From Bacteroidota bacterium (GTDB lineage Bacteria > Bacteroidota > Bacteroidia > Flavobacteriales_F > PHOS-HE28): a stretch of DNA of 64,000 nt. The notes under the pieces are model-generated. The model was not told where the DNA came from and did no database searches. It saw only the letters and a list, made by a program, of their open reading frames with translations. This document shows, piece by piece, positions 1 to 64,000 of the stretch. The DNA lies in assembly GCA_018267155.1 (NCBI GenBank), contig JAFDZE010000041.1, positions 1-64,000 of the forward strand. The letters are read 5' to 3'. Each line of letters begins with the position of its first letter. Position 1 is the stretch's first letter. Made by a program: the position numbers and the translations under genes.

Positions 1-1376
1 AGGTCGCTCACCTGGAGCATGGCGTCCACGTTCTTCAGGTTCTGCGGGTCGAATGCGAAGGAGCTGGAGAGCTGGCCCCGGCCGTTGAGCGTGGCCGATG
101 CGCCCAGGCGCAGGCTGTCCCCGCCACTGTTCATCCTGCTGCTGCGCACGACCATGTCGTTGAGCACGTAGCGGAACGGGCGCTCCGGTGTATGATCCTC
201 AAAAACCAGTTCGGCGTTGGTGATGGCCAGACTGTCGGCATTGTACTCGTTGGCCACCAGATCCCGACCCAGCGTGCGGATCCAATCGGCCAGCATCACG
301 AAGATGTTGTCGCTGCTGGCCGTGAGCACGGCGGTGGTGTCGCCTCCCGCGGCCATGGTGTCCAGCTTCAATGCCCTGCTCCAGGTATCCGAACCATCGG
401 GCCACAGCTGGAAGCGCGTGCTGAAGCCGTCCACCGCGACGCTTGTCAGGTCGAACCTGTCACTCCTGGCATCCAGCGTGTCCAGCTTGACCCGCGCGGA
501 CCGGATGCCCACGAGGGGTTCGCCGTTGGCATCGGTGACGCCCAGGTCGCGCAGACCGAGATCGGCCCGCACGGCCAGACCATCGCTGGCGACCCAACTG
601 TCGCGCAGGTGCAGGTCCAGGTCCACCTGGCCCGTGAGCGCGGTAGTACGCAAAAGATCCTGCAGGTACGGAAGCAGTTGCGGCAGGGCGAACCCGGTCA
701 GTGCGGCATCAATGGCGTAGACCGAATGTTCCGTATCGATCATGAACCCGCCCTTCAGCGCACCCCCTTGGGCCAGGGCGAACGAAAGGTCGAAATCCAT
801 ACGAGTGCTTTCGCCGGTGATCCGGGTGCAGGCCGCGTCAAGGTCCGTTATCCCGGCGGGTTCCTTCAGCAGGTCGGCGGCGTACACCACCCGGCCATCG
901 GCGAGCCGGATGTCCTCCAGGCTGAACCGTATCGGGGCGCTGGTCGTGGTGTCCTTGGGCTCGCCACCGCCCAGTTCCAACAGGTCGCTGAAGTTGAACC
1001 GGTCCTTGTGCTGCGCGATGCGCACGTACGGCCGTACGATGCGCACGTGGTGGAAGTGCCAGTCGTTGCGTCGGAAGGCCTTCCACAGATCGGCCTTCAC
1101 CCGGATATTGTCCCAGCTAACGAAGACCTGATCGCCGCCGGGCTCATGCACCGTGACCCCGCTTACCGAGTATGTGAAGGTGAACGGGTTGAGGACAATG
1201 CGCTCGATGCGCACCTTGCGATGGATCCACTCCTCGCTGTGCTCTTCAATGTAGCGTTTGAGCAGCCAGGGCAACAGGAATGCGACCACCAGGAGCAGCG
1301 TGGCCACCAGCACGCCTCCGACGATCAAGTAACGGTGCCCTCTACGCTTCTTCGACGTTCTCCCCGGTGCGATCAT
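1..1376 (-). CDS. DUF748 / AsmA-like envelope protein (3' end outside window)
   Basis: An open frame of about 458 codons runs on the minus strand from an ATG to the window edge, so the C-terminus is missing. The protein begins with a short basic stretch (residues 4-15), then one hydrophobic segment (about 17-40), then a long periplasmic-type region with alternating beta-like segments. This is the layout of DUF748/AsmA-like proteins: an inner-membrane anchor plus a repeated beta-groove thought to act in outer-membrane biogenesis or lipid transport. The phrase IRLADGRVVYAA near residue 150 is typical of such repeats. The function is inferred from family resemblance only. All plus-strand frames through this stretch are antisense shadows. 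Confidence 0.72.
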   Translation of the reverse strand, partial: MIAPGRTSKKRRGHRYLIVGGVLVATLLLVVAFLLPWLLKRYIEEHSEEWIHRKVRIERIVLNPFTFTYSVSGVTVHEPGGDQVFVSWDNIRVKADLWKAFRRNDWHFHHVRIVRPYVRIAQHKDRFNFSDLLELGGGEPKDTTTSAPIRFSLEDIRLADGRVVYAADLLKEPAGITDLDAACTRITGESTRMDFDLSFALAQGGALKGGFMIDTEHSVYAIDAALTGFALPQLLPYLQDLLRTTALTGQVDLDLHLRDSWVASDGLAVRADLGLRDLGVTDANGEPLVGIRSARVKLDTLDARSDRFDLTSVAVDGFSTRFQLWPDGSDTWSRALKLDTMAAGGDTTAVLTASSDNIFVMLADWIRTLGRDLVANEYNADSLAITNAELVFEDHTPERPFRYVLNDMVVRSSRMNSGGDSLRLGASATLNGRGQLSSSFAFDPQNLKNVDAMLQVSD

Positions 1377-1440
1377 CACGTGTGCAAAGTTGTTCGGCCC
1401 ATGCGGACATCACACGAACGGCCGACAAGGATCCAAAGCA

Positions 1441-1472
1441 AAGCGGCCCCCACCGCAAGGCGAAGGCCGCTT
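1441..1472 (-). terminator. Rho-independent terminator downstream of ssb (first copy)
   Basis: AAGCGGCC and GGCCGCTT form an 8-bp stem. Read on the minus strand the hairpin is followed by a T-rich run (TTTGCTTT). It lies 20 bp past the ssb stop codon and ahead of the DUF748 gene. Confidence 0.65.
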
Positions 1473-1492
1473 CCCTGATGGGTACCGACCAC

Positions 1493-1873
1493 TCAGGCCG
1501 CGATGCGCAGTTGCGCAGGCTCCGGCTGTGGTGCTTCCCGCTTGGCGCCCACCAGGCGGAAGTCGCTCACCACGATCTCGGTAACGAAGCGCTTCACGCC
1601 GTCCTTGGCCTGGTACGAGCGGTGGACCAACCGACCTTCCAAGGCGATACCCGTGCCTTTCCGCACCAAGCGTTCCAGTGCGGCCGCCGTCTGGCCCCAA
1701 GCCACCACGGTGTGCCATTGCGTGTCCGTCACCCGGTCCCCCTCGGTGTTGGTGTAGGTCTCGTGGGTGGCCACCGAGATGCGGGCCACTTTGCGCCCTT
1801 TGGCCAATTCGCGTACTTCAGGGTCGAAGCCGCAGTTGCCGATGAGCCGCACGGTGTTGCTGATCTTGTTCAT
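1493..1873 (-). CDS. ssb: Single-stranded DNA-binding protein, short paralogue 1
   Basis: This 126-residue protein has one OB fold (about residues 3-105) with the Ssb signatures RLIGNCGFDPEVR, DTQWHTVVAWG and GTGIALEGRLVHRSY. It should bind single-stranded DNA in replication, repair or recombination. The usual acidic C-terminal tip (DDDIPF type) that recruits partner proteins is absent; the chain ends in LRIAA. It may therefore be an accessory copy rather than the housekeeping Ssb. A second short ssb lies about 7 kb away in the same orientation, and the two share a conserved upstream block. A terminator hairpin follows directly. Confidence 0.93.
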   Translation of the reverse strand: MNKISNTVRLIGNCGFDPEVRELAKGRKVARISVATHETYTNTEGDRVTDTQWHTVVAWGQTAAALERLVRKGTGIALEGRLVHRSYQAKDGVKRFVTEIVVSDFRLVGAKREAPQPEPAQLRIAA

Positions 1874-1934
1874 GTTCGTAGGTGTTGGGTTGTGTTGGCT
1901 TGTTCGGATCCGGCATTGGTGTCGAATTCCGTCG

Positions 1935-2002
1935 GCAAACCTTCACCTCCCCCTTGCCCGGATCCGGTCGGCATTGCACTTATAGGCGGATGCAGGCGTT
2001 TG
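1935..2002 (-). promoter_or_regulatory. Conserved 68-bp block upstream of ssb copy 1
   Basis: Written on the plus strand, four segments occur in fixed order and spacing: GCAAACCTTCA, 15 bases, GATCCGGTC, 1 base, GCATTGCA, 17 bases, GCGTTTG. The identical set with identical spacing lies upstream of the second ssb at 9215-9282. On the coding strand the gene-proximal end reads AAGGTTTG, close to the Bacteroidota -7 box TAnnTTTG. It sits 62 bp before the ATG. I read it as a shared promoter plus operator; a structured leader RNA is the alternative. Confidence 0.6.
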
Positions 2003-2132
2003 TTCAACGGGTATTCCAGGTGGCCTCCACTTGCCGATCCCGGTATGGGCGCTACTTTCAGGCCGGGTAACGGGGTCAGGCAGCGCAGAACGGGGTTCCC
2101 GGCGTCTTGCCTCCCGGAAAGGCCCTTGACCA

Positions 2133-2696
2133 TTGCGTGAGCTGACCGAACGCGAGCTGGTGGAAGGCTGCCGAGGCGGGGACCGCCGTACACAGGAACT
2201 CCTGTACGGGCGGTACTCACGGCGCATGTACGCCGTCTGCCTCCGGTATGCCCGCCATCGGTTGGAAGCCGCCGACCTCTTGCAGGAAGGCTTCATACGC
2301 GTGTTCGGCAAGCTGGACGGCTTTCGCATGGAAGGCTCGCTGGAGGGTTGGATCCGCCGCATCATGGTGCATACCTGCATCAACCACTACCGCACCAAGG
2401 CGTTCCAGAACGAACGCTTCGGTCTGGAGCACGTGCCCGAGGGCGTGGAAGAGGCCGTGGTGCTCGATCACCTGGGCGCCGAAGAATTGATGGCACTTGT
2501 GCGGGAACTGCCCGACGGCTACCGCATGGTGTTCAACCTGTACGCGATAGAAGGGTATGACCACGCGGAGATCGCCGAGATGGTGGGTTGCGTGGAAAGT
2601 ACCAGCCGCAGCCAACTGGCCAAAGCACGACGCATGCTGCAACAACGGATTTTCGAACAAGCGCACCCCGTAGATGAACGGAAAGCATCCCATTGA
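2133..2696 (+). CDS. ECF-type RNA polymerase sigma factor
   Basis: This 187-residue sigma70-family protein has a region 2 (about residues 20-85, with the core motif DLLQEGFIRVF and the promoter-melting segment SLEGWIRRIMVHTCIN) and a region 4 helix-turn-helix (about 130-178, with YDHAEIAEMVGC). It lacks regions 1 and 3, as expected for an extracytoplasmic-function sigma factor. The start is a TTG; the first in-frame ATG is too far downstream to keep region 2. The last 23 bp overlap the next gene, a membrane protein with an anti-sigma-like N-terminus. The pair probably forms a cell-envelope stress or surface-signal switch that drives the downstream PKD genes. Confidence 0.92.
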   Translation: MRELTERELVEGCRGGDRRTQELLYGRYSRRMYAVCLRYARHRLEAADLLQEGFIRVFGKLDGFRMEGSLEGWIRRIMVHTCINHYRTKAFQNERFGLEHVPEGVEEAVVLDHLGAEELMALVRELPDGYRMVFNLYAIEGYDHAEIAEMVGCVESTSRSQLAKARRMLQQRIFEQAHPVDERKASH

Positions 2697-4260
2697 CGAT
2701 CACTTCGCACGTGTGCTGCGCGAAGCTGAGGCCACACCGCCCGATGCGGTGTGGAAGAACGTGGCCGGGGCGATGGACCGCCCACCGGCGCGGGCATACC
2801 GCTACCGCAGGATCACCATCGCCCTGCTCCTCCTGCTGTTGCTGGGCGGAGCCGCCTATTGGTCGGTCACATCGCGGGGAACCCGCCCGGACGGCCCTGG
2901 CACCCGGCAGGTACGGAGCACACCACCGACCGCCGCACCACAGGCCGAACGATCGGTGGAGGTAGGCGAACATGCGCAAGCGGAACCGTCCTCGACGGGA
3001 AGGTCGCAGGAGCTGGGCACGGTTGCAACGCCGGGTAGCGCTTCGGACAACAAGGTATCTCCTGTTGCCCGGGAACGGAACACCGACGCGGATCCAAGCG
3101 TCCCGAACAGGACCCATGAACGGCCCGTCGGTGATGGCGGAGGAACCGAACGCGATGGCCGCCAAGCATCGGTAGGAGCCGTGTTGAATAGTTCCATCGA
3201 GGGGGGATCACGCACCGACCAGCCGGAACACACAGGGACCGCGGGCCTTGAGAACGAGGAAGGACCGGCACCTGAAGCCGCATCGCCTGTAACAGAGCAA
3301 CCCACACCGTTGTTCCACGCGGGGGGCCTGTCCGGGTCCTCCTCCACAGCGGAGTCCGCTCTGCCGCGCAGTACGCCCGATGTGCATCTGCCTCGTCTGG
3401 CAAGCAACCCAACGCCGGTCGTGATCCGAACTGCCCCAACGACCGGAGCACTGATGCGTGGCGATAGCACACCAGCGTACCTCTTGCGCAAAGGCCGTTG
3501 GTGGTTCGCCCTGCAAGGTGGTATCGCCAAACTCGACGGGCACTGGAGCGGCTCCGACCCGGCGGCCCGCGAATTGAACCGTGACGAAACCTGGCTCGGC
3601 GGCCGATCGCTCGGGTTGGTGGTGGGCCGTGAATGGCTCAACGGGTGGTCCGCAGGCCTGGGTATCGGAGCCGCATGGCAACGCGCGCGCTTCTTACGGC
3701 TGGAGCGCACTCCGGGGCCGACAGAAACCGTGATCGATACCACCTGGACGAACTCCTTCCAAGGACCGAATGCGTACTGGACCTGGAACATCGTGGAGAC
3801 CGATGTGACCGAGCCCGGCACCCAACGCGAGTTCCGCGCAACGAACGAATACCTGTGGCTCCGCGTGGCCCCCGAAGCCGCTCGTCAGTTGTTCGAATAC
3901 CGCCGACTTTCGTTGCATGCCCGTGCCGGTGCCGCCGCACTGTTCGGTATCACCCGAAAAGGAAGCACCCTGTACCGGCCCTCCGTTCACACGCTGGATG
4001 CGCCACCCGATGGCCATGTGAACGTGGTGGACCTGAACGACGCTGCCGTTCGTGAGCGCTTCGCTTTCTCCTTTGCACTGTGGGGCGCGCTGGAACTGCA
4101 GTATCGTGTGAGGGAGCACTGGTCGGTGGGGGCCCTGCCCATGGTCGAATGGCGGCCCGCCATGCACAGCAGCAAAGGTCCTGCCCTGTCCATGACATCT
4201 TTCGGTGGCGCCTTACGCCTGCGCTACGACCTGGCCCATCAAGAAAAACGCACGCGATGA
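2674..4260 (+). CDS. Anti-sigma-like membrane protein with C-terminal outer-membrane beta-barrel-like domain
   Basis: The gene overlaps the sigma-factor gene, so the two are translationally coupled. The 528-residue product has a short cytoplasmic head (1-45, containing DDHFARVLREAEATPPDAVW), one transmembrane segment (about 46-65), a Pro/Thr/Ser-rich linker of about 200 residues, and a C-terminal part (about 270-528) with repeated aromatic-Gly beta-strands such as FALQGGIAKLDGHW and SLGLVVGREWLNGWSAGLGI. This last part resembles an outer-membrane porin-type barrel. The head is where an anti-sigma factor would hold the sigma factor. The barrel suggests that one chain spans both membranes or senses the outer membrane. 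The barrel assignment rests on strand pattern alone. Confidence 0.7.
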   Translation: MNGKHPIDDHFARVLREAEATPPDAVWKNVAGAMDRPPARAYRYRRITIALLLLLLLGGAAYWSVTSRGTRPDGPGTRQVRSTPPTAAPQAERSVEVGEHAQAEPSSTGRSQELGTVATPGSASDNKVSPVARERNTDADPSVPNRTHERPVGDGGGTERDGRQASVGAVLNSSIEGGSRTDQPEHTGTAGLENEEGPAPEAASPVTEQPTPLFHAGGLSGSSSTAESALPRSTPDVHLPRLASNPTPVVIRTAPTTGALMRGDSTPAYLLRKGRWWFALQGGIAKLDGHWSGSDPAARELNRDETWLGGRSLGLVVGREWLNGWSAGLGIGAAWQRARFLRLERTPGPTETVIDTTWTNSFQGPNAYWTWNIVETDVTEPGTQREFRATNEYLWLRVAPEAARQLFEYRRLSLHARAGAAALFGITRKGSTLYRPSVHTLDAPPDGHVNVVDLNDAAVRERFAFSFALWGALELQYRVREHWSVGALPMVEWRPAMHSSKGPALSMTSFGGALRLRYDLAHQEKRTR

Positions 4261-5417
4261 AGGGCTGCCTGCAAAGTTGGCATTCATCACGCGCAGCCTT
4301 GCTGTGCGCAGCACTGGTCATCGCCACGGCTTCCGTGGCCCAGTGTCCGGGGATCCGCCCGGTGTTCTCCTGGGCGAGCGACGGGGCCGGGGTCGTATTC
4401 ACTGACCTCACGGAGCATCCCGGGGTGAACATCACAGAACGACACTGGGTGATCGGCGGTGTGGACACCGCTCAACTCATCACCACCACGCATGTATTTG
4501 ATTCCGCCGGGGTCGATAGCGTCCACCTCATCATGATGGCCGAAGGATGCTACTACAGTGTGAGTGCGCTGGTGGGACACGCGGGCGATACCGAGACCTG
4601 CACCTCTTCGATCTCGTCGACCTTCAGCTATGTGGAAACAGGCAACAACCAGCTCGCCCTCACCGATCAGAGCACGAGCGACGCGCCGGTGCTGCTGTAC
4701 CTGTGGGCCTTCGGCGACGGCAACACCAGCTTCGATCAGCACACCGAACACTTCTGGCCCATGCCAGGCGCTTACGATGTGTCACATTCCATTGCCGGGC
4801 TGAACGACCAGTTGCAGACCACCTGCGTGGCAGGGCGCGCCGAACACGTCTTCGTGGATGGCAACGCCAGCACCTGCGATACGTCCCTCTTCCTCGCTCT
4901 GGACGCCGAGGTGAACGGCCCTCTTGTCACCCTGAACGCCCAACAAGTCCTGTTCAACCCGGACCTGACCATCACCGGATGGCAATGGGACTATGGTGAT
5001 GGCTCGCCGATCGACATCACCAGCACGTCCAGCGCTGAACATTACTACCCCTATGGTGGCGTGGTGCAGATCTGCCTTCGGGTCACAGCTTCGGACTCCC
5101 TGGGCAACACCTGCTTCGCGCGTGCATGCACCACCGTGTCCATGCTGGAGGCTGTTGGCCTCAACGGGACCGCAATGCCGGCCGAGTTGCACGCACGTCC
5201 CGTTCCTTGTGATGATGATCTGTGGGTCGAGGGCGAGTCGGTACGCGCCGGCAGGTGCTGGCATATCGTGGACGCACTCGGTCGCGAGGCCGCAACGGGC
5301 ACCTTCACCCTGGATGATCCCGAACGGATCGATGTGCATCTCTTACCTGTTGGGTTGTACACGCTGACCATCCGTACAGAACAAGGCTTGCATTCCATTC
5401 GCGTGCTCAAGCAATAG
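4257..5417 (+). CDS. Secreted PKD-domain protein with T9SS tail
   Basis: The ATG overlaps the stop codon of the upstream gene (ATGA), which fixes the start and implies one operon with the sigma/anti-sigma pair. The 386-residue product has a signal peptide (about 1-29, ending ASVAQ) and two or three PKD-like Ig folds recognised by WAFGDGNTSFDQHTEHFW and WDYGDGSPI. Its C-terminal tail of about 80 residues ends VGLYTLTIRTEQGLHSIRVL, the T9SS type A sorting pattern. PKD folds usually mediate adhesion or surface spacing. The protein is expected on the cell surface or in the medium. The exact ligand is unknown. Confidence 0.8.
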   Translation: MKGCLQSWHSSRAALLCAALVIATASVAQCPGIRPVFSWASDGAGVVFTDLTEHPGVNITERHWVIGGVDTAQLITTTHVFDSAGVDSVHLIMMAEGCYYSVSALVGHAGDTETCTSSISSTFSYVETGNNQLALTDQSTSDAPVLLYLWAFGDGNTSFDQHTEHFWPMPGAYDVSHSIAGLNDQLQTTCVAGRAEHVFVDGNASTCDTSLFLALDAEVNGPLVTLNAQQVLFNPDLTITGWQWDYGDGSPIDITSTSSAEHYYPYGGVVQICLRVTASDSLGNTCFARACTTVSMLEAVGLNGTAMPAELHARPVPCDDDLWVEGESVRAGRCWHIVDALGREAATGTFTLDDPERIDVHLLPVGLYTLTIRTEQGLHSIRVLKQ

Positions 5418-5498
5418 GCAACGGAACCACAACGTCCGGGCGTCCTAAGAACACGTCGCATGACGCCCATTCCTTTATCAAGCCCTCAACCGCTCCCC

Positions 5499-8400
5499 AT
5501 GAAGCACTTCTGCACCGGTCTCGCTCTGCTCTGTAGTGCCTACGCTGTATCGGCCCAGCCCGATTGTTCCCAGATCCTGAACGTGGGATTTTCGTTCGGC
5601 ACGCAGGGCAATACGGTGGTCCTGAACAACGGTACACAAACGGAGTTCCCCAACGCTACCACCTACAAATGGGACTTCGGCGATGGTGAGCTGTCCACAG
5701 ATCCGAACGCGACCCATGTGTACGACCTCCCCGGCACGTACCTGGTCTGCCTCTACGGTATGGTGGAGAACTGCATGGACAGCGTGTGCCAAGAAGTGGT
5801 CATTACCGGAGGTGAGAACCCGTGCGACGACCTGAGTGCTGACTTCACCGTGACCACACAAGGGGTGGTCGTCGTTTTCGACGCATCAGGTCCTGCCACA
5901 GGCTACCACTGGATCTTTGGTGATGGCATGCAGAGCTTCGATAGCGACCCGGTCCATACCTATCCCGAGCCCGGCACCTATCACGCTTGCCTGGTCACCT
6001 GGGCCTGGAACCCGCAGACACAGGACACGTGCTACGCCGAGCATTGCGAGTGGGTCACCATCGGCGACAGTTCCCCGTGCGATGACCTGGTGGCTGATTT
6101 CACCGTGACCACACAAGGCCCTGTGGCCGCTTTCAACGGATACGGCGGGACGGCTGTGGGTTACCTGTGGTATTTCGGCGACAACACACAGGGCGATGGG
6201 TCATCGCCTACGCACACCTATCCCGGCCCGGGATCATACAACGCTTGTCTGCTCACCTGGACGTGGAACAGCAACACCCAGGACACCTGCTGGGCCGAAT
6301 ATTGCGAGGAGATCACGATCGATGGTGTCGGACCGTGTGACGGTCTGCACGCTGGATTCTCTTTCAACACCTTTCCGTTCGGAGCACAATTCTCCAACTC
6401 CACCACCGGTACCGGCTTCCAGACCGCGTGGACCTGGTCCTTCGGCGATGGCACTACCAGCAATGATGCCCAGCCGGTACACACCTACTCGGAACCCGGC
6501 ACCTATATCACCTGCCTCACCGTCACCAGCATCTTCGAGCAGCAGGGCGGCGGAGTGATCACCTGCCTGGACTCCATCTGCCAGGAGATCCACGTCCAAG
6601 GACAAGGATCCCCCTGCGATGATCTGATCGCCGCGTTCGAGGTGACCACCCAAGGGAACATGGCCGACTTCACGGCGTCCGGTGGTTCGGCCGTCGGCTA
6701 CCACTGGAACTTCGGTGACGGAACGGAAGGGGATGGTCCCGCTCCCATGCACACCTACCCCGAAGCGGGTAGCTACCACGCCTGCCTGGTCACCTGGGCC
6801 TGGAACCCGCAGACGCAGGACACGTGCTACGCCGAGCATTGCGAGTGGGTCACCATCGGCGGCAATTCGCCGTGCGATGGCCTTCAGGCCGGCTTCCAAG
6901 CACAGGTCGGTGACGTAACGGTATGGTTCTCCAACACCACGATCGGCACCGGCTTCCAAACATCCTGGCATTGGGATTTCGGTGACGGGACCACGAGCGA
7001 CGATGCGCAGCCCTCCCACGTCTTCCCCGGCCTGGGTACATACGAGGTCTGCCTGACGGTCGTCACCCTTTTCGAGCAACAAGGTGGCGGGGTGATCACT
7101 TGCCAGGACAGCTATTGCTCACTTGTTTCCAATGGCGGTGGTTCGCCGTGCGACAGCTTGATCGCCGATTTCACCGTGACCACCCAAGGCAACACCGCTA
7201 CCTTCTCCGCTGTAGGAGGTACGGCCGTCGCCTACCACTGGAACTTCGGAGATGGAACGGAAGAGGATGGTCCCTCTCCCGCGCACACCTACCCCGAAGC
7301 GGGTAGCTATCACGCCTGCCTGGTCACCTGGGCCTGGGATCCGCAAACGCAGGACACATGCTACGCCGAGCATTGCGAGTGGGTCACCATCGGCGACAGT
7401 TCACCGTGCGATGACCTGGTCGCTGATTTCACCGTGACCACACAAGGCCCCGTGGCCGCTTTCAACGGATACGGCGGGACGGCAGTGGGGTACCTCTGGA
7501 GTTTCGGCGACAACACGCAGGGTGATGGCCCATCGCCTACGCACACCTATCCCGGCCCGGGATCATACAACGCTTGTCTGCTCACCTGGGCATGGAACAG
7601 CAACACCCAGGACACCTGCTGGGCCGAATATTGCGAGGAGATCACGATCGATGGTGTCGGACCGTGTGACGGTCTGCACGCCGACTTCGAGGCCGATGCG
7701 GACGGCTCGGATCTGTACTTCTACAGCACCTCCACCGGCACGGGTTTCCAGACCAGCGTGGTCTGGTCCTTCGGTGATGGCACCACCAGCACCGAAGCCC
7801 AGCCGGTACACACCTACCCGGAACCCGGCTTCTATGTCGCCTGCCTCACCATCACCAGCAGTTTCGAGCAGCAGGGTGGCGGGGTGATCACCTGCACGGA
7901 TTCCATCTGCCAGGAGGTTCACACGCAGGGGGCGGGGTCCCCTTGTGAATTGCTGAATCCCGGGTTCGAGGCCGATGTGATCGACGAGCCGTCAGTGTCC
8001 TTCACCAGCCTCACGCAGGGTACGGGTTTCCAGACCAGCTATCTCTGGTCCTTCGGCGATGGCACCACAGGCGACGGGGCCCAGACGGTACACACCTATG
8101 CGCAGCCTGGCACGTATCTCGTATGCCTTACCGTCACCAGCCTGTACGAGCAGCAGGGCGGAGGGGTGATCACCTGCACGGACTCGGCATGCATCGAACT
8201 CGAGGTCCAAGTGCAAGACTCCCTCTGCAATGATCTGAACGCCGACTTCGAGAGCGACGCCGATGGCCAATTGGTTTACTTCAGCAACACCTCCACCGGA
8301 ACGGGTTTCCAGACCGGCCTGACCTGGTTCTTCGGCGATGGCACCACCAGCAACGATGACGAGCCTGTGCATACCTATCCCGAGCCTGGCACCTATATCG

Positions 8401-8753
8401 CCTGCCTCACCGTCATCAGCAGCTTCGAGCAGCAGGGTGGCGGGGTGATCTCCTGCATGGACACCATCTGCCATGTGATCGACATTCCGCTCGGGCTGAA
8501 CGGTCCGGCCGGAAGCGGAACACTGGACCTGTGGCCACAGCCCTTCGAAGATCACTTCACCTTGAAGGGTACCGACCTGAGTGGTATGACCCGCTTCACC
8601 TTGTTCGAGATGACCGGGCAACTGGTCGATGATCGAAGTGTTGGTGTACAAGGCCTGATCTCGCTTGAGTACGGCCACCTTTCATCGGGGTCGTACCTGC
8701 TTCGCATCAGGAACGATCACCTGGATCGTACCGTGCGGCTCCTGAAACGCTGA
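5499..8753 (+). CDS. Giant secreted adhesin with eleven PKD repeats and T9SS tail
   Basis: I placed the start at the ATG that opens a clean signal peptide (MKHFCTGLALLCSAYAVSAQ). The 1084-residue protein carries eleven PKD units, each with the core FGDG/FGDN ... P.HTYPEPGTY..CL. Two flavours alternate: one contains QTQDTCYAEHCEWVTI or NTQDTCWAEYCEEITI, the other EQQGGGVITC.DSICQE. Every unit has paired cysteines, suggesting disulfide-stabilised beads on a string. The last 80 residues are a T9SS type A tail (LDLWPQPFEDHF ... GSYLLRIRNDHLDRTVRLLK). It is last in the sigma/anti-sigma operon and probably that operon's main product. Internal units were duplicated recently at DNA level. Confidence 0.85.
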   Translation: MKHFCTGLALLCSAYAVSAQPDCSQILNVGFSFGTQGNTVVLNNGTQTEFPNATTYKWDFGDGELSTDPNATHVYDLPGTYLVCLYGMVENCMDSVCQEVVITGGENPCDDLSADFTVTTQGVVVVFDASGPATGYHWIFGDGMQSFDSDPVHTYPEPGTYHACLVTWAWNPQTQDTCYAEHCEWVTIGDSSPCDDLVADFTVTTQGPVAAFNGYGGTAVGYLWYFGDNTQGDGSSPTHTYPGPGSYNACLLTWTWNSNTQDTCWAEYCEEITIDGVGPCDGLHAGFSFNTFPFGAQFSNSTTGTGFQTAWTWSFGDGTTSNDAQPVHTYSEPGTYITCLTVTSIFEQQGGGVITCLDSICQEIHVQGQGSPCDDLIAAFEVTTQGNMADFTASGGSAVGYHWNFGDGTEGDGPAPMHTYPEAGSYHACLVTWAWNPQTQDTCYAEHCEWVTIGGNSPCDGLQAGFQAQVGDVTVWFSNTTIGTGFQTSWHWDFGDGTTSDDAQPSHVFPGLGTYEVCLTVVTLFEQQGGGVITCQDSYCSLVSNGGGSPCDSLIADFTVTTQGNTATFSAVGGTAVAYHWNFGDGTEEDGPSPAHTYPEAGSYHACLVTWAWDPQTQDTCYAEHCEWVTIGDSSPCDDLVADFTVTTQGPVAAFNGYGGTAVGYLWSFGDNTQGDGPSPTHTYPGPGSYNACLLTWAWNSNTQDTCWAEYCEEITIDGVGPCDGLHADFEADADGSDLYFYSTSTGTGFQTSVVWSFGDGTTSTEAQPVHTYPEPGFYVACLTITSSFEQQGGGVITCTDSICQEVHTQGAGSPCELLNPGFEADVIDEPSVSFTSLTQGTGFQTSYLWSFGDGTTGDGAQTVHTYAQPGTYLVCLTVTSLYEQQGGGVITCTDSACIELEVQVQDSLCNDLNADFESDADGQLVYFSNTSTGTGFQTGLTWFFGDGTTSNDDEPVHTYPEPGTYIACLTVISSFEQQGGGVISCMDTICHVIDIPLGLNGPAGSGTLDLWPQPFEDHFTLKGTDLSGMTRFTLFEMTGQLVDDRSVGVQGLISLEYGHLSSGSYLLRIRNDHLDRTVRLLKR
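6025..6352 (+). repeat. Internal direct duplication within the PKD adhesin, copy 1
   Basis: This 328-bp stretch recurs almost unchanged at 7354-7681, exactly 1329 bp (443 codons) downstream with no indel. It covers the end of one PKD unit and all of the next. The few differences are scattered single bases. Confidence 0.85.
7354..7681 (+). repeat. Internal direct duplication within the PKD adhesin, copy 2
   Basis: Second copy of the 328-bp block found at 6025-6352. Differences include W-Y to W-S before FGDN, and T-W to A-W after LLTW. Confidence 0.85.
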
Positions 8754-8773
8754 TCCCGGGAACCGGACATGAG

Positions 8774-8805
8774 AAGGGGCCGCCACTTTCGAGACAGCCC
8801 CTTTT
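8774..8805. terminator. Bidirectional terminator between the PKD adhesin and ssb copy 2
   Basis: AAGGGGC and GCCCCTT form a stem with flanking A and T runs, between two convergent genes. It should stop transcription from both sides. Confidence 0.75.
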
Positions 8806-8829
8806 CGTTCGCAACCGTCCAGCGGTGGA

Positions 8830-9186
8830 TCATTCAATGGCCACCTCCGCCTTGCGCTCCACCGGTTGGAACTGATTCAACACCACCTCGGTGAAGTAGC
8901 GCTTCTGCCCGTCCTTGGTCTCGTAGCTCCCATGCACCAACCGGCCTTCGAGGGTGATGCGACTGCCTTTCTTCAGGCTTTGCATCACATCATCGGCCTG
9001 GCGGCCCCAAGCGGTCACCTGGTGCCACTGGGTATCCTCCTTGCTGTTGCCGTTGCCGAAGTTGAAGTGCTCCGTGGTGGCCAAGCTGAAGCGCGCCCGC
9101 TTCTTTCCTCCTTCGAACTCGCGCAGTTCGGGATCCTTGCCCAGGTTGCCCATCAGTTGTACGCGGTTCACCGTCATCGTTTCCAT
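8830..9186 (-). CDS. ssb: Single-stranded DNA-binding protein, short paralogue 2
   Basis: I chose the start METMTVNRVQLMGNLGKDPE, which gives 118 residues; a slightly longer start nine codons upstream is possible but would enter the leader. The OB fold is complete, with DTQWHQVTAWGRQADD and GSRITLEGRLVHGSYETKDG. Like the copy near 1.5 kb it ends without an acidic DDDIPF tip (ERKAEVAIE). Its promoter region is the twin of the other copy's. The two genes probably respond to the same signal. Confidence 0.93.
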   Translation of the reverse strand: METMTVNRVQLMGNLGKDPELREFEGGKKRARFSLATTEHFNFGNGNSKEDTQWHQVTAWGRQADDVMQSLKKGSRITLEGRLVHGSYETKDGQKRYFTEVVLNQFQPVERKAEVAIE

Positions 9187-9214
9187 GGTCGTTCGTGTTT
9201 TGTGGTTCGACACC

Positions 9215-9282
9215 GCAAACCTTCATCGGGGCTTTCCCGCGATCCGGTCAGCATTGCATTTGTGATCGTTCATAAGCGTTTG
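9215..9282 (-). promoter_or_regulatory. Conserved 68-bp block upstream of ssb copy 2
   Basis: The same four segments in the same order and spacing as at 1935-2002 (GCAAACCTTCA, GATCCGGTC, GCATTGCA, GCGTTTG). It begins 29 bp before the ssb ATG. On the coding strand the block opens with CAAACGC and closes with GGTTTGC, a short inverted repeat. Confidence 0.6.
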
Positions 9283-9334
9283 CTGGACGAGTGCGCCGGG
9301 TGAACCACACCGCGCCGGTCCGTATCCGCTCCGC

Positions 9335-9342
9335 TATATTCG
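9335..9342 (+). promoter_or_regulatory. Putative -7 promoter box for the universal stress gene
   Basis: TATATTCG matches the TAnnTTYG pattern seen upstream of many genes in this window. It lies about 30 bp before the ATG. Confidence 0.4.
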
Positions 9343-9371
9343 CCGCTCTTCACATCGAAACCGCGTAGTTG

Positions 9372-10211
9372 ATGAGCACCCCCAAGAAGATCCTCGTTCC
9401 CACCGATTTCACCCGGGTGGCCGAATGCGCACTGAACCACGCCAGTGTGATGGCCGGCAGGATGGATGCCAATATCCACCTGCTGCACATCGTTGCGGAC
9501 AAGGATGAGGTGGAGGAGGCCCGCACCAAGTTGGACATGGCCATTGCACGGGCCCAGAAAGCCGGCGTGGATCGGCCGCTCGTTCCGGAGGTGCGCGTTG
9601 GATCGCTCTACGACCTGATCGGTACGGCCGCCGCCGAGATCGGCGCCGGGCTCATCATCATGGGTACACATGGTATGCGGGGCATGCAATTCATCACCGG
9701 AAGCCGTGCACTGCGTGTGATCACCAACAGTGCCGTGCCCTTCATCGTGGTACAGGAACGCAACATCCGGCCTACCGGTTACCAGAAGATCGTGGTGCCC
9801 CTCGACCTGCAGAAGGAAAGCCGCCAGAAACTCACGCTGGTGGCCGACATGGCCAAATACTTCAAGTGCAAGGTCTACCTGGTCACCCCCAACGAGAAGG
9901 ACGAGTTCCTGCACAATCAGGTGGTGAATCACCTGCGCTTCGCCAACACCTACCTCAACGAACGCGGGATCGAACACGAGGAGCACATCCTGGAGGAGGG
10001 CAGTGACGATATCGTGCAGGGCACGATCCGGTACGCCGTTCAGGTGGATGCGGATCTGATCACCATCGTGAACACGTTGCAGAACAGCATCTTCGGTGTG
10101 CTGGGCGTACCCAACGAGCAGGAGGTGATCACCAATGCGCCCCAGATCCCCGTGATGTGCATGAACCCCAACACCGTGGGGTACACGAACGCGCCCGTGT
10201 TCAACGTGTGA
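9372..10211 (+). CDS. Universal stress protein with two Usp domains
   Basis: This 279-residue cytoplasmic protein is two tandem UspA folds. The first (1-140) has KKILVPTDFTRVAECALNHA and the ATP-loop pattern IIMGTHGMRGMQFITGSRAL. The second (about 143-279) starts QKIVVPLDLQKESRQKL and lacks a clear G-2x-G-9x-G loop, so it is probably the non-binding half. A TTG lies immediately before the ATG and I chose the ATG. Usp proteins bind ATP or AMP and support survival under stress. The gene stands alone, with a promoter-like box upstream and a convergent phosphatase gene downstream. Confidence 0.88.
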   Translation: MSTPKKILVPTDFTRVAECALNHASVMAGRMDANIHLLHIVADKDEVEEARTKLDMAIARAQKAGVDRPLVPEVRVGSLYDLIGTAAAEIGAGLIIMGTHGMRGMQFITGSRALRVITNSAVPFIVVQERNIRPTGYQKIVVPLDLQKESRQKLTLVADMAKYFKCKVYLVTPNEKDEFLHNQVVNHLRFANTYLNERGIEHEEHILEEGSDDIVQGTIRYAVQVDADLITIVNTLQNSIFGVLGVPNEQEVITNAPQIPVMCMNPNTVGYTNAPVFNV

Positions 10212-10277
10212 TAGCGGAGCCGCTGAGGTCCCGGTCGGCCACGATCGCGTCCTCGTCCACCTGTTCGACCCCGGGGC

Positions 10278-12062
10278 TCACGCCCGCATCCCCATCACGA
10301 GGATGTCGTCCACCTGTTCCTGTGCACCGCGCCACTTGTTCAGCGCTTCGAGCAGCAATGCCTTCTGGCGTTCCATGGTCTCGTGCCGGATGGAGATGAG
10401 CAGTTCCCGGAAGCGGCGCTGAAGGAATTTCTTTCCGTTGGGCCCCCCGAACTGGTCGGCGTAGCCGTCGCTGAAAATGTAAATGAGGTCGCCCTTGCGC
10501 AGTTCGATGCGGTGATCGGTGAAGCGCTTGTCCCCGGGATCCGCTCCGCCAATGGGGCGCTTGTCCGGTGCGTACTGCTGGATATCATCGCCGCGCATCA
10601 GGTACAACGGGCAGTTGGCCCCGGCGTATTCCAGTACCATGCGCTTGGGGTCCAGGGCACAGAGGGCCATGTCCATGCCATCGCGCATGAACTGGTCGCG
10701 GTCCTTGTGCAACGCCTCATAGGACATGCGGTCCAGGTCGTGCAGCACATCACTGGGCCGTGTGTTCCCGCGCTCCTTCACCGCCTGGTTCAACCCGTTG
10801 TGCCCTACAAGGCTCATGAAAGCCCCCGGTACCCCGTGGCCGGTGCAATCCACCGCAGCGAAGACCACCTTGTCCCCCACTTCCTCCACCCAGTAGAAAT
10901 CGCCGCTCACGATGTCCTTCGGACGGTACAGGACGAAGCTCTCCGGCAACAACTCCTTGATGCGCTTGTCCGGCGGAAGGATGGATTCCTGCAGGCGTTT
11001 GGCGTAGCGGATACTGTCCGTGACGTTCTTGTACAGTTCGACCACCTTCCGGCCCTGACGCTCCACCTCTTCCTTCTGCCGTACCACTTCTTCGGTACGC
11101 TCCTTCACCTTGGTCTCCAGCACGCGTTCGCGTTCGCCCAACTCGGTGCGCATCTTCAGCAAGGCGTGACCCAGCACGTCCTCCTCGCTCAGTGGCTGGT
11201 ACTCCGCTTTGAAATCACCCGCCGCCACCGCGTGGCTGAACTCGGTGGTGCGCTTCAGCCCATCGATGAGGCCCATGAGCGCTCGTGACATGTCGCCCAC
11301 CTCATCGTTGTGCGCATGGATGCGTGTGGCCGGGAAGACACCCCGACCGAGGGAAAGCAGCACACCGCGCAGGCGTTGCACGGGCGCCACGATGCTGCGC
11401 ACGATCAGGATGGCCACCACGATGCCCACGATCACCAGACCACTCCCGAGGTAGAGCACGAAGAACTTCAAGGAGTCGAAGCTGCGGATCATGCCACCAC
11501 TGAGGTTCTGGCGCTTGGCCTCCTGCAGCGAGAGGAGCTTGTCCACATCGGCCAACAACAGGCCGGTCCGTTGGTCCAGCGGTCCCCCCTCCTCGGCCAG
11601 TTCATTGCGTTCGATCCACACCAGGGGGTCCTTGTAACTGCTGAGTTCGGGCAGTATCTCCCGGACACGCCGCTCCAACGTGAAGAGCTGGTCCATCTCG
11701 TCGAAGCACCGGTTGAGCAGGGCCACTTCCTCCTTGTCCCATCCCGCACTCAGGGTATCGATCCGATCGAGCAGCGCGGGCAGTTCCTTCTCGGTGAGGG
11801 TGATCAGTGCGGTCTTCTCCGGCGCATCGGGGATGCTCTCCGTAACGGCCCAGTACTTGATGAGCATCTGGGCCGATTGCACCAGGTTCCGCAGCCTGAC
11901 GAGCGCGTCCACGCTCGGTCCGTACACGCTGTTGATCTGGGCGTTGATCGAGCGGCTGCGCTCCAAGGTGCGGTTGGTCAGCAGCACCACCAGCAACGCG
12001 AAGAAGATGAACAGGCCGAAGCCCATCACGATGCGGCGGCCGATGGTGAGCCTGAATCGCAT
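10278..12062 (-). CDS. Membrane sensor with HAMP and SpoIIE-type PP2C phosphatase domain
   Basis: The 594-residue product starts with a transmembrane helix (about 13-32). A periplasmic four-helix sensor region (35-200) follows, then a second transmembrane helix (about 205-225), a HAMP linker (225-275), a coiled coil (about 300-350), and a C-terminal SpoIIE/PP2C phosphatase domain (about 375-594). The phosphatase shows SGDFYWVEEVGDKVVFAAVD, CTGHGVPGAFMSLVGH and FSDGYADQFGG, with the metal-binding Asp and Gly in place. Such proteins dephosphorylate anti-anti-sigma or partner proteins in response to envelope signals. It is last in a tight minus-strand operon (yfiR-like, TPR gene, this gene; 6 bp gap). 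Confidence 0.9.
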   Translation of the reverse strand: MRFRLTIGRRIVMGFGLFIFFALLVVLLTNRTLERSRSINAQINSVYGPSVDALVRLRNLVQSAQMLIKYWAVTESIPDAPEKTALITLTEKELPALLDRIDTLSAGWDKEEVALLNRCFDEMDQLFTLERRVREILPELSSYKDPLVWIERNELAEEGGPLDQRTGLLLADVDKLLSLQEAKRQNLSGGMIRSFDSLKFFVLYLGSGLVIVGIVVAILIVRSIVAPVQRLRGVLLSLGRGVFPATRIHAHNDEVGDMSRALMGLIDGLKRTTEFSHAVAAGDFKAEYQPLSEEDVLGHALLKMRTELGERERVLETKVKERTEEVVRQKEEVERQGRKVVELYKNVTDSIRYAKRLQESILPPDKRIKELLPESFVLYRPKDIVSGDFYWVEEVGDKVVFAAVDCTGHGVPGAFMSLVGHNGLNQAVKERGNTRPSDVLHDLDRMSYEALHKDRDQFMRDGMDMALCALDPKRMVLEYAGANCPLYLMRGDDIQQYAPDKRPIGGADPGDKRFTDHRIELRKGDLIYIFSDGYADQFGGPNGKKFLQRRFRELLISIRHETMERQKALLLEALNKWRGAQEQVDDILVMGMRA

Positions 12063-12068
12063 GGCGGC

Positions 12069-12986
12069 CTACTTCTCCTTGGGCGCCTCCGGGGGCAGTG
12101 GTTGGGCTTCCTGGTCCAACGCCTCGTACTTGTGGCGGAACTCCTCGCTCTTGTCGGTGTTCTGCAAGCTGTAATAGATGCCTTCCAGGCCCAAGAGGGT
12201 CTCACGACGCTTGGGGTTCATGGCCTGAGCCTTCTCCATGTACGGCAGGGCCTGCATGAAGAACTCCTTGCTCACCTCCTGCACCTGGCCGATGGTGGGA
12301 AGGTCGGTGCTCGCGTTGATGCGCTGGATGTTGTACACCCCACGATTGTAGTACAACGTCGCCAGGTTGTAATTGGCCCCGTAGTTGTCCGGGTCAATGG
12401 CCAATACACCATGGTAGAGGGTTGTCGCCTTGTTGAACCAGGCCGTATCCTCCCGATCCGCATTGAAGCGCTTCGTGTACACCGTGGCGAGCGCGTTGTT
12501 GAATTCGACGTCGCGACCGGAGAGATCATGCCCGGGATCCGTTCGCAGGACATTCGACTTGTACGCCGCATACAAGGACAGTGCACGGACATCGTCCAGC
12601 TCGTTGAGCGCGCGCGCAGCGTCGTTGTACTGGGTCTTGCACAGATAATCGTACGCTTGCACACTGCTCTTGGCGAACTGCTCCGCGGTATCAAGCACCG
12701 TACATCTGTAGAGGCTGTTCAAGGCCTCATCGCGCAACGCATCGGCGCCGGCATCGCCAGGATGCGCCTTGTACAGGTCCTTGTACACGAACCCGCGCAG
12801 TACCCAGGCTTCCGGGCCGCCCCCGATGACTGGATCCTTCACAGCGCCGTCCAGAATGGCGCGCGCGCTCTTGAGGTCGCCGGCCTGATAGAACTTGTTG
12901 GCCTCCACAAGCACGGCCGGTTGTGCGAACAGCGCGATGGTCGCGAACAATGCGAAGAGCAGAGCGATATGCCGCGATGGTCTCAT
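12069..12986 (-). CDS. Periplasmic TPR-repeat protein
   Basis: The 305-residue product has a signal peptide (about 1-22, ending LFAQ). Helix pairs of tetratricopeptide type follow, e.g. ANKFYQAGDLKSARAILDGA near the N-terminus and NYGANYNLATLYYNRGVYNI near residue 200. It ends in a Pro/Lys-rich tail. TPR domains are protein-docking scaffolds. Its start overlaps the stop of the YfiR-like gene by 4 bp, and the sensor phosphatase follows 6 bp after its stop, so the three are co-translated. I infer that it links the periplasmic YfiR-like protein to the membrane sensor; no direct sequence evidence shows that contact. Confidence 0.8.
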   Translation of the reverse strand: MRPSRHIALLFALFATIALFAQPAVLVEANKFYQAGDLKSARAILDGAVKDPVIGGGPEAWVLRGFVYKDLYKAHPGDAGADALRDEALNSLYRCTVLDTAEQFAKSSVQAYDYLCKTQYNDAARALNELDDVRALSLYAAYKSNVLRTDPGHDLSGRDVEFNNALATVYTKRFNADREDTAWFNKATTLYHGVLAIDPDNYGANYNLATLYYNRGVYNIQRINASTDLPTIGQVQEVSKEFFMQALPYMEKAQAMNPKRRETLLGLEGIYYSLQNTDKSEEFRHKYEALDQEAQPLPPEAPKEK

Positions 12987-13531
12987 TGTTGCGCCACGTA
13001 GGCCAGTTGGACGAGAGTGCTGCCCACCTCAAGCCGGTGTTTCCGGGCGTTCGGCAGACTTATCTCATATTTCACAACATTATCCACCACCACGAAGTTC
13101 ACCACCGACCCGTCCTCCAGGGCGTCCGGATAGTCGGTGACCAGCAGGGTGTTGCGGTCGGCGATGGTTTTACGGATCGCCGGCAGCAAGGCCAGTTCGT
13201 CGCGCGCCACGAACAGCACATGACAGGTGCCGACCTCAGCACTCCGGGGCAATTTCCGAACCTCGATCGCCTGCTTGCCGATGGACTTCTGGGCGTATTT
13301 CTTCACCAGTTCTTGGTACAGGTTGCTGCTTCCCAGCACGCTGATCACGAAGGTGCCGCTCTTCATGCCCGGATCCTTCCAATCCACCAGTTTGGCTATG
13401 TTGTAAATGTAGCTCGCCTGCACGATGGCCGTGGTGTCCTTGTCCGCCTCTCGTGGATCGGTGGCCGCGAAGAGCAACGGCACCAGAAGGAGCACCTTCA
13501 GCACGCGCCCTTTCTGCAGCCATGAAGGCAT
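12983..13531 (-). CDS. YfiR/DUF4154-family periplasmic protein
   Basis: I chose the start MPSWLQKGRVLKV, which gives a good signal peptide and 182 residues; two upstream in-frame ATGs (to 13561) are possible but would collide with the divergent M28 gene. The mature protein has the family hallmark ASYIYNIAKLVDW near the N-terminus, and VISVLGSSNLYQEL and TLLVTDYPDALEDGSVVNFV further on. YfiR (HmsC-like) is the periplasmic repressor of the diguanylate cyclase YfiN. Here no cyclase is nearby; the partner appears to be a sensor phosphatase. It is the first gene of the operon. Confidence 0.82.
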   Translation of the reverse strand: MPSWLQKGRVLKVLLLVPLLFAATDPREADKDTTAIVQASYIYNIAKLVDWKDPGMKSGTFVISVLGSSNLYQELVKKYAQKSIGKQAIEVRKLPRSAEVGTCHVLFVARDELALLPAIRKTIADRNTLLVTDYPDALEDGSVVNFVVVDNVVKYEISLPNARKHRLEVGSTLVQLAYVAQQ

Positions 13532-13595
13532 AGTTTTGGCGCGGAACATATCGATCGGCATGCGTACGGGTCAGGGACAAAGTAGAAGCGTGCGG

Positions 13596-15041
13596 ATGGT
13601 CGGCATTTTCATCGCACTGCTCATCTGTCCACAGCCCAGTGTTCGTTCGCAGACATGCGACACCACCACGTTACGCGCCATCGAGCGGGAAGCCGTGCGG
13701 GCGCCGATGGGATACACATGGCTGGAATGGAGCACGCGCTCCATCGGCCACCGCCTTACGGGTTCAGCCAACGGCAGGCGTGCCGAAGAGAGCGCTGATA
13801 GCCTGTTCCGCGTGGCGGGTATGCGCCATGTCGCGTTCTCCCCGTTCCAAGCAACCGCCTGGCAACGCTATTCGGCAGGCATTTCGTTCGCTGGCCCCGA
13901 CGGCGTACCAGTGCCCTGCCCCACGGTTGCCTTGGCCATGACACCCGATTCCGCGGATATCCGAGCCTTGGTGGTTGATGTGGGCAATGGGCTCGCCACC
14001 GACTTCGACAGCTTGGACCGGGCCGTGCATGGGGCCATCGCACTGGTGAACCTACACCTCTCCAACGCCCCGCCGGGCGCGGTGAACCTGCATCGCAGTG
14101 AAAAGGTCGCACTCGCCATCCAACACGGTGCGATCGGGGTGGTGTTCGCCAACGCGGTCGACGGCGGCGTGCTGCTCACCGGCACCGCATCCGTCACGAA
14201 CCAACCCATTGCCATACCTGCCGTATGCATCGGCAAAGAGGATGCGGCCCGGTTGCGCGAACGACTCGTCATGGATAAACCGGTGCATGCGCACATCACG
14301 ATGCGCAATAGCAGCATCCCGATCACGGCGCGCAATGTGCTGGCCACGCTGCATGGAACGGACAAGGCTGAAGATGTGATCGTGGTGGGCGGCCACCTGG
14401 ACAGCTGGGACCTGGCTACCGGAGCCACGGACAACGGCATCGGCTCTTACTCCATCATCGACCTGGCCCGCTGCTACGTCGCGTTGGGGCTGAGGCCCCG
14501 GCGCACCATTGTTTTCGCTCTTTTCATGGGCGAAGAGCAGGGCTTGTTGGGCAGTACCGCCCTGGTGAACGAATGGGCCCGGAGCGGCCAACTGGACCAC
14601 GTGAAGTGCATGATCAACCTGGACATGAGCGGCGACCCTTCGGGGTTCAATGCGTTCGGGCCTGAGCACCTGCGTACCCTCGTATCCAAGGCGCAACAGG
14701 ACATGCGTGCCCTGGACACGACTTATGCCGCCCGCGCCAGTGATGCCCCTTGGCTCCATAGTGACCACCAACCCTTCATGCTGCACGGCGTGGCCACGCT
14801 CAACCCGATCTGCGACCTGGGCGAACGTGTGTACCGCTGTTACCACAGCGATTGTGACGACCTGCGCCTGGTGGATCCCGCGGTGATGGCGAGCAACGTG
14901 CAACGTGTCGGCGAAATGCTGTGGTTGCTCGCCAACGCGGACGACCTCCCCGATCACTTCAAGGACGAGGAATTGCGGTCCCGACTGGTCGCCGGAGGAC
15001 TGGAAGAAAAACTACGGCTGCACGGGGAATGGCGCTGGTAG
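13596..15041 (+). CDS. Secreted M28-family zinc aminopeptidase/carboxypeptidase
   Basis: I chose the start MVGIFIALLICPQPSVRSQ, a signal peptide that leaves room for a promoter between this gene and the divergent yfiR-like gene; an ATG 36 bp upstream is the alternative. The 481-residue product has a PA-domain insert (about 130-230) and an M28 catalytic core. The visible metal and catalytic residues are GGHLDSW (His, Asp), GATDNG (Asp), FMGEEQGLLGS (Glu-Glu), NLDMSGD (Asp) and CYHSDCDD (His). The layout matches glutamate-carboxypeptidase-like (carboxypeptidase Q) exopeptidases, acting in the periplasm or outside. No T9SS tail is seen. Confidence 0.88.
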   Translation: MVGIFIALLICPQPSVRSQTCDTTTLRAIEREAVRAPMGYTWLEWSTRSIGHRLTGSANGRRAEESADSLFRVAGMRHVAFSPFQATAWQRYSAGISFAGPDGVPVPCPTVALAMTPDSADIRALVVDVGNGLATDFDSLDRAVHGAIALVNLHLSNAPPGAVNLHRSEKVALAIQHGAIGVVFANAVDGGVLLTGTASVTNQPIAIPAVCIGKEDAARLRERLVMDKPVHAHITMRNSSIPITARNVLATLHGTDKAEDVIVVGGHLDSWDLATGATDNGIGSYSIIDLARCYVALGLRPRRTIVFALFMGEEQGLLGSTALVNEWARSGQLDHVKCMINLDMSGDPSGFNAFGPEHLRTLVSKAQQDMRALDTTYAARASDAPWLHSDHQPFMLHGVATLNPICDLGERVYRCYHSDCDDLRLVDPAVMASNVQRVGEMLWLLANADDLPDHFKDEELRSRLVAGGLEEKLRLHGEWRW

Positions 15042-15044
15042 CGC

Positions 15045-15566
15045 TCAGGCGTTACCGTCGTGTGCGCCGCCCGAAGTACCCGTCAGGTTCTGGAGGTCGC
15101 GGTCGAACAGGTAGAGTCCGGCCTTGTCCGAACCGATCAACTCCAACTTGTCGATGAGCGTGCGCGCGAGGGTCTCCTCCTCGATCTGCTCACTCACGTA
15201 CCATTGCATGAAGTTGTGCGTGGTGTAGTCCTTTTCCTTCAGGCAGAGGTCCACCACGTTGTTGATGCTGGCCGTTACGCCCGTCTCGTGTTCGAGCAGG
15301 GACTGGAAAATGTCCGTGATGGACTTGTAATCCTTCTGCGGTTGTTTGAGCGCGGGCACATGTGCGCGACCGCCACGATCGTTCACGAACTTGATGAGCT
15401 TGAGCATGTGTACGCGCTCCTCATCGCTGTGGCGGTACAGGAATGCGGACGTTCCGCTGAGGCCGTTGGTCTCGGCCCAGCTCGCCATGGCCAGATAGGC
15501 CTGACTGCTGCTGGCCTCGATCTCGATCTGCGCGTTCAGCGCGGCTTCCACCTTCTTCGAAAGCAT
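15045..15566 (-). CDS. ftnA: Non-haem ferritin
   Basis: The 173-residue protein is a four-helix ferritin that stores iron as a mineral core in a 24-mer cage. The ferroxidase residues are visible: Glu in QIEIEASSSQAYLAMASW, the pair in DEERVHMLKL, and Glu in LLEHETGVTASINN. The phrase HNFMQWYVSEQIEEE is typical of helix D. It converges with the M28 peptidase with only 3 bp between stops. The pth gene lies 55 bp upstream on the same strand, so readthrough from pth is possible. Confidence 0.95.
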   Translation of the reverse strand: MLSKKVEAALNAQIEIEASSSQAYLAMASWAETNGLSGTSAFLYRHSDEERVHMLKLIKFVNDRGGRAHVPALKQPQKDYKSITDIFQSLLEHETGVTASINNVVDLCLKEKDYTTHNFMQWYVSEQIEEETLARTLIDKLELIGSDKAGLYLFDRDLQNLTGTSGGAHDGNA

Positions 15567-15621
15567 GACGTAATGGATCTGGGTGCTAAGGTATGCGTCG
15601 CGACGTACGCGACCGGTACGG

Positions 15622-16185
15622 CTATTTCGTATTGAACGAGTTCATGGCGTGCCCGATGCCCATGAGCCCGAAATCGAGCACGGCTTGGCAACACACGGTG
15701 ATCCGTTGGCCCAGGGCAGCGGCCTCTTCCTTGTTCCATTGGCTGAGCACATGGTCGGCTTGCCTGCCGCGCGGAAAATCACTTCCGATACCGAAGCGCA
15801 ACCGCGGAAAGACCTCGGTACCGATGGTGACGATGATGCTGGTGAGCCCGTTATGACCGCCCGCACTCCCGCTGGCCCGCAAGCGGATCTTGCCGAAGGG
15901 CAGCGCCAGGTCATCCGTGATCACCAGGGTCCGTTCGCTGATGATGTTCTCCTGCTCCATCCAGTACCGCACGGCCTTGCCACTGAGGTTCATGAAGGTC
16001 TGTGGTTTCAAGCAGATGAAGGTCTTTCCCTTGTGGCGGAATTCGGCACGGTCCGCGTACCGGTCAGGGGCGAACGCGCAACCCTGTTTCTCCGCCAGGG
16101 CGTCCAGCACGGCGAATCCGATGTTGTGGCGGGTGTTGGCGTACTCCGAGCCCGGATTGCCCAGACCGATGATGAGGAACTTCAT
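15622..16185 (-). CDS. pth: Peptidyl-tRNA hydrolase
   Basis: The 187-residue enzyme cleaves peptidyl-tRNA released from stalled ribosomes. The N-terminal signature MKFLIIGLGNPGSEYANTRH contains the catalytic-site Asn and His, and CLKPQTFMNLSG, LVITDDLALPFG and GSAGGHNGLTSI are the other conserved blocks. The length is normal for the family. In many Bacteroidota the order is prs-rplY-pth with short gaps; here a 0.5-kb insert holding a GxxExxY gene separates rplY from pth. Confidence 0.97.
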   Translation of the reverse strand: MKFLIIGLGNPGSEYANTRHNIGFAVLDALAEKQGCAFAPDRYADRAEFRHKGKTFICLKPQTFMNLSGKAVRYWMEQENIISERTLVITDDLALPFGKIRLRASGSAGGHNGLTSIIVTIGTEVFPRLRFGIGSDFPRGRQADHVLSQWNKEEAAALGQRITVCCQAVLDFGLMGIGHAMNSFNTK

Positions 16186-16198
16186 GACTGAGGTTTAT

Positions 16199-16223
16199 CC
16201 ACCGATTTCGCCGATTTCCGCCG
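16199..16223. repeat. Left inverted repeat of the GxxExxY cassette
   Basis: Contains two tandem copies of a 9-base unit (ACCGATTTC, GCCGATTTC) followed by CGCCG. It is the inverted counterpart of 16631-16655. Confidence 0.7.
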
Positions 16224-16238
16224 CTCGCAAGCCATCCA

Positions 16239-16625
16239 CTATGCGGTAAATACCATGCGCTTGATCTGGAGGCTCGGTGTTCCGAAGTTGAGCAGGAGTC
16301 CTCGTTCCAAGCGGGTCGCTTTCAGGTAGTTGATCATGATCGACTCCTCCACACCTGTCATGATCTTCATCGCCTTCAACTCCACCACGATACATCCATA
16401 GCGGATGAAGTCCGCTCTGTAAAAGGTCTGGAGCTTGTGACCGCGATAGAAGATCGGCAGCTGAACCTCCCGTTCGTAGGGCACCCCGGCCAACGCGAAT
16501 TCTGCCGCCAAGGCCTCTTGATACACCGCTTCCAAGAAGCCCGGACCAAGTTCAGAATGGGCGGCCATCGCACAGCCGTTGATGGCATAGGTCTCCGGGT
16601 CGTGGTCATAGGTCATCCCCAACAT
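16239..16625 (-). CDS. GxxExxY protein (PD-(D/E)XK-like family)
   Basis: The 128-residue protein carries the family-naming motif GPGFLEAVYQEAL near residue 28. Later come RADFIRYGCIVVELKAMK, which looks like the D...ExK active site of PD-(D/E)XK nucleases, and NYLKATRLERGLLLNFGTPSLQIKR, the conserved C-terminal block. Function in the cell is not established; nuclease activity is a fold-based inference. The gene starts and stops within 20-30 bp of the cassette's terminal repeats. The chain appears intact and full length. Confidence 0.9.
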   Translation of the reverse strand: MLGMTYDHDPETYAINGCAMAAHSELGPGFLEAVYQEALAAEFALAGVPYEREVQLPIFYRGHKLQTFYRADFIRYGCIVVELKAMKIMTGVEESIMINYLKATRLERGLLLNFGTPSLQIKRMVFTA

Positions 16626-16630
16626 TCAAT

Positions 16631-16655
16631 CGGTGAAAATCGGCGAAATCGGCGG
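16631..16655. repeat. Right inverted repeat of the GxxExxY cassette
   Basis: On the minus strand reads CGCCGATTT CGCCGATTT TCACCG, the inverted partner of 16199-16223. Confidence 0.7.
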
Positions 16656-16671
16656 ACGGTACATGAAGAAA

Positions 16672-16701
16672 AAGGGCCCCCGCGTCTCTGCGGAGGCCCT
16701 T
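16672..16701 (-). terminator. Rho-independent terminator after rplY
   Basis: AAGGGCC and GGCCCTT form a strong stem; on the minus strand it is followed by TTTTTCTT. It lies 17 bp past the rplY stop and just outside the GxxExxY cassette, so pth may need its own promoter. Confidence 0.85.
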
Positions 16702-16718
16702 CCAAAGCATCGGTAAGA

Positions 16719-17393
16719 TCACTTCTTGGCGGCGGGCTTCGCGGCTTCGGCCTTCTTGGCATCGGCAGCAGGGGCGGCGGCGGCAGGAGCGGCAGCACCC
16801 GCAGCAGGAGCGGCGGTGCCCGCAGCGGCGGTCGGTGCGACCTCCTCTTCCTTCTTGGCCATCTTCACGCTGGCCACCACATCCGTAAGGCGTTCAGCGA
16901 TGGTGATGCCCGGGAATTTCAGGTCGCTCACGTGGATGCTGTGGTTCAGTTCCAGGTTCGTGATATCGACCTCCAAGGACTCGGGCAGGGAGCCGGGCAA
17001 GCCCTTCACGCGCACCTTGCGCAGCGGCTGGCTCAGGATGCCGCCCTTCTTCACGCCGACACTCTGGCCTTTCAACTTCACGGCCAGGCTCACGCGGGCT
17101 TCTTTGTTCTCGCTCATCTCCACGAAGTCGCAGTGGATGATCGCGTCGGTCACGGGATGGAACTGCTTCTCGTGCAACAGGGCCATGCGCTTGTCGCCCT
17201 CGATGTCGAGTTCGATGCGGTACGCATCGGGCGTGAAAACGAGTTTGCGCAGCGCCATTTCATCCACGCTGAAATGCACGGCGCCGGCACCGCCGTACAT
17301 CACGCAGGGTACGCGCTTGGCGCGGCGGAGCGCGGCGGCGCCCTTGGTTCCTTCGCTGGCGCGCTTCGTGGCGGTGAGTTCTACCTTCTTCAT
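16719..17393 (-). CDS. rplY: 50S ribosomal protein L25 (Ctc form)
   Basis: The 224-residue protein has the N-terminal L25 5S-rRNA-binding domain (1-95, with KKVELTATKRASEGTKGAA and LLHEKQFHPVTDAIIHCDF). A Ctc-type beta domain follows (about 96-190, with GILSQPLRKVRVKGLPGSLP). The tail of about 40 residues is rich in Ala, Pro and Lys, low in complexity and typical of GC-rich Bacteroidota L25. It binds 5S rRNA in the large subunit. It lies downstream of prs with an 89-bp gap containing a hairpin, and is followed by a strong terminator. Confidence 0.96.
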   Translation of the reverse strand: MKKVELTATKRASEGTKGAAALRRAKRVPCVMYGGAGAVHFSVDEMALRKLVFTPDAYRIELDIEGDKRMALLHEKQFHPVTDAIIHCDFVEMSENKEARVSLAVKLKGQSVGVKKGGILSQPLRKVRVKGLPGSLPESLEVDITNLELNHSIHVSDLKFPGITIAERLTDVVASVKMAKKEEEVAPTAAAGTAAPAAGAAAPAAAAPAADAKKAEAAKPAAKK

Positions 17394-17457
17394 GTTTTCT
17401 CTCGCCCACCTTTCGGCGGGACTTGTTCGGGGTTTTGACGGTCTATTGTCTGGGTGA

Positions 17458-17477
17458 CGCCTGGGCTTGGTCAGGCG
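17458..17477 (-). terminator. Hairpin between prs and rplY
   Basis: CGCCTG and CAGGCG form a 6-bp stem with an 8-base loop just past the prs stop. No T run follows, so this may be an attenuator or RNA-processing site rather than a full terminator. Confidence 0.35.
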
Positions 17478-17482
17478 AGGTG

Positions 17483-18439
17483 TTATGCGATGATGAAGTG
17501 GCTGCTGATGCTCTCATGGGCGCGCATGCGCTGGATCACGCTGCCGAAGAGCGGAGCCACCGGGAGTACCTGGATCTTGGTGGTCTTTTCCATCTTCTGG
17601 GTGCTGATGGGAATAGTGTCGGTAACGATGAGCGAGGTGAGCGCGCTGCGCTCGATCCGATCGCACGCCTCGCCGCTGAGCACGGGATGCGTGCAGATGG
17701 CCCGGACGCTGTTGGCTCCCTGCTCCAGCATCATGTCGGCGGCCTTGGTAAGGGTGCCGGCCGTGTCGCACATGTCGTCCACGAGCATCACGTCCTTGCC
17801 CTTCACCTCACCGATCACCGTCATCTTCTCGATCTGGTTGGCCACCTTTCGCTGCTTGTAGCAGATGGCGATGTCCACCCCGAGGTGCTTGCCGTAGGCG
17901 TTCGCGCGCTTGGTACCGCCCGTGTCCGGTGCTACCATCAGAAGGTTCGGCAGGTTCAGGCTCTTGATGTACGGAACGAAGATGCTGCTGGCGAACAGAT
18001 GGTCCACCGGCACCTCGAAGAAGCCCTGGATCTGGTCGGCGTGCAGGTCCATGGTCATGATGCGGTCCACGCCGGCGGCGGTGAGCATGTTGGCCACCAG
18101 CTTCGCACCGATGCTCACCCGGGGCTTGTCCTTGCGGTCCTGCCGGGCGAAGCCGAAGTAGGGCATCACCGCCACGATCCGCTTGGCGCTCGCCCGCTTG
18201 GCGGCGTCCACCATCATCAGCAGTTCGAACAGGTTGTCGCTGGGCGGGAATGTGCTCTGCACGATGTACACCACATCGCCCCGCACCGTCTCCTCGAAAC
18301 TGGGCTGGAACTCCCCGTCGCTGAAGCGGTTGAGCACCACATTGCCCACGCGTTCACCACAGGCCGCAGCGATGCTTTCGGCCAAGTACTTCGAGGCGGT
18401 ACCACCGAAGATCTTGATGGTTTCCTGGAGGGTGGACAT
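17483..18439 (-). CDS. prs: Ribose-phosphate pyrophosphokinase (PRPP synthetase)
   Basis: The 318-residue enzyme transfers pyrophosphate from ATP to ribose-5-phosphate, giving PRPP for nucleotide, His and Trp synthesis. Conserved blocks are FSDGEFQPSFEETVRG, MPYFGFARQDRKDKPR (ATP loop), MDLHADQIQGFFEVPVDHL and the PRPP-binding loop VMLVDDMCDTAGTL. The length is normal. It is the first gene of the prs-rplY-pth cluster. A TACATTCG box 57 bp upstream on the same strand is a likely promoter. Confidence 0.98.
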   Translation of the reverse strand: MSTLQETIKIFGGTASKYLAESIAAACGERVGNVVLNRFSDGEFQPSFEETVRGDVVYIVQSTFPPSDNLFELLMMVDAAKRASAKRIVAVMPYFGFARQDRKDKPRVSIGAKLVANMLTAAGVDRIMTMDLHADQIQGFFEVPVDHLFASSIFVPYIKSLNLPNLLMVAPDTGGTKRANAYGKHLGVDIAICYKQRKVANQIEKMTVIGEVKGKDVMLVDDMCDTAGTLTKAADMMLEQGANSVRAICTHPVLSGEACDRIERSALTSLIVTDTIPISTQKMEKTTKIQVLPVAPLFGSVIQRMRAHESISSHFIIA

Positions 18440-18495
18440 GGGGTGATTCGCGTACCAGATCGCCTCGGCCCCGGCAGGGCCTCGCGAACGGGCCG

Positions 18496-18503
18496 CGAAT
18501 GTA
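18496..18503 (-). promoter_or_regulatory. Putative -7 promoter box for prs
   Basis: TACATTCG on the minus strand matches the recurrent TAnnTTYG pattern. Confidence 0.4.
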
Positions 18504-18607
18504 GCGATCCTGGGTGGTTTTCAACACCTGTTGGTGGAGGGGTTGTGGCGGGACCAGTCAGCGGGGAGAGTCACAGAATATGGAACAGTTCTCGGAGAAT
18601 TCGTGGC

Positions 18608-18615
18608 TACTTTCA
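18608..18615 (+). promoter_or_regulatory. Putative -7 promoter box for the secreted propeller/beta-helix gene
   Basis: TACTTTCA lies about 29 bp before the chosen ATG and resembles the TACTTTCG boxes elsewhere in the window. Confidence 0.35.
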
Positions 18616-18636
18616 ACGGCACTAAAGAACACTGCC

Positions 18637-21600
18637 ATGATCCTTCGATTTTGCTTTTCCGTGTCCAGTATCGCCATTGCCACGTCGCTGGCGCAAGGCC
18701 AAATGGTACCACCGGCACAAGGTCAAACCTTATGGGACTATCACACCGGATTCATGACCGAGCCGGGGGTGTCCGAATTCTCAGAGGAGGAGGGCAGCGC
18801 CTTGAGCCTCCACAACAAAATGATGATGCAATGGGCTCCTCGGTTGTTCCCAAGTGGAGACCTCCATGGCATCACTGAGGCGGTCCGCCAGCAAATGACC
18901 CGCATGTTGACCCATACGCGTAGCGGAGGAGGCATCGTATCCAACTGGAGTCCATTGGGTCCGATGGATATGCCGAACTATCAGAACACTGGTATTCCGA
19001 ATAGCAGAAATGGAACAGGGCAGATCCATGTGATCACGTTCGACCCTGGGTATGGGACCGGCAACAGCACGGTCTATTGCGGGTCCAGCTATGGTGGCAT
19101 GTTCAAGAGCACCAATGGGGGCGATTCTTGGACGTCGATGACCGATCATGCATTCCCATTCACACCCGTATCGGATATCGTTGTGCTCGACCAGGACCCG
19201 CAGACACTGATCGTTGGTACCGGCGGGGCTGATGGGTTCCGATACAGTTCAGGCGTTTGGCGGAGCACGAACGGGGGCGTTGATTGGGAGCACATCTCGG
19301 TCGGATTTCTTTCCGAAGCCACGATGTTCGTGAATGTGTACAACGTGGAGGTGCTTCAGTCCAACCCGGATATCGCCTTCATTGCAACTACGAATGGACT
19401 ATACAAGACCACCAACGCGCTTGCCACTGCGAGTTCTGTCACTTGGGAACTCGTTTTCGCGCCCACAGATGAGAACTATTGGAGTGGATTGACCTTCGGA
19501 AAAGGGAGTGCAACGGTTCTTTATGCATCCGGCAAGAATGTGTACCGGTCCACAGACCAAGGGGATACGTGGAGCACGATCACGGGGCCGGGCACGGGGC
19601 TGGATCTGTCTGATGCCACTTGGTCGGCACGTCCAGCAGTATCCCGGATCCACGTTGAGGCGGCTCGCAGTTCAGCCTATTCCAACTATCTGTACGCCTT
19701 GGTCAACACGGGCCGGAATAACAGCGGCGCTGGGAGCTACCCCTTCCGCTTCGATGCGAGTACGGGCACTTGGGAAGGAAGTACCACTGCACTCAGCAGC
19801 GGGGGCGCGACCGCACCGGGATGGGTGCCCATCGGCATTTCTCCGCAGGATGCCAACGGCCATTTAGTATACTATGGTGGATTGCAGATCAAACGTTCGC
19901 CGAACCACTGGCAATCGCCCTATACCGCCATTGCCACCACAAAGGTTCATGATGACGTGCAGGCACTCGTTTTCACCCCGAGTGGCGATGAGCTCTGGGC
20001 TGGTACACACGGGGGCGTGTTCCGATGCCAAGACGCATACGCGACGGCGATCACCAATGCCCCTTGGCAAGCAAGGAATTCCGGTCTGAATGTGGGGTTG
20101 GTCTATTGCAACGCCAGTAGTCCGACCGATCGTTTCGGTGTGCTATCCGGTGACCAGGACAACGGCCTGCGTCGCATGGATCCTGGCCTGGGTGAACCGG
20201 GCACATGGCGCTCGCTTTTGATCGGCGATGGCTCCCGCGTGGCTTACAGTACGGACGGCGAGCACGAGTACGGCGTGGACTACAGGAACATGACTGTGTA
20301 CAAGTGGCGGGACCACAGCACGACAACGAACGAGTCCACCAATCTGGCCGCGATCGGGGCATGGACCGGAGATCCAAGAAGAGCGATCGAGCCCAACGAG
20401 AACGACGGGCGTATGATGTTCGGTTATACGGACATCTGGGAAGAAACCGATCCGGACGCAACGATCGGAAATATGGGTTCCTCCGGCGGGCACATCCGTC
20501 TGACGCAATACGAGTTCGACAATATCGACGAATACATCGTGGATTGCATGCGCATGCAATTCACTGACGCGGTGATCGCCCCAACGAACGAAGCTTACAT
20601 CTACCTGGCGACCCCGGCTCGTGCACAAAACAGCGATTGCCCGAACGGCCCGTACCCCTCATCGTTGATACGGTCGATTATCCCGGCGCAGATCAACATG
20701 TTCGGCCATTATGCGCTGGAGGGTGTTGAACTCCCCGGTGCTGGCATCTCAGTCACGCAGATTGTTGTAGACCCAACAGATCCTGAACGGATCTGGATCG
20801 CCTGTTCAGGTTTTGAGGCTGACCAGAAAGTGCTTTGCTCCAATAGCCGAGGGGATGTCGGGTCGTGGGTGAATTGGGACCCCAATGGAACCCTGCCCAA
20901 CCTCCCGGTGAACGATCTGATCTACCAGAAGGGAACTGATGGGGGACTATATGTGGCCATGGATGTTGGGGTCTATTACCGGAACAACTCGTCGGAAGAT
21001 TGGACCCCCTACTACGAGACGCTTCCGAATGTCCAGGTCAATGATCTCGATATCAACTATTGTGCAGGCAAGATCCGCGCAGGCACCTACGGTCGCGGCC
21101 TCTGGGAAAGCGACCTCGCCGAGCGGCCAACGGTGGAGAAGGTCGTCTCAGCCTCTGTCACTTGGGACTTCCACCGCAACCTCGCGCAAGACTTGCACGT
21201 CACCAACAACGCCACCCTCACCATCTCCAGCACCGTCAATTTCGCGCCCGACACACGCCTCATTATCGACCCCGGCGCTCATGTGATCGTACTGGACGGT
21301 GGTAGACTCACGAACCTCTGCGGTGAAGACTGGGACCGCGTGGAGGTGCGTGGCAACACTTCGGTTGACCAAGTTCCGCTGACCGATCAAGGATATCTGG
21401 AACTGCGGGCGGGTGCAGTGGTGGAACATGTCCGCAACGGCGTATGCCTTTTCGGAACGGATGCCGAGGGCGATCCCGATCTGGCCACCACCGGCGGCGT
21501 GGTCCGGAGCATCGGCACGGCCACCAACCCGGTGATCTTCCGGGATTGCAAACGCGGGATCTGGGCCAAGGACTACAACTTCTACCAACGGTCCAAGGTC

Positions 21601-23619
21601 TTGTACACGAACATGGAGTCCTCCTTGGACGGCACGATCGACCACATCCGTCTTGAGGGCTTGCGGAACTTCCCGATCAACCACTCCTCGTTCACGGCGG
21701 TAGGGTTCCACGATACCCCCGCGCCCACCGGCATCCGTTCATTCGACTCTCGCTTCACCGTGCAGGACTGCTCCTTCGCGAACTTGACAACGGGCGTCCG
21801 CGCCAGCGATGCGACGCTTGTCAAACCCTGTTACGTCCGCAACAACTCCTTCGACCATTGCGATCGGGGCATCACCTTGAACGGGGTGTACAACGCGGAG
21901 GTCACTGGCAACACCTTCCTCATCCCAGCCAGCGGTGGTAGCTGGATCCCCGACCCCAGCATGTTCTACTACCCCATCCCGTACGGTGCCTACCTGTACG
22001 ATTGCGAGGGCTACGAGGTGGAGGGCAACGATTTCATGGGTACCTCAGCCCATGGCAACATCGGCCTGCTCATCCGAGGCAGCGACCAATTGCCGAACGA
22101 ATTCGCGCTGAACACCTTCAAGAAGCTCTATGTGGGCAGCCAGGTGCAGGGCTACAACCGCAGCCCGGACGACGGCCTGAAGTTCCGCTGCAACCTCTAC
22201 GGCAACACGGATGGCACCGATGGTTGTGTGTACGACATGGCCCTCACCACCGATGATGCGGCAATCGCGCCTGTTCAGGGCAGCGTGGATGACCCCGCCG
22301 GGAACCGCTTCTATCCGAATTGCACCACCAGCGGGGAGGAGACGGACATCTACGTGGATCACCAGTCATCCAGTGGGTTCCTCTATTTCCATCATGAAGA
22401 TGAATTCACAGACCCCGGCTGCATTACATCGGCGGTCATCCCACAAGCAACGGACTATGGCTTCGACGAGAGCGGACCAGGAACTTCCTGCCCTGATGAT
22501 CCAAGCCATGTTATCAGTATCAGCGCCCACAAATCGGCCTTCCATGCGGCCACGGGTCCTTACGTGGCGCTAAAAGCCGTGTACGACGGTGAAGTGAACG
22601 GTGGGAATACGGAGGATCTGGTCCACATGGTGGCGGATGAGAACATCCCTTCGTTCACGCTCCGCAACGCCTTGCTGGCCGCCTCACCAAGATTGAATGA
22701 TTCAGTGGTGATCCCAGCCATCCTTCGGGACCCCGCGATGGACGAAGGTCATCTTGTCCAGGTACTGCTGGCCAACTCCCCGCTCTCAGCGGACGCGGGC
22801 CAGGCAGTAAAGGGGAGCTATGTGGAAGAACTCTACACGGAACTGTGGGAACAGCAGCAGAATCATGAACTCCGTTGGACTACGCTGGTGGAGGCAGAGC
22901 TTTCATTGCTGCGCATTGGCGCAGAGCGTTCCCGCCACGACTATTTCCGCGGGCTATTGGAGAATGACAGCACGGGCATCGCGCTGATGAGCATGGACGA
23001 GGTGGTGAATGACACGGTTGTTCCCGCCACACCCATGGAGCAGATCGCGCTGCTGATAGCCCAGGCAGATTGGACTGAAGCTGACGATCGGCTCGCCGAC
23101 CCGAACGCCTACGGCCTACGCGAAGACCTGGCTGTGGTAATGACTGTTGTGCGACTGATCACGGAGGACGTCGATGTTGCCTTGGCCACTGTGAATGCTG
23201 CTGAAACCCCGCTGAGGTTGATCGCTTCCGATATTCGTTCACAAGGCCACGGGGTAGCGCGGAACCTGCTCGAGCGCTTCTTGTCTGATTCTTTGCTGGA
23301 ACCTGTGATCCTGCCTGGTACGGAACGGACTATGATCGCCTCTACCACCAGCAAAGCCGGGCAGCAGAGCCGCATCGAGGCGCGTCCCAATCCTGCCAGC
23401 ACGCTCGTCAGTGTCCTACTGCGTGGTGCGCCCATCGGGCAGGGGGCTTACCTAAACCTCGCGGATGCTAAAGGAATGGTGGTCAAGCGTATTCCGCTTA
23501 TTCCGTTCCAGTCGTTCGTGGATCTGAATGTCGCAGACATGTCCAGTGGCCTCTATCGGTTGTCCCTGTCAGGAATCAACTGTGAGTACCCCGGTGTGTC
23601 GTTGAGCATCGTCCACTGA
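18637..23619 (+). CDS. Large secreted BNR-propeller and parallel beta-helix protein with T9SS tail
   Basis: I chose the ATG that opens a signal peptide (MILRFCFSVSSIAIATSLAQ); the frame is open further upstream but carries no export signal. The product is 1660 residues. Residues about 130-800 hold BNR/sortilin-type propeller repeats (FKSTNGGDSWTSM, WRSTNGGVDWEHI, YRSTDQGDTWSTI). Residues about 860-1230 form a right-handed parallel beta-helix pattern (YVRNNSFDHCDRGITLNGVY, NAEVTGNTFLIP). A mostly helical region follows. The end is a T9SS tail (ARPNPASTLVSVLL ... SSGLYRLSLSG). Propeller plus beta-helix suggests binding or breakdown of polysaccharide or surface display, but no catalytic motif is evident. 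Two more cargo genes follow without gaps. Confidence 0.82.
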   Translation: MILRFCFSVSSIAIATSLAQGQMVPPAQGQTLWDYHTGFMTEPGVSEFSEEEGSALSLHNKMMMQWAPRLFPSGDLHGITEAVRQQMTRMLTHTRSGGGIVSNWSPLGPMDMPNYQNTGIPNSRNGTGQIHVITFDPGYGTGNSTVYCGSSYGGMFKSTNGGDSWTSMTDHAFPFTPVSDIVVLDQDPQTLIVGTGGADGFRYSSGVWRSTNGGVDWEHISVGFLSEATMFVNVYNVEVLQSNPDIAFIATTNGLYKTTNALATASSVTWELVFAPTDENYWSGLTFGKGSATVLYASGKNVYRSTDQGDTWSTITGPGTGLDLSDATWSARPAVSRIHVEAARSSAYSNYLYALVNTGRNNSGAGSYPFRFDASTGTWEGSTTALSSGGATAPGWVPIGISPQDANGHLVYYGGLQIKRSPNHWQSPYTAIATTKVHDDVQALVFTPSGDELWAGTHGGVFRCQDAYATAITNAPWQARNSGLNVGLVYCNASSPTDRFGVLSGDQDNGLRRMDPGLGEPGTWRSLLIGDGSRVAYSTDGEHEYGVDYRNMTVYKWRDHSTTTNESTNLAAIGAWTGDPRRAIEPNENDGRMMFGYTDIWEETDPDATIGNMGSSGGHIRLTQYEFDNIDEYIVDCMRMQFTDAVIAPTNEAYIYLATPARAQNSDCPNGPYPSSLIRSIIPAQINMFGHYALEGVELPGAGISVTQIVVDPTDPERIWIACSGFEADQKVLCSNSRGDVGSWVNWDPNGTLPNLPVNDLIYQKGTDGGLYVAMDVGVYYRNNSSEDWTPYYETLPNVQVNDLDINYCAGKIRAGTYGRGLWESDLAERPTVEKVVSASVTWDFHRNLAQDLHVTNNATLTISSTVNFAPDTRLIIDPGAHVIVLDGGRLTNLCGEDWDRVEVRGNTSVDQVPLTDQGYLELRAGAVVEHVRNGVCLFGTDAEGDPDLATTGGVVRSIGTATNPVIFRDCKRGIWAKDYNFYQRSKVLYTNMESSLDGTIDHIRLEGLRNFPINHSSFTAVGFHDTPAPTGIRSFDSRFTVQDCSFANLTTGVRASDATLVKPCYVRNNSFDHCDRGITLNGVYNAEVTGNTFLIPASGGSWIPDPSMFYYPIPYGAYLYDCEGYEVEGNDFMGTSAHGNIGLLIRGSDQLPNEFALNTFKKLYVGSQVQGYNRSPDDGLKFRCNLYGNTDGTDGCVYDMALTTDDAAIAPVQGSVDDPAGNRFYPNCTTSGEETDIYVDHQSSSGFLYFHHEDEFTDPGCITSAVIPQATDYGFDESGPGTSCPDDPSHVISISAHKSAFHAATGPYVALKAVYDGEVNGGNTEDLVHMVADENIPSFTLRNALLAASPRLNDSVVIPAILRDPAMDEGHLVQVLLANSPLSADAGQAVKGSYVEELYTELWEQQQNHELRWTTLVEAELSLLRIGAERSRHDYFRGLLENDSTGIALMSMDEVVNDTVVPATPMEQIALLIAQADWTEADDRLADPNAYGLREDLAVVMTVVRLITEDVDVALATVNAAETPLRLIASDIRSQGHGVARNLLERFLSDSLLEPVILPGTERTMIASTTSKAGQQSRIEARPNPASTLVSVLLRGAPIGQGAYLNLADAKGMVVKRIPLIPFQSFVDLNVADMSSGLYRLSLSGINCEYPGVSLSIVH

Positions 23620-23620
23620 C

Positions 23621-25093
23621 ATGGCTCTCCATTCTTGGGTTGCTGCCTTTGCAGTTCTCTGGGCGTGTACTGCCCTGGCTCAACCCTTCAGTGTGCGCCA
23701 TGACTACGCCCAGTCATCTGATACTGACTTTGGGGTCCGTGCGTTCTTAGTTGGTACTTCATTTATTGTCGTGCAAAGAGGGCACATTTCACCAGGAGGT
23801 GTAAACAGACTTTGCTTCACCGCAATAAGCGGCAATGGAACAGCAACCGACGTGGAGTCTTTCGGTAGGGATAGCTTAGGCTGTACTGCGGGTGGCTGCA
23901 ATGGTCCAACTTCTGCTTTAGGCGGAGATATCTTCATCTGTGGCTCGACAGATGATGGCACCCGTGTAGCGGCTCTCACTTGGAGATTGAGTTCGACACA
24001 TGATAGTCTTTGGTCGGTCTTTTTGTTCCCTGACACCACCGACAACTCGCTCGGAAAGATGGTGCGGTGTCGAACTGGAATGAACTATTCGACAGGCGGG
24101 GTTTGGCATGGGTCGGCAAGTGGGCAGGTGTTTTTGGCCAAGTTGGATAGCATGGGCTCCGTTGCGTGGATACGGGAGTACGGAACATCAGTCCGAGATG
24201 AAGGCTATTCACTGGATACCACACCTGATGGCGGCTTCATACTTGGCGGTCACACTTGGCTCAGCGCCACGAACTGGCAAGGCTATCTGGTGAAGACCGA
24301 CTCTGCTGGCAACGCCCTATGGCATCGGTATCTGGGTGGACCGTACAAGGATGGTTGGGCCAACGTGGTATGCACGGCGGATAGCGAGTACGTTTCGGTC
24401 GGCAGCTACGCGACCTATCAAACCGACAACACCACGAACAAGCGGCTCTATGCCGCACGGCTGAATGCGGACGGTGATGTGGAATGGGAGCGACAGTACG
24501 CTATGGCCAGCGAAGTGAACGAGCTCTCCTCCGTGACCGAACTGGCGGACGGGACTTTCATAGCGCCAGGCATTTACTATGACACCACTTCGTACAAGGG
24601 TGTGCTCTTGCGTTTTGACCAGAACGGGGATAGCATCTGGATGCGCACGTACCAACATCCACCACTGGTGGGTGTATTCAGCGTCCACTGGCTGGCCCAT
24701 GCTATCCAAACAACGGATGGAGGGTTCGTGGCGACCGGTTCGTGCAACGATGGAGAACAGGACCTGTGGGTATTGAAGGTGGACAGCTTCGGCTGTCTGG
24801 TGCCGGGCTGCCAGTTATATGACAACATCGCCGAGCAGGGCTTGGAACTCAACGTGCTGGCTTATCCCAATCCAACTCGGGGCAAGTTGTTCCTGAGTTT
24901 CCGATCGGCGCATCAGCCCACCGGAGAGTTCATCCTGTTCAATTCCGCAGGCGCGGATGTTCAGCGCTTTGCACCTGGTGGTTCGAGTGTGGAGATCGAC
25001 TACGACATTGGTCATCATCCAGCAGGCATGTATCTGTTGCAGTACCAAGAGCAGGGTCGGGTCAAGTGGTCACAAAAGGTCATCAAGGAATGA
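23621..25093 (+). CDS. Secreted repeat protein with T9SS tail
   Basis: The ATG lies one base after the previous stop, so it is co-transcribed with the large propeller gene. The 490-residue product has a signal peptide (ending CTALAQ). Repeats of the TTPDGGFILGGHTW ... GYLVKTDSAGNALWHRY type follow, common in Bacteroidota secreted propellers, and then a T9SS tail (AYPNPTRGKLFLSFRS ... HPAGMYLLQYQEQGRVKWSQ). Its tail closely resembles that of the next gene, suggesting duplication. The first 700 bases look noticeably more AT-rich than the surroundings, a possible sign of later acquisition. No enzymatic motif is seen. Confidence 0.78.
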   Translation: MALHSWVAAFAVLWACTALAQPFSVRHDYAQSSDTDFGVRAFLVGTSFIVVQRGHISPGGVNRLCFTAISGNGTATDVESFGRDSLGCTAGGCNGPTSALGGDIFICGSTDDGTRVAALTWRLSSTHDSLWSVFLFPDTTDNSLGKMVRCRTGMNYSTGGVWHGSASGQVFLAKLDSMGSVAWIREYGTSVRDEGYSLDTTPDGGFILGGHTWLSATNWQGYLVKTDSAGNALWHRYLGGPYKDGWANVVCTADSEYVSVGSYATYQTDNTTNKRLYAARLNADGDVEWERQYAMASEVNELSSVTELADGTFIAPGIYYDTTSYKGVLLRFDQNGDSIWMRTYQHPPLVGVFSVHWLAHAIQTTDGGFVATGSCNDGEQDLWVLKVDSFGCLVPGCQLYDNIAEQGLELNVLAYPNPTRGKLFLSFRSAHQPTGEFILFNSAGADVQRFAPGGSSVEIDYDIGHHPAGMYLLQYQEQGRVKWSQKVIKE

Positions 25094-26757
25094 AGCACAC
25101 GATAGCCTTGCCCCGTAACACGTCAAGCGAAGGACGCTTGGGAGCAGTGACCAGGATCCGAGCGAATGCCCCGGGTGTTCAACACCGCATCGGCTTATCG
25201 GTGATCAGCATGCTTTTCAGTGCGTTGCTGCCCGCTCAAGACCTCCGCCCCCTGTGGGCCACATCGATACCCGCCTCGCATGTGAACGTGATCGCCGACA
25301 GTTCTTATGGTTGTTGGCTCAGCGGGGGCTATGGGCAGCCGCTGGTGTTCGGCCCGGACACGCTGTTGGTCGAAGGAGGTGGTGCGAACGGATTCGTGGC
25401 GCGGTACGATGGGTTCGGATCGGCGCAATGGGGCCTACGGACGAACGCGGGCGCCTTTCATATGATGGCCCGCTCGGGTGGCGCAGGCATCATCGGTGCT
25501 TTCAGCGGAACGTTCGAGATCGGCGATTCCACGGCGACCTCGGCACAGGGTCTGGGATTGGCCATTACGCTGATCGACGATGATGGCACCATCGCGTCGG
25601 TCCATCCGATCCCGGATGTGCTGCGGGTTAGCGGAAATTTCAGCCTCCATGATATGGCACCGTTCATGGATGGCTCGAGCGATGTCGGATTGTATGGTTC
25701 CTTCGGGGATACGTTGATGGTCGCCGACACCAGTTTGGTCGGGGTTGATGGGACCCACTTCCTGGCCCGCATCGGTGACGATGGCGCGTTGAGATGGGCG
25801 CGATCGATCGGAATCGCTGGTCAAACCGGGCAGCTGGTTATTGATGGGAGCGGGCGTTCGATCATTACTGGAGAGAACCCGTCGGATCAATTGCCCGATA
25901 CGATCCTCTCATTCGGCGGGGTCTTCGTCGCCTCCTTTGGCGCTGATGGATCTTTCTTGTGGAGCCAGGTGTTCGGTGACCAGCCCACGAGCTATGGTCC
26001 CATGGTCGATGTGGACCAGCAAGACCGCGTGATCTTCGGTTACACTAATGCGGCATTCGACTTCGGTACATCGAGCGTTCCGGAGGTCCATTGTTTCAGT
26101 GCCGAAGGCACAGCCCTGTGGAGTGCGACGGCCGAGGGGGCAACCCCCCATCTGTTCTCCGGAACGATCCGAACCAGGCCCTCGGGACCGATCGTGCTTA
26201 CAGGGTGGGGATACGGTCCATCGGTCAATTTCGGGACCCATCTGTTCACGCCGGGCAACGACCCCACGAGCTTTATCGCCACGCTATCCGCAAGCGGCGA
26301 GTGGGTGGACCTGTACCAGGACGCGGGCGACCACAACGTTTGGGGCGCTTCCTTGACTGAAGAGGTGGGGGGAAAGATGTACGGCGTTGGGCGTTTTGAG
26401 TTGACCATCGACCTCAGCCCGTGGGTTCCGCCTGTGGTATCAGCCTTACCGGAAGCAACGTACGTTATCGAGCTTGGGCCCTCAGCCATGCCTGTCCCAG
26501 AGGCTGAACTATTTCCTGTTCGGCTGTGGCCCAATCCCACCAACGACAGAATTTTCCTCCGCTTTCCCGATGCAGTGGAACCGAATGGCGAGTTCGTGTT
26601 ATTGAATGGCGCAGCACAGGCAGTACAGCGTTTCCGGCCCGGCTGCAAACAGGTTGAAATTGACCTGGACATCGGGCATCGTGTGTCGGGTCTGTACATG
26701 CTCCAGTACCGTGATGCGGATGGGGTTCGATGGAGCGGCCGCATTGTCAAGGAGTAG
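25090..26757 (+). CDS. Secreted repeat protein with T9SS tail
   Basis: The ATG overlaps the preceding stop (ATGA). The 555-residue product has an unusually long basic N-region before its hydrophobic segment (about 34-48, ending LLPAQ); an internal Met shortly before that segment is a possible real start. The body consists of propeller-like strands with phrases such as ARYDGFGSAQWGLRTNAGA and ARIGDDGALRWARSIGIAGQ. The T9SS tail (LWPNPTNDRIFLRFPDA ... VSGLYMLQYRDADGVRWSGR) is nearly the same as that of the gene before it. It is the third gene of a cargo operon. The biological target is unknown. Confidence 0.78.
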   Translation: MKHTIALPRNTSSEGRLGAVTRIRANAPGVQHRIGLSVISMLFSALLPAQDLRPLWATSIPASHVNVIADSSYGCWLSGGYGQPLVFGPDTLLVEGGGANGFVARYDGFGSAQWGLRTNAGAFHMMARSGGAGIIGAFSGTFEIGDSTATSAQGLGLAITLIDDDGTIASVHPIPDVLRVSGNFSLHDMAPFMDGSSDVGLYGSFGDTLMVADTSLVGVDGTHFLARIGDDGALRWARSIGIAGQTGQLVIDGSGRSIITGENPSDQLPDTILSFGGVFVASFGADGSFLWSQVFGDQPTSYGPMVDVDQQDRVIFGYTNAAFDFGTSSVPEVHCFSAEGTALWSATAEGATPHLFSGTIRTRPSGPIVLTGWGYGPSVNFGTHLFTPGNDPTSFIATLSASGEWVDLYQDAGDHNVWGASLTEEVGGKMYGVGRFELTIDLSPWVPPVVSALPEATYVIELGPSAMPVPEAELFPVRLWPNPTNDRIFLRFPDAVEPNGEFVLLNGAAQAVQRFRPGCKQVEIDLDIGHRVSGLYMLQYRDADGVRWSGRIVKE

Positions 26758-26823
26758 TTCCACACTTTGTGCGCACCTTTGTCCCCCGGCAGCCGGGGTC
26801 CATAGGCGACCCGAGCGGCGAAC

Positions 26824-29175
26824 GTGACCCGGAACGAAGACAAACATCCCAAGCCCGGCGCGGTGGAACAGGCCGTGCTGGCGGCCGTCCGCAAGAGCGG
26901 GCACGCGGGGATCACCAGCCAGCAGTTGGCCCTGCAACTGGGCTACAAGGAAAAGGGGCAGCGGTACCTCGTGTACGACGCACTGGAGGCCCTGCAAGAA
27001 AAAGGACAAGTGAAGACAGGAAAGAAAGGGCGCTACCAGAGCACCAAACAACGCGATGAGGCCGAGGGCACCATCGATATCATCGCCAGCGGCGCGGGCT
27101 ACGTGCGGCTGGGAGCGGAACCCGGCGTGAAGGCCGAGAAAAGCACGGAGGACGTCTTCATCCACGGCAGCGATGTGGGCATGGCACTGCATGGCGACAA
27201 GGTGCTCATCCGCGTGGGCGGTGGGCGCGGCAACCGGCTGGAAGGCAAGGTCCTCAAGGTGGTCGAACGCCGACGCACCGAATTCGTGGGCGTGATCCAC
27301 AAGCACCAGGGCCGCACGATCCTGGTGAGCGACGACCAGAAGGTGCAGCGGCCCTTCTTCATCCCGCCAGGCGACTTGAACGGTGCGACCGAAGGCGACA
27401 AGGCCATCATCGGCCTTGGGGAGTGGAAGGACCACCGCGACCTGCCGCGCGGTTTCGTGAAGCGGATCCTGGGGCGGGCCGGCGAGCACAACGTGGAGAT
27501 GCACGCCATCCTCGCGGAGTTCGGTCTGCCGCTGGAATTTCCCGAGAGCGTCATTCAAGCGAGCGAGGAGATCGCCGACGGTTGCACACCGGAAGAGATC
27601 AAAAAGCGCCGCGATGTGCGCAGCATCCCCACCATCACCATCGACCCGGACGATGCGAAGGACCTGGATGACGCGCTGAGCCTGCGCAAGCTCGACAATG
27701 GCAATTGGGAGGTGGGCGTCCACATCGCCGATGTGAGCCACTACGTGAAACCCGGTACCGTACTCGATATGGAAGCCGCCGCGCGTGCGACGAGCGTGTA
27801 CCTCGTGGACCGCGTGGTACCCATGCTGCCGGAGAAGCTGAGCAATAACCTCTGCTCACTCCATGCGGACACGGACAAGCTCAGTTTCAGCGCGATCTTC
27901 GAATTGGACGAGAAGGCGCGGATCAAGAACGAGTGGTTCGGCCGCACGGTGATGCGCTCGCACCACCGCTTCGCCTATCAGGGCGCACAACAGATCATCG
28001 ACGGCAAGGCACCGGAGGATGCGCCGTTCCGCCACGAGGTGCTCACCATGCACAAGCTGGCGCAAGTGCTCCGCAAGGACCGCATGGCCAACGGTGCGCT
28101 GGAGATCGGTGGCAACGAGGTGAAGTTCAAACTCGACGAGAAGGACCGGCCGATAGAGGTGTACGAGAAGGTGATGGGCTCGGCGAACTGGCTCATCGAA
28201 GAGTTCATGCTGCTGGCGAACAAGCGGGTGGCCGCCTGGGTCGGAACGTTGAAGAAAGGTGGCGTGCATCCCTTCGTGTACCGCATCCACGACACGCCGG
28301 ATCCGGAGAAAGTGGACCAATTGCGTTCGCTGGCGAAGAGCTTCGGGTACACCCTGCAGGCCACCAGCGAGGAGGACCTGCCGCACGCGATCAACCGGTT
28401 GTTGCAGGAGATCAAGGGGAAGGAGGAGGAGAACATCATCAAGCAGATCACCATCCGGTCGATGGCGAAGGCCATCTACAGCACGGACAACATCGGCCAC
28501 TACGGCCTGGGCTTCGAGCACTACACGCACTTCACCTCCCCCATCCGCCGCTATCCGGACCTGCTGGTACACCGCGCGATGGCGCACTACCTGGCCCACG
28601 GCAAACCACTGGACAAGCAGACGCTGGAGACCAGCTGCGTCCACAGCTCCCAGCAGGAGAAACGCGCGGCCGATGCGGAGCGTGCGAGCATCAGGTACAA
28701 GCAGGCCGAATACCTTCTTTCGCGTATAGGCCAGACCTTCGAAGGCGTGGTCAGCGGTCTTACCACCTGGGGCATTTATGTGGAACTGAGCGCCAACAAG
28801 TGCGAAGGCATGATCCCCCTGCGCGACATGCCGGGCGACAGCTTCAAGTTCGATCAGGCGAAGTACACCGTGATCGGGCAGCGTACCGGGCGGCGCATCC
28901 GACTTGGCGATGAACTGCTGGTGACGATCCGTGGGGTGGACATGGACAAGCGCACCGTGGATCTCGGGATCGCCGAAGGGCGTACGGCCCCGGAGGATCC
29001 GCGCGGGTACACGGGCAACAACACGTTCGCGGCTGTCGCCAGGCCTTCGGATACGCGTGGACAATGGGACGAGACACATCCTTCGAACGCCGATGAACGG
29101 GCCGGCCGGAAGCGGGCACAGGCACAAGCCCGAGAGCGGCAACGAAGAAGCTTGGGGCGCGGAAAACGGAGGTAG
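26824..29175 (+). CDS. rnr: Ribonuclease R
   Basis: The 783-residue exoribonuclease degrades structured RNA from the 3' end. The start is a GTG that gives a complete N-terminal winged helix (about 12-75). Cold-shock domains follow (about 80-235), then the RNB catalytic domain (about 255-600) with TITIDPDDAKDLDDALS holding the catalytic aspartates and HFTSPIRRYPDLLVHRAMAH. An S1 domain is at about 640-725, and a basic tail ends RRSLGRGKRR. All are standard for RNase R. The 66-bp leader contains ACTTTGTGCG, also seen upstream of the PorZ-like gene. Confidence 0.97.
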   Translation: MTRNEDKHPKPGAVEQAVLAAVRKSGHAGITSQQLALQLGYKEKGQRYLVYDALEALQEKGQVKTGKKGRYQSTKQRDEAEGTIDIIASGAGYVRLGAEPGVKAEKSTEDVFIHGSDVGMALHGDKVLIRVGGGRGNRLEGKVLKVVERRRTEFVGVIHKHQGRTILVSDDQKVQRPFFIPPGDLNGATEGDKAIIGLGEWKDHRDLPRGFVKRILGRAGEHNVEMHAILAEFGLPLEFPESVIQASEEIADGCTPEEIKKRRDVRSIPTITIDPDDAKDLDDALSLRKLDNGNWEVGVHIADVSHYVKPGTVLDMEAAARATSVYLVDRVVPMLPEKLSNNLCSLHADTDKLSFSAIFELDEKARIKNEWFGRTVMRSHHRFAYQGAQQIIDGKAPEDAPFRHEVLTMHKLAQVLRKDRMANGALEIGGNEVKFKLDEKDRPIEVYEKVMGSANWLIEEFMLLANKRVAAWVGTLKKGGVHPFVYRIHDTPDPEKVDQLRSLAKSFGYTLQATSEEDLPHAINRLLQEIKGKEEENIIKQITIRSMAKAIYSTDNIGHYGLGFEHYTHFTSPIRRYPDLLVHRAMAHYLAHGKPLDKQTLETSCVHSSQQEKRAADAERASIRYKQAEYLLSRIGQTFEGVVSGLTTWGIYVELSANKCEGMIPLRDMPGDSFKFDQAKYTVIGQRTGRRIRLGDELLVTIRGVDMDKRTVDLGIAEGRTAPEDPRGYTGNNTFAAVARPSDTRGQWDETHPSNADERAGRKRAQAQARERQRRSLGRGKRR

Positions 29176-29476
29176 CGTGGCGTGCTCTCCCGCTACCCGG
29201 AACGTCCGCATCGCGGAAAGTTGCTCCTCGCGATCCACCGCATGATCAGGTCGTACGGAGAGCAAGACCTGCCATCCTCAGCCCTCGAAAAGCCCGTCGA
29301 TGAGGTACCGATCCGGACCTCCCGGTCGTTCTCCACCTGATCCCACATCGCGCCGGAATGTGTTCCCGTCGGGGCGATCGTGCTTTTCACCGATGGTCCC
29401 GTTCACACCTGATCGTGCATCATGCCTTAGAACCATGCGGTCCGGCGTGCGTAAGAAGGCTACTTTTAGCGTCCTC
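29176..29476. other. Intergenic region with no recognisable gene
   Basis: About 300 bp between rnr and the transglycosylase gene. I see no coding region with family resemblance on either strand and no strong hairpin. The right end holds the promoter-like box TACTTTTA. Confidence 0.5.
29461..29468 (+). promoter_or_regulatory. Putative -7 promoter box for the transglycosylase gene
   Basis: TACTTTTA ends 8 bp before the chosen ATG. If used, the message would be nearly leaderless. Confidence 0.35.
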
Positions 29477-30964
29477 ATGAAACTGACCCGCGTTCCCCGG
29501 TCGGGCATGGCCATGCTTGTAGCTATGCTGTGCCCAGGTCTTCTCCGCGCCCAGGACACCACGGACCGGTACGACGAAGTGCTGGAACGGATCGATGCCC
29601 TGAGCGCCCTTCCGTGGCTGAAGAATGACCCTTTTACAACGGACGTCCGCGCGCTCAACAAACATGGATTCGCGCCCACGGACACGCCGAAATGGGCCCC
29701 TGAAGTGCTGCGCCAACGCCTGGCCGATCTGGACGCGCGCACACCGTTCAGCCTCGTGTGGAACGCGCCGGTGGAATCGTACATCGCCATGTACACCGTG
29801 CGCAAGCGGGAGCAAGCCGCACGTATGCTCGGTCTGGCCCAGTTGTACTTCCCCGTTTTCGAAGAGGCCCTGGACCGGTACAACCTGCCACAGGAATTGA
29901 AATATCTGGCCGTGGTGGAAAGCGCGCTGTATCCGGGCGCCCGCTCGCGTGCCGCCGCCGTGGGACTCTGGCAGTTCATGATCGGCACCGGCAAGCTGTA
30001 CGGCCTGCGCTCCGACAGTTACGTGGATGAACGCTGCGATGTGTACAAGAGCACCGATGCGGCCTGCCGCTACCTGAAGGACCTGTACCGCATATTCGGT
30101 AGCTGGGAGCTGGCCTTGGCCGCGTACAACTGCGGTCCCGGCAACGTGAACAAGGCCATGCGCCGATCGGGCGGGAAGGATTACTGGGGCGTGTACGATC
30201 GCCTCCCGCGTGAAACAAGGGGCTATGTGCCGGCCTTCATCGCGGTGAACTACCTCTTCCACCATGCGGCGGACCACAACCTCTACCCGATCATGCCCAA
30301 TTATTGCGCGTACGAGGTGGACACCGTGCAAGTGAACTATCCGGTCGACCTGGCCAAAATGGCGGCACTTCTCGGTGGCAACCCGCAGGAGTTGCTTGAC
30401 CTGAACCCGGTGTACAAACGCGGCCACGTGCCCAACACCGGCGAGACCGCCACCCTGTACCTGCCACGCACGCTGGTGGCCGCCTTCATCGATCGCGAGG
30501 ACACCATCCGCAATAGCTGGACCCCCGAGGTGCTATCCACTGCACCGGTGGCACAGGTCGCAGCCCCCGATCAGCACAACACCGCTTCCTCCCAACGCAC
30601 ACACATTGTTCGGCGGGGCGAATCACTCGGCTCGATCGCCCAGAAACACGATGTGACTGTCAAGCAACTGCGCACGTGGAACGGTCTGCACAGCGACCGC
30701 ATCCATCCCGGTAAGCGCCTCATCGTTCGCATGGCCACCGCGCCCAGCCGAACGGCAAGCGTGCCCGACACTCCCGTTGAGCAGGGGGCCGACGCTGCCA
30801 CGGAGATCATCCTTCATACCGTGCAGCCGGGCGATACCCTTTGGGGCATCGCAAAGCGCTATCCTGGTGCAACTGTGGATGGGATCCGCCGCATCAATGA
30901 TGTATCGGATGTGGAGGAGTTGAAAGTGGGCAAAAAGATCAAGGTCGCGGTGCAAAAAGGTTGA
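29477..30964 (+). CDS. mltD: Membrane-bound lytic murein transglycosylase D-like protein
   Basis: I chose the ATG opening the signal peptide MKLTRVPRSGMAMLVAML (ending LLRAQ), giving 495 residues. A lytic transglycosylase (SLT) domain at about 120-270 has the catalytic Glu in AVVESALYPGARSRAAAVG and the supporting motifs GLWQFMIGTG and ALAAYNCGPGNVNKA. Two LysM peptidoglycan-binding modules close the protein: HIVRRGESLGSIAQKH (about 375-418) and HTVQPGDTLWGIAKRY (about 450-494). It cuts glycan strands to anhydromuropeptides in the periplasm. A lipobox Cys, seen in some MltD, is not visible. The gene stands alone. Confidence 0.93.
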   Translation: MKLTRVPRSGMAMLVAMLCPGLLRAQDTTDRYDEVLERIDALSALPWLKNDPFTTDVRALNKHGFAPTDTPKWAPEVLRQRLADLDARTPFSLVWNAPVESYIAMYTVRKREQAARMLGLAQLYFPVFEEALDRYNLPQELKYLAVVESALYPGARSRAAAVGLWQFMIGTGKLYGLRSDSYVDERCDVYKSTDAACRYLKDLYRIFGSWELALAAYNCGPGNVNKAMRRSGGKDYWGVYDRLPRETRGYVPAFIAVNYLFHHAADHNLYPIMPNYCAYEVDTVQVNYPVDLAKMAALLGGNPQELLDLNPVYKRGHVPNTGETATLYLPRTLVAAFIDREDTIRNSWTPEVLSTAPVAQVAAPDQHNTASSQRTHIVRRGESLGSIAQKHDVTVKQLRTWNGLHSDRIHPGKRLIVRMATAPSRTASVPDTPVEQGADAATEIILHTVQPGDTLWGIAKRYPGATVDGIRRINDVSDVEELKVGKKIKVAVQKG

Positions 30965-31187
30965 CCGGTCGACGACCCGTGCCTACACCGAAGGGCGCAT
31001 TTTCCACAGACCCGCTCCGAGGCACCGCAGCGCCTTCGCTTTGACCATCAGGCAATAGCTGCCACCTCCGCAACGTTGTCATTGGGCGCTGTCGACCGTT
31101 GTTGATAATTCAACGTGCATCACGAGTCGGTCGTCGTCTATTTTGCGATGCCTGTCCGGACGACTTTCCCGTCGATCGGCCCCTGCC

Positions 31188-31418
31188 ATGGAGATCACAC
31201 GCATCCGCCCGTATGTCCACAAGCACTGCAAATTCAAGCTGCGCAGTGGCAAGGAGGTTTTTGGTGTGATCTGGGAAGTGGATGGCCTTGACAAGCGTTC
31301 GCTTTTTTTCGCCAGCATCGGCGACTACGAACGCCTTCAGCGGGACCCGAGCAAGCCCGTGAGCGTGATCAACCTCCGCCCGGAGGAGATCATGCACGTG
31401 GAGAGCATCGCGAGCTGA
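31188..31418 (+). CDS. Small conserved-looking hypothetical protein
   Basis: The 76-residue product starts MEITRIRPYVHKHCKFKLRS. It is soluble, basic-to-neutral and probably a small beta fold (KFKLRSGKEVFGVIWEVDG reads like an SH3- or Sm-like strand pair). I do not recognise a family with confidence. The upstream bases TATTTTGCG could be a promoter. A 13-base direct repeat (GCACCGCAGCGCC) lies on both sides, at 31022 and 31433. It converges with the oligopeptidase gene. Confidence 0.6.
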   Translation: MEITRIRPYVHKHCKFKLRSGKEVFGVIWEVDGLDKRSLFFASIGDYERLQRDPSKPVSVINLRPEEIMHVESIAS

Positions 31419-31436
31419 GCCCTTGTTCCTTCGCAC

Positions 31437-31461
31437 CGCAGCGCCTCGCTGGCCCGCTGCG
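31437..31461. terminator. Hairpin between convergent genes
   Basis: CGCAGCG and CGCTGCG form a 7-bp stem between the small hypothetical gene and the oligopeptidase gene. No T run follows, so the terminator role is tentative. Confidence 0.35.
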
Positions 31462-31502
31462 TCGTCGATCCAGGTCGAACTTCAGGGTTGTTGTACCCGT
31501 TC

Positions 31503-33674
31503 TCAAGGAGTCGTGCCAAGTCCTGCCCGTTGGATCAGGAACGCATAGATCAATGCCACCTCCTTCAGCCGTTCGAAACGTCCGCTGGCGCCACCATGGC
31601 CGGCCTCCATATTCGTCTTGAGGATGATCGGGGCAGTGGCCTTCTGGTGCTCGCGCAGCCGCTGCACCCATTTGGCCGGCTCCCAGTACTGCACCTGGCT
31701 GTCGTGGAAACCGGTGAGTACCAGCATCGCGGGATACGCCGCATCCTTCACGTTATCGTACGGGGAGTATGACAGCATGCGTTCGTACGCCTCCTTCTCC
31801 TTGGGGTCGCCCCACTCGTCGAACTCACCCGTGGTGAGCGGGATGCTGTCGTCCAGCATCGTCGTCACCACATCCACGAAGGGCACTTCGGCCACCACGG
31901 CGTTCCAGAGGTCCGGCCGCATGTTGACGACCGCGCCCATGAGCAAACCGCCCGCACTGCCCCCCATGCAGAACAGTCGACCGGGGTCTGCATACTTGTT
32001 CTTGAGCAGATATTCTGCACAATCGATGAAGTCCGTGAAGGTGTTCATCTTGTGCTCCATCTTCCCATCGTCGTACCAGGCGCGGCCAAGCTCCTCGCCG
32101 CCGCGGATGTGCGCGAGTGCGAACACGAAACCACGGTCCAGCAGGGAAAGTCGGGCGCTGCTGAAGTTCGGGTCCATGCTGTGGCCGTAGGAACCGTACC
32201 CGTACAGGAGCATGGGTGAGGGGCCATCGATCCGCGTGCCCTTCCTGTACACGATGCTCACCGGCACCCGCTTGCCATCCCGCGCAGGTGCCCACACCCG
32301 CTCGCTCACATAATCCGATGCATGGAATGTACCGACCACCTCCTGCTGCTTGAGCAGGGTATCCTTCGCCGTGTCCATGTTGTGCTCATACACACCGTTG
32401 GGTGTGGTCAAGCTGGTGTAGCCGTAGCGCAGCTTGTCGCTGTCGAACTCCGGGTTGACACCCGTGTACGCCACATAGGCCGGGTCATTGAATGAGATCG
32501 GATGCTCGGCCCCGGTGCTGAGTTTGCGCACGCGCAAGCGGGTCAATCCGTCCTTGCGCTCACTGAAGACCATGTGGTCCTTGAACAGGTCCACATCCTC
32601 AAGGAGAACATCCTCACGATGCGGCACCACTTCGACCCACGCCTCCTTGGCCGTGCTCTTCACCGGACACTTCATGTACCGGAAATTGGTCGCCTTCCAG
32701 TTGGTCATGATGTAGAACTCACCATTCGCGTGCTGCACACTGTACTCGTGCTCCTCCTCACGCGGCAGGATCACGGTGAACTTCCCGTTCGGATCGCCGA
32801 CGGGCAGGTACCATTCCTCGGTGCTGAGCGTGCTGCCCGTGGAGATCATCACGAAGGCATTGCTGCGATCGCGATACACATCGCAACTGAAGGCATCATC
32901 CTTCTCGTGGAACACTTCCACATCGAGGCGCTCATCGGTGCCCAGCACATGCCGGAAGATCTTGAAATTGCGCAGTGTCTTGTCCTTACGGCTGTAGAAG
33001 AAGGTCCGGTCATCGGCCCATGCGCCCCCGCCGCTGGTGTTGGTGATGACGTCCGGCAGTTCCACGCCGGTTAGCAGATCGCGGAAGCGGATGGTGTACA
33101 ATCGTCGGCTGACCGTATCCACACTGTACGCGCACAGCCTGTTGTCGGGGCTGATCTCGAAGTCCCCCAGGTCGAAGTAGTCGTGCCCTTCGGCCATGGT
33201 GTTCTCGTTGATGAAGTCATCCAGCTTCTCCGGGCAGCCCCCGTCCGGCTTCGCCTTCCCGCGCATGTGTACGGCGTATTCCTTGCCCTTCTCGAACCGG
33301 TGGTTGTACCAGAACCCGTTCTCCCGATACGGCACACTCAGATCATCCTCCTTCACTCGTGCCTTCATCTCTTCGAAAAGCGCTTCGCGCAGTTCCTTGA
33401 CCGGACCGAGCAGTTCGTCGGCGTAGGCGTTCTCCGCTTCCAGATGCGCCACAACCTCCCGTGTATGCGCATCCGGTGTCGGGGTATGCCGTTGTTCTTC
33501 GCTCAGCCGCATCCAGAAGTACTCGTCGTTGCGGGTGTGGCCGTGCTCGACCATTTGGTGGGGGACCTTCTTGGCCCGTGGAGGGCGGGGTTGTTCGCTG
33601 GGCATGTTGTTCGCCGGCTGTCCGCAGGCACATATCAGGCCGACGGCCAGGATGAGCGTGGCACTGTGGTTCAT
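31503..33674 (-). CDS. ptrB: Oligopeptidase B-like serine peptidase (S9), probable lipoprotein
   Basis: The 723-residue protein has an N-terminal beta-propeller (about 80-440) and a C-terminal alpha/beta hydrolase domain. The catalytic triad can be placed at Ser573 (GGSAGG), Asp658 (TGFHDSQV) and His693 (AGHGG). The start YFWMRLSEEQRH and the order of motifs match oligopeptidase B, which cuts short peptides after basic residues. The N-terminus (LILAVGLICACG) looks like a lipoprotein signal with Cys17 as the anchor, which would place the enzyme in the periplasm or on the outer membrane rather than in the cytosol. It is the last gene on this strand after recO. Confidence 0.93.
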   Translation of the reverse strand: MNHSATLILAVGLICACGQPANNMPSEQPRPPRAKKVPHQMVEHGHTRNDEYFWMRLSEEQRHTPTPDAHTREVVAHLEAENAYADELLGPVKELREALFEEMKARVKEDDLSVPYRENGFWYNHRFEKGKEYAVHMRGKAKPDGGCPEKLDDFINENTMAEGHDYFDLGDFEISPDNRLCAYSVDTVSRRLYTIRFRDLLTGVELPDVITNTSGGGAWADDRTFFYSRKDKTLRNFKIFRHVLGTDERLDVEVFHEKDDAFSCDVYRDRSNAFVMISTGSTLSTEEWYLPVGDPNGKFTVILPREEEHEYSVQHANGEFYIMTNWKATNFRYMKCPVKSTAKEAWVEVVPHREDVLLEDVDLFKDHMVFSERKDGLTRLRVRKLSTGAEHPISFNDPAYVAYTGVNPEFDSDKLRYGYTSLTTPNGVYEHNMDTAKDTLLKQQEVVGTFHASDYVSERVWAPARDGKRVPVSIVYRKGTRIDGPSPMLLYGYGSYGHSMDPNFSSARLSLLDRGFVFALAHIRGGEELGRAWYDDGKMEHKMNTFTDFIDCAEYLLKNKYADPGRLFCMGGSAGGLLMGAVVNMRPDLWNAVVAEVPFVDVVTTMLDDSIPLTTGEFDEWGDPKEKEAYERMLSYSPYDNVKDAAYPAMLVLTGFHDSQVQYWEPAKWVQRLREHQKATAPIILKTNMEAGHGGASGRFERLKEVALIYAFLIQRAGLGTTP

Positions 33675-33751
33675 GTGGTCGGCCCGTGGGCCATGGGTGA
33701 TCGGGCGGGGAAGTTATCCCGGCCCACCATTTCTTCCCGACGGGTATCGGC

Positions 33752-34477
33752 TCACTCGAGCACCGCACGAAGAACATCCACCGAACGCAGTTCGCCGAAG
33801 GCCTCCACATGCAGCCTGAAGTACGTCAGCAGGTCGTCCAGCAATCGGCGGCGTATTCCAGCGGTACTCGACCCCTGCCGTTCCTTCATTCGAGGGGGGC
33901 CCACCCCACGGGCCATCAGCGCGCCAAAAAGCGATACCTGATCCGGTTCCATGCAGAAGCCATGGGGCGACGGACCCCGGAAAAACATCCCATCGCGGAG
34001 GTCGAATCGCGTCTCCCCCTCCCCGGGCGGTTCCGGCAGGAAACCCAGGGGGGCCATGAGTCCGATCAGGAGCCGTAGCGGTTGGTGCGCCAGATCGTTA
34101 CCGGTATCAATATCCTCCAGCGCGCTCCCCACGAAGTGGAACAAGCCCTCGTCCGGAGCTTCCTCCCGGAGGGTCTTGTTGAACACTTCCTGGGCGAAGA
34201 GCAGCAGTATTCCGCGCAATGGTTCGTACGGAGCACGGACATACGGCTTGTCCACCCGCAGGTCACGAGCGGTACGCAGACCAGGCTCCCCGGTATCCGG
34301 CACCACGAGCTCCACCCGGGCCAGCGCTTGCAGCGGTGCGGACCGGGATGCGCTCCCGGCCCCGGTCCGCACCAGGAACGACCGCAGGCCCAACCGCTCG
34401 GTGTACGCCCGCAGCACAACACGTCCGTCCGTGTGCTTCACGGTACGCAGCACCACCGCCCGCGTGGTACAGAGCAT
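33752..34477 (-). CDS. recO: DNA repair protein RecO
   Basis: The 241-residue protein has an N-terminal OB fold (1-80, starting LCTTRAVVLRTVKHTDGRVV, with YTERLGLRSFLVRTGAG). A helical C-terminal domain follows. RecO works with RecR to load RecA onto Ssb-coated DNA in gap repair. No zinc-binding Cys cluster is present, as in many Bacteroidota RecO. It starts one base after the stop of the PorZ-like gene, so the two are co-translated. Confidence 0.93.
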   Translation of the reverse strand: MLCTTRAVVLRTVKHTDGRVVLRAYTERLGLRSFLVRTGAGSASRSAPLQALARVELVVPDTGEPGLRTARDLRVDKPYVRAPYEPLRGILLLFAQEVFNKTLREEAPDEGLFHFVGSALEDIDTGNDLAHQPLRLLIGLMAPLGFLPEPPGEGETRFDLRDGMFFRGPSPHGFCMEPDQVSLFGALMARGVGPPRMKERQGSSTAGIRRRLLDDLLTYFRLHVEAFGELRSVDVLRAVLE

Positions 34478-34478
34478 C

Positions 34479-36839
34479 TCAGCGCGTTACCAGGACCTTG
34501 GTATTGCAGTGCCGCAGGCCATCGGGCGAGGCGGCCATCACCAGATACACGCCGCTGGCCACCCGTTGACCACTGAGGTCGGTGCCCGGCCAGATGGCCT
34601 GGCCGCCAAAAGAGATCGTGCGGTAAACCAGGTTGCCCGCCATGTCGGTGATCCGCACATCACTGTCGGCGATCAGGCCGGTGATCGCCACGGGGCCCTG
34701 GTACGTGGCATGCACCGGATTGGGGAACACGCTGGCGCAACTGGCATCACGCTCCCCCGTGGTGGCCTCTCCCCTGTAACTGACGATGCCCTGGTCCGTG
34801 CCGAAGAACACCTCGCCGGTCTCCCCATCAATGGTGATGTCGGTGATGTTGTCGCTGGGCAACGGGCTGTTCTCCTTGGTGAAGTGAGCGATCTGTTCCG
34901 TGCCATCGGGGCTCACGAGGAAAGCTCCACTGGTCTGTGTGCCCAACCATTTCCGGTTGCCGCCATCCACCACGATCGAACTGACAACCTCGGTCTCCAG
35001 CAGGATCTGCACGTTGCCGTCCTGTTCGATCAGGATCTGCTGGCAGTCGTAGTTCTCACCGGAGAATATGGCATCGGGATCGTAGAATACCGCTATGCCC
35101 TTGCCGGTACCCACCCACACCTCCCCATCCTGGTCCTCCGCCACGGCGAACACGTCGAGCGTGGGCAGTTTGCCCTGGTTCTCAAAAGTCGTGAGCACTT
35201 TCCACTGATCGTCGCCGGTATCGTCAATGGTACCACCATCAGAGAACACCAGCAGTCCGTTCGTACGCGGGCGCACGAGCCACTTCTGTCCGTTCGACAG
35301 TGCGGTGATCCGGGAGACGAGGTGGTTGCCCGCCAGCAGGCCGCCGGGGTCGAACGACTTCCAGGAGCCGTCCTTCTTGCGCACACTGACCAGATTCTGG
35401 GTGTTCGCGTTCGAAACCCAGAGGTTGCCGTCCTCGTCGTGATCGAGTCCCCCGACATAGACGATGCCTTCGGAGGGATCCCCACTGGCGCCGAGCGAAC
35501 TGTTGGTCGCGTTCCAGATGGTCTGGGCAACGCCATCCCGCCACTCGAGTATACCTTCTTCCCAATGCCCGGAATAACCATGTCCCGGATCGGACGGGTC
35601 CACGGCCACGGCCACCGGGTCCACCGCACCGCCCCCATACATGTTGGCACCCATCATCAGCGGATCGTCCGATTCCTGCACCGTGCGCCACTGGCCGTCG
35701 CGGAAGAAGAAGATCCCCTGATGATTGTATGCATTCCCCCAGTTCCCACTGACGGAGCCGGTGGCCGCCATGAGCAGTCCGCTGCCGATGTCCAGATCGA
35801 CCACACTGCTGGTGCGCGGTCCGTTGGGTGCCATCATCAGGCCCGCGCCCCCGTTATCACATCGCCCCAGGCCGGTCTGGGCACAAGCCACCCACACGCC
35901 CCCGTTTGAGGCCCCCGCCGCATCGTTCAACACGATCTGTACGCCAGCGCCCGTCATACCGGTGAACACCCACTCCAACGCGGCATCGTACTGGAATGTC
36001 TCGTACGTGGCCCCCACTACCAATCGCCCGCCATCGGGCGAAACGGACAGGGACCGCACGTCCCGGCCAAAGGTGCCATCCAGCTTGTGCCAACCGCTGT
36101 CCCAGTAGTATATCGTGTCCGTTCCGGCCGTGCTCGGTGGCGGTTCCGTCCAGTTCACGAAGAGATGGCCGCCGAACGAAACGGCCTCGGAGAACCAGCC
36201 GCTCGCCTGCGGGGCATCGGTACGTTGGTGCCAGTTGGTGAATGCGGCCAGGTTCGGCTCGTTCCGCCATGCACTGTAGAGCCCCGACTGCGTGGCGGCG
36301 TAAATGGAATCCTGATGGAAGGTGATCGCGTTCACCCGGCCCTGTGCCGCGTTGGGGAATATGAGCCAGGTATCCTTCACCTCGTAGCGCGCAAGGTCCA
36401 GGACCACCACACCGAACCCGCAGCCGAGATACGCCAGATCACCCTCGCAGGTGATGCTGTAAATACGCTTGTCGCCGATCAGGGAGCTGCGCATGATGTC
36501 GCTCAGATTGACGCTCGAGCCGCTGCCCACCACATCAATGTTGCCGTTGCCGTACCCCACGACCAGCGCACTCCTGTTGTTGCTCCATCCCAGCGCGCTG
36601 ATGTCCACGTCGTGCAGCGCATTGGTCTTGTTGATCCGCTCTGTTTCGTTGGTGGCCGGGTCGTACCGGAAAACACCATTCCGGGTGGCACAATAGGCCG
36701 CCCCGTTGCCTTCAACAACCGCCAGCCCACCCGTGTAACTGAAATGATCGCGCCATTGGCCGATGGGCGGCTGGGCCGGGACGATGGTCATCGGACCAAG
36801 GATGGAACCGAACAGGAAGGTGTATCGGGCTACGGACAT
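34479..36839 (-). CDS. porZ: PorZ-like type IX secretion system component
   Basis: I chose the ATG opening the signal peptide MSVARYTFLFGSILGPMT (upstream ATG at 36893 gives no better signal). The 786-residue product starts its mature part with IGQWRDHFSYTGGLAVVEG and shows two or three seven-bladed propellers (FRYDPATNETERINKTNALH, VNAITFHQDSIYAATQSGLY, WVGTGKGIAVFYDPDAI). It ends with a T9SS type A tail (VFPNPVHATYQGPVAI ... ASGVYLVMAASPDG). PorZ is a surface part of the T9SS attachment complex that is itself exported by the system. Close coupling to recO fits what I recall of the porZ neighbourhood in Bacteroidota. A generic propeller cargo protein is the alternative. Confidence 0.78.
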   Translation of the reverse strand: MSVARYTFLFGSILGPMTIVPAQPPIGQWRDHFSYTGGLAVVEGNGAAYCATRNGVFRYDPATNETERINKTNALHDVDISALGWSNNRSALVVGYGNGNIDVVGSGSSVNLSDIMRSSLIGDKRIYSITCEGDLAYLGCGFGVVVLDLARYEVKDTWLIFPNAAQGRVNAITFHQDSIYAATQSGLYSAWRNEPNLAAFTNWHQRTDAPQASGWFSEAVSFGGHLFVNWTEPPPSTAGTDTIYYWDSGWHKLDGTFGRDVRSLSVSPDGGRLVVGATYETFQYDAALEWVFTGMTGAGVQIVLNDAAGASNGGVWVACAQTGLGRCDNGGAGLMMAPNGPRTSSVVDLDIGSGLLMAATGSVSGNWGNAYNHQGIFFFRDGQWRTVQESDDPLMMGANMYGGGAVDPVAVAVDPSDPGHGYSGHWEEGILEWRDGVAQTIWNATNSSLGASGDPSEGIVYVGGLDHDEDGNLWVSNANTQNLVSVRKKDGSWKSFDPGGLLAGNHLVSRITALSNGQKWLVRPRTNGLLVFSDGGTIDDTGDDQWKVLTTFENQGKLPTLDVFAVAEDQDGEVWVGTGKGIAVFYDPDAIFSGENYDCQQILIEQDGNVQILLETEVVSSIVVDGGNRKWLGTQTSGAFLVSPDGTEQIAHFTKENSPLPSDNITDITIDGETGEVFFGTDQGIVSYRGEATTGERDASCASVFPNPVHATYQGPVAITGLIADSDVRITDMAGNLVYRTISFGGQAIWPGTDLSGQRVASGVYLVMAASPDGLRHCNTKVLVTR

Positions 36840-36915
36840 GCGGTGGGGCAAAGGCAAGTAACAACGTGGAAGGGCCGGGATCGGTATCCGCACAAAGTAA
36901 CCGCATCAACGCGAA

Positions 36916-36941
36916 GATCCCCCGCCTTGCGGCGAGGGATC
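36916..36941 (-). terminator. Strong hairpin downstream of tRNA-Cys
   Basis: On the minus strand GATCCCTCGCC and GGCGGGGGATC pair around a GCAA tetraloop, 3 bp after the encoded CCA. It lies between the tRNA and the PorZ-like gene. There is no clear T run, so it may serve tRNA 3' processing or termination. Confidence 0.6.
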
Positions 36942-36944
36942 CTG

Positions 36945-37018
36945 TGGAGGTCACGAGCGGACTCGAACCGCTGTAGCAGCTTTTGCAGAGCTGTGCCTAG
37001 CCCCTCGGCCACGTGACC
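36945..37018 (-). tRNA. tRNA-Cys (GCA anticodon)
   Basis: All arms fold. The acceptor pairs GGTCACG with CGTGACC. The D arm is GCC...GGC. The anticodon stem CAGCT/AGCTG holds loop CTGCAAA, so the anticodon is GCA. The T arm is AGCGG TTCGAGT CCGCT. The discriminator is T and CCA is encoded. Length is 74 bases. A TACTTTCG box ends 16 bp upstream. Confidence 0.95.
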
Positions 37019-37033
37019 AGTGCGAGCGGGTCG

Positions 37034-37041
37034 CGAAAGTA
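37034..37041 (-). promoter_or_regulatory. Putative -7 promoter box for tRNA-Cys
   Basis: TACTTTCG on the minus strand. The 14-base string TACTTTCGCGACCC is identical upstream of gltX, and the position relative to the mature tRNA 5' end suits a promoter. Confidence 0.5.
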
Positions 37042-37143
37042 GGATAAAGGGACCGGCCATCGCGTGATCCGCTCGAAGTTGCCCACCCGAGCTTGCCGAC
37101 CACCCGGTTCGGGGCGGATCCTTCTTGACCGACCCGGCAGCCT

Positions 37144-37500
37144 TCACCCGCGCCCTTCCACCACGTACACCACCTCATCCACCGCACCATTCACCGGCGG
37201 GTGTTCTTTCACCAACCGCACACGCCAGTGGTGCTCTCCGGGCCAGGTCGCTTTCAGATGGTCCAGAATGCGCCGGGCCGCCTGCTCGATGAGCGCACTC
37301 CGGATGGCCATCTGTTCAAGCACGATGGCGGTGACACGACCATAGTCGATGGTATCCCGAAGGTCATCACTTTGTTCCGCGTCCGAGAAGTCGCCCTCCA
37401 CACGCACATCAATACGATAACGCCCGCCGATGCGCTCCTCCTCCGCCAGGCAGCCGTGGTAGCCGAACGCGCGGATCCCGTGTACCTCGATCACACCCAT
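37144..37500 (-). CDS. folB: Dihydroneopterin aldolase
   Basis: The 118-residue protein starts MGVIEVHGIRAFGYHGCLAE, the FolB signature with the catalytic-site Tyr and His. It continues with RYRIDVRVEGDFSDAEQSDD and DTIDYGRVTAIVLEQM, then the C-terminal Glu/Lys region VRLVKEHPPVNG. It converts dihydroneopterin to hydroxymethyl-dihydropterin and glycolaldehyde in folate synthesis. Its start overlaps the end of gltX by 10 bp, so the two are co-translated. The start at this ATG is set by the family N-terminus; the open frame extends further but only antisense to gltX codons. Confidence 0.92.
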   Translation of the reverse strand: MGVIEVHGIRAFGYHGCLAEEERIGGRYRIDVRVEGDFSDAEQSDDLRDTIDYGRVTAIVLEQMAIRSALIEQAARRILDHLKATWPGEHHWRVRLVKEHPPVNGAVDEVVYVVEGRG

Positions 37501-39026
37501 GACGCGCACAATGCAAGCCCTGCCTTGAGGCGGGCGATCACCTCCTCTCTGCCCAGCAACGCGCTCACGTCGAACATGCCGGGACCCTGCATACGGCCCG
37601 CGACGAACAGGCGGTAAACGGGCATCACCTGACCGGTTTTCATCCCCTTCCCCAGTAGAACCGCGTTGAATGCGGCATCCAAGGCTTCCGGCGTAAAGGA
37701 TGGCAGCTCCTTCAACGCGGCGATGTACGCTTCGATCGCCGTGGCGGCCTCCGGTTTCCAGCGCTTCCGCAGCTCCGTTTCGGCAACGGCATTCCCGGAC
37801 AATGGTGATCCCGTGGTGAACAGGTAACTGCCCTCCAGCATATCCCCCACGAACGTGGCGCGTTCCTTCAGCAGCGCGGCCGCCCGGATGGCGCGGTCCA
37901 ATGTGGTCCCGATGCCCTGCTCCCGGAGCAACTCCAACAGCTGCGCTCCCAGTTCCGCATCGGGCCGCATGCGGAGGTATTGCTGGTTGAACCATTTGGT
38001 TTTTTCGGGATCGAAACGCGCACCACCCTTGTGTACCCGGTCCAGATCGAAGAGCCGGACAAGCTCATCAACCGACATGATCTCCTGGTCCGTACCGGGA
38101 TTCCAACCCAGCAGCGCGAGCATGTTGATGAAGGCCTCCGGGTAGTACCCCCGTTCGCGGTAACCACTGCTCTTTTCGTTGGTCACCGGATCGGTCCAGT
38201 CCAAGGCGAACACCGGGAAACCCAGCCGGTCGCCATCCCGCTTGCTGAGCTTGCCGTTGCCATCAGGCTTGAGGATGAGGGGCAGGTGCGCGAACGCGGG
38301 CCGCTCCCAACCGAAGGCCTCGTAGATGAGCACGTGCAAAGGCGCACTCGGAAGCCACTCCTCTCCCCGGATCACGTGTGTGATGCGCATCAGGTGGTCG
38401 TCCACGATGTTGGCCAGGTGGTAGGTGGGCATGCCGTCGCTTTTGAACAGCACCTTGTCGTCGATGTTGGCGCTGTGGACCGTTACCCAACCCCGGATGA
38501 TGTCCTCGAACCGCACCTCCACATGGCGCGGCACTTTCAAGCGGATCACGTACGCATCACCGCGTGCGATGCGCTCCTTGACCTCGTCGGCGCCAAGGGT
38601 GATGGAATTCTTCATGTGCTCGCGCGTGACCGCGTTGTACGCCGGTGCGGCCACCCCTGCAGCCTGCAACCGTTCGCGCATGGCGTCCAGCTCTTCCGGC
38701 GTGTCGAAGGCGTAGTACGCCTTGTCCTTCGCGATCAACTCATCAGCGTACGCCTTGTACAAATGCTTCCGGTCGCTCTGGCGGTATGGGCCATCCGGAC
38801 CTCCTGCCCATGGGCTTTCATCCGGAACAAGCCCGCACCAGGCCAGGCTTTCTTTGATGTAGTCCTCGGCGCCGGGCACGTAGCGCGTTTGGTCGGTATC
38901 CTCCACGCGCAGCAGGAATTGGCCGCCATGCTTGCGAGCGAACAGATAGTTGTACAAGGCCGTGCGCACACCGCCCATGTGCAGAGGGCCGGTGGGGCTC
39001 GGAGCGAAACGGACGCGAACGGTCAT
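37491..39026 (-). CDS. gltX: Glutamate--tRNA ligase
   Basis: The 511-residue class I synthetase charges tRNA-Glu. The HIGH-type motif is FAPSPTGPLHMGGVRTALYN near the N-terminus, and the KMSKS-type motif is KLSKRDGDRLGFPVFAL near residue 260. The C-terminal anticodon-binding helical domain is complete, and the length is normal. Whether it discriminates Glu from Gln cannot be read here. It is the first gene of a minus-strand run (gltX-folB-tRNA-Cys-porZ-recO), with a TACTTTCG box 62 bp upstream. Confidence 0.97.
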   Translation of the reverse strand: MTVRVRFAPSPTGPLHMGGVRTALYNYLFARKHGGQFLLRVEDTDQTRYVPGAEDYIKESLAWCGLVPDESPWAGGPDGPYRQSDRKHLYKAYADELIAKDKAYYAFDTPEELDAMRERLQAAGVAAPAYNAVTREHMKNSITLGADEVKERIARGDAYVIRLKVPRHVEVRFEDIIRGWVTVHSANIDDKVLFKSDGMPTYHLANIVDDHLMRITHVIRGEEWLPSAPLHVLIYEAFGWERPAFAHLPLILKPDGNGKLSKRDGDRLGFPVFALDWTDPVTNEKSSGYRERGYYPEAFINMLALLGWNPGTDQEIMSVDELVRLFDLDRVHKGGARFDPEKTKWFNQQYLRMRPDAELGAQLLELLREQGIGTTLDRAIRAAALLKERATFVGDMLEGSYLFTTGSPLSGNAVAETELRKRWKPEAATAIEAYIAALKELPSFTPEALDAAFNAVLLGKGMKTGQVMPVYRLFVAGRMQGPGMFDVSALLGREEVIARLKAGLALCASWV

Positions 39027-39087
39027 GGATCAGGGAATACTGGCCGTTGCCTGCTCTGCGCGGGGTCTTGGCCGCATGAAAGGGTCG

Positions 39088-39095
39088 CGAAAGTA
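39088..39095 (-). promoter_or_regulatory. Putative -7 promoter box for gltX
   Basis: TACTTTCG on the minus strand, within a 14-base string identical to that upstream of tRNA-Cys. Confidence 0.45.
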
Positions 39096-39233
39096 CACGG
39101 GCCGCGCTACGCACCTGCCCGCTCGCACCTGGAAAACGGGCTCGTCAGTTGCGCTAAGCAAAGTTGTTCGTCGAAAATATTGTAAGGTTCGTCGATTCTT
39201 TTTCAACATTTGTCCTGAATATTAACCAAGCCG

Positions 39234-39782
39234 ATGATGATCCAGCGACTCTTACCGGTTGCCGCTCTCCTCGCCCTCCCGGTTCTTGGCCTCAACGCGC
39301 AATGCGCTTCAATGCACTTGGAGGACAAGGACCTGTATGACGTGCTGCGCAAAAGCCCAAGCCTGTCCACCATGAAGGCGGCATCGCGCATGGAGTTGGT
39401 GAACGACCGTTACGAGCCGTGCAAGCGCCGCAAGGACGCCCGATACATCCGTACGATCACGCCGGACAAGCACGGGTACACGGTACACGTGCGAACACGG
39501 CACGGCTTTACCCTGATGACCGGCCACTTTGCCGATGCCGCAGCCTTGGTGCCACATGGCGACTTCCGGTACTTTGATGATGCTGGCATCTTGCGGGCGC
39601 AAGGCCGATACGTGGATGGCCGCAAATACGGGATATGGCAGCGCTACGACGATCGCGGCCAACGTTTGAGCGACAAGGAATACGATGGCCTCGACTGGGA
39701 GGACAAGCAACTGAAGCTGGGGCTCACCAGCCAATGTTGCTACCTGGAGGAAATGGCCACACGCACGCCCGAGGGGCCATAG
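39234..39782 (+). CDS. Exported MORN/YwqK-like small protein
   Basis: The 182-residue product (two adjacent ATGs, either may be used) has a signal peptide ending VLGLNAQ. A domain with antitoxin-like MORN strands follows (YFDDAGILRAQGRYVDGRKY, GIWQRYDDRGQRLSDKEYDG), as in YwqK-type proteins of Bacteroidota. The cellular role is not known. It is divergent from gltX, across a clearly AT-rich 200-bp spacer that probably holds both promoters. Confidence 0.65.
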   Translation: MMIQRLLPVAALLALPVLGLNAQCASMHLEDKDLYDVLRKSPSLSTMKAASRMELVNDRYEPCKRRKDARYIRTITPDKHGYTVHVRTRHGFTLMTGHFADAAALVPHGDFRYFDDAGILRAQGRYVDGRKYGIWQRYDDRGQRLSDKEYDGLDWEDKQLKLGLTSQCCYLEEMATRTPEGP

Positions 39783-39826
39783 GCCAACCCAAGCCGCTCG
39801 CTCCGGGCCATAAGCCGATCCGTCGC

Positions 39827-40156
39827 TCAGCGCAGTTGTACGCCCTTCAGCAGCAACCGCTGCCAAGCCGGGTTCTGCCGCAAGAAATCCTTCACCTTCG
39901 GACAGAGCGGGATCAGCTTCAGCTTTTGTGCTTCCACGTGGCTCAGGGTCTTCTCCGTGAGCACCCGGTGGGCATCGCAATCGGCCAATTGCTTGGGAAC
40001 GTCGGTGCGCGTCAGAAAGATGCGGTCGCCCTGGTGATCATACTCGATGCGGGCACGCTGATCGCCCACCTTCAGCACGAATTGACGCGTGGTCTTTTCG
40101 TCCATCAGGGGCAGTTCGGTCAGTTCCGCAGGTGCAGGGGTAGAGGTTTTCGCCAT
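39827..40156 (-). CDS. GNAT-like (YjdJ/NATD1-type) protein lacking the CoA-binding motif
   Basis: I chose the ATG giving MAKTSTPAPAELTELP and 109 residues. The core RARIEYDHQGDRIFLTRTDV, the ending KLIPLCPKVKDFLRQNPAW and the overall length match the small GNAT acetyltransferase family (Acetyltransf_CG, YjdJ/NATD1). In relatives the loop after VP.L reads RGxGIA or similar and binds acetyl-CoA; here it is VPKQLADCDAHRVLTEK, with no glycine. The protein may therefore be inactive as an acetyltransferase or have a changed ligand. It is divergent from the DUF3179 gene. Confidence 0.75.
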   Translation of the reverse strand: MAKTSTPAPAELTELPLMDEKTTRQFVLKVGDQRARIEYDHQGDRIFLTRTDVPKQLADCDAHRVLTEKTLSHVEAQKLKLIPLCPKVKDFLRQNPAWQRLLLKGVQLR

Positions 40157-40281
40157 GGTCAAAGAAGGCCACAAAGATATCGCCCTTGCATCCGCGATCA
40201 CGAACCCCCGTTCCATCCGCCCAACACCGGCATCCGCATCCCCAAATCGGCCTGTTCGTCGAAGGGCCCTACCCTTGCACC

Positions 40282-41457
40282 ATGCGTTCAGCGGCCTTTG
40301 GGTCGGGTATTCTCCTGCTCCTGGTGCCCGAGGTCCTCCGGGTCTACTACATCATGCCCTTCCCCGGCAGCCAGGAAGATGTGGCCACGGATCTGCGACA
40401 GGTACACATCGCCTACTGGTTGCACACGAACATCTGGTGGGTGCGGCTCATCGGTCTCGCCTTGCTCATCGGGCCGTTCATCCACTACATGAGGCTCGGC
40501 AATGTGTGGAAGCGCATCGGCATCCTGCTGCCCACGGCGCTGTGCGCGCTCGCGTTCTACCTGTTCAACTTCAAGCTGATGGCGGACAAGATGTTCTACC
40601 CGCCGAAGGAGAAGACCCTCACCCCCGTCCCCTCTTCCGGGGAGAGGGGAGCAATGCCGGATAGTGTGGCGAACCACCTGGCCATCGTCGTGGAACGCAA
40701 CGGTGATGCACGCGCTTACCCCATCGAGTTGATCGGTTACCACCACCAGGTGCTCGATACGATCGGCGGGGAACCCGTGATGGTCACCTACTGCACCGTG
40801 TGCCGAACGGGACGCGCGTGGAAACCATTGGTGAACGGTCAACCCGAGACCTTCCGCCTTGTCGGTATGGATCATTTCAATGCCATGTTCGAGGACAGCC
40901 GCACCGGTAGCTGGTGGCGGCAGGCGACCGGGGAGTGTGTTGTCGGCGAACTCAAGGGGCAACACCTGGAGGAAGTTCCCAGCCAGCAGATGACCATCGC
41001 AGAGTTCGCATCTCAACATCCGAAGGGGCTCGTGTTCCAACCGGATCCCAACTTCACCGAACAGTACGCGGGACTTGAGGGCTTTGACGATGGGACCATC
41101 GGGTCATCGTTGGAATACCGTGATAGCGCAAGCTGGCAGCCGAAGAGCTGGGTGGTGGGCGTGGTACACAAGGGGCTGGCGCGGGCCTACGACTGGAACG
41201 ATCTGGTCCAACGCAGCACATTGAACGACACGCTCGGCGGAGATCCCATCACGCTCACTTCAACCGGATCCTCCCCGGGGTTCCATGTATCCATCGATCT
41301 TCGCGATACGGTATGGACCACCGCTGATAGTGCTGGCATCCTGGTTGGCCGGTACCAAATCGCAGGCAACCTTCGTCGGATCCCCGCTTACCAGGAGTTC
41401 TGGCACAGCTGGCGCACCTTCCACCCGAACACCACGCGGTACGAGCTTAAGCGTTAG
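40282..41457 (+). CDS. DUF3179 membrane-anchored protein
   Basis: The 391-residue product begins MRSAAFGSGILLLLVPEVLR. It has three hydrophobic segments (about 5-25, 48-70 and 82-100), then an extracytoplasmic DUF3179 domain (about 130-375). The family features YPIELIGYHHQVLDTIGGEP, VTYCTVCRTGRAW (paired Cys) and WWRQATGECVVGEL are present. DUF3179 proteins have no settled function. A REP-like palindrome sits in frame between the membrane part and the domain and encodes TLTPVPSSGERGAM. The stop overlaps the end of a decayed toxin gene on the other strand. Confidence 0.85.
   Translation: MRSAAFGSGILLLLVPEVLRVYYIMPFPGSQEDVATDLRQVHIAYWLHTNIWWVRLIGLALLIGPFIHYMRLGNVWKRIGILLPTALCALAFYLFNFKLMADKMFYPPKEKTLTPVPSSGERGAMPDSVANHLAIVVERNGDARAYPIELIGYHHQVLDTIGGEPVMVTYCTVCRTGRAWKPLVNGQPETFRLVGMDHFNAMFEDSRTGSWWRQATGECVVGELKGQHLEEVPSQQMTIAEFASQHPKGLVFQPDPNFTEQYAGLEGFDDGTIGSSLEYRDSASWQPKSWVVGVVHKGLARAYDWNDLVQRSTLNDTLGGDPITLTSTGSSPGFHVSIDLRDTVWTTADSAGILVGRYQIAGNLRRIPAYQEFWHSWRTFHPNTTRYELKR
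40616..40652 (+). repeat. REP-like palindromic sequence inside a coding region
   Basis: CCCCTCT and AGAGGGG form a hairpin arm pair, preceded by CTCACCCCCGTC. The pattern (CTCACCCCC...CCCCTCTC...GAGAGGGG) resembles a widely distributed intergenic palindrome. It is read in frame within the DUF3179 gene. Confidence 0.6.
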
Positions 41458-41605
41458 CGCCGCCGCTTGAACAACGTCTTGCGGTCACGTTTCAGATGGA
41501 AGACGCGGATGACCACGATCTCGTCGACTTCCGCATCGAAATAGATGCGAAAACGGCGCGTCTCGTGTCCTCTTCGGCCTCTGGCAGAATGGTGAATCGG
41601 ATCAT
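41454..41605 (-). pseudogene. Decayed RelE/ParE-type toxin
   Basis: The start MIRFTILPEAEED overlaps the antitoxin stop codon, as in an intact pair. The frame then breaks, and the normal toxin C-terminus appears in another frame (RRFRIYFDAEVDEIVVIRVF ... FKRRR, stop). The middle of a typical 95-residue toxin, about 50 residues, is missing. The remnant is therefore an internal deletion with a frame change, not a single-base error. Confidence 0.75.
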
Positions 41606-41838
41606 CAGGAACGCAGATCACGCAGCAGGCGCTTTTTCACCTCGGGCCAAGTGGACCCCTTGGCTTCGCCCTTGTCGTATCTCCGTCTGATCTCCAGCAT
41701 CTCCGCATACTCCTCATCCGTCAACTCCGGCTCTACCTCACCCGAGAGCGCCTGCTCCACCGCGTCGAGGATCTTCTTGCTCCGCACCTTCTGGATGCGT
41801 TCCACCAGTTCGGTCTTACGGTCCTGCAGCTTACCCAT
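41605..41838 (-). CDS. Antitoxin of a RelE/ParE-type pair (addiction-module component)
   Basis: The 77-residue product (MGKLQDRKTELVERIQKVRS start; ELTDEEYAEMLEIRRRYDKG; ending WPEVKKRLLRDLRS) matches small addiction-module antitoxins. These have an N-terminal DNA-binding part and a C-terminal toxin-wrapping helix. The partner toxin directly downstream is broken. The antitoxin may thus be a free remnant, or protect against a related toxin elsewhere. The stop overlaps the toxin start. Confidence 0.8.
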   Translation of the reverse strand: MGKLQDRKTELVERIQKVRSKKILDAVEQALSGEVEPELTDEEYAEMLEIRRRYDKGEAKGSTWPEVKKRLLRDLRS

Positions 41839-41900
41839 GAACCAAATATAATTGCGCGGCTTCGCGATACCGGTGAAGTCCGGCGGATAACCCCCATCCC

Positions 41901-42293
41901 ATGGCCCACGACCCCCTCTTCGAACAACGCATCGCCGAAGCCCTGAAAGCCCACGGCGCCAAAGCCGAACCCAAGAAGATGTTCGGCGGTGTAGCCTTCA
42001 TGGTGAATGGCCACATGAGCGTCGGCATCACCAACCAAGGCGACTTCATGGCGCGTTTCGATGGCGCGCGGCATGAGGAGGTCCTGAAGTGGCCCGGGGC
42101 CAAGCCGATGACCTTCGGCAAAGCCGGGATGAAGGGCTTTCTCTTCGTGGATGCCGATGCCGTGAGCACGAAAGCTGCGCTCGACAAGTGGATCAAGCTC
42201 TCCCTCGCGTACGTGAACGCCTTGCCAAAGAAGAGGGCGAAAGGCGCTATCAAGAAGGAAGCGTCCGGGAAGAAGGTTGTAAGGAAGAAGTAA
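41901..42293 (+). CDS. TfoX N-terminal domain protein
   Basis: The 130-residue product has the TfoX-N fold (MAHDPLFEQRIAEALKAHGA, PKKMFGGVAFMVNGHMSVGI, and AALDKWIKLSLAYVNALPKK). It ends in a Lys-rich tail (about 105-130) that could bind nucleic acid. The Sxy/TfoX competence regulator has this domain plus a second one; single-domain forms are common and their role is unclear. It stands alone, divergent from the toxin-antitoxin remnant. Confidence 0.88.
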   Translation: MAHDPLFEQRIAEALKAHGAKAEPKKMFGGVAFMVNGHMSVGITNQGDFMARFDGARHEEVLKWPGAKPMTFGKAGMKGFLFVDADAVSTKAALDKWIKLSLAYVNALPKKRAKGAIKKEASGKKVVRKK

Positions 42294-42426
42294 CGGCTCG
42301 CTTCGCTCGCGAATTACAGATCGCTTCGCTTCGCACGCAATTTTTGATCGCTGCGCTCGCGAAACCCGAAACAAAGGACGTCCGTATGAGCGGGCCCACG
42401 GCCCGATCCAATGGGCCGCTCTACCG
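42294..42426. other. Short-palindrome-rich intergenic spacer
   Basis: The first half holds tandem TCGCTTCGCTCGCGA-type strings with small inverted arms (TCGC/GCGA). The second half holds a hairpin, GAGCGG-CCCA against TGGGCCGCTC, ending just before the next start codon. No gene is visible. The TfoX terminator is probably here. Confidence 0.45.
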
Positions 42427-43056
42427 ATGAGCGCCCTCGCACAACTGGCCACTTCCCTCGGCCGCGTGGATGAACTGCCGAACATCGCCCTTGCGGAATC
42501 GATCGCAGCGGAGAAGAACATGGCGGCCATCCGCGAACTGGTGGACGTGCTCAACGGCAAGGACAAGGCCCTGAAGAGCGACGCATTGAAAACGCTCTAT
42601 GAGGTGGGCTACCGCGCGCCGGAACTCATCGCACCCTTCATCGCACAGTTCAAGAACTTGCTGGCCAACCCGGACAACCGCCTGGTGTGGGGCGCCATGT
42701 GCGCCATCGACGGCATAGCCACGATCAAGCCGGACGCCGTGTTCATGATCCTCCCGCAGATCATGGCCGCCGTGGACCGCGGCACGGTGATCACCCGCGA
42801 CCACGCCGTGAAAACACTGGCCAAACTCGCCGCCCAGGAACGTTTCGCCCGAACGGCCATGCCGCTGCTGCTCGAACAACTGCGCACCGCACCGGTGAAC
42901 CAGTTCCCCATGTACGCTGAACTGGTCGCGGCGATCGTCTTCCCGCAGGACGTGAACAACATGCGCCGGATCCTGGAGGCGCGCCTGCCCGAATTGCCCA
43001 ACGAGGCGAAGAAGAAGCGCGTGGAGAAAGCGCTGAAGAAGTTGCGCACGGCCTGA
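42427..43056 (+). CDS. HEAT-repeat-like helical protein
   Basis: The 209-residue product is all-helical, with repeats such as MAAIRELVDVLNGKDKALKS, RLVWGAMCAIDGIATIKPD and HAVKTLAKLAAQERFARTAM. These read like HEAT or Armadillo pairs. No signal peptide or membrane segment is visible. It probably acts as a soluble adaptor. A related function cannot be named from sequence. The C-terminus is strongly basic (EAKKKRVEKALKKLRTA). Confidence 0.7.
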   Translation: MSALAQLATSLGRVDELPNIALAESIAAEKNMAAIRELVDVLNGKDKALKSDALKTLYEVGYRAPELIAPFIAQFKNLLANPDNRLVWGAMCAIDGIATIKPDAVFMILPQIMAAVDRGTVITRDHAVKTLAKLAAQERFARTAMPLLLEQLRTAPVNQFPMYAELVAAIVFPQDVNNMRRILEARLPELPNEAKKKRVEKALKKLRTA

Positions 43057-43082
43057 TCCGTGCCCGGCGTAGTTTGGCGGCG

Positions 43083-44864
43083 ATGCCGCACCGTACCCCT
43101 GCACCCCTCCTTCCATTCTGCTACTGGATATTCGGGATTGCTGCCTTGGCCAGTATCCTCCCAGCGACCACTGCGGCCCAATGCGATGGTTGTATCGCGA
43201 ACGTGGCTTGTACGGCTGACCCGGCCTACCCTGCGCTCTGCCCCACACAGCCGCCTGACGCCACCGCCGGTGAACCCTACAGCGCCGACATCACCTTCTG
43301 GCTGCCCGTGAATTTCACCGACCCCGGAACCGGCTTCAACGTGGACTTCATGCTCATGACCATCACAGGGGTGACCGGTCTGCCGTACGGACTGGACATC
43401 ACGTACAGCGAACCATCTGGCGTCTATCATCCACAGGAGAACCCGTATGGTTGCGCGCGTATCTGCGGCATACCCCTGAGCGCCGGGACGTACTCGATCA
43501 CCATCAGCATACTCGCTGGCGTGGAGTATAATGGCTTCCCGATCAACGCGGCGGAGCAGTTCCCCATCACACTCGTGGTGCAGCCCGGTACCAGCAGCAA
43601 CACCAGCTTCTCGTTCACGCCCACGACCGGATGCGGAAGCGCCGTTGTGGAGTTCCAGGCGCTGATCGATGGCGATGGTTCCCCCGTGACCTATGACTGG
43701 GACTTCGGTAACGGCAACATGGGGGCCGATGCGAACGGCGTACAGACCTACAACACGCCCGGTACGTACAGCATCAGCCTGCAAACCAGCATCGGCGGGT
43801 ATGTTTTGAACAACGTGCATGTGGGCGGGGTGAACGACAATTGGTGCGGGGACGTGGAGGAACCGAGCCTGTTCGGCAGTTGCCAGGGCTCGCCCGACCT
43901 CTACTTCATCCTTACCGATGGACAGGGCGGCACGTTTGAATCGTCGCATGGGGAGGATAGCGGAAGCCAAAGCTGGAGCGGCTTGAACATCACACTCGGC
44001 ACACCGCCCTACGCGATCGAATTCTGGGACGAGGACCCGGTGAGCGTGGACGACGCACTGGGCACGTACAACATACCGCAGAACGGCGAAGGCGACTACA
44101 CCTTCACCGTGGCGGGCGGCACGTTCGGCAGCCTGCACATCGACCTTGTCCCTGTGCAGGTATTCAGCGACACGGATACCGTCGTGGTCTTCGCCGCCCC
44201 GCAACCGATCATCACCTACGACACACTCGAAGCGCAGATCTGCGTGAGTGATACGGGGCTTGTCGGCATCACCTGGTTCAACGATGGCGATACTGTGCTC
44301 ACGGGCAACACCTGTGTGAATGCTGATAGCACGGGCACCTGGTGGGCCGTGGTACACAACGCGTTCGGTTGTGCGACGACCACGGACACCGTGGTCATCT
44401 GCCCGACCATCAGCATCGAACAGAACGGAGACGTGCTCTACACCGCGACGGGTATGAGCAACTACCTCTGGACGTGGAATGGCGACACGATCGCAGGGGC
44501 GGACGGGCCGTTCATCATCGCGGAGACCGGCGGGCTGTATGCCGTTAGCGCGACGAACATCGACGGCTGTGTGATGCACGCCGAGTTCCTCCTGCTGCTG
44601 GCCGCATTGCCGCACCCGGTCGCAACGGGGCCACGGATGCTCGTCTCCCCCAATCCCACCGATGGCCCTGTTCGCGTGGTGATGGATAGGCCGGGCATGC
44701 TCCACGTGCTCGATGCGACCGGTCGTGTGCTGATCGGCGGGCAGTCCGCGCAAGCTGCCCGACCGGTGACGCTCACCCTCAACGCGTTACCGAACGGGAT
44801 GTATCTGATCCAAGGCATGACCACCAGTGGGGTGACCTCGGAACGTGTGCTCCTCGCCCATTGA
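43083..44864 (+). CDS. Secreted Cys-rich/PKD-like protein with T9SS tail
   Basis: I chose the ATG after an in-frame TTG, giving 593 residues. A signal peptide ends ATTAAQ. The first part is Cys-containing (CDGCIANVACTADPAYPALC), followed by a PKD-like strand pattern (YDWDFGNGNMGADANGVQTY), several Ig-like strands and a T9SS tail (LVSPNPTDGPVRVVMDR ... NGMYLIQGMTTSG). No catalytic motif is seen. It converges with the giant metalloprotease gene, with a hairpin between. The two may both serve surface functions, but no operon link exists. Confidence 0.78.
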   Translation: MPHRTPAPLLPFCYWIFGIAALASILPATTAAQCDGCIANVACTADPAYPALCPTQPPDATAGEPYSADITFWLPVNFTDPGTGFNVDFMLMTITGVTGLPYGLDITYSEPSGVYHPQENPYGCARICGIPLSAGTYSITISILAGVEYNGFPINAAEQFPITLVVQPGTSSNTSFSFTPTTGCGSAVVEFQALIDGDGSPVTYDWDFGNGNMGADANGVQTYNTPGTYSISLQTSIGGYVLNNVHVGGVNDNWCGDVEEPSLFGSCQGSPDLYFILTDGQGGTFESSHGEDSGSQSWSGLNITLGTPPYAIEFWDEDPVSVDDALGTYNIPQNGEGDYTFTVAGGTFGSLHIDLVPVQVFSDTDTVVVFAAPQPIITYDTLEAQICVSDTGLVGITWFNDGDTVLTGNTCVNADSTGTWWAVVHNAFGCATTTDTVVICPTISIEQNGDVLYTATGMSNYLWTWNGDTIAGADGPFIIAETGGLYAVSATNIDGCVMHAEFLLLLAALPHPVATGPRMLVSPNPTDGPVRVVMDRPGMLHVLDATGRVLIGGQSAQAARPVTLTLNALPNGMYLIQGMTTSGVTSERVLLAH

Positions 44865-44873
44865 ACACACGAA

Positions 44874-44896
44874 CGGCGCCCTTACCCTTGGCGCCG
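44874..44896. terminator. Bidirectional hairpin between convergent surface-protein genes
   Basis: CGGCGCC and GGCGCCG form a 7-bp stem with a 9-base loop between two converging genes. No long T run follows. Confidence 0.55.
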
Positions 44897-44920
44897 CTCG
44901 CTGATCAGTGGTCGGTTGCT

Positions 44921-47900
44921 CTACGGCAACTGCTCCACCCGGATATTGTTCGGCGTGGTGCTCCCCACGTTCACCAGGATCGGGTCGCGGTCGTTGCCTC
45001 CGCCCGTGTATTTCACCTCGCCGTTCAGGTTCACATCGCGCGTGCTGTACGTGTTGCTCACCGTGTTGTTCGGCGTGGTACTTCCCACGGTCACCAGGAC
45101 GGGATCGCGATCGTTACCGCCGCCCGTGTATTTGATCACGTGGTTGAAGGTGACATCGCCCGCCCAGAGCAGTTGCGCGGGCACCGCTCCCCCACTGCTC
45201 TTGCGCGCGTTGGTCCCGTAAGTGGACGTCGCACCGAGCGTAAGATCCACGCTCGTTCCTCCGGAGAACATGAACTCCGTTGAAAGCGTCATCGCGCCGA
45301 GGTGATTCCTGTGCCGCACGGCCATGTGGTAGTCGTTCTGTCCGATCGGGAAGCTCACCGCGTTCACCCCATCCGTATCGACCACATCACCATCGCGTTG
45401 TACGAGCGCGCATCGTGTCGCCACCACCACGGAAGGATCGAAGGCGTCACGCAACTCCAGCAACACCCAGTCGACGATCGCATCGTTCCCCGAGGCCGCG
45501 AGCACGGTCGGGCTTGTCGTTTCCCCACCACCGCCCACATGCGCATAACCCAGACCGGTGTACGGCTCGGTGGTGGGGACAAGTCCCAGCGCCCGCATGC
45601 CGTCGTTCATCAGGCCCGTTGCGGAGTTGTACGGTCCTTCGAGGAACACGCGCGCAGCGACCAGTACGCAGCTCTCATCCACCTGGCCGTCGCAGTCGTC
45701 GTCGAAGCCGTTGCACGTTTCGGTACCCAGCGGATTCACGAGCGGATCGGTGTCATCACAATCCCCGCCTTGTGTGAGCATGTCCGGGATCGGTGTGCAG
45801 GAGAGGACCATCGCGCCATCGTCGCCGTAGCCATCTCCGTCCGCGTCGGGGTAGTAGGAATCGCCCGCGTTCTCGTCCGCCGGGCCGTCGCAATCGTTGT
45901 CGATCCCGTCGCAGAGTTCTACCGCCCACGGGTTGATCAGCGGGTCCGCATCGTTGCAATCGCTTCCCGTCCACCAGCCGTCACCATCGGCATCCACCTG
46001 CCCGAGACAGGTCGCCAGCGCACCGAGGCAGCCCGACTGCACTTGGCACTCGTTGCAGGCTTCTGGTGAGTCAAGGCAGGGGATGAGGCATTCCTGGAAG
46101 ATGCATTCCACATGCACCTCTACGCAGCTCAAACACACCGCGCCAACGGGGATGCCTTCGTTCATCATGCAGCTGGAAATGCACCCCGCATCACCCAGGC
46201 ATTGCACCATGCATGTGCCCAGGGCGGCGAGCAGTTCTTCCTGATGATCAGCAAGCCATGCCTGTTCAGTGGGCGCGCAATTGCCGCAGCCGTTGCCGGG
46301 GAATAGGTTCGCGTTGGTGTCGTCGCAGTCGCCGTTCAGCGCGACGTAGCCAACAGGTCGCACACAGTCATTCAGCGTCACGTTCGTGTTACCGAAGTCG
46401 TCATTGTCCAGATCCTGGTACCACGTGGTGATGACCGGCCCGCCGCTGCAATCCTGGTCGATGCCGTCGCACGGGTCGGCCGCGCCGGGGTGGATCGTCG
46501 CATCGTTGTCGTCGCAATCGCCGCCTGTGGTGATAGTGTTCGGCACAGGTGTGCAGGAGAGCACGGCGCTCGCCTCGTCGCCGAAGCCATCTTCATCGGC
46601 GTCCGTGTAGTAGAACTCGCCGGCTCCATTGTCCACTTCACCATCGCAGTCGTTGTCGATGTTGTCGCAGAGCTCCCCCGCACCGGGGAATACCGCGTCG
46701 TTCGCATCGTCACAGTCGCCGGTCTGGCCCGCCGTACCGGGCGGCTGGTCGCAATCCCCCGGCACGCCCGTGCCATCCAGGCCGTAGCCATCACCATCCG
46801 CATCGGTGTACCAGGTGAAGCTGATGCCTTCATCGATACCGCCGTCACAGTCGTTGTCCAGGCCGTCGCACGTTTCCAGCGCCCCGGGATAGACGGCCGC
46901 GTTGGAGTCGTCACAATCGCTGCCGGTCCACCAGCCGTCGCCATCGCCATCGGCCATGCCCATGCAATCGCTGAGCTCCGCCACGCAACCGGACTGTACC
47001 TGGCATTGCAGGCATTCCTCCGGTGAGTTGATGCACGCGAAGGTGCAGTTGTCGAAGAGACAGGTCACGTGTTCGGGCACGCACGACAGGCAGAGGGCGC
47101 TGAGCGGAATGCCCTGTCCCTGCATGCAGAGGACCAGGCATCCGGGATCATCGAAGCATTGGCCGGCGCAAGCCCCCATCGTGTTGAGCAGTTCCTCCTG
47201 ATGGGTGACCAGCCAGCTCTGATCGGTACCCGTGCAATTGCCGCAGCCGTTGCCGGGGAACACGTTCGCGTTCGCATCATCACAATCACCACCAGCGGCG
47301 ACAAAGCCCGGTGGTTGCGCGCAGGCCTGTGTGAACACCGCATCGTTGCCATAGGTGTCGCCATCGTTGTCCTGGTACCAGACGGTGAGGAACGGACCTC
47401 CGCTGCAATCCTGGTCGATGTTGTCGCAAGGGTCCGATGCGCCGGGATGGACGGCCGCATCGGCGTCATCGCAATCACCGCCTTGTGTGATCATGCCCGG
47501 GATGGGCGTACACGAGAAGGTCTCCGTGCCATCATCACCGAACAGGTCGTTGTCCGCGTCGACGTAGTAGGCGAGGCCCGCGTTGTCGTCAACGGCACCG
47601 TTGCAATCGTTGTCGATGCCGTCGCAGAGCTCGGGCGCGCCGGGGAAGACCGTCTGGTCCGTGTCATCGCAATCGCCGCCGTCGGTCACCATGCCGGGGG
47701 GCTGGTCGCAGTCGCCGATGATGGCCGTCGCATCATCGCCGTAGCCGTCGAAGTCGGCATCGGTGTACCATGTGATGACCACGCCTTCATCAGTGGAGCC
47801 GTCACAGTCGTTGTCGATGCCATCGCACAGTTCCGCGGCGCCGGAATAGATGGCCGCGTTGTTGTCGTCGCAGTCGGCTTCGGCCACCACGCCATCCGCA

Positions 47901-50900
47901 TCCGCATCGGTGAAGCCCGCGCAGGCGAAGTAGGCCGCGTTGCAATTGGCTTGCACGCAACTCTGACAGCCCGGCGTTCCGAACCCGCCCAGGCACGGCA
48001 CCATGCAGGTGTTCAGGATGCACGCATACCGCTGCGCGATGCACGCTGCGCAGGCCTGCGGCAACGGGGTCTCTTGCACGATGAGGTCGGTGAGGCAGGC
48101 CACCAGGTCACCGGATCCCGCGCATGTGTTCAGGTTCGTGGCCACGATGTCCTCGATGGTGCTCTGGTTCTGTGTGATCCACGCGCGGTGCGTCGCGGAG
48201 CAGTTGCCGCACCCTTGATCAGGATTGATGGCCGGGTCGTCGTCGTTGCAATCGAGGTTGTTGGCAACACCGGGCGTGTCGCAGGGAAGCGGTTGTAGTG
48301 GATCGCCATAGCCATCACCGTCGCTGTCCGCGTACTCCTGTGGGGATCCTTCATCCATCTGCCCGTCGCAATCATCGTCGATGCCGTTGCAGATCTCGGT
48401 GCTCTGGCCGGAAGCCTGCCCTTGAAAGCCCTGGGCCGTGGGGAAGGCGACCGTGTTGTTGGGCGCATGCGCGAACCCGATGTAGCTCTCGACGAAGAGC
48501 GGCTCATCCACCTCGACCACCTGTACGGTGAAGCACCCTGCACCCAGGCACAGTTCCACGGATCCGAAACCTCCCTCTGCGGCGATCAGGTCGATGTCGC
48601 CCTCGAGCACAGTGCTGCCTTGGGTAACGGTGTAGTGCGCCGTACCAGCGACGTCCACTTCGTCCGTGAACACGCCCAAGGTGATGCCGTAGGCTAGGCC
48701 ATCGTCCGCATCGTCGCAATCCAGGCTGTTGGCCACCGCGCCCGTTGCGGTGCAGATCACCGGTGCGTTCACATCGCCGAAACCGTCGCCATCGGCATCC
48801 ATCCACGCGATGCCCTCGTCCACCACACCATCGCAATCATCATCCAGGCCGTTACAAACTTCCACGAAGCCCTCGTCGATCTCGCCATCGCAATCGTTGT
48901 CGATGCCGTCGCAGATCTCGGTGACGCATCCAGCGCAATCGCCCTCATCGAAGTTGAACGCGGCGCAGTTGAAGAAGATGATCGCCCCGTTGTACTCGAA
49001 CGTGCCGTTGTCGCAGAAGCCATCGCCCACCCACTCGGCAGGCGCGCAGTTGCCGTTGCAGTCCGGGATCTCGCCGGGCGGACACGGACCCACGGGCTGG
49101 CCGACACAAACACAAAAGGCGTTCATCGTGTCGTTGCCCGTGTTCGGATCACCATCATCGCACTCCTCACCGGGCGCGGTGATAAGCGCGCTGGTGTCGT
49201 CGCAATCACCGCCTTGCTGCACACCGCCGGGCAATGGGGTACAGGAGACCTGCATCGTCGCATCATCGCCGAAGCCGTCCGCATCGGCATCCACGTACCA
49301 GATGAAGCCGTCGTCCACCGCGCCATCGCAGTCGTTGTCCAGACCATCACAGATCTCCACGGCGAAGGGGTTCACCGCGGGCTGGGTGTCGTCGCAATCG
49401 AAGGCGTTGGATACGAAGCCCACGGGAGCGGTGCAGGCCACGGAGTCCGCAACGAGGTCGCCGTATCCATCACCGTCGGCATCCGCGAACCAGGTGGGTG
49501 TTGCCGCACAGACCTGGGGACAGGTGGCCAACGGATCGTAGTCGCACGCCGCGGTATCCATGCAGCCCGCTTGCGGCCCGAAATTGAGCGTGTCCACCCC
49601 GAATGATCCTTCTTCCAGGGTTCCCGCGACGGTGTCCGTGCCGATGATCACGGCGTAGAAGCCCTGATCCCAGCCCTCGCCCGCGCCGTCGGTCATGAAC
49701 ATGCGGTAGCCGCATGCGGGAGGGAGGCAGGTGGTGAAACTGCTGGCGAAGCCGTTTCCTGAAGCCACTCCGAGGCCGTCCGGGTCCAACAGCGCCCAGC
49801 TCACATCATTCGGGGTGGTGCTGGGCACGATGATGATCGTGGCCGCTTCGCCATAGCTACAGGTGCCTGGACAGGTCGCCATCGGGTTGTAGTCGCACGC
49901 GAGCGTGTCCATGCACCCGGTGATGGCCCCGCCCAAACTCATTGTGATGGAGCTGTTCGCGTCGCCCGACAGGAACACGTCTCCGCTCAAGGCCCAACTG
50001 ATCTCCGCAGGGTCCGTCCCGGAGGTTACCGTGAACACGTAGCAACCGACAGGTGGGCAGAAGGTGAGCGTATCACCGGCGCCGGACGCCAGGGTGCCGG
50101 AGAACGCCGTATCACCGAGCACATTCACCAAGGCGTACATCGCGCCTTCCCACCCATCGCCCGCACTGTCGGTGAGGGCCAGCGTGAGCAAGGTGCTGCA
50201 ACAGGTGCCGTCATCGCAGGTGGCGTCCGGATCGAAGTTGTCCGCCTCCGGATCCGTGCAACCCAGTACCGGCGTGCCCAGGGTGAATGCGAATTGTCCC
50301 CCCGTGGTGGTACCTGAAACGATGGTGTCCCCGTCCGCATCCGTCACCGTGAAGGCGCCGTCAACCGATGTGGTGTTCGGGTCGGTGAGCAGGCCGCTGA
50401 AACAGCCGTCGTTCAGGCACAGGGCGAAGTCCTCGCCAACCATCGCCGGGAAGGGTACGTCTGCCCACGACAGATGCAGCACCGTGCTCGCTGCGGCCGG
50501 GGTGGCCAACGCAACGAAGATCGAGTCGCACGCCGTGCCACCACAGGTGAACAAACAGGACGATGAATTGACATGGTCGCGGATCACCTGTGCGGGCTGC
50601 GGGCCGAAGCCCAGCGCGAAGTCGATGTTGCTGTTATAACTCATGATCGTGCCGGTCGGTGGACACGGTGGCTGTGGGCAGCCCCCTTCCACGGTTGAGC
50701 ATCCGTCGATCGCGGTATTGTTCCCGTTCCACACGCAGGCATGGGTATGCCAGGAGCCCAAAAGGTGTCCCTGCTCGTGCGTCACCACGTTCACGCTCCA
50801 ACTAAACACGGGCACATTGTTGAAGGTGCTTTCGATGCCGCTGTAACAGAGACGCTCATCCACCTGCGTTTCACAGAGCGTGCCGATGTTCGCGGCGATC

Positions 50901-51853
50901 CCGCCGTTCAGCATATCCAGGTCCAGCAGGTGACCCATATCGCCATTGATCGAACCGGTGTGGTCCTGGAACGTCTGCAGCACTTCTTCCGAATTGCCGC
51001 CGCCGAACGGATCCGGAACATCCCAGACCACCACCTCCTGCAACGCCACGCTGATGCCGTCGTTGGCGAAGAGCGTTGCGCTCTGGTTGAAGAGCGCCGT
51101 GGCGTAGTTCGCCGCGTTCGTCACGCTTCCCTTGTCCTGGAAGATGTCGAAGGACACTTCCCAATGCCAACGCACGCATCGCAGCGTGGTGGGCGACTGC
51201 GCCCGTTCGCCGCCCTGCACCTCGGCGTTCCCATGGTCGCTGGTGGCGCATGATGTGTGCGCGGACCCGAGCAGCTCGTCCGTATGGTAGAACACGAGCA
51301 GATCCTCAGGCCCCCGACCGAAGCGGCCAACGACGCGTTCGCCGCTGGCGTCGGAGATCAGCGCCATCGCCTCTTCCTGGAATACGCTTACCGAAACCAC
51401 CGACCCGGCAACGCCGCGTACGGCTCCTCGGTAGTGGATGCTCGTCGGCATTTCAACCGGGCTACGCGTGCTCGCGGCACGCACCACGAACTCTTCCGTG
51501 ACCACATCCGCCCGGTACAGGTCCAGCACCATCGATCCGTGGGTCGACGGAATGCTCAGCGCGACCTGATCCCGGCTCTCGGTGATCATTCGCCGGGCGG
51601 CAGCACGATCGAAGCGCAGCACCTCGGCCGTGCGGCACGCCGTGTTCCACAACGCATCGGTGGCCGGGGTGGGCTCCACCCGGGTGAACAAGGTCGCCGC
51701 AGCGAACCGTGCGCCCGCTTGGCGGAGCGTTTCCACCTTTTGATGCACCTGGCCGGCGGCCTCCACTTGCTGCTGGGGCCATGCCGCAGTGGCGCTGAGC
51801 AGCGATACCAAGAAGAACAGGACGGAACGATGGGAGAGCACATCTTTCAACAT
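44921..51853 (-). CDS. Giant secreted metalloprotease with MopE-type repeats, Cys-rich modules and dockerin-like tail
   Basis: The 2310-residue protein starts with a signal peptide (MLKDVLSHRSVLFFLVSLLS, ending TAAWPQ). A prodomain-like region follows (to about 200), then a reprolysin-type zinc protease with VTHEQGHLLGSWH (His359 to His369, HExxHxxGxxH) and a downstream Met-turn-like IMSYNS. Next are GCTDPEADNFDPDATC-type modules. From about 800 to 2100 there are ten or more MopE-like repeats (ELCDGIDNDCDG.VDEG ... DADGDGYGDD ... GGDCDD), interrupted by three copies of a Cys-rich module of about 100 residues. The end has two copies of VKYTGGGNDRDPILVNVGS. MopE repeats are associated with metal (Cu, Ca) binding. 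No classic T9SS type A tail is present. Confidence 0.88.
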   Translation of the reverse strand: MLKDVLSHRSVLFFLVSLLSATAAWPQQQVEAAGQVHQKVETLRQAGARFAAATLFTRVEPTPATDALWNTACRTAEVLRFDRAAARRMITESRDQVALSIPSTHGSMVLDLYRADVVTEEFVVRAASTRSPVEMPTSIHYRGAVRGVAGSVVSVSVFQEEAMALISDASGERVVGRFGRGPEDLLVFYHTDELLGSAHTSCATSDHGNAEVQGGERAQSPTTLRCVRWHWEVSFDIFQDKGSVTNAANYATALFNQSATLFANDGISVALQEVVVWDVPDPFGGGNSEEVLQTFQDHTGSINGDMGHLLDLDMLNGGIAANIGTLCETQVDERLCYSGIESTFNNVPVFSWSVNVVTHEQGHLLGSWHTHACVWNGNNTAIDGCSTVEGGCPQPPCPPTGTIMSYNSNIDFALGFGPQPAQVIRDHVNSSSCLFTCGGTACDSIFVALATPAAASTVLHLSWADVPFPAMVGEDFALCLNDGCFSGLLTDPNTTSVDGAFTVTDADGDTIVSGTTTGGQFAFTLGTPVLGCTDPEADNFDPDATCDDGTCCSTLLTLALTDSAGDGWEGAMYALVNVLGDTAFSGTLASGAGDTLTFCPPVGCYVFTVTSGTDPAEISWALSGDVFLSGDANSSITMSLGGAITGCMDTLACDYNPMATCPGTCSYGEAATIIIVPSTTPNDVSWALLDPDGLGVASGNGFASSFTTCLPPACGYRMFMTDGAGEGWDQGFYAVIIGTDTVAGTLEEGSFGVDTLNFGPQAGCMDTAACDYDPLATCPQVCAATPTWFADADGDGYGDLVADSVACTAPVGFVSNAFDCDDTQPAVNPFAVEICDGLDNDCDGAVDDGFIWYVDADADGFGDDATMQVSCTPLPGGVQQGGDCDDTSALITAPGEECDDGDPNTGNDTMNAFCVCVGQPVGPCPPGEIPDCNGNCAPAEWVGDGFCDNGTFEYNGAIIFFNCAAFNFDEGDCAGCVTEICDGIDNDCDGEIDEGFVEVCNGLDDDCDGVVDEGIAWMDADGDGFGDVNAPVICTATGAVANSLDCDDADDGLAYGITLGVFTDEVDVAGTAHYTVTQGSTVLEGDIDLIAAEGGFGSVELCLGAGCFTVQVVEVDEPLFVESYIGFAHAPNNTVAFPTAQGFQGQASGQSTEICNGIDDDCDGQMDEGSPQEYADSDGDGYGDPLQPLPCDTPGVANNLDCNDDDPAINPDQGCGNCSATHRAWITQNQSTIEDIVATNLNTCAGSGDLVACLTDLIVQETPLPQACAACIAQRYACILNTCMVPCLGGFGTPGCQSCVQANCNAAYFACAGFTDADADGVVAEADCDDNNAAIYSGAAELCDGIDNDCDGSTDEGVVITWYTDADFDGYGDDATAIIGDCDQPPGMVTDGGDCDDTDQTVFPGAPELCDGIDNDCNGAVDDNAGLAYYVDADNDLFGDDGTETFSCTPIPGMITQGGDCDDADAAVHPGASDPCDNIDQDCSGGPFLTVWYQDNDGDTYGNDAVFTQACAQPPGFVAAGGDCDDANANVFPGNGCGNCTGTDQSWLVTHQEELLNTMGACAGQCFDDPGCLVLCMQGQGIPLSALCLSCVPEHVTCLFDNCTFACINSPEECLQCQVQSGCVAELSDCMGMADGDGDGWWTGSDCDDSNAAVYPGALETCDGLDNDCDGGIDEGISFTWYTDADGDGYGLDGTGVPGDCDQPPGTAGQTGDCDDANDAVFPGAGELCDNIDNDCDGEVDNGAGEFYYTDADEDGFGDEASAVLSCTPVPNTITTGGDCDDNDATIHPGAADPCDGIDQDCSGGPVITTWYQDLDNDDFGNTNVTLNDCVRPVGYVALNGDCDDTNANLFPGNGCGNCAPTEQAWLADHQEELLAALGTCMVQCLGDAGCISSCMMNEGIPVGAVCLSCVEVHVECIFQECLIPCLDSPEACNECQVQSGCLGALATCLGQVDADGDGWWTGSDCNDADPLINPWAVELCDGIDNDCDGPADENAGDSYYPDADGDGYGDDGAMVLSCTPIPDMLTQGGDCDDTDPLVNPLGTETCNGFDDDCDGQVDESCVLVAARVFLEGPYNSATGLMNDGMRALGLVPTTEPYTGLGYAHVGGGGETTSPTVLAASGNDAIVDWVLLELRDAFDPSVVVATRCALVQRDGDVVDTDGVNAVSFPIGQNDYHMAVRHRNHLGAMTLSTEFMFSGGTSVDLTLGATSTYGTNARKSSGGAVPAQLLWAGDVTFNHVIKYTGGGNDRDPVLVTVGSTTPNNTVSNTYSTRDVNLNGEVKYTGGGNDRDPILVNVGSTTPNNIRVEQLP

Positions 51854-52247
51854 GGCCGATCGGGTTATATGAACTCAAAAGCAAAGATCCCCGATCGCGG
51901 GATCGTGGTGTGTGCCCAGGGGTATAACCTTGGTTATATCGGTTAGACTTGCATGCCGACGGTCCATGCACGATGATCTCCTTCCCATGTCATGGTTCGC
52001 GCCTGGAGCCGGTGTCGCGGACTACGATGAAAGAGGTCCATCCTGCCGAAACCCCGCCCCCGGACCGGTCCAGGAAAGCGGGGCGTCGATCGGGATAGCC
52101 GCCCTTACCCGTTGAACGACCGCCCCTGATGGGGTTCGCTTCCGGCGGTTGCTCTGCGCGGAGGTCCGGAAGCATCCGTGGCCGTATCTATCCGGCCAAC
52201 ACATCCATCCGGAAAGCGGAGGCTGCGTCTTTCCCTCCGAACCGATA
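51854..52247. other. Intergenic region upstream of the giant protease gene
   Basis: This region of about 390 bp has no convincing gene. It holds the promoter region of the giant protease gene and a 7-bp inverted repeat (TATAACC-TT-GGTTATA). The right end runs into a remnant T9SS tail on the minus strand. Confidence 0.5.
51923..51938 (-). promoter_or_regulatory. Candidate operator upstream of the giant protease gene
   Basis: TATAACC and GGTTATA form a perfect 7-bp inverted repeat with a 2-bp spacer, 70 bp upstream of the start codon. A further GGTTATAT string lies at 51864-51871. The site is AT-rich in GC-rich surroundings. Confidence 0.4.
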
Positions 52248-52265
52248 TCACTCCTTCACGAAACG
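52244..52265. repeat. 22-bp direct repeat left of the AbiE module (copy 1)
   Basis: Identical over 22 bp to 53408-53429. Both copies cover the last codons of a T9SS tail (RFVKE, stop) read on the minus strand plus four bases beyond. They flank the toxin-antitoxin pair. Confidence 0.7.
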
Positions 52266-52313
52266 CAGCTCGCCATTCATCCTGCGTAGCGCGAGGTACC
52301 CGCCCAGAGGGAG
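52248..52313 (-). pseudogene. Remnant of a T9SS C-terminal tail
   Basis: The frame reads LPLGGYLALRRMNGELRFVK-E-stop, matching the end of T9SS type A tails (G.Y.L ... RFVKE in the gene at 53.4 kb). No matching body is found upstream, so this is probably the broken-off end of a lost cargo gene. Confidence 0.5.
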
Positions 52314-52417
52314 TAACGAGGCGCACGCGACCACTCTTCGCTGCAAGTATGCACGGAGGGAACGGAGGGCGCAGGAGCAGAAACGGAATGGTGATGCGCG
52401 ACGTACCTTGCCGGGGC

Positions 52418-52687
52418 ATGGCAAATGAACTTCCGCCCGCTGTACGCGCCGCATTGTGGTCGTTGGATACCGGCCGCATCGACCTTGACCGGCATCGGCA
52501 GCGCATCGTCACGAACATTTTGAACCTGGGCACCCACGAGGCCGTCACCTGGCTGTTCAAGACCTATCCGCGCGAGCGTATCGCCGAGGTGGTGGCCTAT
52601 CCCCGGCCCGGTGAATGGGACCGACGCTCCTTGAACTTCTGGGCGCTGGTGTTCGATGTGGAACCCCGAATGACCAGCCGTTTCTGA
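52418..52687 (+). CDS. DUF6922-type antitoxin partner of an AbiE-like pair
   Basis: The 89-residue product starts MANELPPAVRAALWSLDTGR and contains IDLDRHRQRIVTNILNLGTH, EAVTWLFKTYPRERIAEVV and RSLNFWALVFDV. This is the pattern of the small DUF6922 proteins that precede AbiEii-type nucleotidyltransferases. It ends 4 bp before the toxin gene. TACCTTGC just upstream of the ATG could be a -7 box. It probably neutralises or represses the toxin. Confidence 0.8.
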   Translation: MANELPPAVRAALWSLDTGRIDLDRHRQRIVTNILNLGTHEAVTWLFKTYPRERIAEVVAYPRPGEWDRRSLNFWALVFDVEPRMTSRF

Positions 52688-52691
52688 AGCC

Positions 52692-53312
52692 ATGTGCTGG
52701 TCCATCCTCGATGAGCAGCGCCGAGCCATCTTGCCACGCTTGGCCATTTGCCGAGACGAGGGTTTCTATCTGGCCGGCGGTACCGCGCTCGCGCTACAGA
52801 TCGGCCATCGCGACAGTGTCGACTTCGACTTTTTCACCGCGCAGGTGATCGACACGGCCCGCTTGTTCGATGTGCTTCAAGCCGCATTCCAGGCCATGCC
52901 GCTGGTGAAAGTGCAAGACGAGCGGAACAGCTTGACGGTGATCGCGGACGGCGCCATCAAGATGAGCTTCATGCGCTATCCCTATCTGTTGCTCCGTCCT
53001 TTGGTCCGATCGGAACATCTCGACCTCGCGGATATCACCGACATCGGTTGCATGAAGCTCTCTGCCATCACCGGCCGTGGCACGCTGAAGGACTACGTGG
53101 ACCTGTATTTCATACTGCGCAGGATCACGCTCAACGAATTGCTGATCCTGTGCGCGCAGAAGCTGCCGCAGCTGGACCGCGCGCTGGTGTTGAAAGCGCT
53201 CGTCTTTTTCGATGACCTGGACCCCGAACCGATCCGTTATGTGAAAGACCATGCGGTCCCGTTCGACGAGGTGAAGAAGCTGTTGCGCGCTCAGGCGAAG
53301 AAGGCGTATTGA
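52692..53312 (+). CDS. AbiEii/AbiGii-type nucleotidyltransferase toxin
   Basis: The 206-residue product has the nucleotidyltransferase motif YLAGGTALALQIGHRDSVDF followed by DFF, with the paired acidic residues for metal. It continues with the family blocks LADITDIGCMKLSAITGRGT and KDYVDLYFILRRITLNELL. Such proteins are the toxin half of AbiE-type modules that act in abortive infection, often by modifying tRNA. It appears intact. With the small gene upstream it forms a compact bicistron bounded by 22-bp direct repeats. Confidence 0.88.
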   Translation: MCWSILDEQRRAILPRLAICRDEGFYLAGGTALALQIGHRDSVDFDFFTAQVIDTARLFDVLQAAFQAMPLVKVQDERNSLTVIADGAIKMSFMRYPYLLLRPLVRSEHLDLADITDIGCMKLSAITGRGTLKDYVDLYFILRRITLNELLILCAQKLPQLDRALVLKALVFFDDLDPEPIRYVKDHAVPFDEVKKLLRAQAKKAY

Positions 53313-53365
53313 AGCTCGCATCCGGGACAAAGCGTTCGGTCAAGGCCATGCGGTTGAATGTGAAA

Positions 53366-53393
53366 GCCGCGACCTCCTTCCGGAAGTCGCGGC
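53366..53393. terminator. Bidirectional terminator between the AbiE module and the delta-60 repeat gene
   Basis: GCCGCGAC and GTCGCGGC form an 8-bp stem between converging genes. Flanking bases are AAA on one side and TTCG on the other. Confidence 0.65.
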
Positions 53394-53407
53394 CTTCGCT
53401 CAATAAG

Positions 53408-53429
53408 GATATCACTCCTTCACGAAACG
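53408..53429. repeat. 22-bp direct repeat right of the AbiE module (copy 2)
   Basis: Identical to 52244-52265. It overlaps the end of the intact delta-60 repeat gene, so this copy is part of a living gene while the left copy belongs to a remnant. Confidence 0.7.
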
Positions 53430-55130
53430 TACCGCACCCACGGCCGTGCGCAACAGATACAGGCCTGGCCGCAAGGACGAAAGATCCACGTTATTCGCAC
53501 CCGTGAACAGTTGCTCTTGCATCACCGTGCGCCCGCCCGCATCCACGATCGCGCATGGGGTGGTGGCACCATCGTTCACGATGCGCAGCACATCGTTCAC
53601 CGGGTTGGTGATCAAGTACAGACCGGTCACGGTGAACTCCTCCACGCCCACATTCAGCAGCGTGTACACCGGTGAGGTGAAGATGCAGTCCGGTGAAACG
53701 GTGAGCACTACCGTGTAGTCGCCGTTAGCGATCGGTGTGTAGAGCGTATCCGTGGCACCGCTGATGGGCGAACCATCGAGGAACCACTGGAAGTCGCCCG
53801 TGCCCGTGGTAACGAGGTCCGTGCCGGACTGGCTGATCACCGGGAGCGCGTCCACTTCGGGCTCCGTGGTGAGCATGGCCACCAGCATCAGGCCGGGCCA
53901 ATAGCCGCCATAGCCGACGACCCTTCCGCTGGGCAATAGGGCGCCGCCTCGGAAGAATGGCCCGGAATCGCCGGCGTAGGCCGTACCGAACCCGTTGGTG
54001 CCGTATGTGGCAACCACCTGCCCGTCAGCATCGCGCCGCAAGCAGGTGCCGTAGCCGTCATCGGATCGGCCGAATTGCAAGGAGCCGCCGTCGGGCAGCA
54101 CCGCATGGTCATAGGCCTGGCCGTTGGCCACCGGCACAGTGCTCATACCACCCGTTCCAAAGCTGGTGTCCAGTGTGCCGTCCTCCAGGAAACGCGCCAT
54201 CATGAAGGCCGCGACAGGCACTTGTGAGCTGAACAGGATGCGTCCATCGGGAAGCACGGTGAGGCCATAGCCCCCAGCGCCGCCGCCATAGTAGCACCCT
54301 ACGCCAGTGGTAACGATTCCGCCGCTGCCGAAGGTGGTGTCCAGATCCCCATTGGGCATGAAGCGCACCATGCGGAGGAATTGGTCGTAGTAGTTGCTGC
54401 CCGCCACGATCAAGCGCCCGCTCGCATCCATGGCGGCCGTGCCGAATGACATGACAGTAGCGTCGGTGATGCTGCCGGCGGGGGGAGAGGTGGCGATGCC
54501 GTCAGCGGAGAAAGTCGTATCCAGCGTGCCGTCGTAGTTGAAGCGCATCGCGCCGACCGCGTAAACGCCGCCATTGCTGTTGCTGGATGAAGCGCCTGCG
54601 CAAGTGATGGTGCTGTCGGCGTTCACGAACACCTGGAAGAAGTCGCCGCTGCTCACGGGATCGAAGCGCTGCCGCACGTAGCCGGTGCCGTTGAAGGTGC
54701 TGTCCACCGTGCCATCGGCGTTGAAGCGATACACCCCGGCCACCTGTGCGCTCCCGTCGTTGCCTGGCGCGATGGTGCCGCAGCCCACGATCTTTCCATC
54801 GGGCTGCAGCGCGATACCCCCGCAGCTGGTGCGTCCCTCATGGATGTGGCTCATGATGCCTGCTGTACCGAAACCAGGGTCCAGCGCTCCGCAAACCGTG
54901 TCGAACTTGGCCATGGTCACATGATAGCAGTTGCATCCAAAGTCATATCCATCGCCCGCCACGATCATGTGGCCATCCGCGGTGAAAACATGGGAGTTCG
55001 CGTCGTTGCCGCCCGCCGCACCAGGGATGCTCAGCGAGCCGTTCACGCCGAAGCGCTGGGAGAGGGACACGCTCTGGGCGTTGGCGCTCAGCGCGGTGCC
55101 GATCATAAGAAGGGGTAGTACTCGTCTCAT
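53412..55130 (-). CDS. Secreted delta-60 repeat protein with T9SS tail
   Basis: I chose the ATG opening MRRVLPLLMIGTALSANAQ, giving 572 residues. The body is a propeller-like array of delta-60 repeats (ALQPDGKIVGCGTIAPG, VYRFNADGTVDSTFNGTGYV, RFMPNGDLDTTFGSGGIVTT, RFLEDGTLDTSFGTGGMSTV). A PKD/Ig-like module follows (GDFQWFLDGSPISGATDTLY), then a T9SS tail (GLYLITNPVNDVLRIVN ... SLRPGLYLLRTAVGAVRFVK). Delta-60 arrays are typical Bacteroidota secreted propellers of unknown ligand. It stands alone, between converging and same-strand neighbours. Confidence 0.85.
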   Translation of the reverse strand: MRRVLPLLMIGTALSANAQSVSLSQRFGVNGSLSIPGAAGGNDANSHVFTADGHMIVAGDGYDFGCNCYHVTMAKFDTVCGALDPGFGTAGIMSHIHEGRTSCGGIALQPDGKIVGCGTIAPGNDGSAQVAGVYRFNADGTVDSTFNGTGYVRQRFDPVSSGDFFQVFVNADSTITCAGASSSNSNGGVYAVGAMRFNYDGTLDTTFSADGIATSPPAGSITDATVMSFGTAAMDASGRLIVAGSNYYDQFLRMVRFMPNGDLDTTFGSGGIVTTGVGCYYGGGAGGYGLTVLPDGRILFSSQVPVAAFMMARFLEDGTLDTSFGTGGMSTVPVANGQAYDHAVLPDGGSLQFGRSDDGYGTCLRRDADGQVVATYGTNGFGTAYAGDSGPFFRGGALLPSGRVVGYGGYWPGLMLVAMLTTEPEVDALPVISQSGTDLVTTGTGDFQWFLDGSPISGATDTLYTPIANGDYTVVLTVSPDCIFTSPVYTLLNVGVEEFTVTGLYLITNPVNDVLRIVNDGATTPCAIVDAGGRTVMQEQLFTGANNVDLSSLRPGLYLLRTAVGAVRFVKE

Positions 55131-55249
55131 GGGGGTGTTTTGTGCGGCCAAAAGAACGGCTCCAGCATACACCCATCAAGGTAACCTTCGTTCCAAGCCT
55201 TTCCCCTCAAGGGGTCCGGCACTCCACTAACGAAAGTTGACGGCGCGGC

Positions 55250-55882
55250 TCAGCGCCCGAAGAACCGGTTCACCGCTTCCGTGCGGTTCTGCACATGCAG
55301 CTTCTCGTACATGCGGTGGATGTGCTGCTTGATGGTGCCGGTGGTGATGCCGAGCTTGTCGCCGATCTCCTTGTAGAGCAGCCCGTCCGCCAGGAGCGCC
55401 AGCACCTGTTGTTCGCGCTCCGTGAGCCCGGTATCCACCACCGCGCCGCGTTGCGGACGGAGGTGCGCCACCACCCGGCGTGCTACATGAGCGCTCATCG
55501 GGCTTCCCCCCGCGTGCAGTTCGCGCACCGCCGCGAGGATCTCGTCCGGGGTGCTGCTCTTGAGGATGTATCCGTTCGCCCCGGCCTTCAGCGCCTCGAA
55601 CACCCGATGGTCGTCATCGTGCACGGTGTACATGAGGAACTGCGCGGCGGTGCATCGCTGGCTCATCTGGCGCACGCAATCGATCCCGCTCGCGCCCGGC
55701 AGGTTGATGTCCATCACCACCACGTCCGGGCAGGTATCGACCAACCGCAGCATCGCGTCCTCGGCGGTGCTGTGCACGGTGAACGCCTCCATACCGTCCT
55801 CGAAAATGAACAGAGAGCGCAACGTTTCGCGGATCGCGCTGTCATCCTCCACGATGCTTACACGGATAGTGGGCCGACTCAT
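55250..55882 (-). CDS. NarL/FixJ-family response regulator
   Basis: The 210-residue product has an N-terminal receiver domain (6-125) with the acidic pocket VEDDSA, phospho-acceptor Asp in DVVVMDINLPG, Thr in MYTVHDDDH and Lys in GYILKSSTPDE. The C-terminal LuxR-type helix-turn-helix (about 145-205) reads LTEREQQVLALLADGLLYKE. It starts inside the end of the histidine kinase gene (4-bp overlap), so the two form a two-component pair. Target genes cannot be read from the sequence. Confidence 0.95.
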   Translation of the reverse strand: MSRPTIRVSIVEDDSAIRETLRSLFIFEDGMEAFTVHSTAEDAMLRLVDTCPDVVVMDINLPGASGIDCVRQMSQRCTAAQFLMYTVHDDDHRVFEALKAGANGYILKSSTPDEILAAVRELHAGGSPMSAHVARRVVAHLRPQRGAVVDTGLTEREQQVLALLADGLLYKEIGDKLGITTGTIKQHIHRMYEKLHVQNRTEAVNRFFGR

Positions 55883-58800
55883 CGGGTGCGAAGTTCCCCA
55901 CTCCCGTTCGAGCGACCAATAGAACCTTGGTTATCGATCGGCACCGTGAACCCGATCCGCGTGCCGGGCGCGCCGGAGCCTCCGAGCACGTCCGTACGGA
56001 ACTCGCCGCCCAGCACGGCGATGCGCTTGTTCATGTTCCGCAGCCCGTTGCCCACGCTCGTGTGCGTGCCGCTGGGCAGCCCGATGCCATCGTCCATGAT
56101 CCCCACCCGGAGGCGTGCGCCGTCCATGTGCATCTCCAAGCGCACCCTCCGCGCGTTGGCGTGCTTCACCACGTTGTGCAGCGCCTCTTTCACCACCAGG
56201 AAGATGTTCCGGCGCTGCTCGGAGGTCAACTGTGCTTGCGGCCATCCGCTCGCCGTGCCCATCTCGGCCTCGAGCCCGTTCTCCGCGCAGTACGTGCGCG
56301 CATAGTGCGTGGTGTACGAGACCAGGTCGGCCAGGCTGCTCTGGTCGGTGTTCATCGTCCAGATGATCTGGCGCATGCTTCCGATCAGTTCGCCGGCCGT
56401 GTTCGCCAGGGATCCGAGCTGCTCCTTCTTCACTGGGTCCTTCTCCACCCGCAAGGCCATCTCGCTGCGCAACTTCAACGCGCTGAGGCCGGCCCCCAGA
56501 TCGTCGTGCATGTCCCCCGCGATGCGCATGCGTTCGGCCAGCACGGCCTGTTGGCGCTCGAACGTCTCGCGCTGTTTTCGCAGGCTGTCGATCAGATAAA
56601 GCCGGAAACCGATGAAGAGCAGCAGCGTGATGACCGCGATCGATAGGGCGCGGAACCACCACGTGGCATAGAAGAGCGGCAAGACCTCCACCGTAGTGCG
56701 GGCCACGGCGTCGCTCCATGACGCGCCGTTCAAGCTCGCCTGCAGCGCGATGGTGTGTACGCCCGCGGGAAGGTCGAACAGGTCGAGACGGGTCGCGGCA
56801 CCGAGCTCGATCCAGGCGGTATCACCTGGCTCGACACGGTAGCGGAACAGCGGTGCCGGGCCGGGCGATGCGTTGAGCACACCCAGTTCCAGGGTCAATG
56901 CCTTGCGGTCAGCCGGGAGGATCAAGGATGTAGGTGGGCCGAGCCGGAGCGAGTCCAGCGACCGGTGCGCGGTGAAGACCGGTATCGGTGGCGCGGTGGC
57001 GCGTTCCGCTCGAGGGTCGTAAGCCAACAAATGCGCGCCAACGCCGATGATCATGCGACCGTCCGCCAGTTCCTCCATGGCTTTGGATAGCGCGAGATCG
57101 GCGAACCGGTAGGGTAGAGCGAGCGGCCTGAACCCCTGCACTCCCGGCGGCCGGTAAGCGATGCCCTTGGTGGTGACCACCCACAGCGTTCCATCGCGGA
57201 AACAACGCAAGGCCAGGACGCACGAACCGGGCAGACCATCCCTGCGCGTGAAGTAGCGTATGCTGCCGGTGCGTGGTGAATAGCGCACGAGGCCTTGTTC
57301 GTGCGTTCCCAGCCACAGCACGCCTTCGTTGTCCTCCGTGATGGCGCGCACCACACCGCCCACGTTCACACCAACGCTGTCCGTGACCGGATCCCACAAC
57401 CCATCGCGCATGCGCGCGAGTCCTCCTCCGTCGTTCAACCCGAGCCACACCGTGCCATCGCGCCCATTCAGCCAGCACAGGATCAAGCGCCCGGGCAGCT
57501 TGCCCCATCGGCCTTCGGCCGTATCGACCAGCTCGCCTGCGCCAGTGCCCGGATCCACTCGCCACAGTCCGCTCGACCAGGTGCCCAGCCAAAGCGCGCC
57601 TTCCGTTCGCTCCGCAACGGTGTACGCCCGTGCCCGCCCCCGCTTGATCGCGTCCATCAACACGGCCGCGGGGCGTAGCGTTAGCGCGCGCGGGTCCAAT
57701 TCCAACAGGCCATTGCTCGTACACACCAGCACTGTTCCGTCGGCATCGCTGCTGAACCCCTGTATGGAATTCGCCCTCCACTCGGACTCGTCCACCGAGG
57801 ACGTGTGATCGCTTCGTAGCCCGGTACAGCTACCGGTCTTCATGGAACATATCCGCACCCCATCTCCCGCCGTACCGACCAACAGGGTGTCCGTTCCCCA
57901 CAGCCGCATGGCCGAGATGTGCGCCGTGCCGAGATCGTGCGCGAGCGATCGGAAAGCCGTTGCACTGCGCCGGAGCACCACGATGCCCTTGTCCGTGCCG
58001 AGCCACTGCTCGCCGGTGCGCGTCAGCAGCATGCAGCCGGTGCGGGAAGAGATCAGGTTCACGGCATCGGCCGTCAACTCCTGCCACGCCCCGTCCGGCT
58101 CGCGCACAAAAAGGCGATGCGTCCAGGTGGCCAGCCAATGGCGCCCGTCCGCATCGAACGCCTGGCATCGCAGCGTGAAGTGATTGGGACTCGCCTCGAC
58201 ATCCGGTTGCGCGCGGAGTTCGTGAGCGCGCAGATCGTAGGCGAACAGCGTGTAGGGCTTGTTGCGCAGGAAATACAGCGCGCTGTCGTGTACCACCGGC
58301 GCATCGGTGCCGGTGGAATCGCGCCACAGCGGACCCCTGCCGTTGCGATGGTCGGTCCATGTATCGGTGCGCGCGTCCCATGCCGCGAGGCCTTTGTGCG
58401 TGCCGGCCCAGAGCGTCCGTGCCGCTTCGTTCCAGTGCAAGGCCGAGGCGGCATCGATCATGCCGTGCGGCCCACGGCCTGGGGCCGGGCCCTGCTCCGT
58501 GGCGAATGCTCCGCGCGATACGTCATAGCGGTACAGGCCCGCCTCGGTAACGACCCAGAGCATCGAATCCCCGAGCGCGATCAACTGGCGCATACGATTG
58601 GCCTGGCGATCGAGCGCACCGGTTGCCGTAACCCGCGTATTGAAGAAGGCACCCGTGCGTGGATCGAGCCGGGAGAGCCCGTTCATGGTCGCGAACCACA
58701 AGGTGCCGTTCGTGCTCTGTGCGATGCCGTTCACCTGGTCGTGCGCCAGGCTGCGCGCATCGTTCGGGTCGTGCTGGAACACGCGGATGCGCGCGCCCTC

Positions 58801-58980
58801 CAAGCGGGCGAGGCCATCCTCCGTGCCCGCCCAGATGAATCCGTCCCGATCCTCGAAAAGCGCGTTCACCCGTTCGCCAGGCAGGCCATCGGTGACGGTG
58901 ATGCGGTCGAAGAGGAAGGACTGTGCCCACGCGCAGCAACCGGACCACGCCAACCAGAGCACAAAGAGCAACCGCGACAT
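55879..58980 (-). CDS. Propeller-sensor histidine kinase (HisKA_3/HATPase)
   Basis: I chose the ATG (MSRLLFVLWLAWSGCCAWAQ, signal peptide) rather than an upstream TTG, giving 1033 residues. The large extracytoplasmic part (about 25-750) consists of two-component-regulator propeller blades (LPGERVNALFEDRDGFIWAG, LWFATMNGLSRLDPRTGAFF, VLWLGTHEQGLVRYSPRTG). A Y_Y_Y-type Ig module (about 680-750) and one transmembrane helix (about 763-783) follow. The kinase has phospho-acceptor His near 825 (AGDMHDDLGAGLSALKLR) and ATP-lobe motifs VVKEALHNVVKHANA and DDGIGL. It feeds the NarL-type regulator. Sensing of polysaccharide fragments is typical for such propellers, but no utilisation locus is adjacent. 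Confidence 0.92.
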   Translation of the reverse strand: MSRLLFVLWLAWSGCCAWAQSFLFDRITVTDGLPGERVNALFEDRDGFIWAGTEDGLARLEGARIRVFQHDPNDARSLAHDQVNGIAQSTNGTLWFATMNGLSRLDPRTGAFFNTRVTATGALDRQANRMRQLIALGDSMLWVVTEAGLYRYDVSRGAFATEQGPAPGRGPHGMIDAASALHWNEAARTLWAGTHKGLAAWDARTDTWTDHRNGRGPLWRDSTGTDAPVVHDSALYFLRNKPYTLFAYDLRAHELRAQPDVEASPNHFTLRCQAFDADGRHWLATWTHRLFVREPDGAWQELTADAVNLISSRTGCMLLTRTGEQWLGTDKGIVVLRRSATAFRSLAHDLGTAHISAMRLWGTDTLLVGTAGDGVRICSMKTGSCTGLRSDHTSSVDESEWRANSIQGFSSDADGTVLVCTSNGLLELDPRALTLRPAAVLMDAIKRGRARAYTVAERTEGALWLGTWSSGLWRVDPGTGAGELVDTAEGRWGKLPGRLILCWLNGRDGTVWLGLNDGGGLARMRDGLWDPVTDSVGVNVGGVVRAITEDNEGVLWLGTHEQGLVRYSPRTGSIRYFTRRDGLPGSCVLALRCFRDGTLWVVTTKGIAYRPPGVQGFRPLALPYRFADLALSKAMEELADGRMIIGVGAHLLAYDPRAERATAPPIPVFTAHRSLDSLRLGPPTSLILPADRKALTLELGVLNASPGPAPLFRYRVEPGDTAWIELGAATRLDLFDLPAGVHTIALQASLNGASWSDAVARTTVEVLPLFYATWWFRALSIAVITLLLFIGFRLYLIDSLRKQRETFERQQAVLAERMRIAGDMHDDLGAGLSALKLRSEMALRVEKDPVKKEQLGSLANTAGELIGSMRQIIWTMNTDQSSLADLVSYTTHYARTYCAENGLEAEMGTASGWPQAQLTSEQRRNIFLVVKEALHNVVKHANARRVRLEMHMDGARLRVGIMDDGIGLPSGTHTSVGNGLRNMNKRIAVLGGEFRTDVLGGSGAPGTRIGFTVPIDNQGSIGRSNGSGELRTR

Positions 58981-59105
58981 CCAACGCAATATAGGCCGCG
59001 ACCGCGTGACACGTCATGGAGCTCGCTTCCGACTGCCGCCAAGCTCTCCACATCCTGTTGCTCGGATCTAACATCTGTTCACACGGTACACCCTGCCCAC
59101 TCCCC

Positions 59106-59113
59106 TACTTTCG
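59106..59113 (+). promoter_or_regulatory. Putative -7 promoter box for the DUF4175 operon
   Basis: TACTTTCG lies 66 bp before the DUF4175 start and has the same form as the tRNA-Cys and gltX boxes. Confidence 0.45.
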
Positions 59114-59178
59114 GCCATGTTCTCGGCTCCGCTCGACCCGACAGTTCCTGTTGGCTCGACGTGGCACTTCCAACCCAG

Positions 59179-62100
59179 ATGCCCTCCGACTACAACCTGC
59201 TGATCGAAAAGCTGGATGCCTTCATCCGCAAGTACTACAAGGACCGGCTGATCCGCGGGGCCCTGTACAGCGTGGGGCTGCTCGTGCTCTTCTTCCTGGG
59301 CGCTTCGCTCAGTGAATACTTTGGGCGTTTCGGTACCACGGCGCGCACGGTGCTCTTCTGGGGCTTCCTGCTGGTAGCGGCCGGTGTGCTGGCCCGCTTC
59401 ATCATTCTTCCGCTGGTGAAGTTGTTCCATCTGGGCAAGGTCATCTCGCACGACGAGGCCGCCGCCATCGTGGGCCAGCATTTCGGCGAGGTGAAGGACA
59501 AACTGTTGAACACGCTGCAACTGCGCGAGCAGGCCAACAGCAACTTCGTGAACCGTGAGCTCATCGAGGCCAGTATCGCCCAGCGCAGCCGCGAGCTTTC
59601 GCCTGTTCCTTTCGCCGCGGCGATCGACCTGGGCAAGAACCGCAAATACCTGCGCTACGCACTGCCTCCGCTGGCCGTGTTGCTCGTGCTGCTTTTCGCC
59701 GCTCCGAGCCTCATCACCGACCCCGCCAACCGCATCATCAAACACACCAGCGAGTTCGCACCGCCAGCACCGTTCCGCTTCGTGGTGCTGGACAGCAACA
59801 ACTTGAACGTACCTGAACAGGAGGATTTTGACCTTCGTGTCGCCATCGTAGACGGGGCCGTGCCCCAGCAGGTGGAGCTGGACATCAACGGCCAGCGCAT
59901 CCCGCTGGTGAAGCAGGACGCATCGCACTTCATACACCGCTTCCGCAATGTGCAGGAAGCCGTCCATTTCAAGCTCACCGCCGACGGCTTCTTCAGCAAG
60001 CCCTACACGCTGGAGACCGTGAGCAACCCGATGCTCACCGGCCTGGCCGTGCGTATGGAATACCCACCGTATCTCGGTATGCCCCCCGCGACGGCCAATG
60101 GCGGTGGTGATGTCACCGTGCCTGCGGGCACCCGCATCACCTGGGCCGCCAACACGCGCAGCACCGACGAGCTCGAACTCGCCTTCGACGACACCACGTA
60201 CACCCTCGTGCCGCAGGGGGAGAACGCCTTCACCGCCAGCCGCCGGTTCCTGCAGGGCCACACGTACACGATCGTGCCCCGCTCCCACTCCCCCGGAGGT
60301 GGTGAGCGCACCGCGAAGGACCCGCTGCAGTACCGCGTGGACGTGGTGCCCGACCTCTACCCCACCATCCTTATCGAGCAGAAGACCGACAGTACCTCGC
60401 CCAAGCGCCTCTACTTCAAAGGCGACATCGACGACGACCACGGGTTCAAGCGCCTGGTGTTCCACTATGGCTTCAGCCAAGGCGGCGACAGCACGGCCGC
60501 AGAACTGCGCGAACGCGACCAGACGATCGGTATCGACCCGAAGAACGCCCGCCAACAATTCTTCCATTTCTGGGACCTCAACGACCTGCGACTCCTGCCC
60601 GGTGACAAGCTGGAATACTGGTTCGAAGTATGGGACAACGATGGCGTGCATGGCAGCAAGAGCGCTCGCACCGCCACTCAGGTGTTCGAGGCGCCCACCT
60701 TGAAGGAACTCGCCGACAAACAGAACGCCGATAACGAAGCGGTGAAGAGCGAACTCAAGGAGAGCATCAAGGAGGCCCAGGAGCTGCAGCGCGAGCTCGA
60801 CAAGCTCCGGCGCGACATGCTCGACAAGAAGGACCTCAACTGGCAGGACAAACAGAAGCTCGAGAACGTGATGGAGAAGCAGAAGCAGCTCCAGCAGCGC
60901 ATCGAGAAGACCACCGAGCAGTTCAAACAGAACAACCAGGAGCAGCAGAGCTTCCGGGACATGGACGAACGCCTCCTGCAAAAACAACAACAGGTTCAGG
61001 AGCTTTTCGAGAACGTGCTCAGCGAGGAGATGAAGAAGCTCTACGAGGAGGTGCAAAAACTCATGGAGCAGATGGACAAGGAGGATATCCAGGAAAAGAT
61101 GGAGGAGATGAAGATGAGCCAGGAGGATATCGAAAAAGAACTCGATCGCGCCATGGAGCAGTTCAAGCGCATGGAGGTGGAGCAGAAGGCCGAGGACATC
61201 GCGGAGCAGTTGGAGAAGCTGGCCGAGGAGCAGAAGAAGCTGGCCGAAGAGACCAGGAACGAAAAGGGCGACAACAGCGAACAGCAGAAAAAACAGGAGG
61301 AACTGAACAAGGCCTTCGACGACATCCGAAAGCAGTTGGATGATCTGGAAAAAAAGAACAGCGAACTGGAAACCCCGGTGGAGCTCCCCAAGACCGACCA
61401 ACAGGAACAGGACATCCAGAAGGAGCAGGAGGGCAGCCAGCAGGACATGCAGCAGAAGCAGAACCAGAAGGCGGGCGACAAGCAGCAGAAGGCCGGCGAG
61501 CAGATGGAGCAGATGGCTTTCCAGATGAAGAGCGCCATGGGCGCCAATGAGCAGCAGCAACAAGAAGAGGACATGGATGCGCTTCGGCAACTGCTGGAGA
61601 ACATCGTGCAACTCAGCTTCGATCAGGAGGCCGCACTGGCCGACCTCAACCGCACCGCCGCCAAGGACCCGCACCTGGTGGACATCGGCCGCCAGCAGAA
61701 GAAAATGCGCGACGATGCCCGCGTGGTGGAGGACTCGCTCTTCGCGCTGAGCAAACGTGTGCCGCAATTACAGGCTGCGGTGAACCGTGAGATGAACGCT
61801 GTGAACGAGAACATGGACCAGGCCATGGAGCACCTGGCCACCAGTCGCGCCGACCTGCGCGGCAAGCCCCAGGCGGCCGACAAACAGCAACGCGCCATGA
61901 CCGGGCTGAACAACCTGGCCCTCCTGCTTGACGAGGCGTTGCAACAGATGCAACAACCACCGAGCGGCATGCCCGGAAGCGGCAAATGCAACAAGCCCGG
62001 CGGCAAGGGCAGCAGCAGCGGCAACAGCAAGAAGATGGCCCAGACCCGCGCCAATCAGCAAGCCCTGAGCAAGCAGTTGGAGGAGATGAAAAAGGCGCTG

Positions 62101-62616
62101 GAGAAAGGTGGCAAGAAACCCGGGGACAAACCCGGCGAACAGCCCGGCAAGGATGGCAAACCCGGTGGCCTGGGCATGCCCGGCATGAGCCAGCAATTGG
62201 CGCAACTCGCCGCGCAACAAGCCGCCATACGCAAGGAGATGCAACGCGCCGCACAGGAACTGAACAAGGACGGCACCGGCGCCGGTCAGCCCCTGCAGAA
62301 GCTGGCCGAGGAGATGGAGAAGCTGGAGAAGGACATCGTGAACAAGAACATCACCCAGGAATCCCTCAAGCGCCAGCAGGACATCATGGTACGCCTGCTG
62401 GAAGCCGAGAAGAGCGAGCGGGAGCGCGAGTTGGACAACAAGCGCGAGAGCAACGAGGGCCGCGAAACACCCCATGCCGACCCCGCCCGCTTCTTCGAGT
62501 ACCAACGCACCAAACAGCGCGAGGCCGAACTGTTACGAACAGTGCCCCCGGGATTGAAGCCCTACTACAAGGCAAGGGTGGCGGAGTATTTCGATACTTT
62601 TGACCGACCCCGATAA
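59179..62616 (+). CDS. DUF4175 membrane protein with very long coiled coil
   Basis: I chose MPSDYNLLIEKLDAFIRKYY as start, giving 1145 residues; the open frame further upstream is antisense to the kinase gene. Transmembrane helices lie at about 26-48, 56-79 and 155-177. Ig-like strands follow (about 200-500), and then Gln/Glu/Lys-rich coiled coil dominates (about 505-1060), with a Gly/Pro-rich stretch near 930-1000. It ends VPPGLKPYYKARVAEYFDTF. Family function is unknown. In Bacteroidota it commonly precedes an RsbW-like ATPase and ybeY, as here, suggesting an envelope or RNA-linked role. Confidence 0.88.
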   Translation: MPSDYNLLIEKLDAFIRKYYKDRLIRGALYSVGLLVLFFLGASLSEYFGRFGTTARTVLFWGFLLVAAGVLARFIILPLVKLFHLGKVISHDEAAAIVGQHFGEVKDKLLNTLQLREQANSNFVNRELIEASIAQRSRELSPVPFAAAIDLGKNRKYLRYALPPLAVLLVLLFAAPSLITDPANRIIKHTSEFAPPAPFRFVVLDSNNLNVPEQEDFDLRVAIVDGAVPQQVELDINGQRIPLVKQDASHFIHRFRNVQEAVHFKLTADGFFSKPYTLETVSNPMLTGLAVRMEYPPYLGMPPATANGGGDVTVPAGTRITWAANTRSTDELELAFDDTTYTLVPQGENAFTASRRFLQGHTYTIVPRSHSPGGGERTAKDPLQYRVDVVPDLYPTILIEQKTDSTSPKRLYFKGDIDDDHGFKRLVFHYGFSQGGDSTAAELRERDQTIGIDPKNARQQFFHFWDLNDLRLLPGDKLEYWFEVWDNDGVHGSKSARTATQVFEAPTLKELADKQNADNEAVKSELKESIKEAQELQRELDKLRRDMLDKKDLNWQDKQKLENVMEKQKQLQQRIEKTTEQFKQNNQEQQSFRDMDERLLQKQQQVQELFENVLSEEMKKLYEEVQKLMEQMDKEDIQEKMEEMKMSQEDIEKELDRAMEQFKRMEVEQKAEDIAEQLEKLAEEQKKLAEETRNEKGDNSEQQKKQEELNKAFDDIRKQLDDLEKKNSELETPVELPKTDQQEQDIQKEQEGSQQDMQQKQNQKAGDKQQKAGEQMEQMAFQMKSAMGANEQQQQEEDMDALRQLLENIVQLSFDQEAALADLNRTAAKDPHLVDIGRQQKKMRDDARVVEDSLFALSKRVPQLQAAVNREMNAVNENMDQAMEHLATSRADLRGKPQAADKQQRAMTGLNNLALLLDEALQQMQQPPSGMPGSGKCNKPGGKGSSSGNSKKMAQTRANQQALSKQLEEMKKALEKGGKKPGDKPGEQPGKDGKPGGLGMPGMSQQLAQLAAQQAAIRKEMQRAAQELNKDGTGAGQPLQKLAEEMEKLEKDIVNKNITQESLKRQQDIMVRLLEAEKSERERELDNKRESNEGRETPHADPARFFEYQRTKQREAELLRTVPPGLKPYYKARVAEYFDTFDRPR

Positions 62617-62622
62617 CCCCCG

Positions 62623-63060
62623 ATGGCAGCTCTTACCGAGGACGTGCAGTACACCCGGCGCATCGACTTTCCGGCCAAGGCCGAGAACATCGCGCTCGCC
62701 GAAAAACTCATCGATGAGGCCTGCCAGAAGCACGGCGTACACGAGAGCCACTACGGCAACATCCTCATCGCCCTCACCGAGGCGGTGAACAACGCCATCC
62801 ACCACGGCAACCGCCTGGATCCCTCCAAAAGCGTCGGCCTCGGCTACCAGGTGAAGGGCGATAAGATCGTCTTCGTGGTGAGCGATGAGGGTCCGGGCTT
62901 CGACTTCCAGCACCTCCCCGACCCCACCGACCCCCAGAACATCGAGAAGCCCCATGGACGTGGTGTCTTCCTGATGCGCGCCTTAGCGGACAGCGTGGAG
63001 TTCTCCGACAACGGGGCCACCGTGGCCATGGCCTTCGGGCTGCAGCCGGTGAAGGAATAG
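62623..63060 (+). CDS. RsbW-like ATP-binding (HATPase) protein
   Basis: The 145-residue product is a GHKL ATPase: N-box in IALTEAVNNAIHHGNRLDPS, G1 box VVSDEGPGFDF, and G2 box HGRGVFLMRALADSVEF. It resembles anti-sigma serine kinases of the RsbW type. It starts 6 bp after the DUF4175 stop, so the genes are co-transcribed. No anti-anti-sigma gene is next to it, though a SpoIIE phosphatase lies about 50 kb away in this window. The stop codon is immediately followed by the inserted cassette. Confidence 0.92.
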   Translation: MAALTEDVQYTRRIDFPAKAENIALAEKLIDEACQKHGVHESHYGNILIALTEAVNNAIHHGNRLDPSKSVGLGYQVKGDKIVFVVSDEGPGFDFQHLPDPTDPQNIEKPHGRGVFLMRALADSVEFSDNGATVAMAFGLQPVKE

Positions 63061-63576
63061 TCAAGCTTCAAAATTCAAGCCTCAAGCTGCAAGGCCCAAC
63101 ATGGCCTTGCGGTTCGATGGAGAAACAGAAGTTGCCGTGGCCAAACCGGTCTACGATCTTGAAGAGCGCCTGGCGGTTTTCGCCGCCCGGATAGTCGTGT
63201 ACGTCAACAGGATGCCGGGGAACATCGCAGGGCGCTACTACGCGGGCCAGTTGTTGAGGAGCGGCGGTTCACCCGCCTTGCACTACGGGGAATCGCAAGC
63301 CGCTGAATCGAACGACGACTTCATCCACAAGTGCAAGATCGCGCTTAAAGATGTTGAAGGAATCGCGGGGCAATCTGCGCATTCAGAAGCTCTCCAAGCT
63401 GATGCCAGATGATGACCCTGATCTGGTTTGGCTCGCACAGGAGTGCGAAGAACTCATTCGTATCCTGGCCACGATCATCATCAACCGGCAAAAGCTCGGA
63501 AAGCGGTAGCTCAAGGCCTCCGCCCACCTCTTGGATGTTGAAGCTTGAGCATTGCGTTTTGGGACTTGAAGCTTGA
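63061..63576 (+). mobile_element. Putative IVS-like cassette: four-helix-bundle gene between inverted repeats
   Basis: The whole 516 bp lies between the stop codon of the RsbW-like gene and the start codon of ybeY, with no base to spare on either side. The left end has TCAAGCTTCAA and CTCAAGCTGCAA; the right end, read inversely, has TCAAGCTTCAA and CTCAAGCTTCAA. The ends can thus pair, as in rRNA intervening sequences. The operon order ATPase-ybeY is conserved in Bacteroidota, so this looks like an insertion. No transposase is present, so mobility is inferred. Confidence 0.55.
63101..63509 (+). pseudogene. Four-helix-bundle (S23/23S-IVS family) gene with a +1 frameshift
   Basis: The first frame gives KPVYDLEERLAVFAARIVVY, LRSGGSPALHYGESQAAES and DFIHKCKIALKDVE. 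The sequence then goes out of frame. Removing one G near 63358-63360 restores EESRGNLRIQKLSKLMPDDD, then WLAQECEELIRILATIII and QKLGKR, stop. The restored protein would be about 135 residues, normal for the family. The match on both sides makes a sequencing or assembly error possible; a genuine pseudogene is equally possible. Confidence 0.85.
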
Positions 63577-63990
63577 ATGATCACCTTCCTCGCAACCGGT
63601 GTACCTTCCGTTTTCCGCGATCGCACGCGCCTGCGCAAGTGGCTCACCGCTGTGGCCAAGGATCACGGCCAAAGCATCGGCGAGCTGAACTACGTGCTGA
63701 TGAGCGACCTGGCATTGCTCAAATTCAACAAGGAGTTCCTGCAACACGATGACTTCACCGACGTCATCACCTTCGATGGCGGGCAAGACCGCAAACTGGT
63801 GAACGGCGATGTGCTCATGAGCCTGGACCGCATCACCGACAACGCGAAGACCTTCGGGGTGAGCAGGCAGCACGAACTGCGCCGCGTGATGGTGCATGGG
63901 CTGCTGCACCTGCTCGGGCATACGGACAAGAAGCCCTCGCAGCGCAAGGCGATGAGCGCACTGGAGGACAAGTACCTCGCCCGTTGGTAG
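63577..63990 (+). CDS. ybeY: Endoribonuclease YbeY (16S rRNA maturation)
   Basis: The 137-residue protein has the zinc-binding motif VMVHGLLHLLGHTD (HGxLHLxGH) near residue 108 and the preceding family blocks LNYVLMSDLALLKFNKEFLQ, HDDFTDVITFD and GDVLMSLDRI. YbeY processes the 16S rRNA 3' end and takes part in ribosome quality control. The start codon is the base immediately after the right inverted repeat of the cassette, so translation may depend on how that insert is transcribed. The length is normal. Confidence 0.96.
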   Translation: MITFLATGVPSVFRDRTRLRKWLTAVAKDHGQSIGELNYVLMSDLALLKFNKEFLQHDDFTDVITFDGGQDRKLVNGDVLMSLDRITDNAKTFGVSRQHELRRVMVHGLLHLLGHTDKKPSQRKAMSALEDKYLARW

Positions 63991-64000
63991 GCGGGTTCAG

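Follow-up and report, generated by a model that had tools for sequence, protein, structure and literature searches.

A GxxExxY gene between inverted tandem arrays at the rplY-pth junction as a putative REPIN/RAYT-like mobile element

Introduction

The closest described counterparts of the locus analyzed here are the REP/RAYT systems (TnpA-REP, REPINs; PMC3116915, PMC2817692), which, like the elements discussed below, are mostly chromosomal and consist of a gene between short repeats in inverted orientation, with gene-less inverted doublets in intergenic DNA, in which the ends are conserved and the spacer is variable, and with coevolution between the repeat type and the protein. Unlike in REP/RAYT, the protein of the present cassette belongs to the PD-(D/E)XK nucleases (PDDEXK_3) rather than to the HUH/Y1 transposases, the defining enzymes of REP/RAYT; the arms are tandem 9–10-bp units rather than GTAG-tagged REP hairpins; and a single genome can carry up to 20 copies of the GxxExxY gene, the unit types being many.

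Another point of comparison is the intervening sequence (IVS) of 23S rRNA with an S23p ORF (TIGR02436; PMC4990558); that of Coxiella, 428 nt long and described as selfish, has a 28-bp terminal inverted repeat that is cleaved by RNase III. The cassette and the IVS have in common a length of approximately 430–490 bp, one small ORF and inverted repeats capable of pairing in RNA; the cassette, however, is located between rplY and pth, not in rRNA, the GxxExxY protein is unrelated to S23p, and the units are 9 bp long, in contrast to the 7-bp units of the stand-alone TIGR02436 loci that were examined. Insertion sequences and MITEs likewise are units with terminal inverted repeats and one gene that yield copies at new sites and gene-less derivatives, but the cassette has neither a DDE or serine recombinase nor a fixed target duplication and, unlike in MITEs, the loops of the gene-less palindromes are not copies of one another. 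In the openly licensed PMC literature, no association of GxxExxY with inverted arrays or repeats was found, which is weak evidence of absence.

Results and discussion

Organization of the cassette

The window, that is, the entire 64-kb stretch of DNA under study, comes from contig JAFDZE010000041.1 of the 3.33-Mb genome of a Bacteroidota bacterium (GCA_018267155.1). The relevant features are the following.

15622..16185, minus strand: pth, peptidyl-tRNA hydrolase, flanking gene (profile matches)
16198..16656, minus strand: the whole cassette, about 459 bp, 55.8% GC compared with 61.5% for the window
16198..16223, no strand: inverted arm on the pth side (3′ of the gene), TCCACCGATTTCGCCGATTTCCGCCG, about three units of 9–10 bp
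16239..16625, minus strand: GxxExxY gene, 128 aa, PD-(D/E)XK nuclease family, with E32, D72, E82 and K84 intact
16631..16656, no strand: inverted arm on the rplY side (5′ of the gene), which, read inward, is TCCGCCGATTTCGCCGATTTTCACCG
16670..16703, minus strand: rplY terminator, a hairpin and subsequent T tract, close to but outside the cassette
16719..17393, minus strand: rplY, ribosomal protein L25, flanking gene (profile matches)
17483..18439, minus strand: prs, ribose-phosphate diphosphokinase, conserved neighbor (profile matches)

The two arms, 26 nt each, are 88% complementary, are separated by 407 nt and form the only inverted repeat with a score of at least 17 within 700 bp in the entire window; none of the 60 dinucleotide shuffles of the window reached this score, in agreement with the inverted-repeat cassette proposed in an initial sequence-only reading of this DNA. 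The arms had been placed 15–25 bp outside the coding ends; more precisely, the downstream arm is 15 bp past the stop codon, and the upstream arm lies 5 bp away from the first ATG and 14 bp away from the second. CGCCGATTT is found in four copies in the window, against 0.64 expected, three of these at the cassette. The 9-base unit described in the initial reading is present here but represents just one version of the unit that the whole family shares, C(A/G)CNGAT plus 2 nt. Pattern searches, which are the source of all genome-wide repeat counts for this genome, showed that the two arms are the only matches to the tandem 18-mer, even when two mismatches are allowed, across the 3.33 Mb, where the GxxExxY gene also is the only one of its kind. 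Across 124 GxxExxY elements, the median length is 487 bp.

A comparison with Rfam yielded sub-threshold matches only. RNA folding predicts that the arms pair and thereby enclose the entire cassette, as would be expected of an RNA-level element similar to the 23S rRNA IVS, the arms of which pair in the transcript so that RNase III excises the cassette and the insertion is tolerated; the resemblance to the Coxiella IVS (PMC4990558) points in the same direction. However, any inverted arm pair would fold that way, the cassettes are located between protein-coding genes, not in rRNA, and this explanation accounts neither for the copies at new sites nor for the tandem units. We therefore regard it as improbable, while noting that RNA-level cutting could coexist with the mobile-element explanation that we favor below.

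Insertion relative to congeners

The comparison of rplY-pth spacers from related genomes bears out the claim that the cassette interrupts a conserved prs-rplY-pth order: all 43 congener spacers (from 42 genomes) are empty, with lengths of 36–150 bp compared with 533 bp here, and none contains a GxxExxY gene. In the closest relative found (Pth 81% identical), the spacer is 78 bp long. The nearest related GxxExxY proteins in the genus are encoded at three loci without rplY or pth. Thus, the best explanation of these sequence comparisons seems to be that the cassette entered the interval between the rplY terminator and pth once the lineage had split from the sequenced congeners. Another GxxExxY locus (L027) has an empty site in two congeners. 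Divergence of intergenic DNA between congeners leaves none of the available empty sites clean.

The rplY terminator, which the initial reading correctly placed just outside the cassette, was not picked up by a terminator scan and was recovered by folding. The suggestion that the cassette might affect pth expression was not supported: rplY, the GxxExxY gene and pth are all in the same orientation, the cassette is downstream of the terminator, and a terminator-like hairpin is already present in most of the congener rplY-pth spacers that were read, so that the sequence gives no reason to expect a change in pth expression.

At two sites occupied by GxxExxY elements in genome G036, relatives have other palindromic arrays. 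At one of these (L147), gene-less palindromes of 7-bp units are present in two relatives (L351 in G012:C266 and L353 in G044:C17), so that a single intergenic site serves both the 9-bp and the 7-bp array type. Some GxxExxY loci are conserved vertically (L060/L067/L079/L084). At locus L018 (G031:C140), an extra ORF of 243 aa is located between the GxxExxY element and the conserved flank; the congener locus L028 lacks this ORF.

Prevalence of GxxExxY genes with flanking arrays

GxxExxY genes are present in 109 of the 147 relatives, with up to 20 copies per genome, and more than 500 candidate stretches were found across many phyla. The search for arrays around these genes in other genomes, as advised in the initial reading, showed that flanking arrays are the rule: with a score of at least 15 for inverted similarity between the 200-bp flanks, inverted arrays flank 76 of the 107 GxxExxY loci, from about 20 phyla, compared with 0 of the 471 control positions in those loci. 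In copy-rich genomes, the respective numbers are 19 of 25 and 0 of 99. The arms consist of tandem 9–10-bp units, such as CRCAGATTN, CRCAGAGGN, CRCAAAGNN, TACGAAN and CACTAAAN, and their autocorrelation peaks at lag 9. The initial reading held that, were the units widely scattered without the gene, the association would be a matter of chance. Such scattering indeed was found in other genomes (see below), but this does not render the association fortuitous, given the difference between 76 of 107 and 0 of 471 in both-sided flanking. The explanation by chance repeats next to an ordinary hypothetical gene, with which the single copy in the source genome would be compatible, is refuted by these control comparisons along with the shuffles, and we consider its probability negligible. 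That the gene-plus-arrays arrangement recurs in about 20 phyla suggests mobile DNA of a kind that has attracted little attention.

At some GxxExxY loci, no arms could be detected. One such locus is L461 in Sphingomonas parapaucimobilis (NZ_CP155749.1), where the GxxExxY gene is sandwiched between fabD and fabG and is possibly a domesticated copy in an essential operon. Only 8 of the 72,556 plasmid records match GxxExxY, and for several of these the gene content (fab genes, radA) looks like that of a chromosome; no GxxExxY was found in the phage collection. This scarcity on plasmids, together with the lack of phage matches, offers no obvious route of horizontal spread.

Movement of the arms and the gene as one unit

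One genome (G051) contains three pairs of elements at different sites that are 89.6%, 84.8% and 82.8% identical over 483, 513 and 447 bp, respectively. In these pairs, identity begins and ends at the outer arms, and the flanks are unrelated. Identity from outer end to outer end implies that the arms and the gene move as one unit, and mobility of the whole unit thus appears well supported by sequence comparison. A related element in a genome from another family (L153) is 78–80% identical across the element. In the 124 elements, the ends of which are known to within a few base pairs only, there was no excess of fixed-length target-site duplications over permuted flanks. In G051, in the flanks of L152, L166 and L334, a second repeat, GTTACTGTTC(A/G)GG, is located just outside several GxxExxY elements.

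The GxxExxY protein

GxxExxY is a very common but functionally uncharacterized family. By profile comparison, the window gene is a clear member, with 131.4 bits against TIGR04256 (curated cut-off 35, model positions 2–116 of 116) and 118.8 bits against PF13366 (PDDEXK_3; gathering cut-off 22), and no other Pfam match. In the family, E32, D72 and K84 are invariant and E82 is nearly so; together, in the motif D72-x9-E82-x-K84, these residues form the predicted PD-(D/E)XK site. The confident AF2 model of the protein (pLDDT 91.5) produced PD-(D/E)XK nucleases as the top Foldseek matches in the PDB (Cas4 SSO0001, AddB, RecE, MGME1), with TM-scores of only about 0.4–0.5, and phmmer detected no sequence relatives in the PDB. 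The dN/dS values, 0.006–0.22 for GxxExxY genes and 0.076 and 0.11 between copies at different sites, suggest strong purifying selection that extends to the copies at different sites. We know of no stand-alone PD-(D/E)XK nuclease that functions as a transposase.

PD-(D/E)XK enzymes are common in defense, and the resemblance of the predicted fold to Cas4 and AddB is compatible with the cassettes being part of a defense or toxin-antitoxin locus, in which the arms would be modified or self-marking sites. This is highly improbable: no PADLOC defense family matched at E≤1, the phage collection contained nothing, and the unit has a single gene, with no partner within the arms. In PHROGs, matching reached E=0.0015 only.

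Correspondence between the arms and the protein

Several unit types coexist within one genome, and yet the two arms of each element agree: the CGC/CAC fractions of the left and right arms correlate with r=0.87 (0.86 after correction for GC content; 0 of 2000 as high). Mapped onto the GxxExxY protein tree, the unit type requires 29 changes compared with 62 after shuffling (0 of 200 as low), that is, it tracks the protein tree rather than the genome. Relatedness alone could be behind part of this match; the clustering crosses genomes and phyla.

Coevolution of the arm units with the protein, along with the close flanking of the gene by the arms, also is what would be seen if the arrays were operator sites through which a resident, non-mobile gene regulates itself. 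This already disfavored possibility is very unlikely considering the copies with unrelated flanks, the empty congener sites, the presence of arms on both sides of the gene and the gene-less palindromes.

The explanation that we favor as probable is that the cassette is a copy of a widespread REPIN/RAYT-like mobile element with a predicted PD-(D/E)XK nuclease in place of the HUH transposase. As the coevolution suggests, the GxxExxY protein would recognize the units of its own arms, as a duplex, a cruciform or a single-strand hairpin, and might cut there, promoting excision or copying; re-insertion would involve host repair, with repair of cut cruciforms or hairpins being our guess, and the gene-less palindromes would be non-autonomous riders. 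That the cassette was moved by its own nuclease is our inference. Counting against this scheme are the lack of a target-site duplication, the unclean empty sites, the armless loci and the vertically conserved loci, as well as the differing loops of the gene-less palindromes, the want of any known transposase among stand-alone PD-(D/E)XK nucleases and the scarcity of GxxExxY on plasmids and its absence from the phage collection. If the scheme is correct, these elements would be a PD-(D/E)XK counterpart to REP/RAYT and would explain where thousands of intergenic palindromes come from. The sequence evidence links GxxExxY to a specific candidate DNA substrate that can be read from each locus, so its activity is directly testable.

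Gene-less palindromes

Gene-less palindromes of the CACAGAGG type, approximately 70–90 bp long, were identified in 14 of the 45 genomes of the genus (the source genome and 13 of the 44 congeners), compared with no matches to a reversed control pattern in the same 45 genomes. Tandem CRCAGATTNCRCAGATT was detected in 30 of the 34 genomes of other phyla, at up to 152 places in one of these, with no control matches. Such gene-less copies are what a REPIN- or MITE-like family would leave. The arms of the palindromes are conserved and most of the loops differ between copies; hence these are not simple MITE copies. Gene-less doublets of the window's own unit type were not found in the source genome. 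In one CACAGAGG palindrome of the source genome (L298, G000:C72:22404-22474), the loop is another repeat-like sequence, CTCTCCTTGGGAGAGGGGTTGGGGTGAGGGG.

Candidatus Chloroploca (G180, L401–L410) harbors many copies of an approximately 130-bp MITE that has an outer inverted repeat, AGGGCTGATGCAAAGTC, and contains an CGCAGATT palindrome. These multi-copy palindromes were set aside as evidence: the extra outer inverted repeats common to the copies indicate that they ride inside another MITE.

TIGR02436 genes in parallel arrays

Genes of the TIGR02436 family (four-helix-bundle proteins of the 23S rRNA IVP family) are located between inverted arrays at 22 of 30 loci (L169–L198), compared with 0 of 119 controls. 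These arrays have 7-bp units, with autocorrelation at lags 7, 14 and 21.

The presence of an unrelated family in analogous arrays is in line with the main rival of our explanation, namely, that a different enzyme, such as a Y1/HUH TnpA-REP, acts in trans to mobilize the arms and the gene, with GxxExxY being cargo or a regulator. The lack of a target-site duplication and the palindromic arms with variable loops also recall REP/RAYT (PMC3116915). Movement in trans is nevertheless unlikely, given that the unit type tracks the GxxExxY tree and not the genome, the unit period differs by protein family (9 vs 7 bp), and the catalytic residues of GxxExxY are invariant.

The favored explanation, movement by the element's own nuclease, can be extended, although we put this forward tentatively, as a possibility to which we give somewhat less than even chances: GxxExxY proteins might be the dedicated recognition and mobilization nucleases of new, phylum-spanning minimal mobile elements, each clade reading its own 9–10-bp unit, and TIGR02436 four-helix-bundle proteins might independently head a parallel 7-bp class, so that the two together would explain many bacterial short tandem intergenic arrays that have so far lacked an explanation. 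Arrays of the heptamer TAACTGA have been noted in Beggiatoaceae (PMC4679880), and the 7-bp TIGR02436 arrays would bear on the origin of such long-noted repeats. One of the 30 TIGR02436 loci is in the source genome itself (G000:C124:1239-1559).
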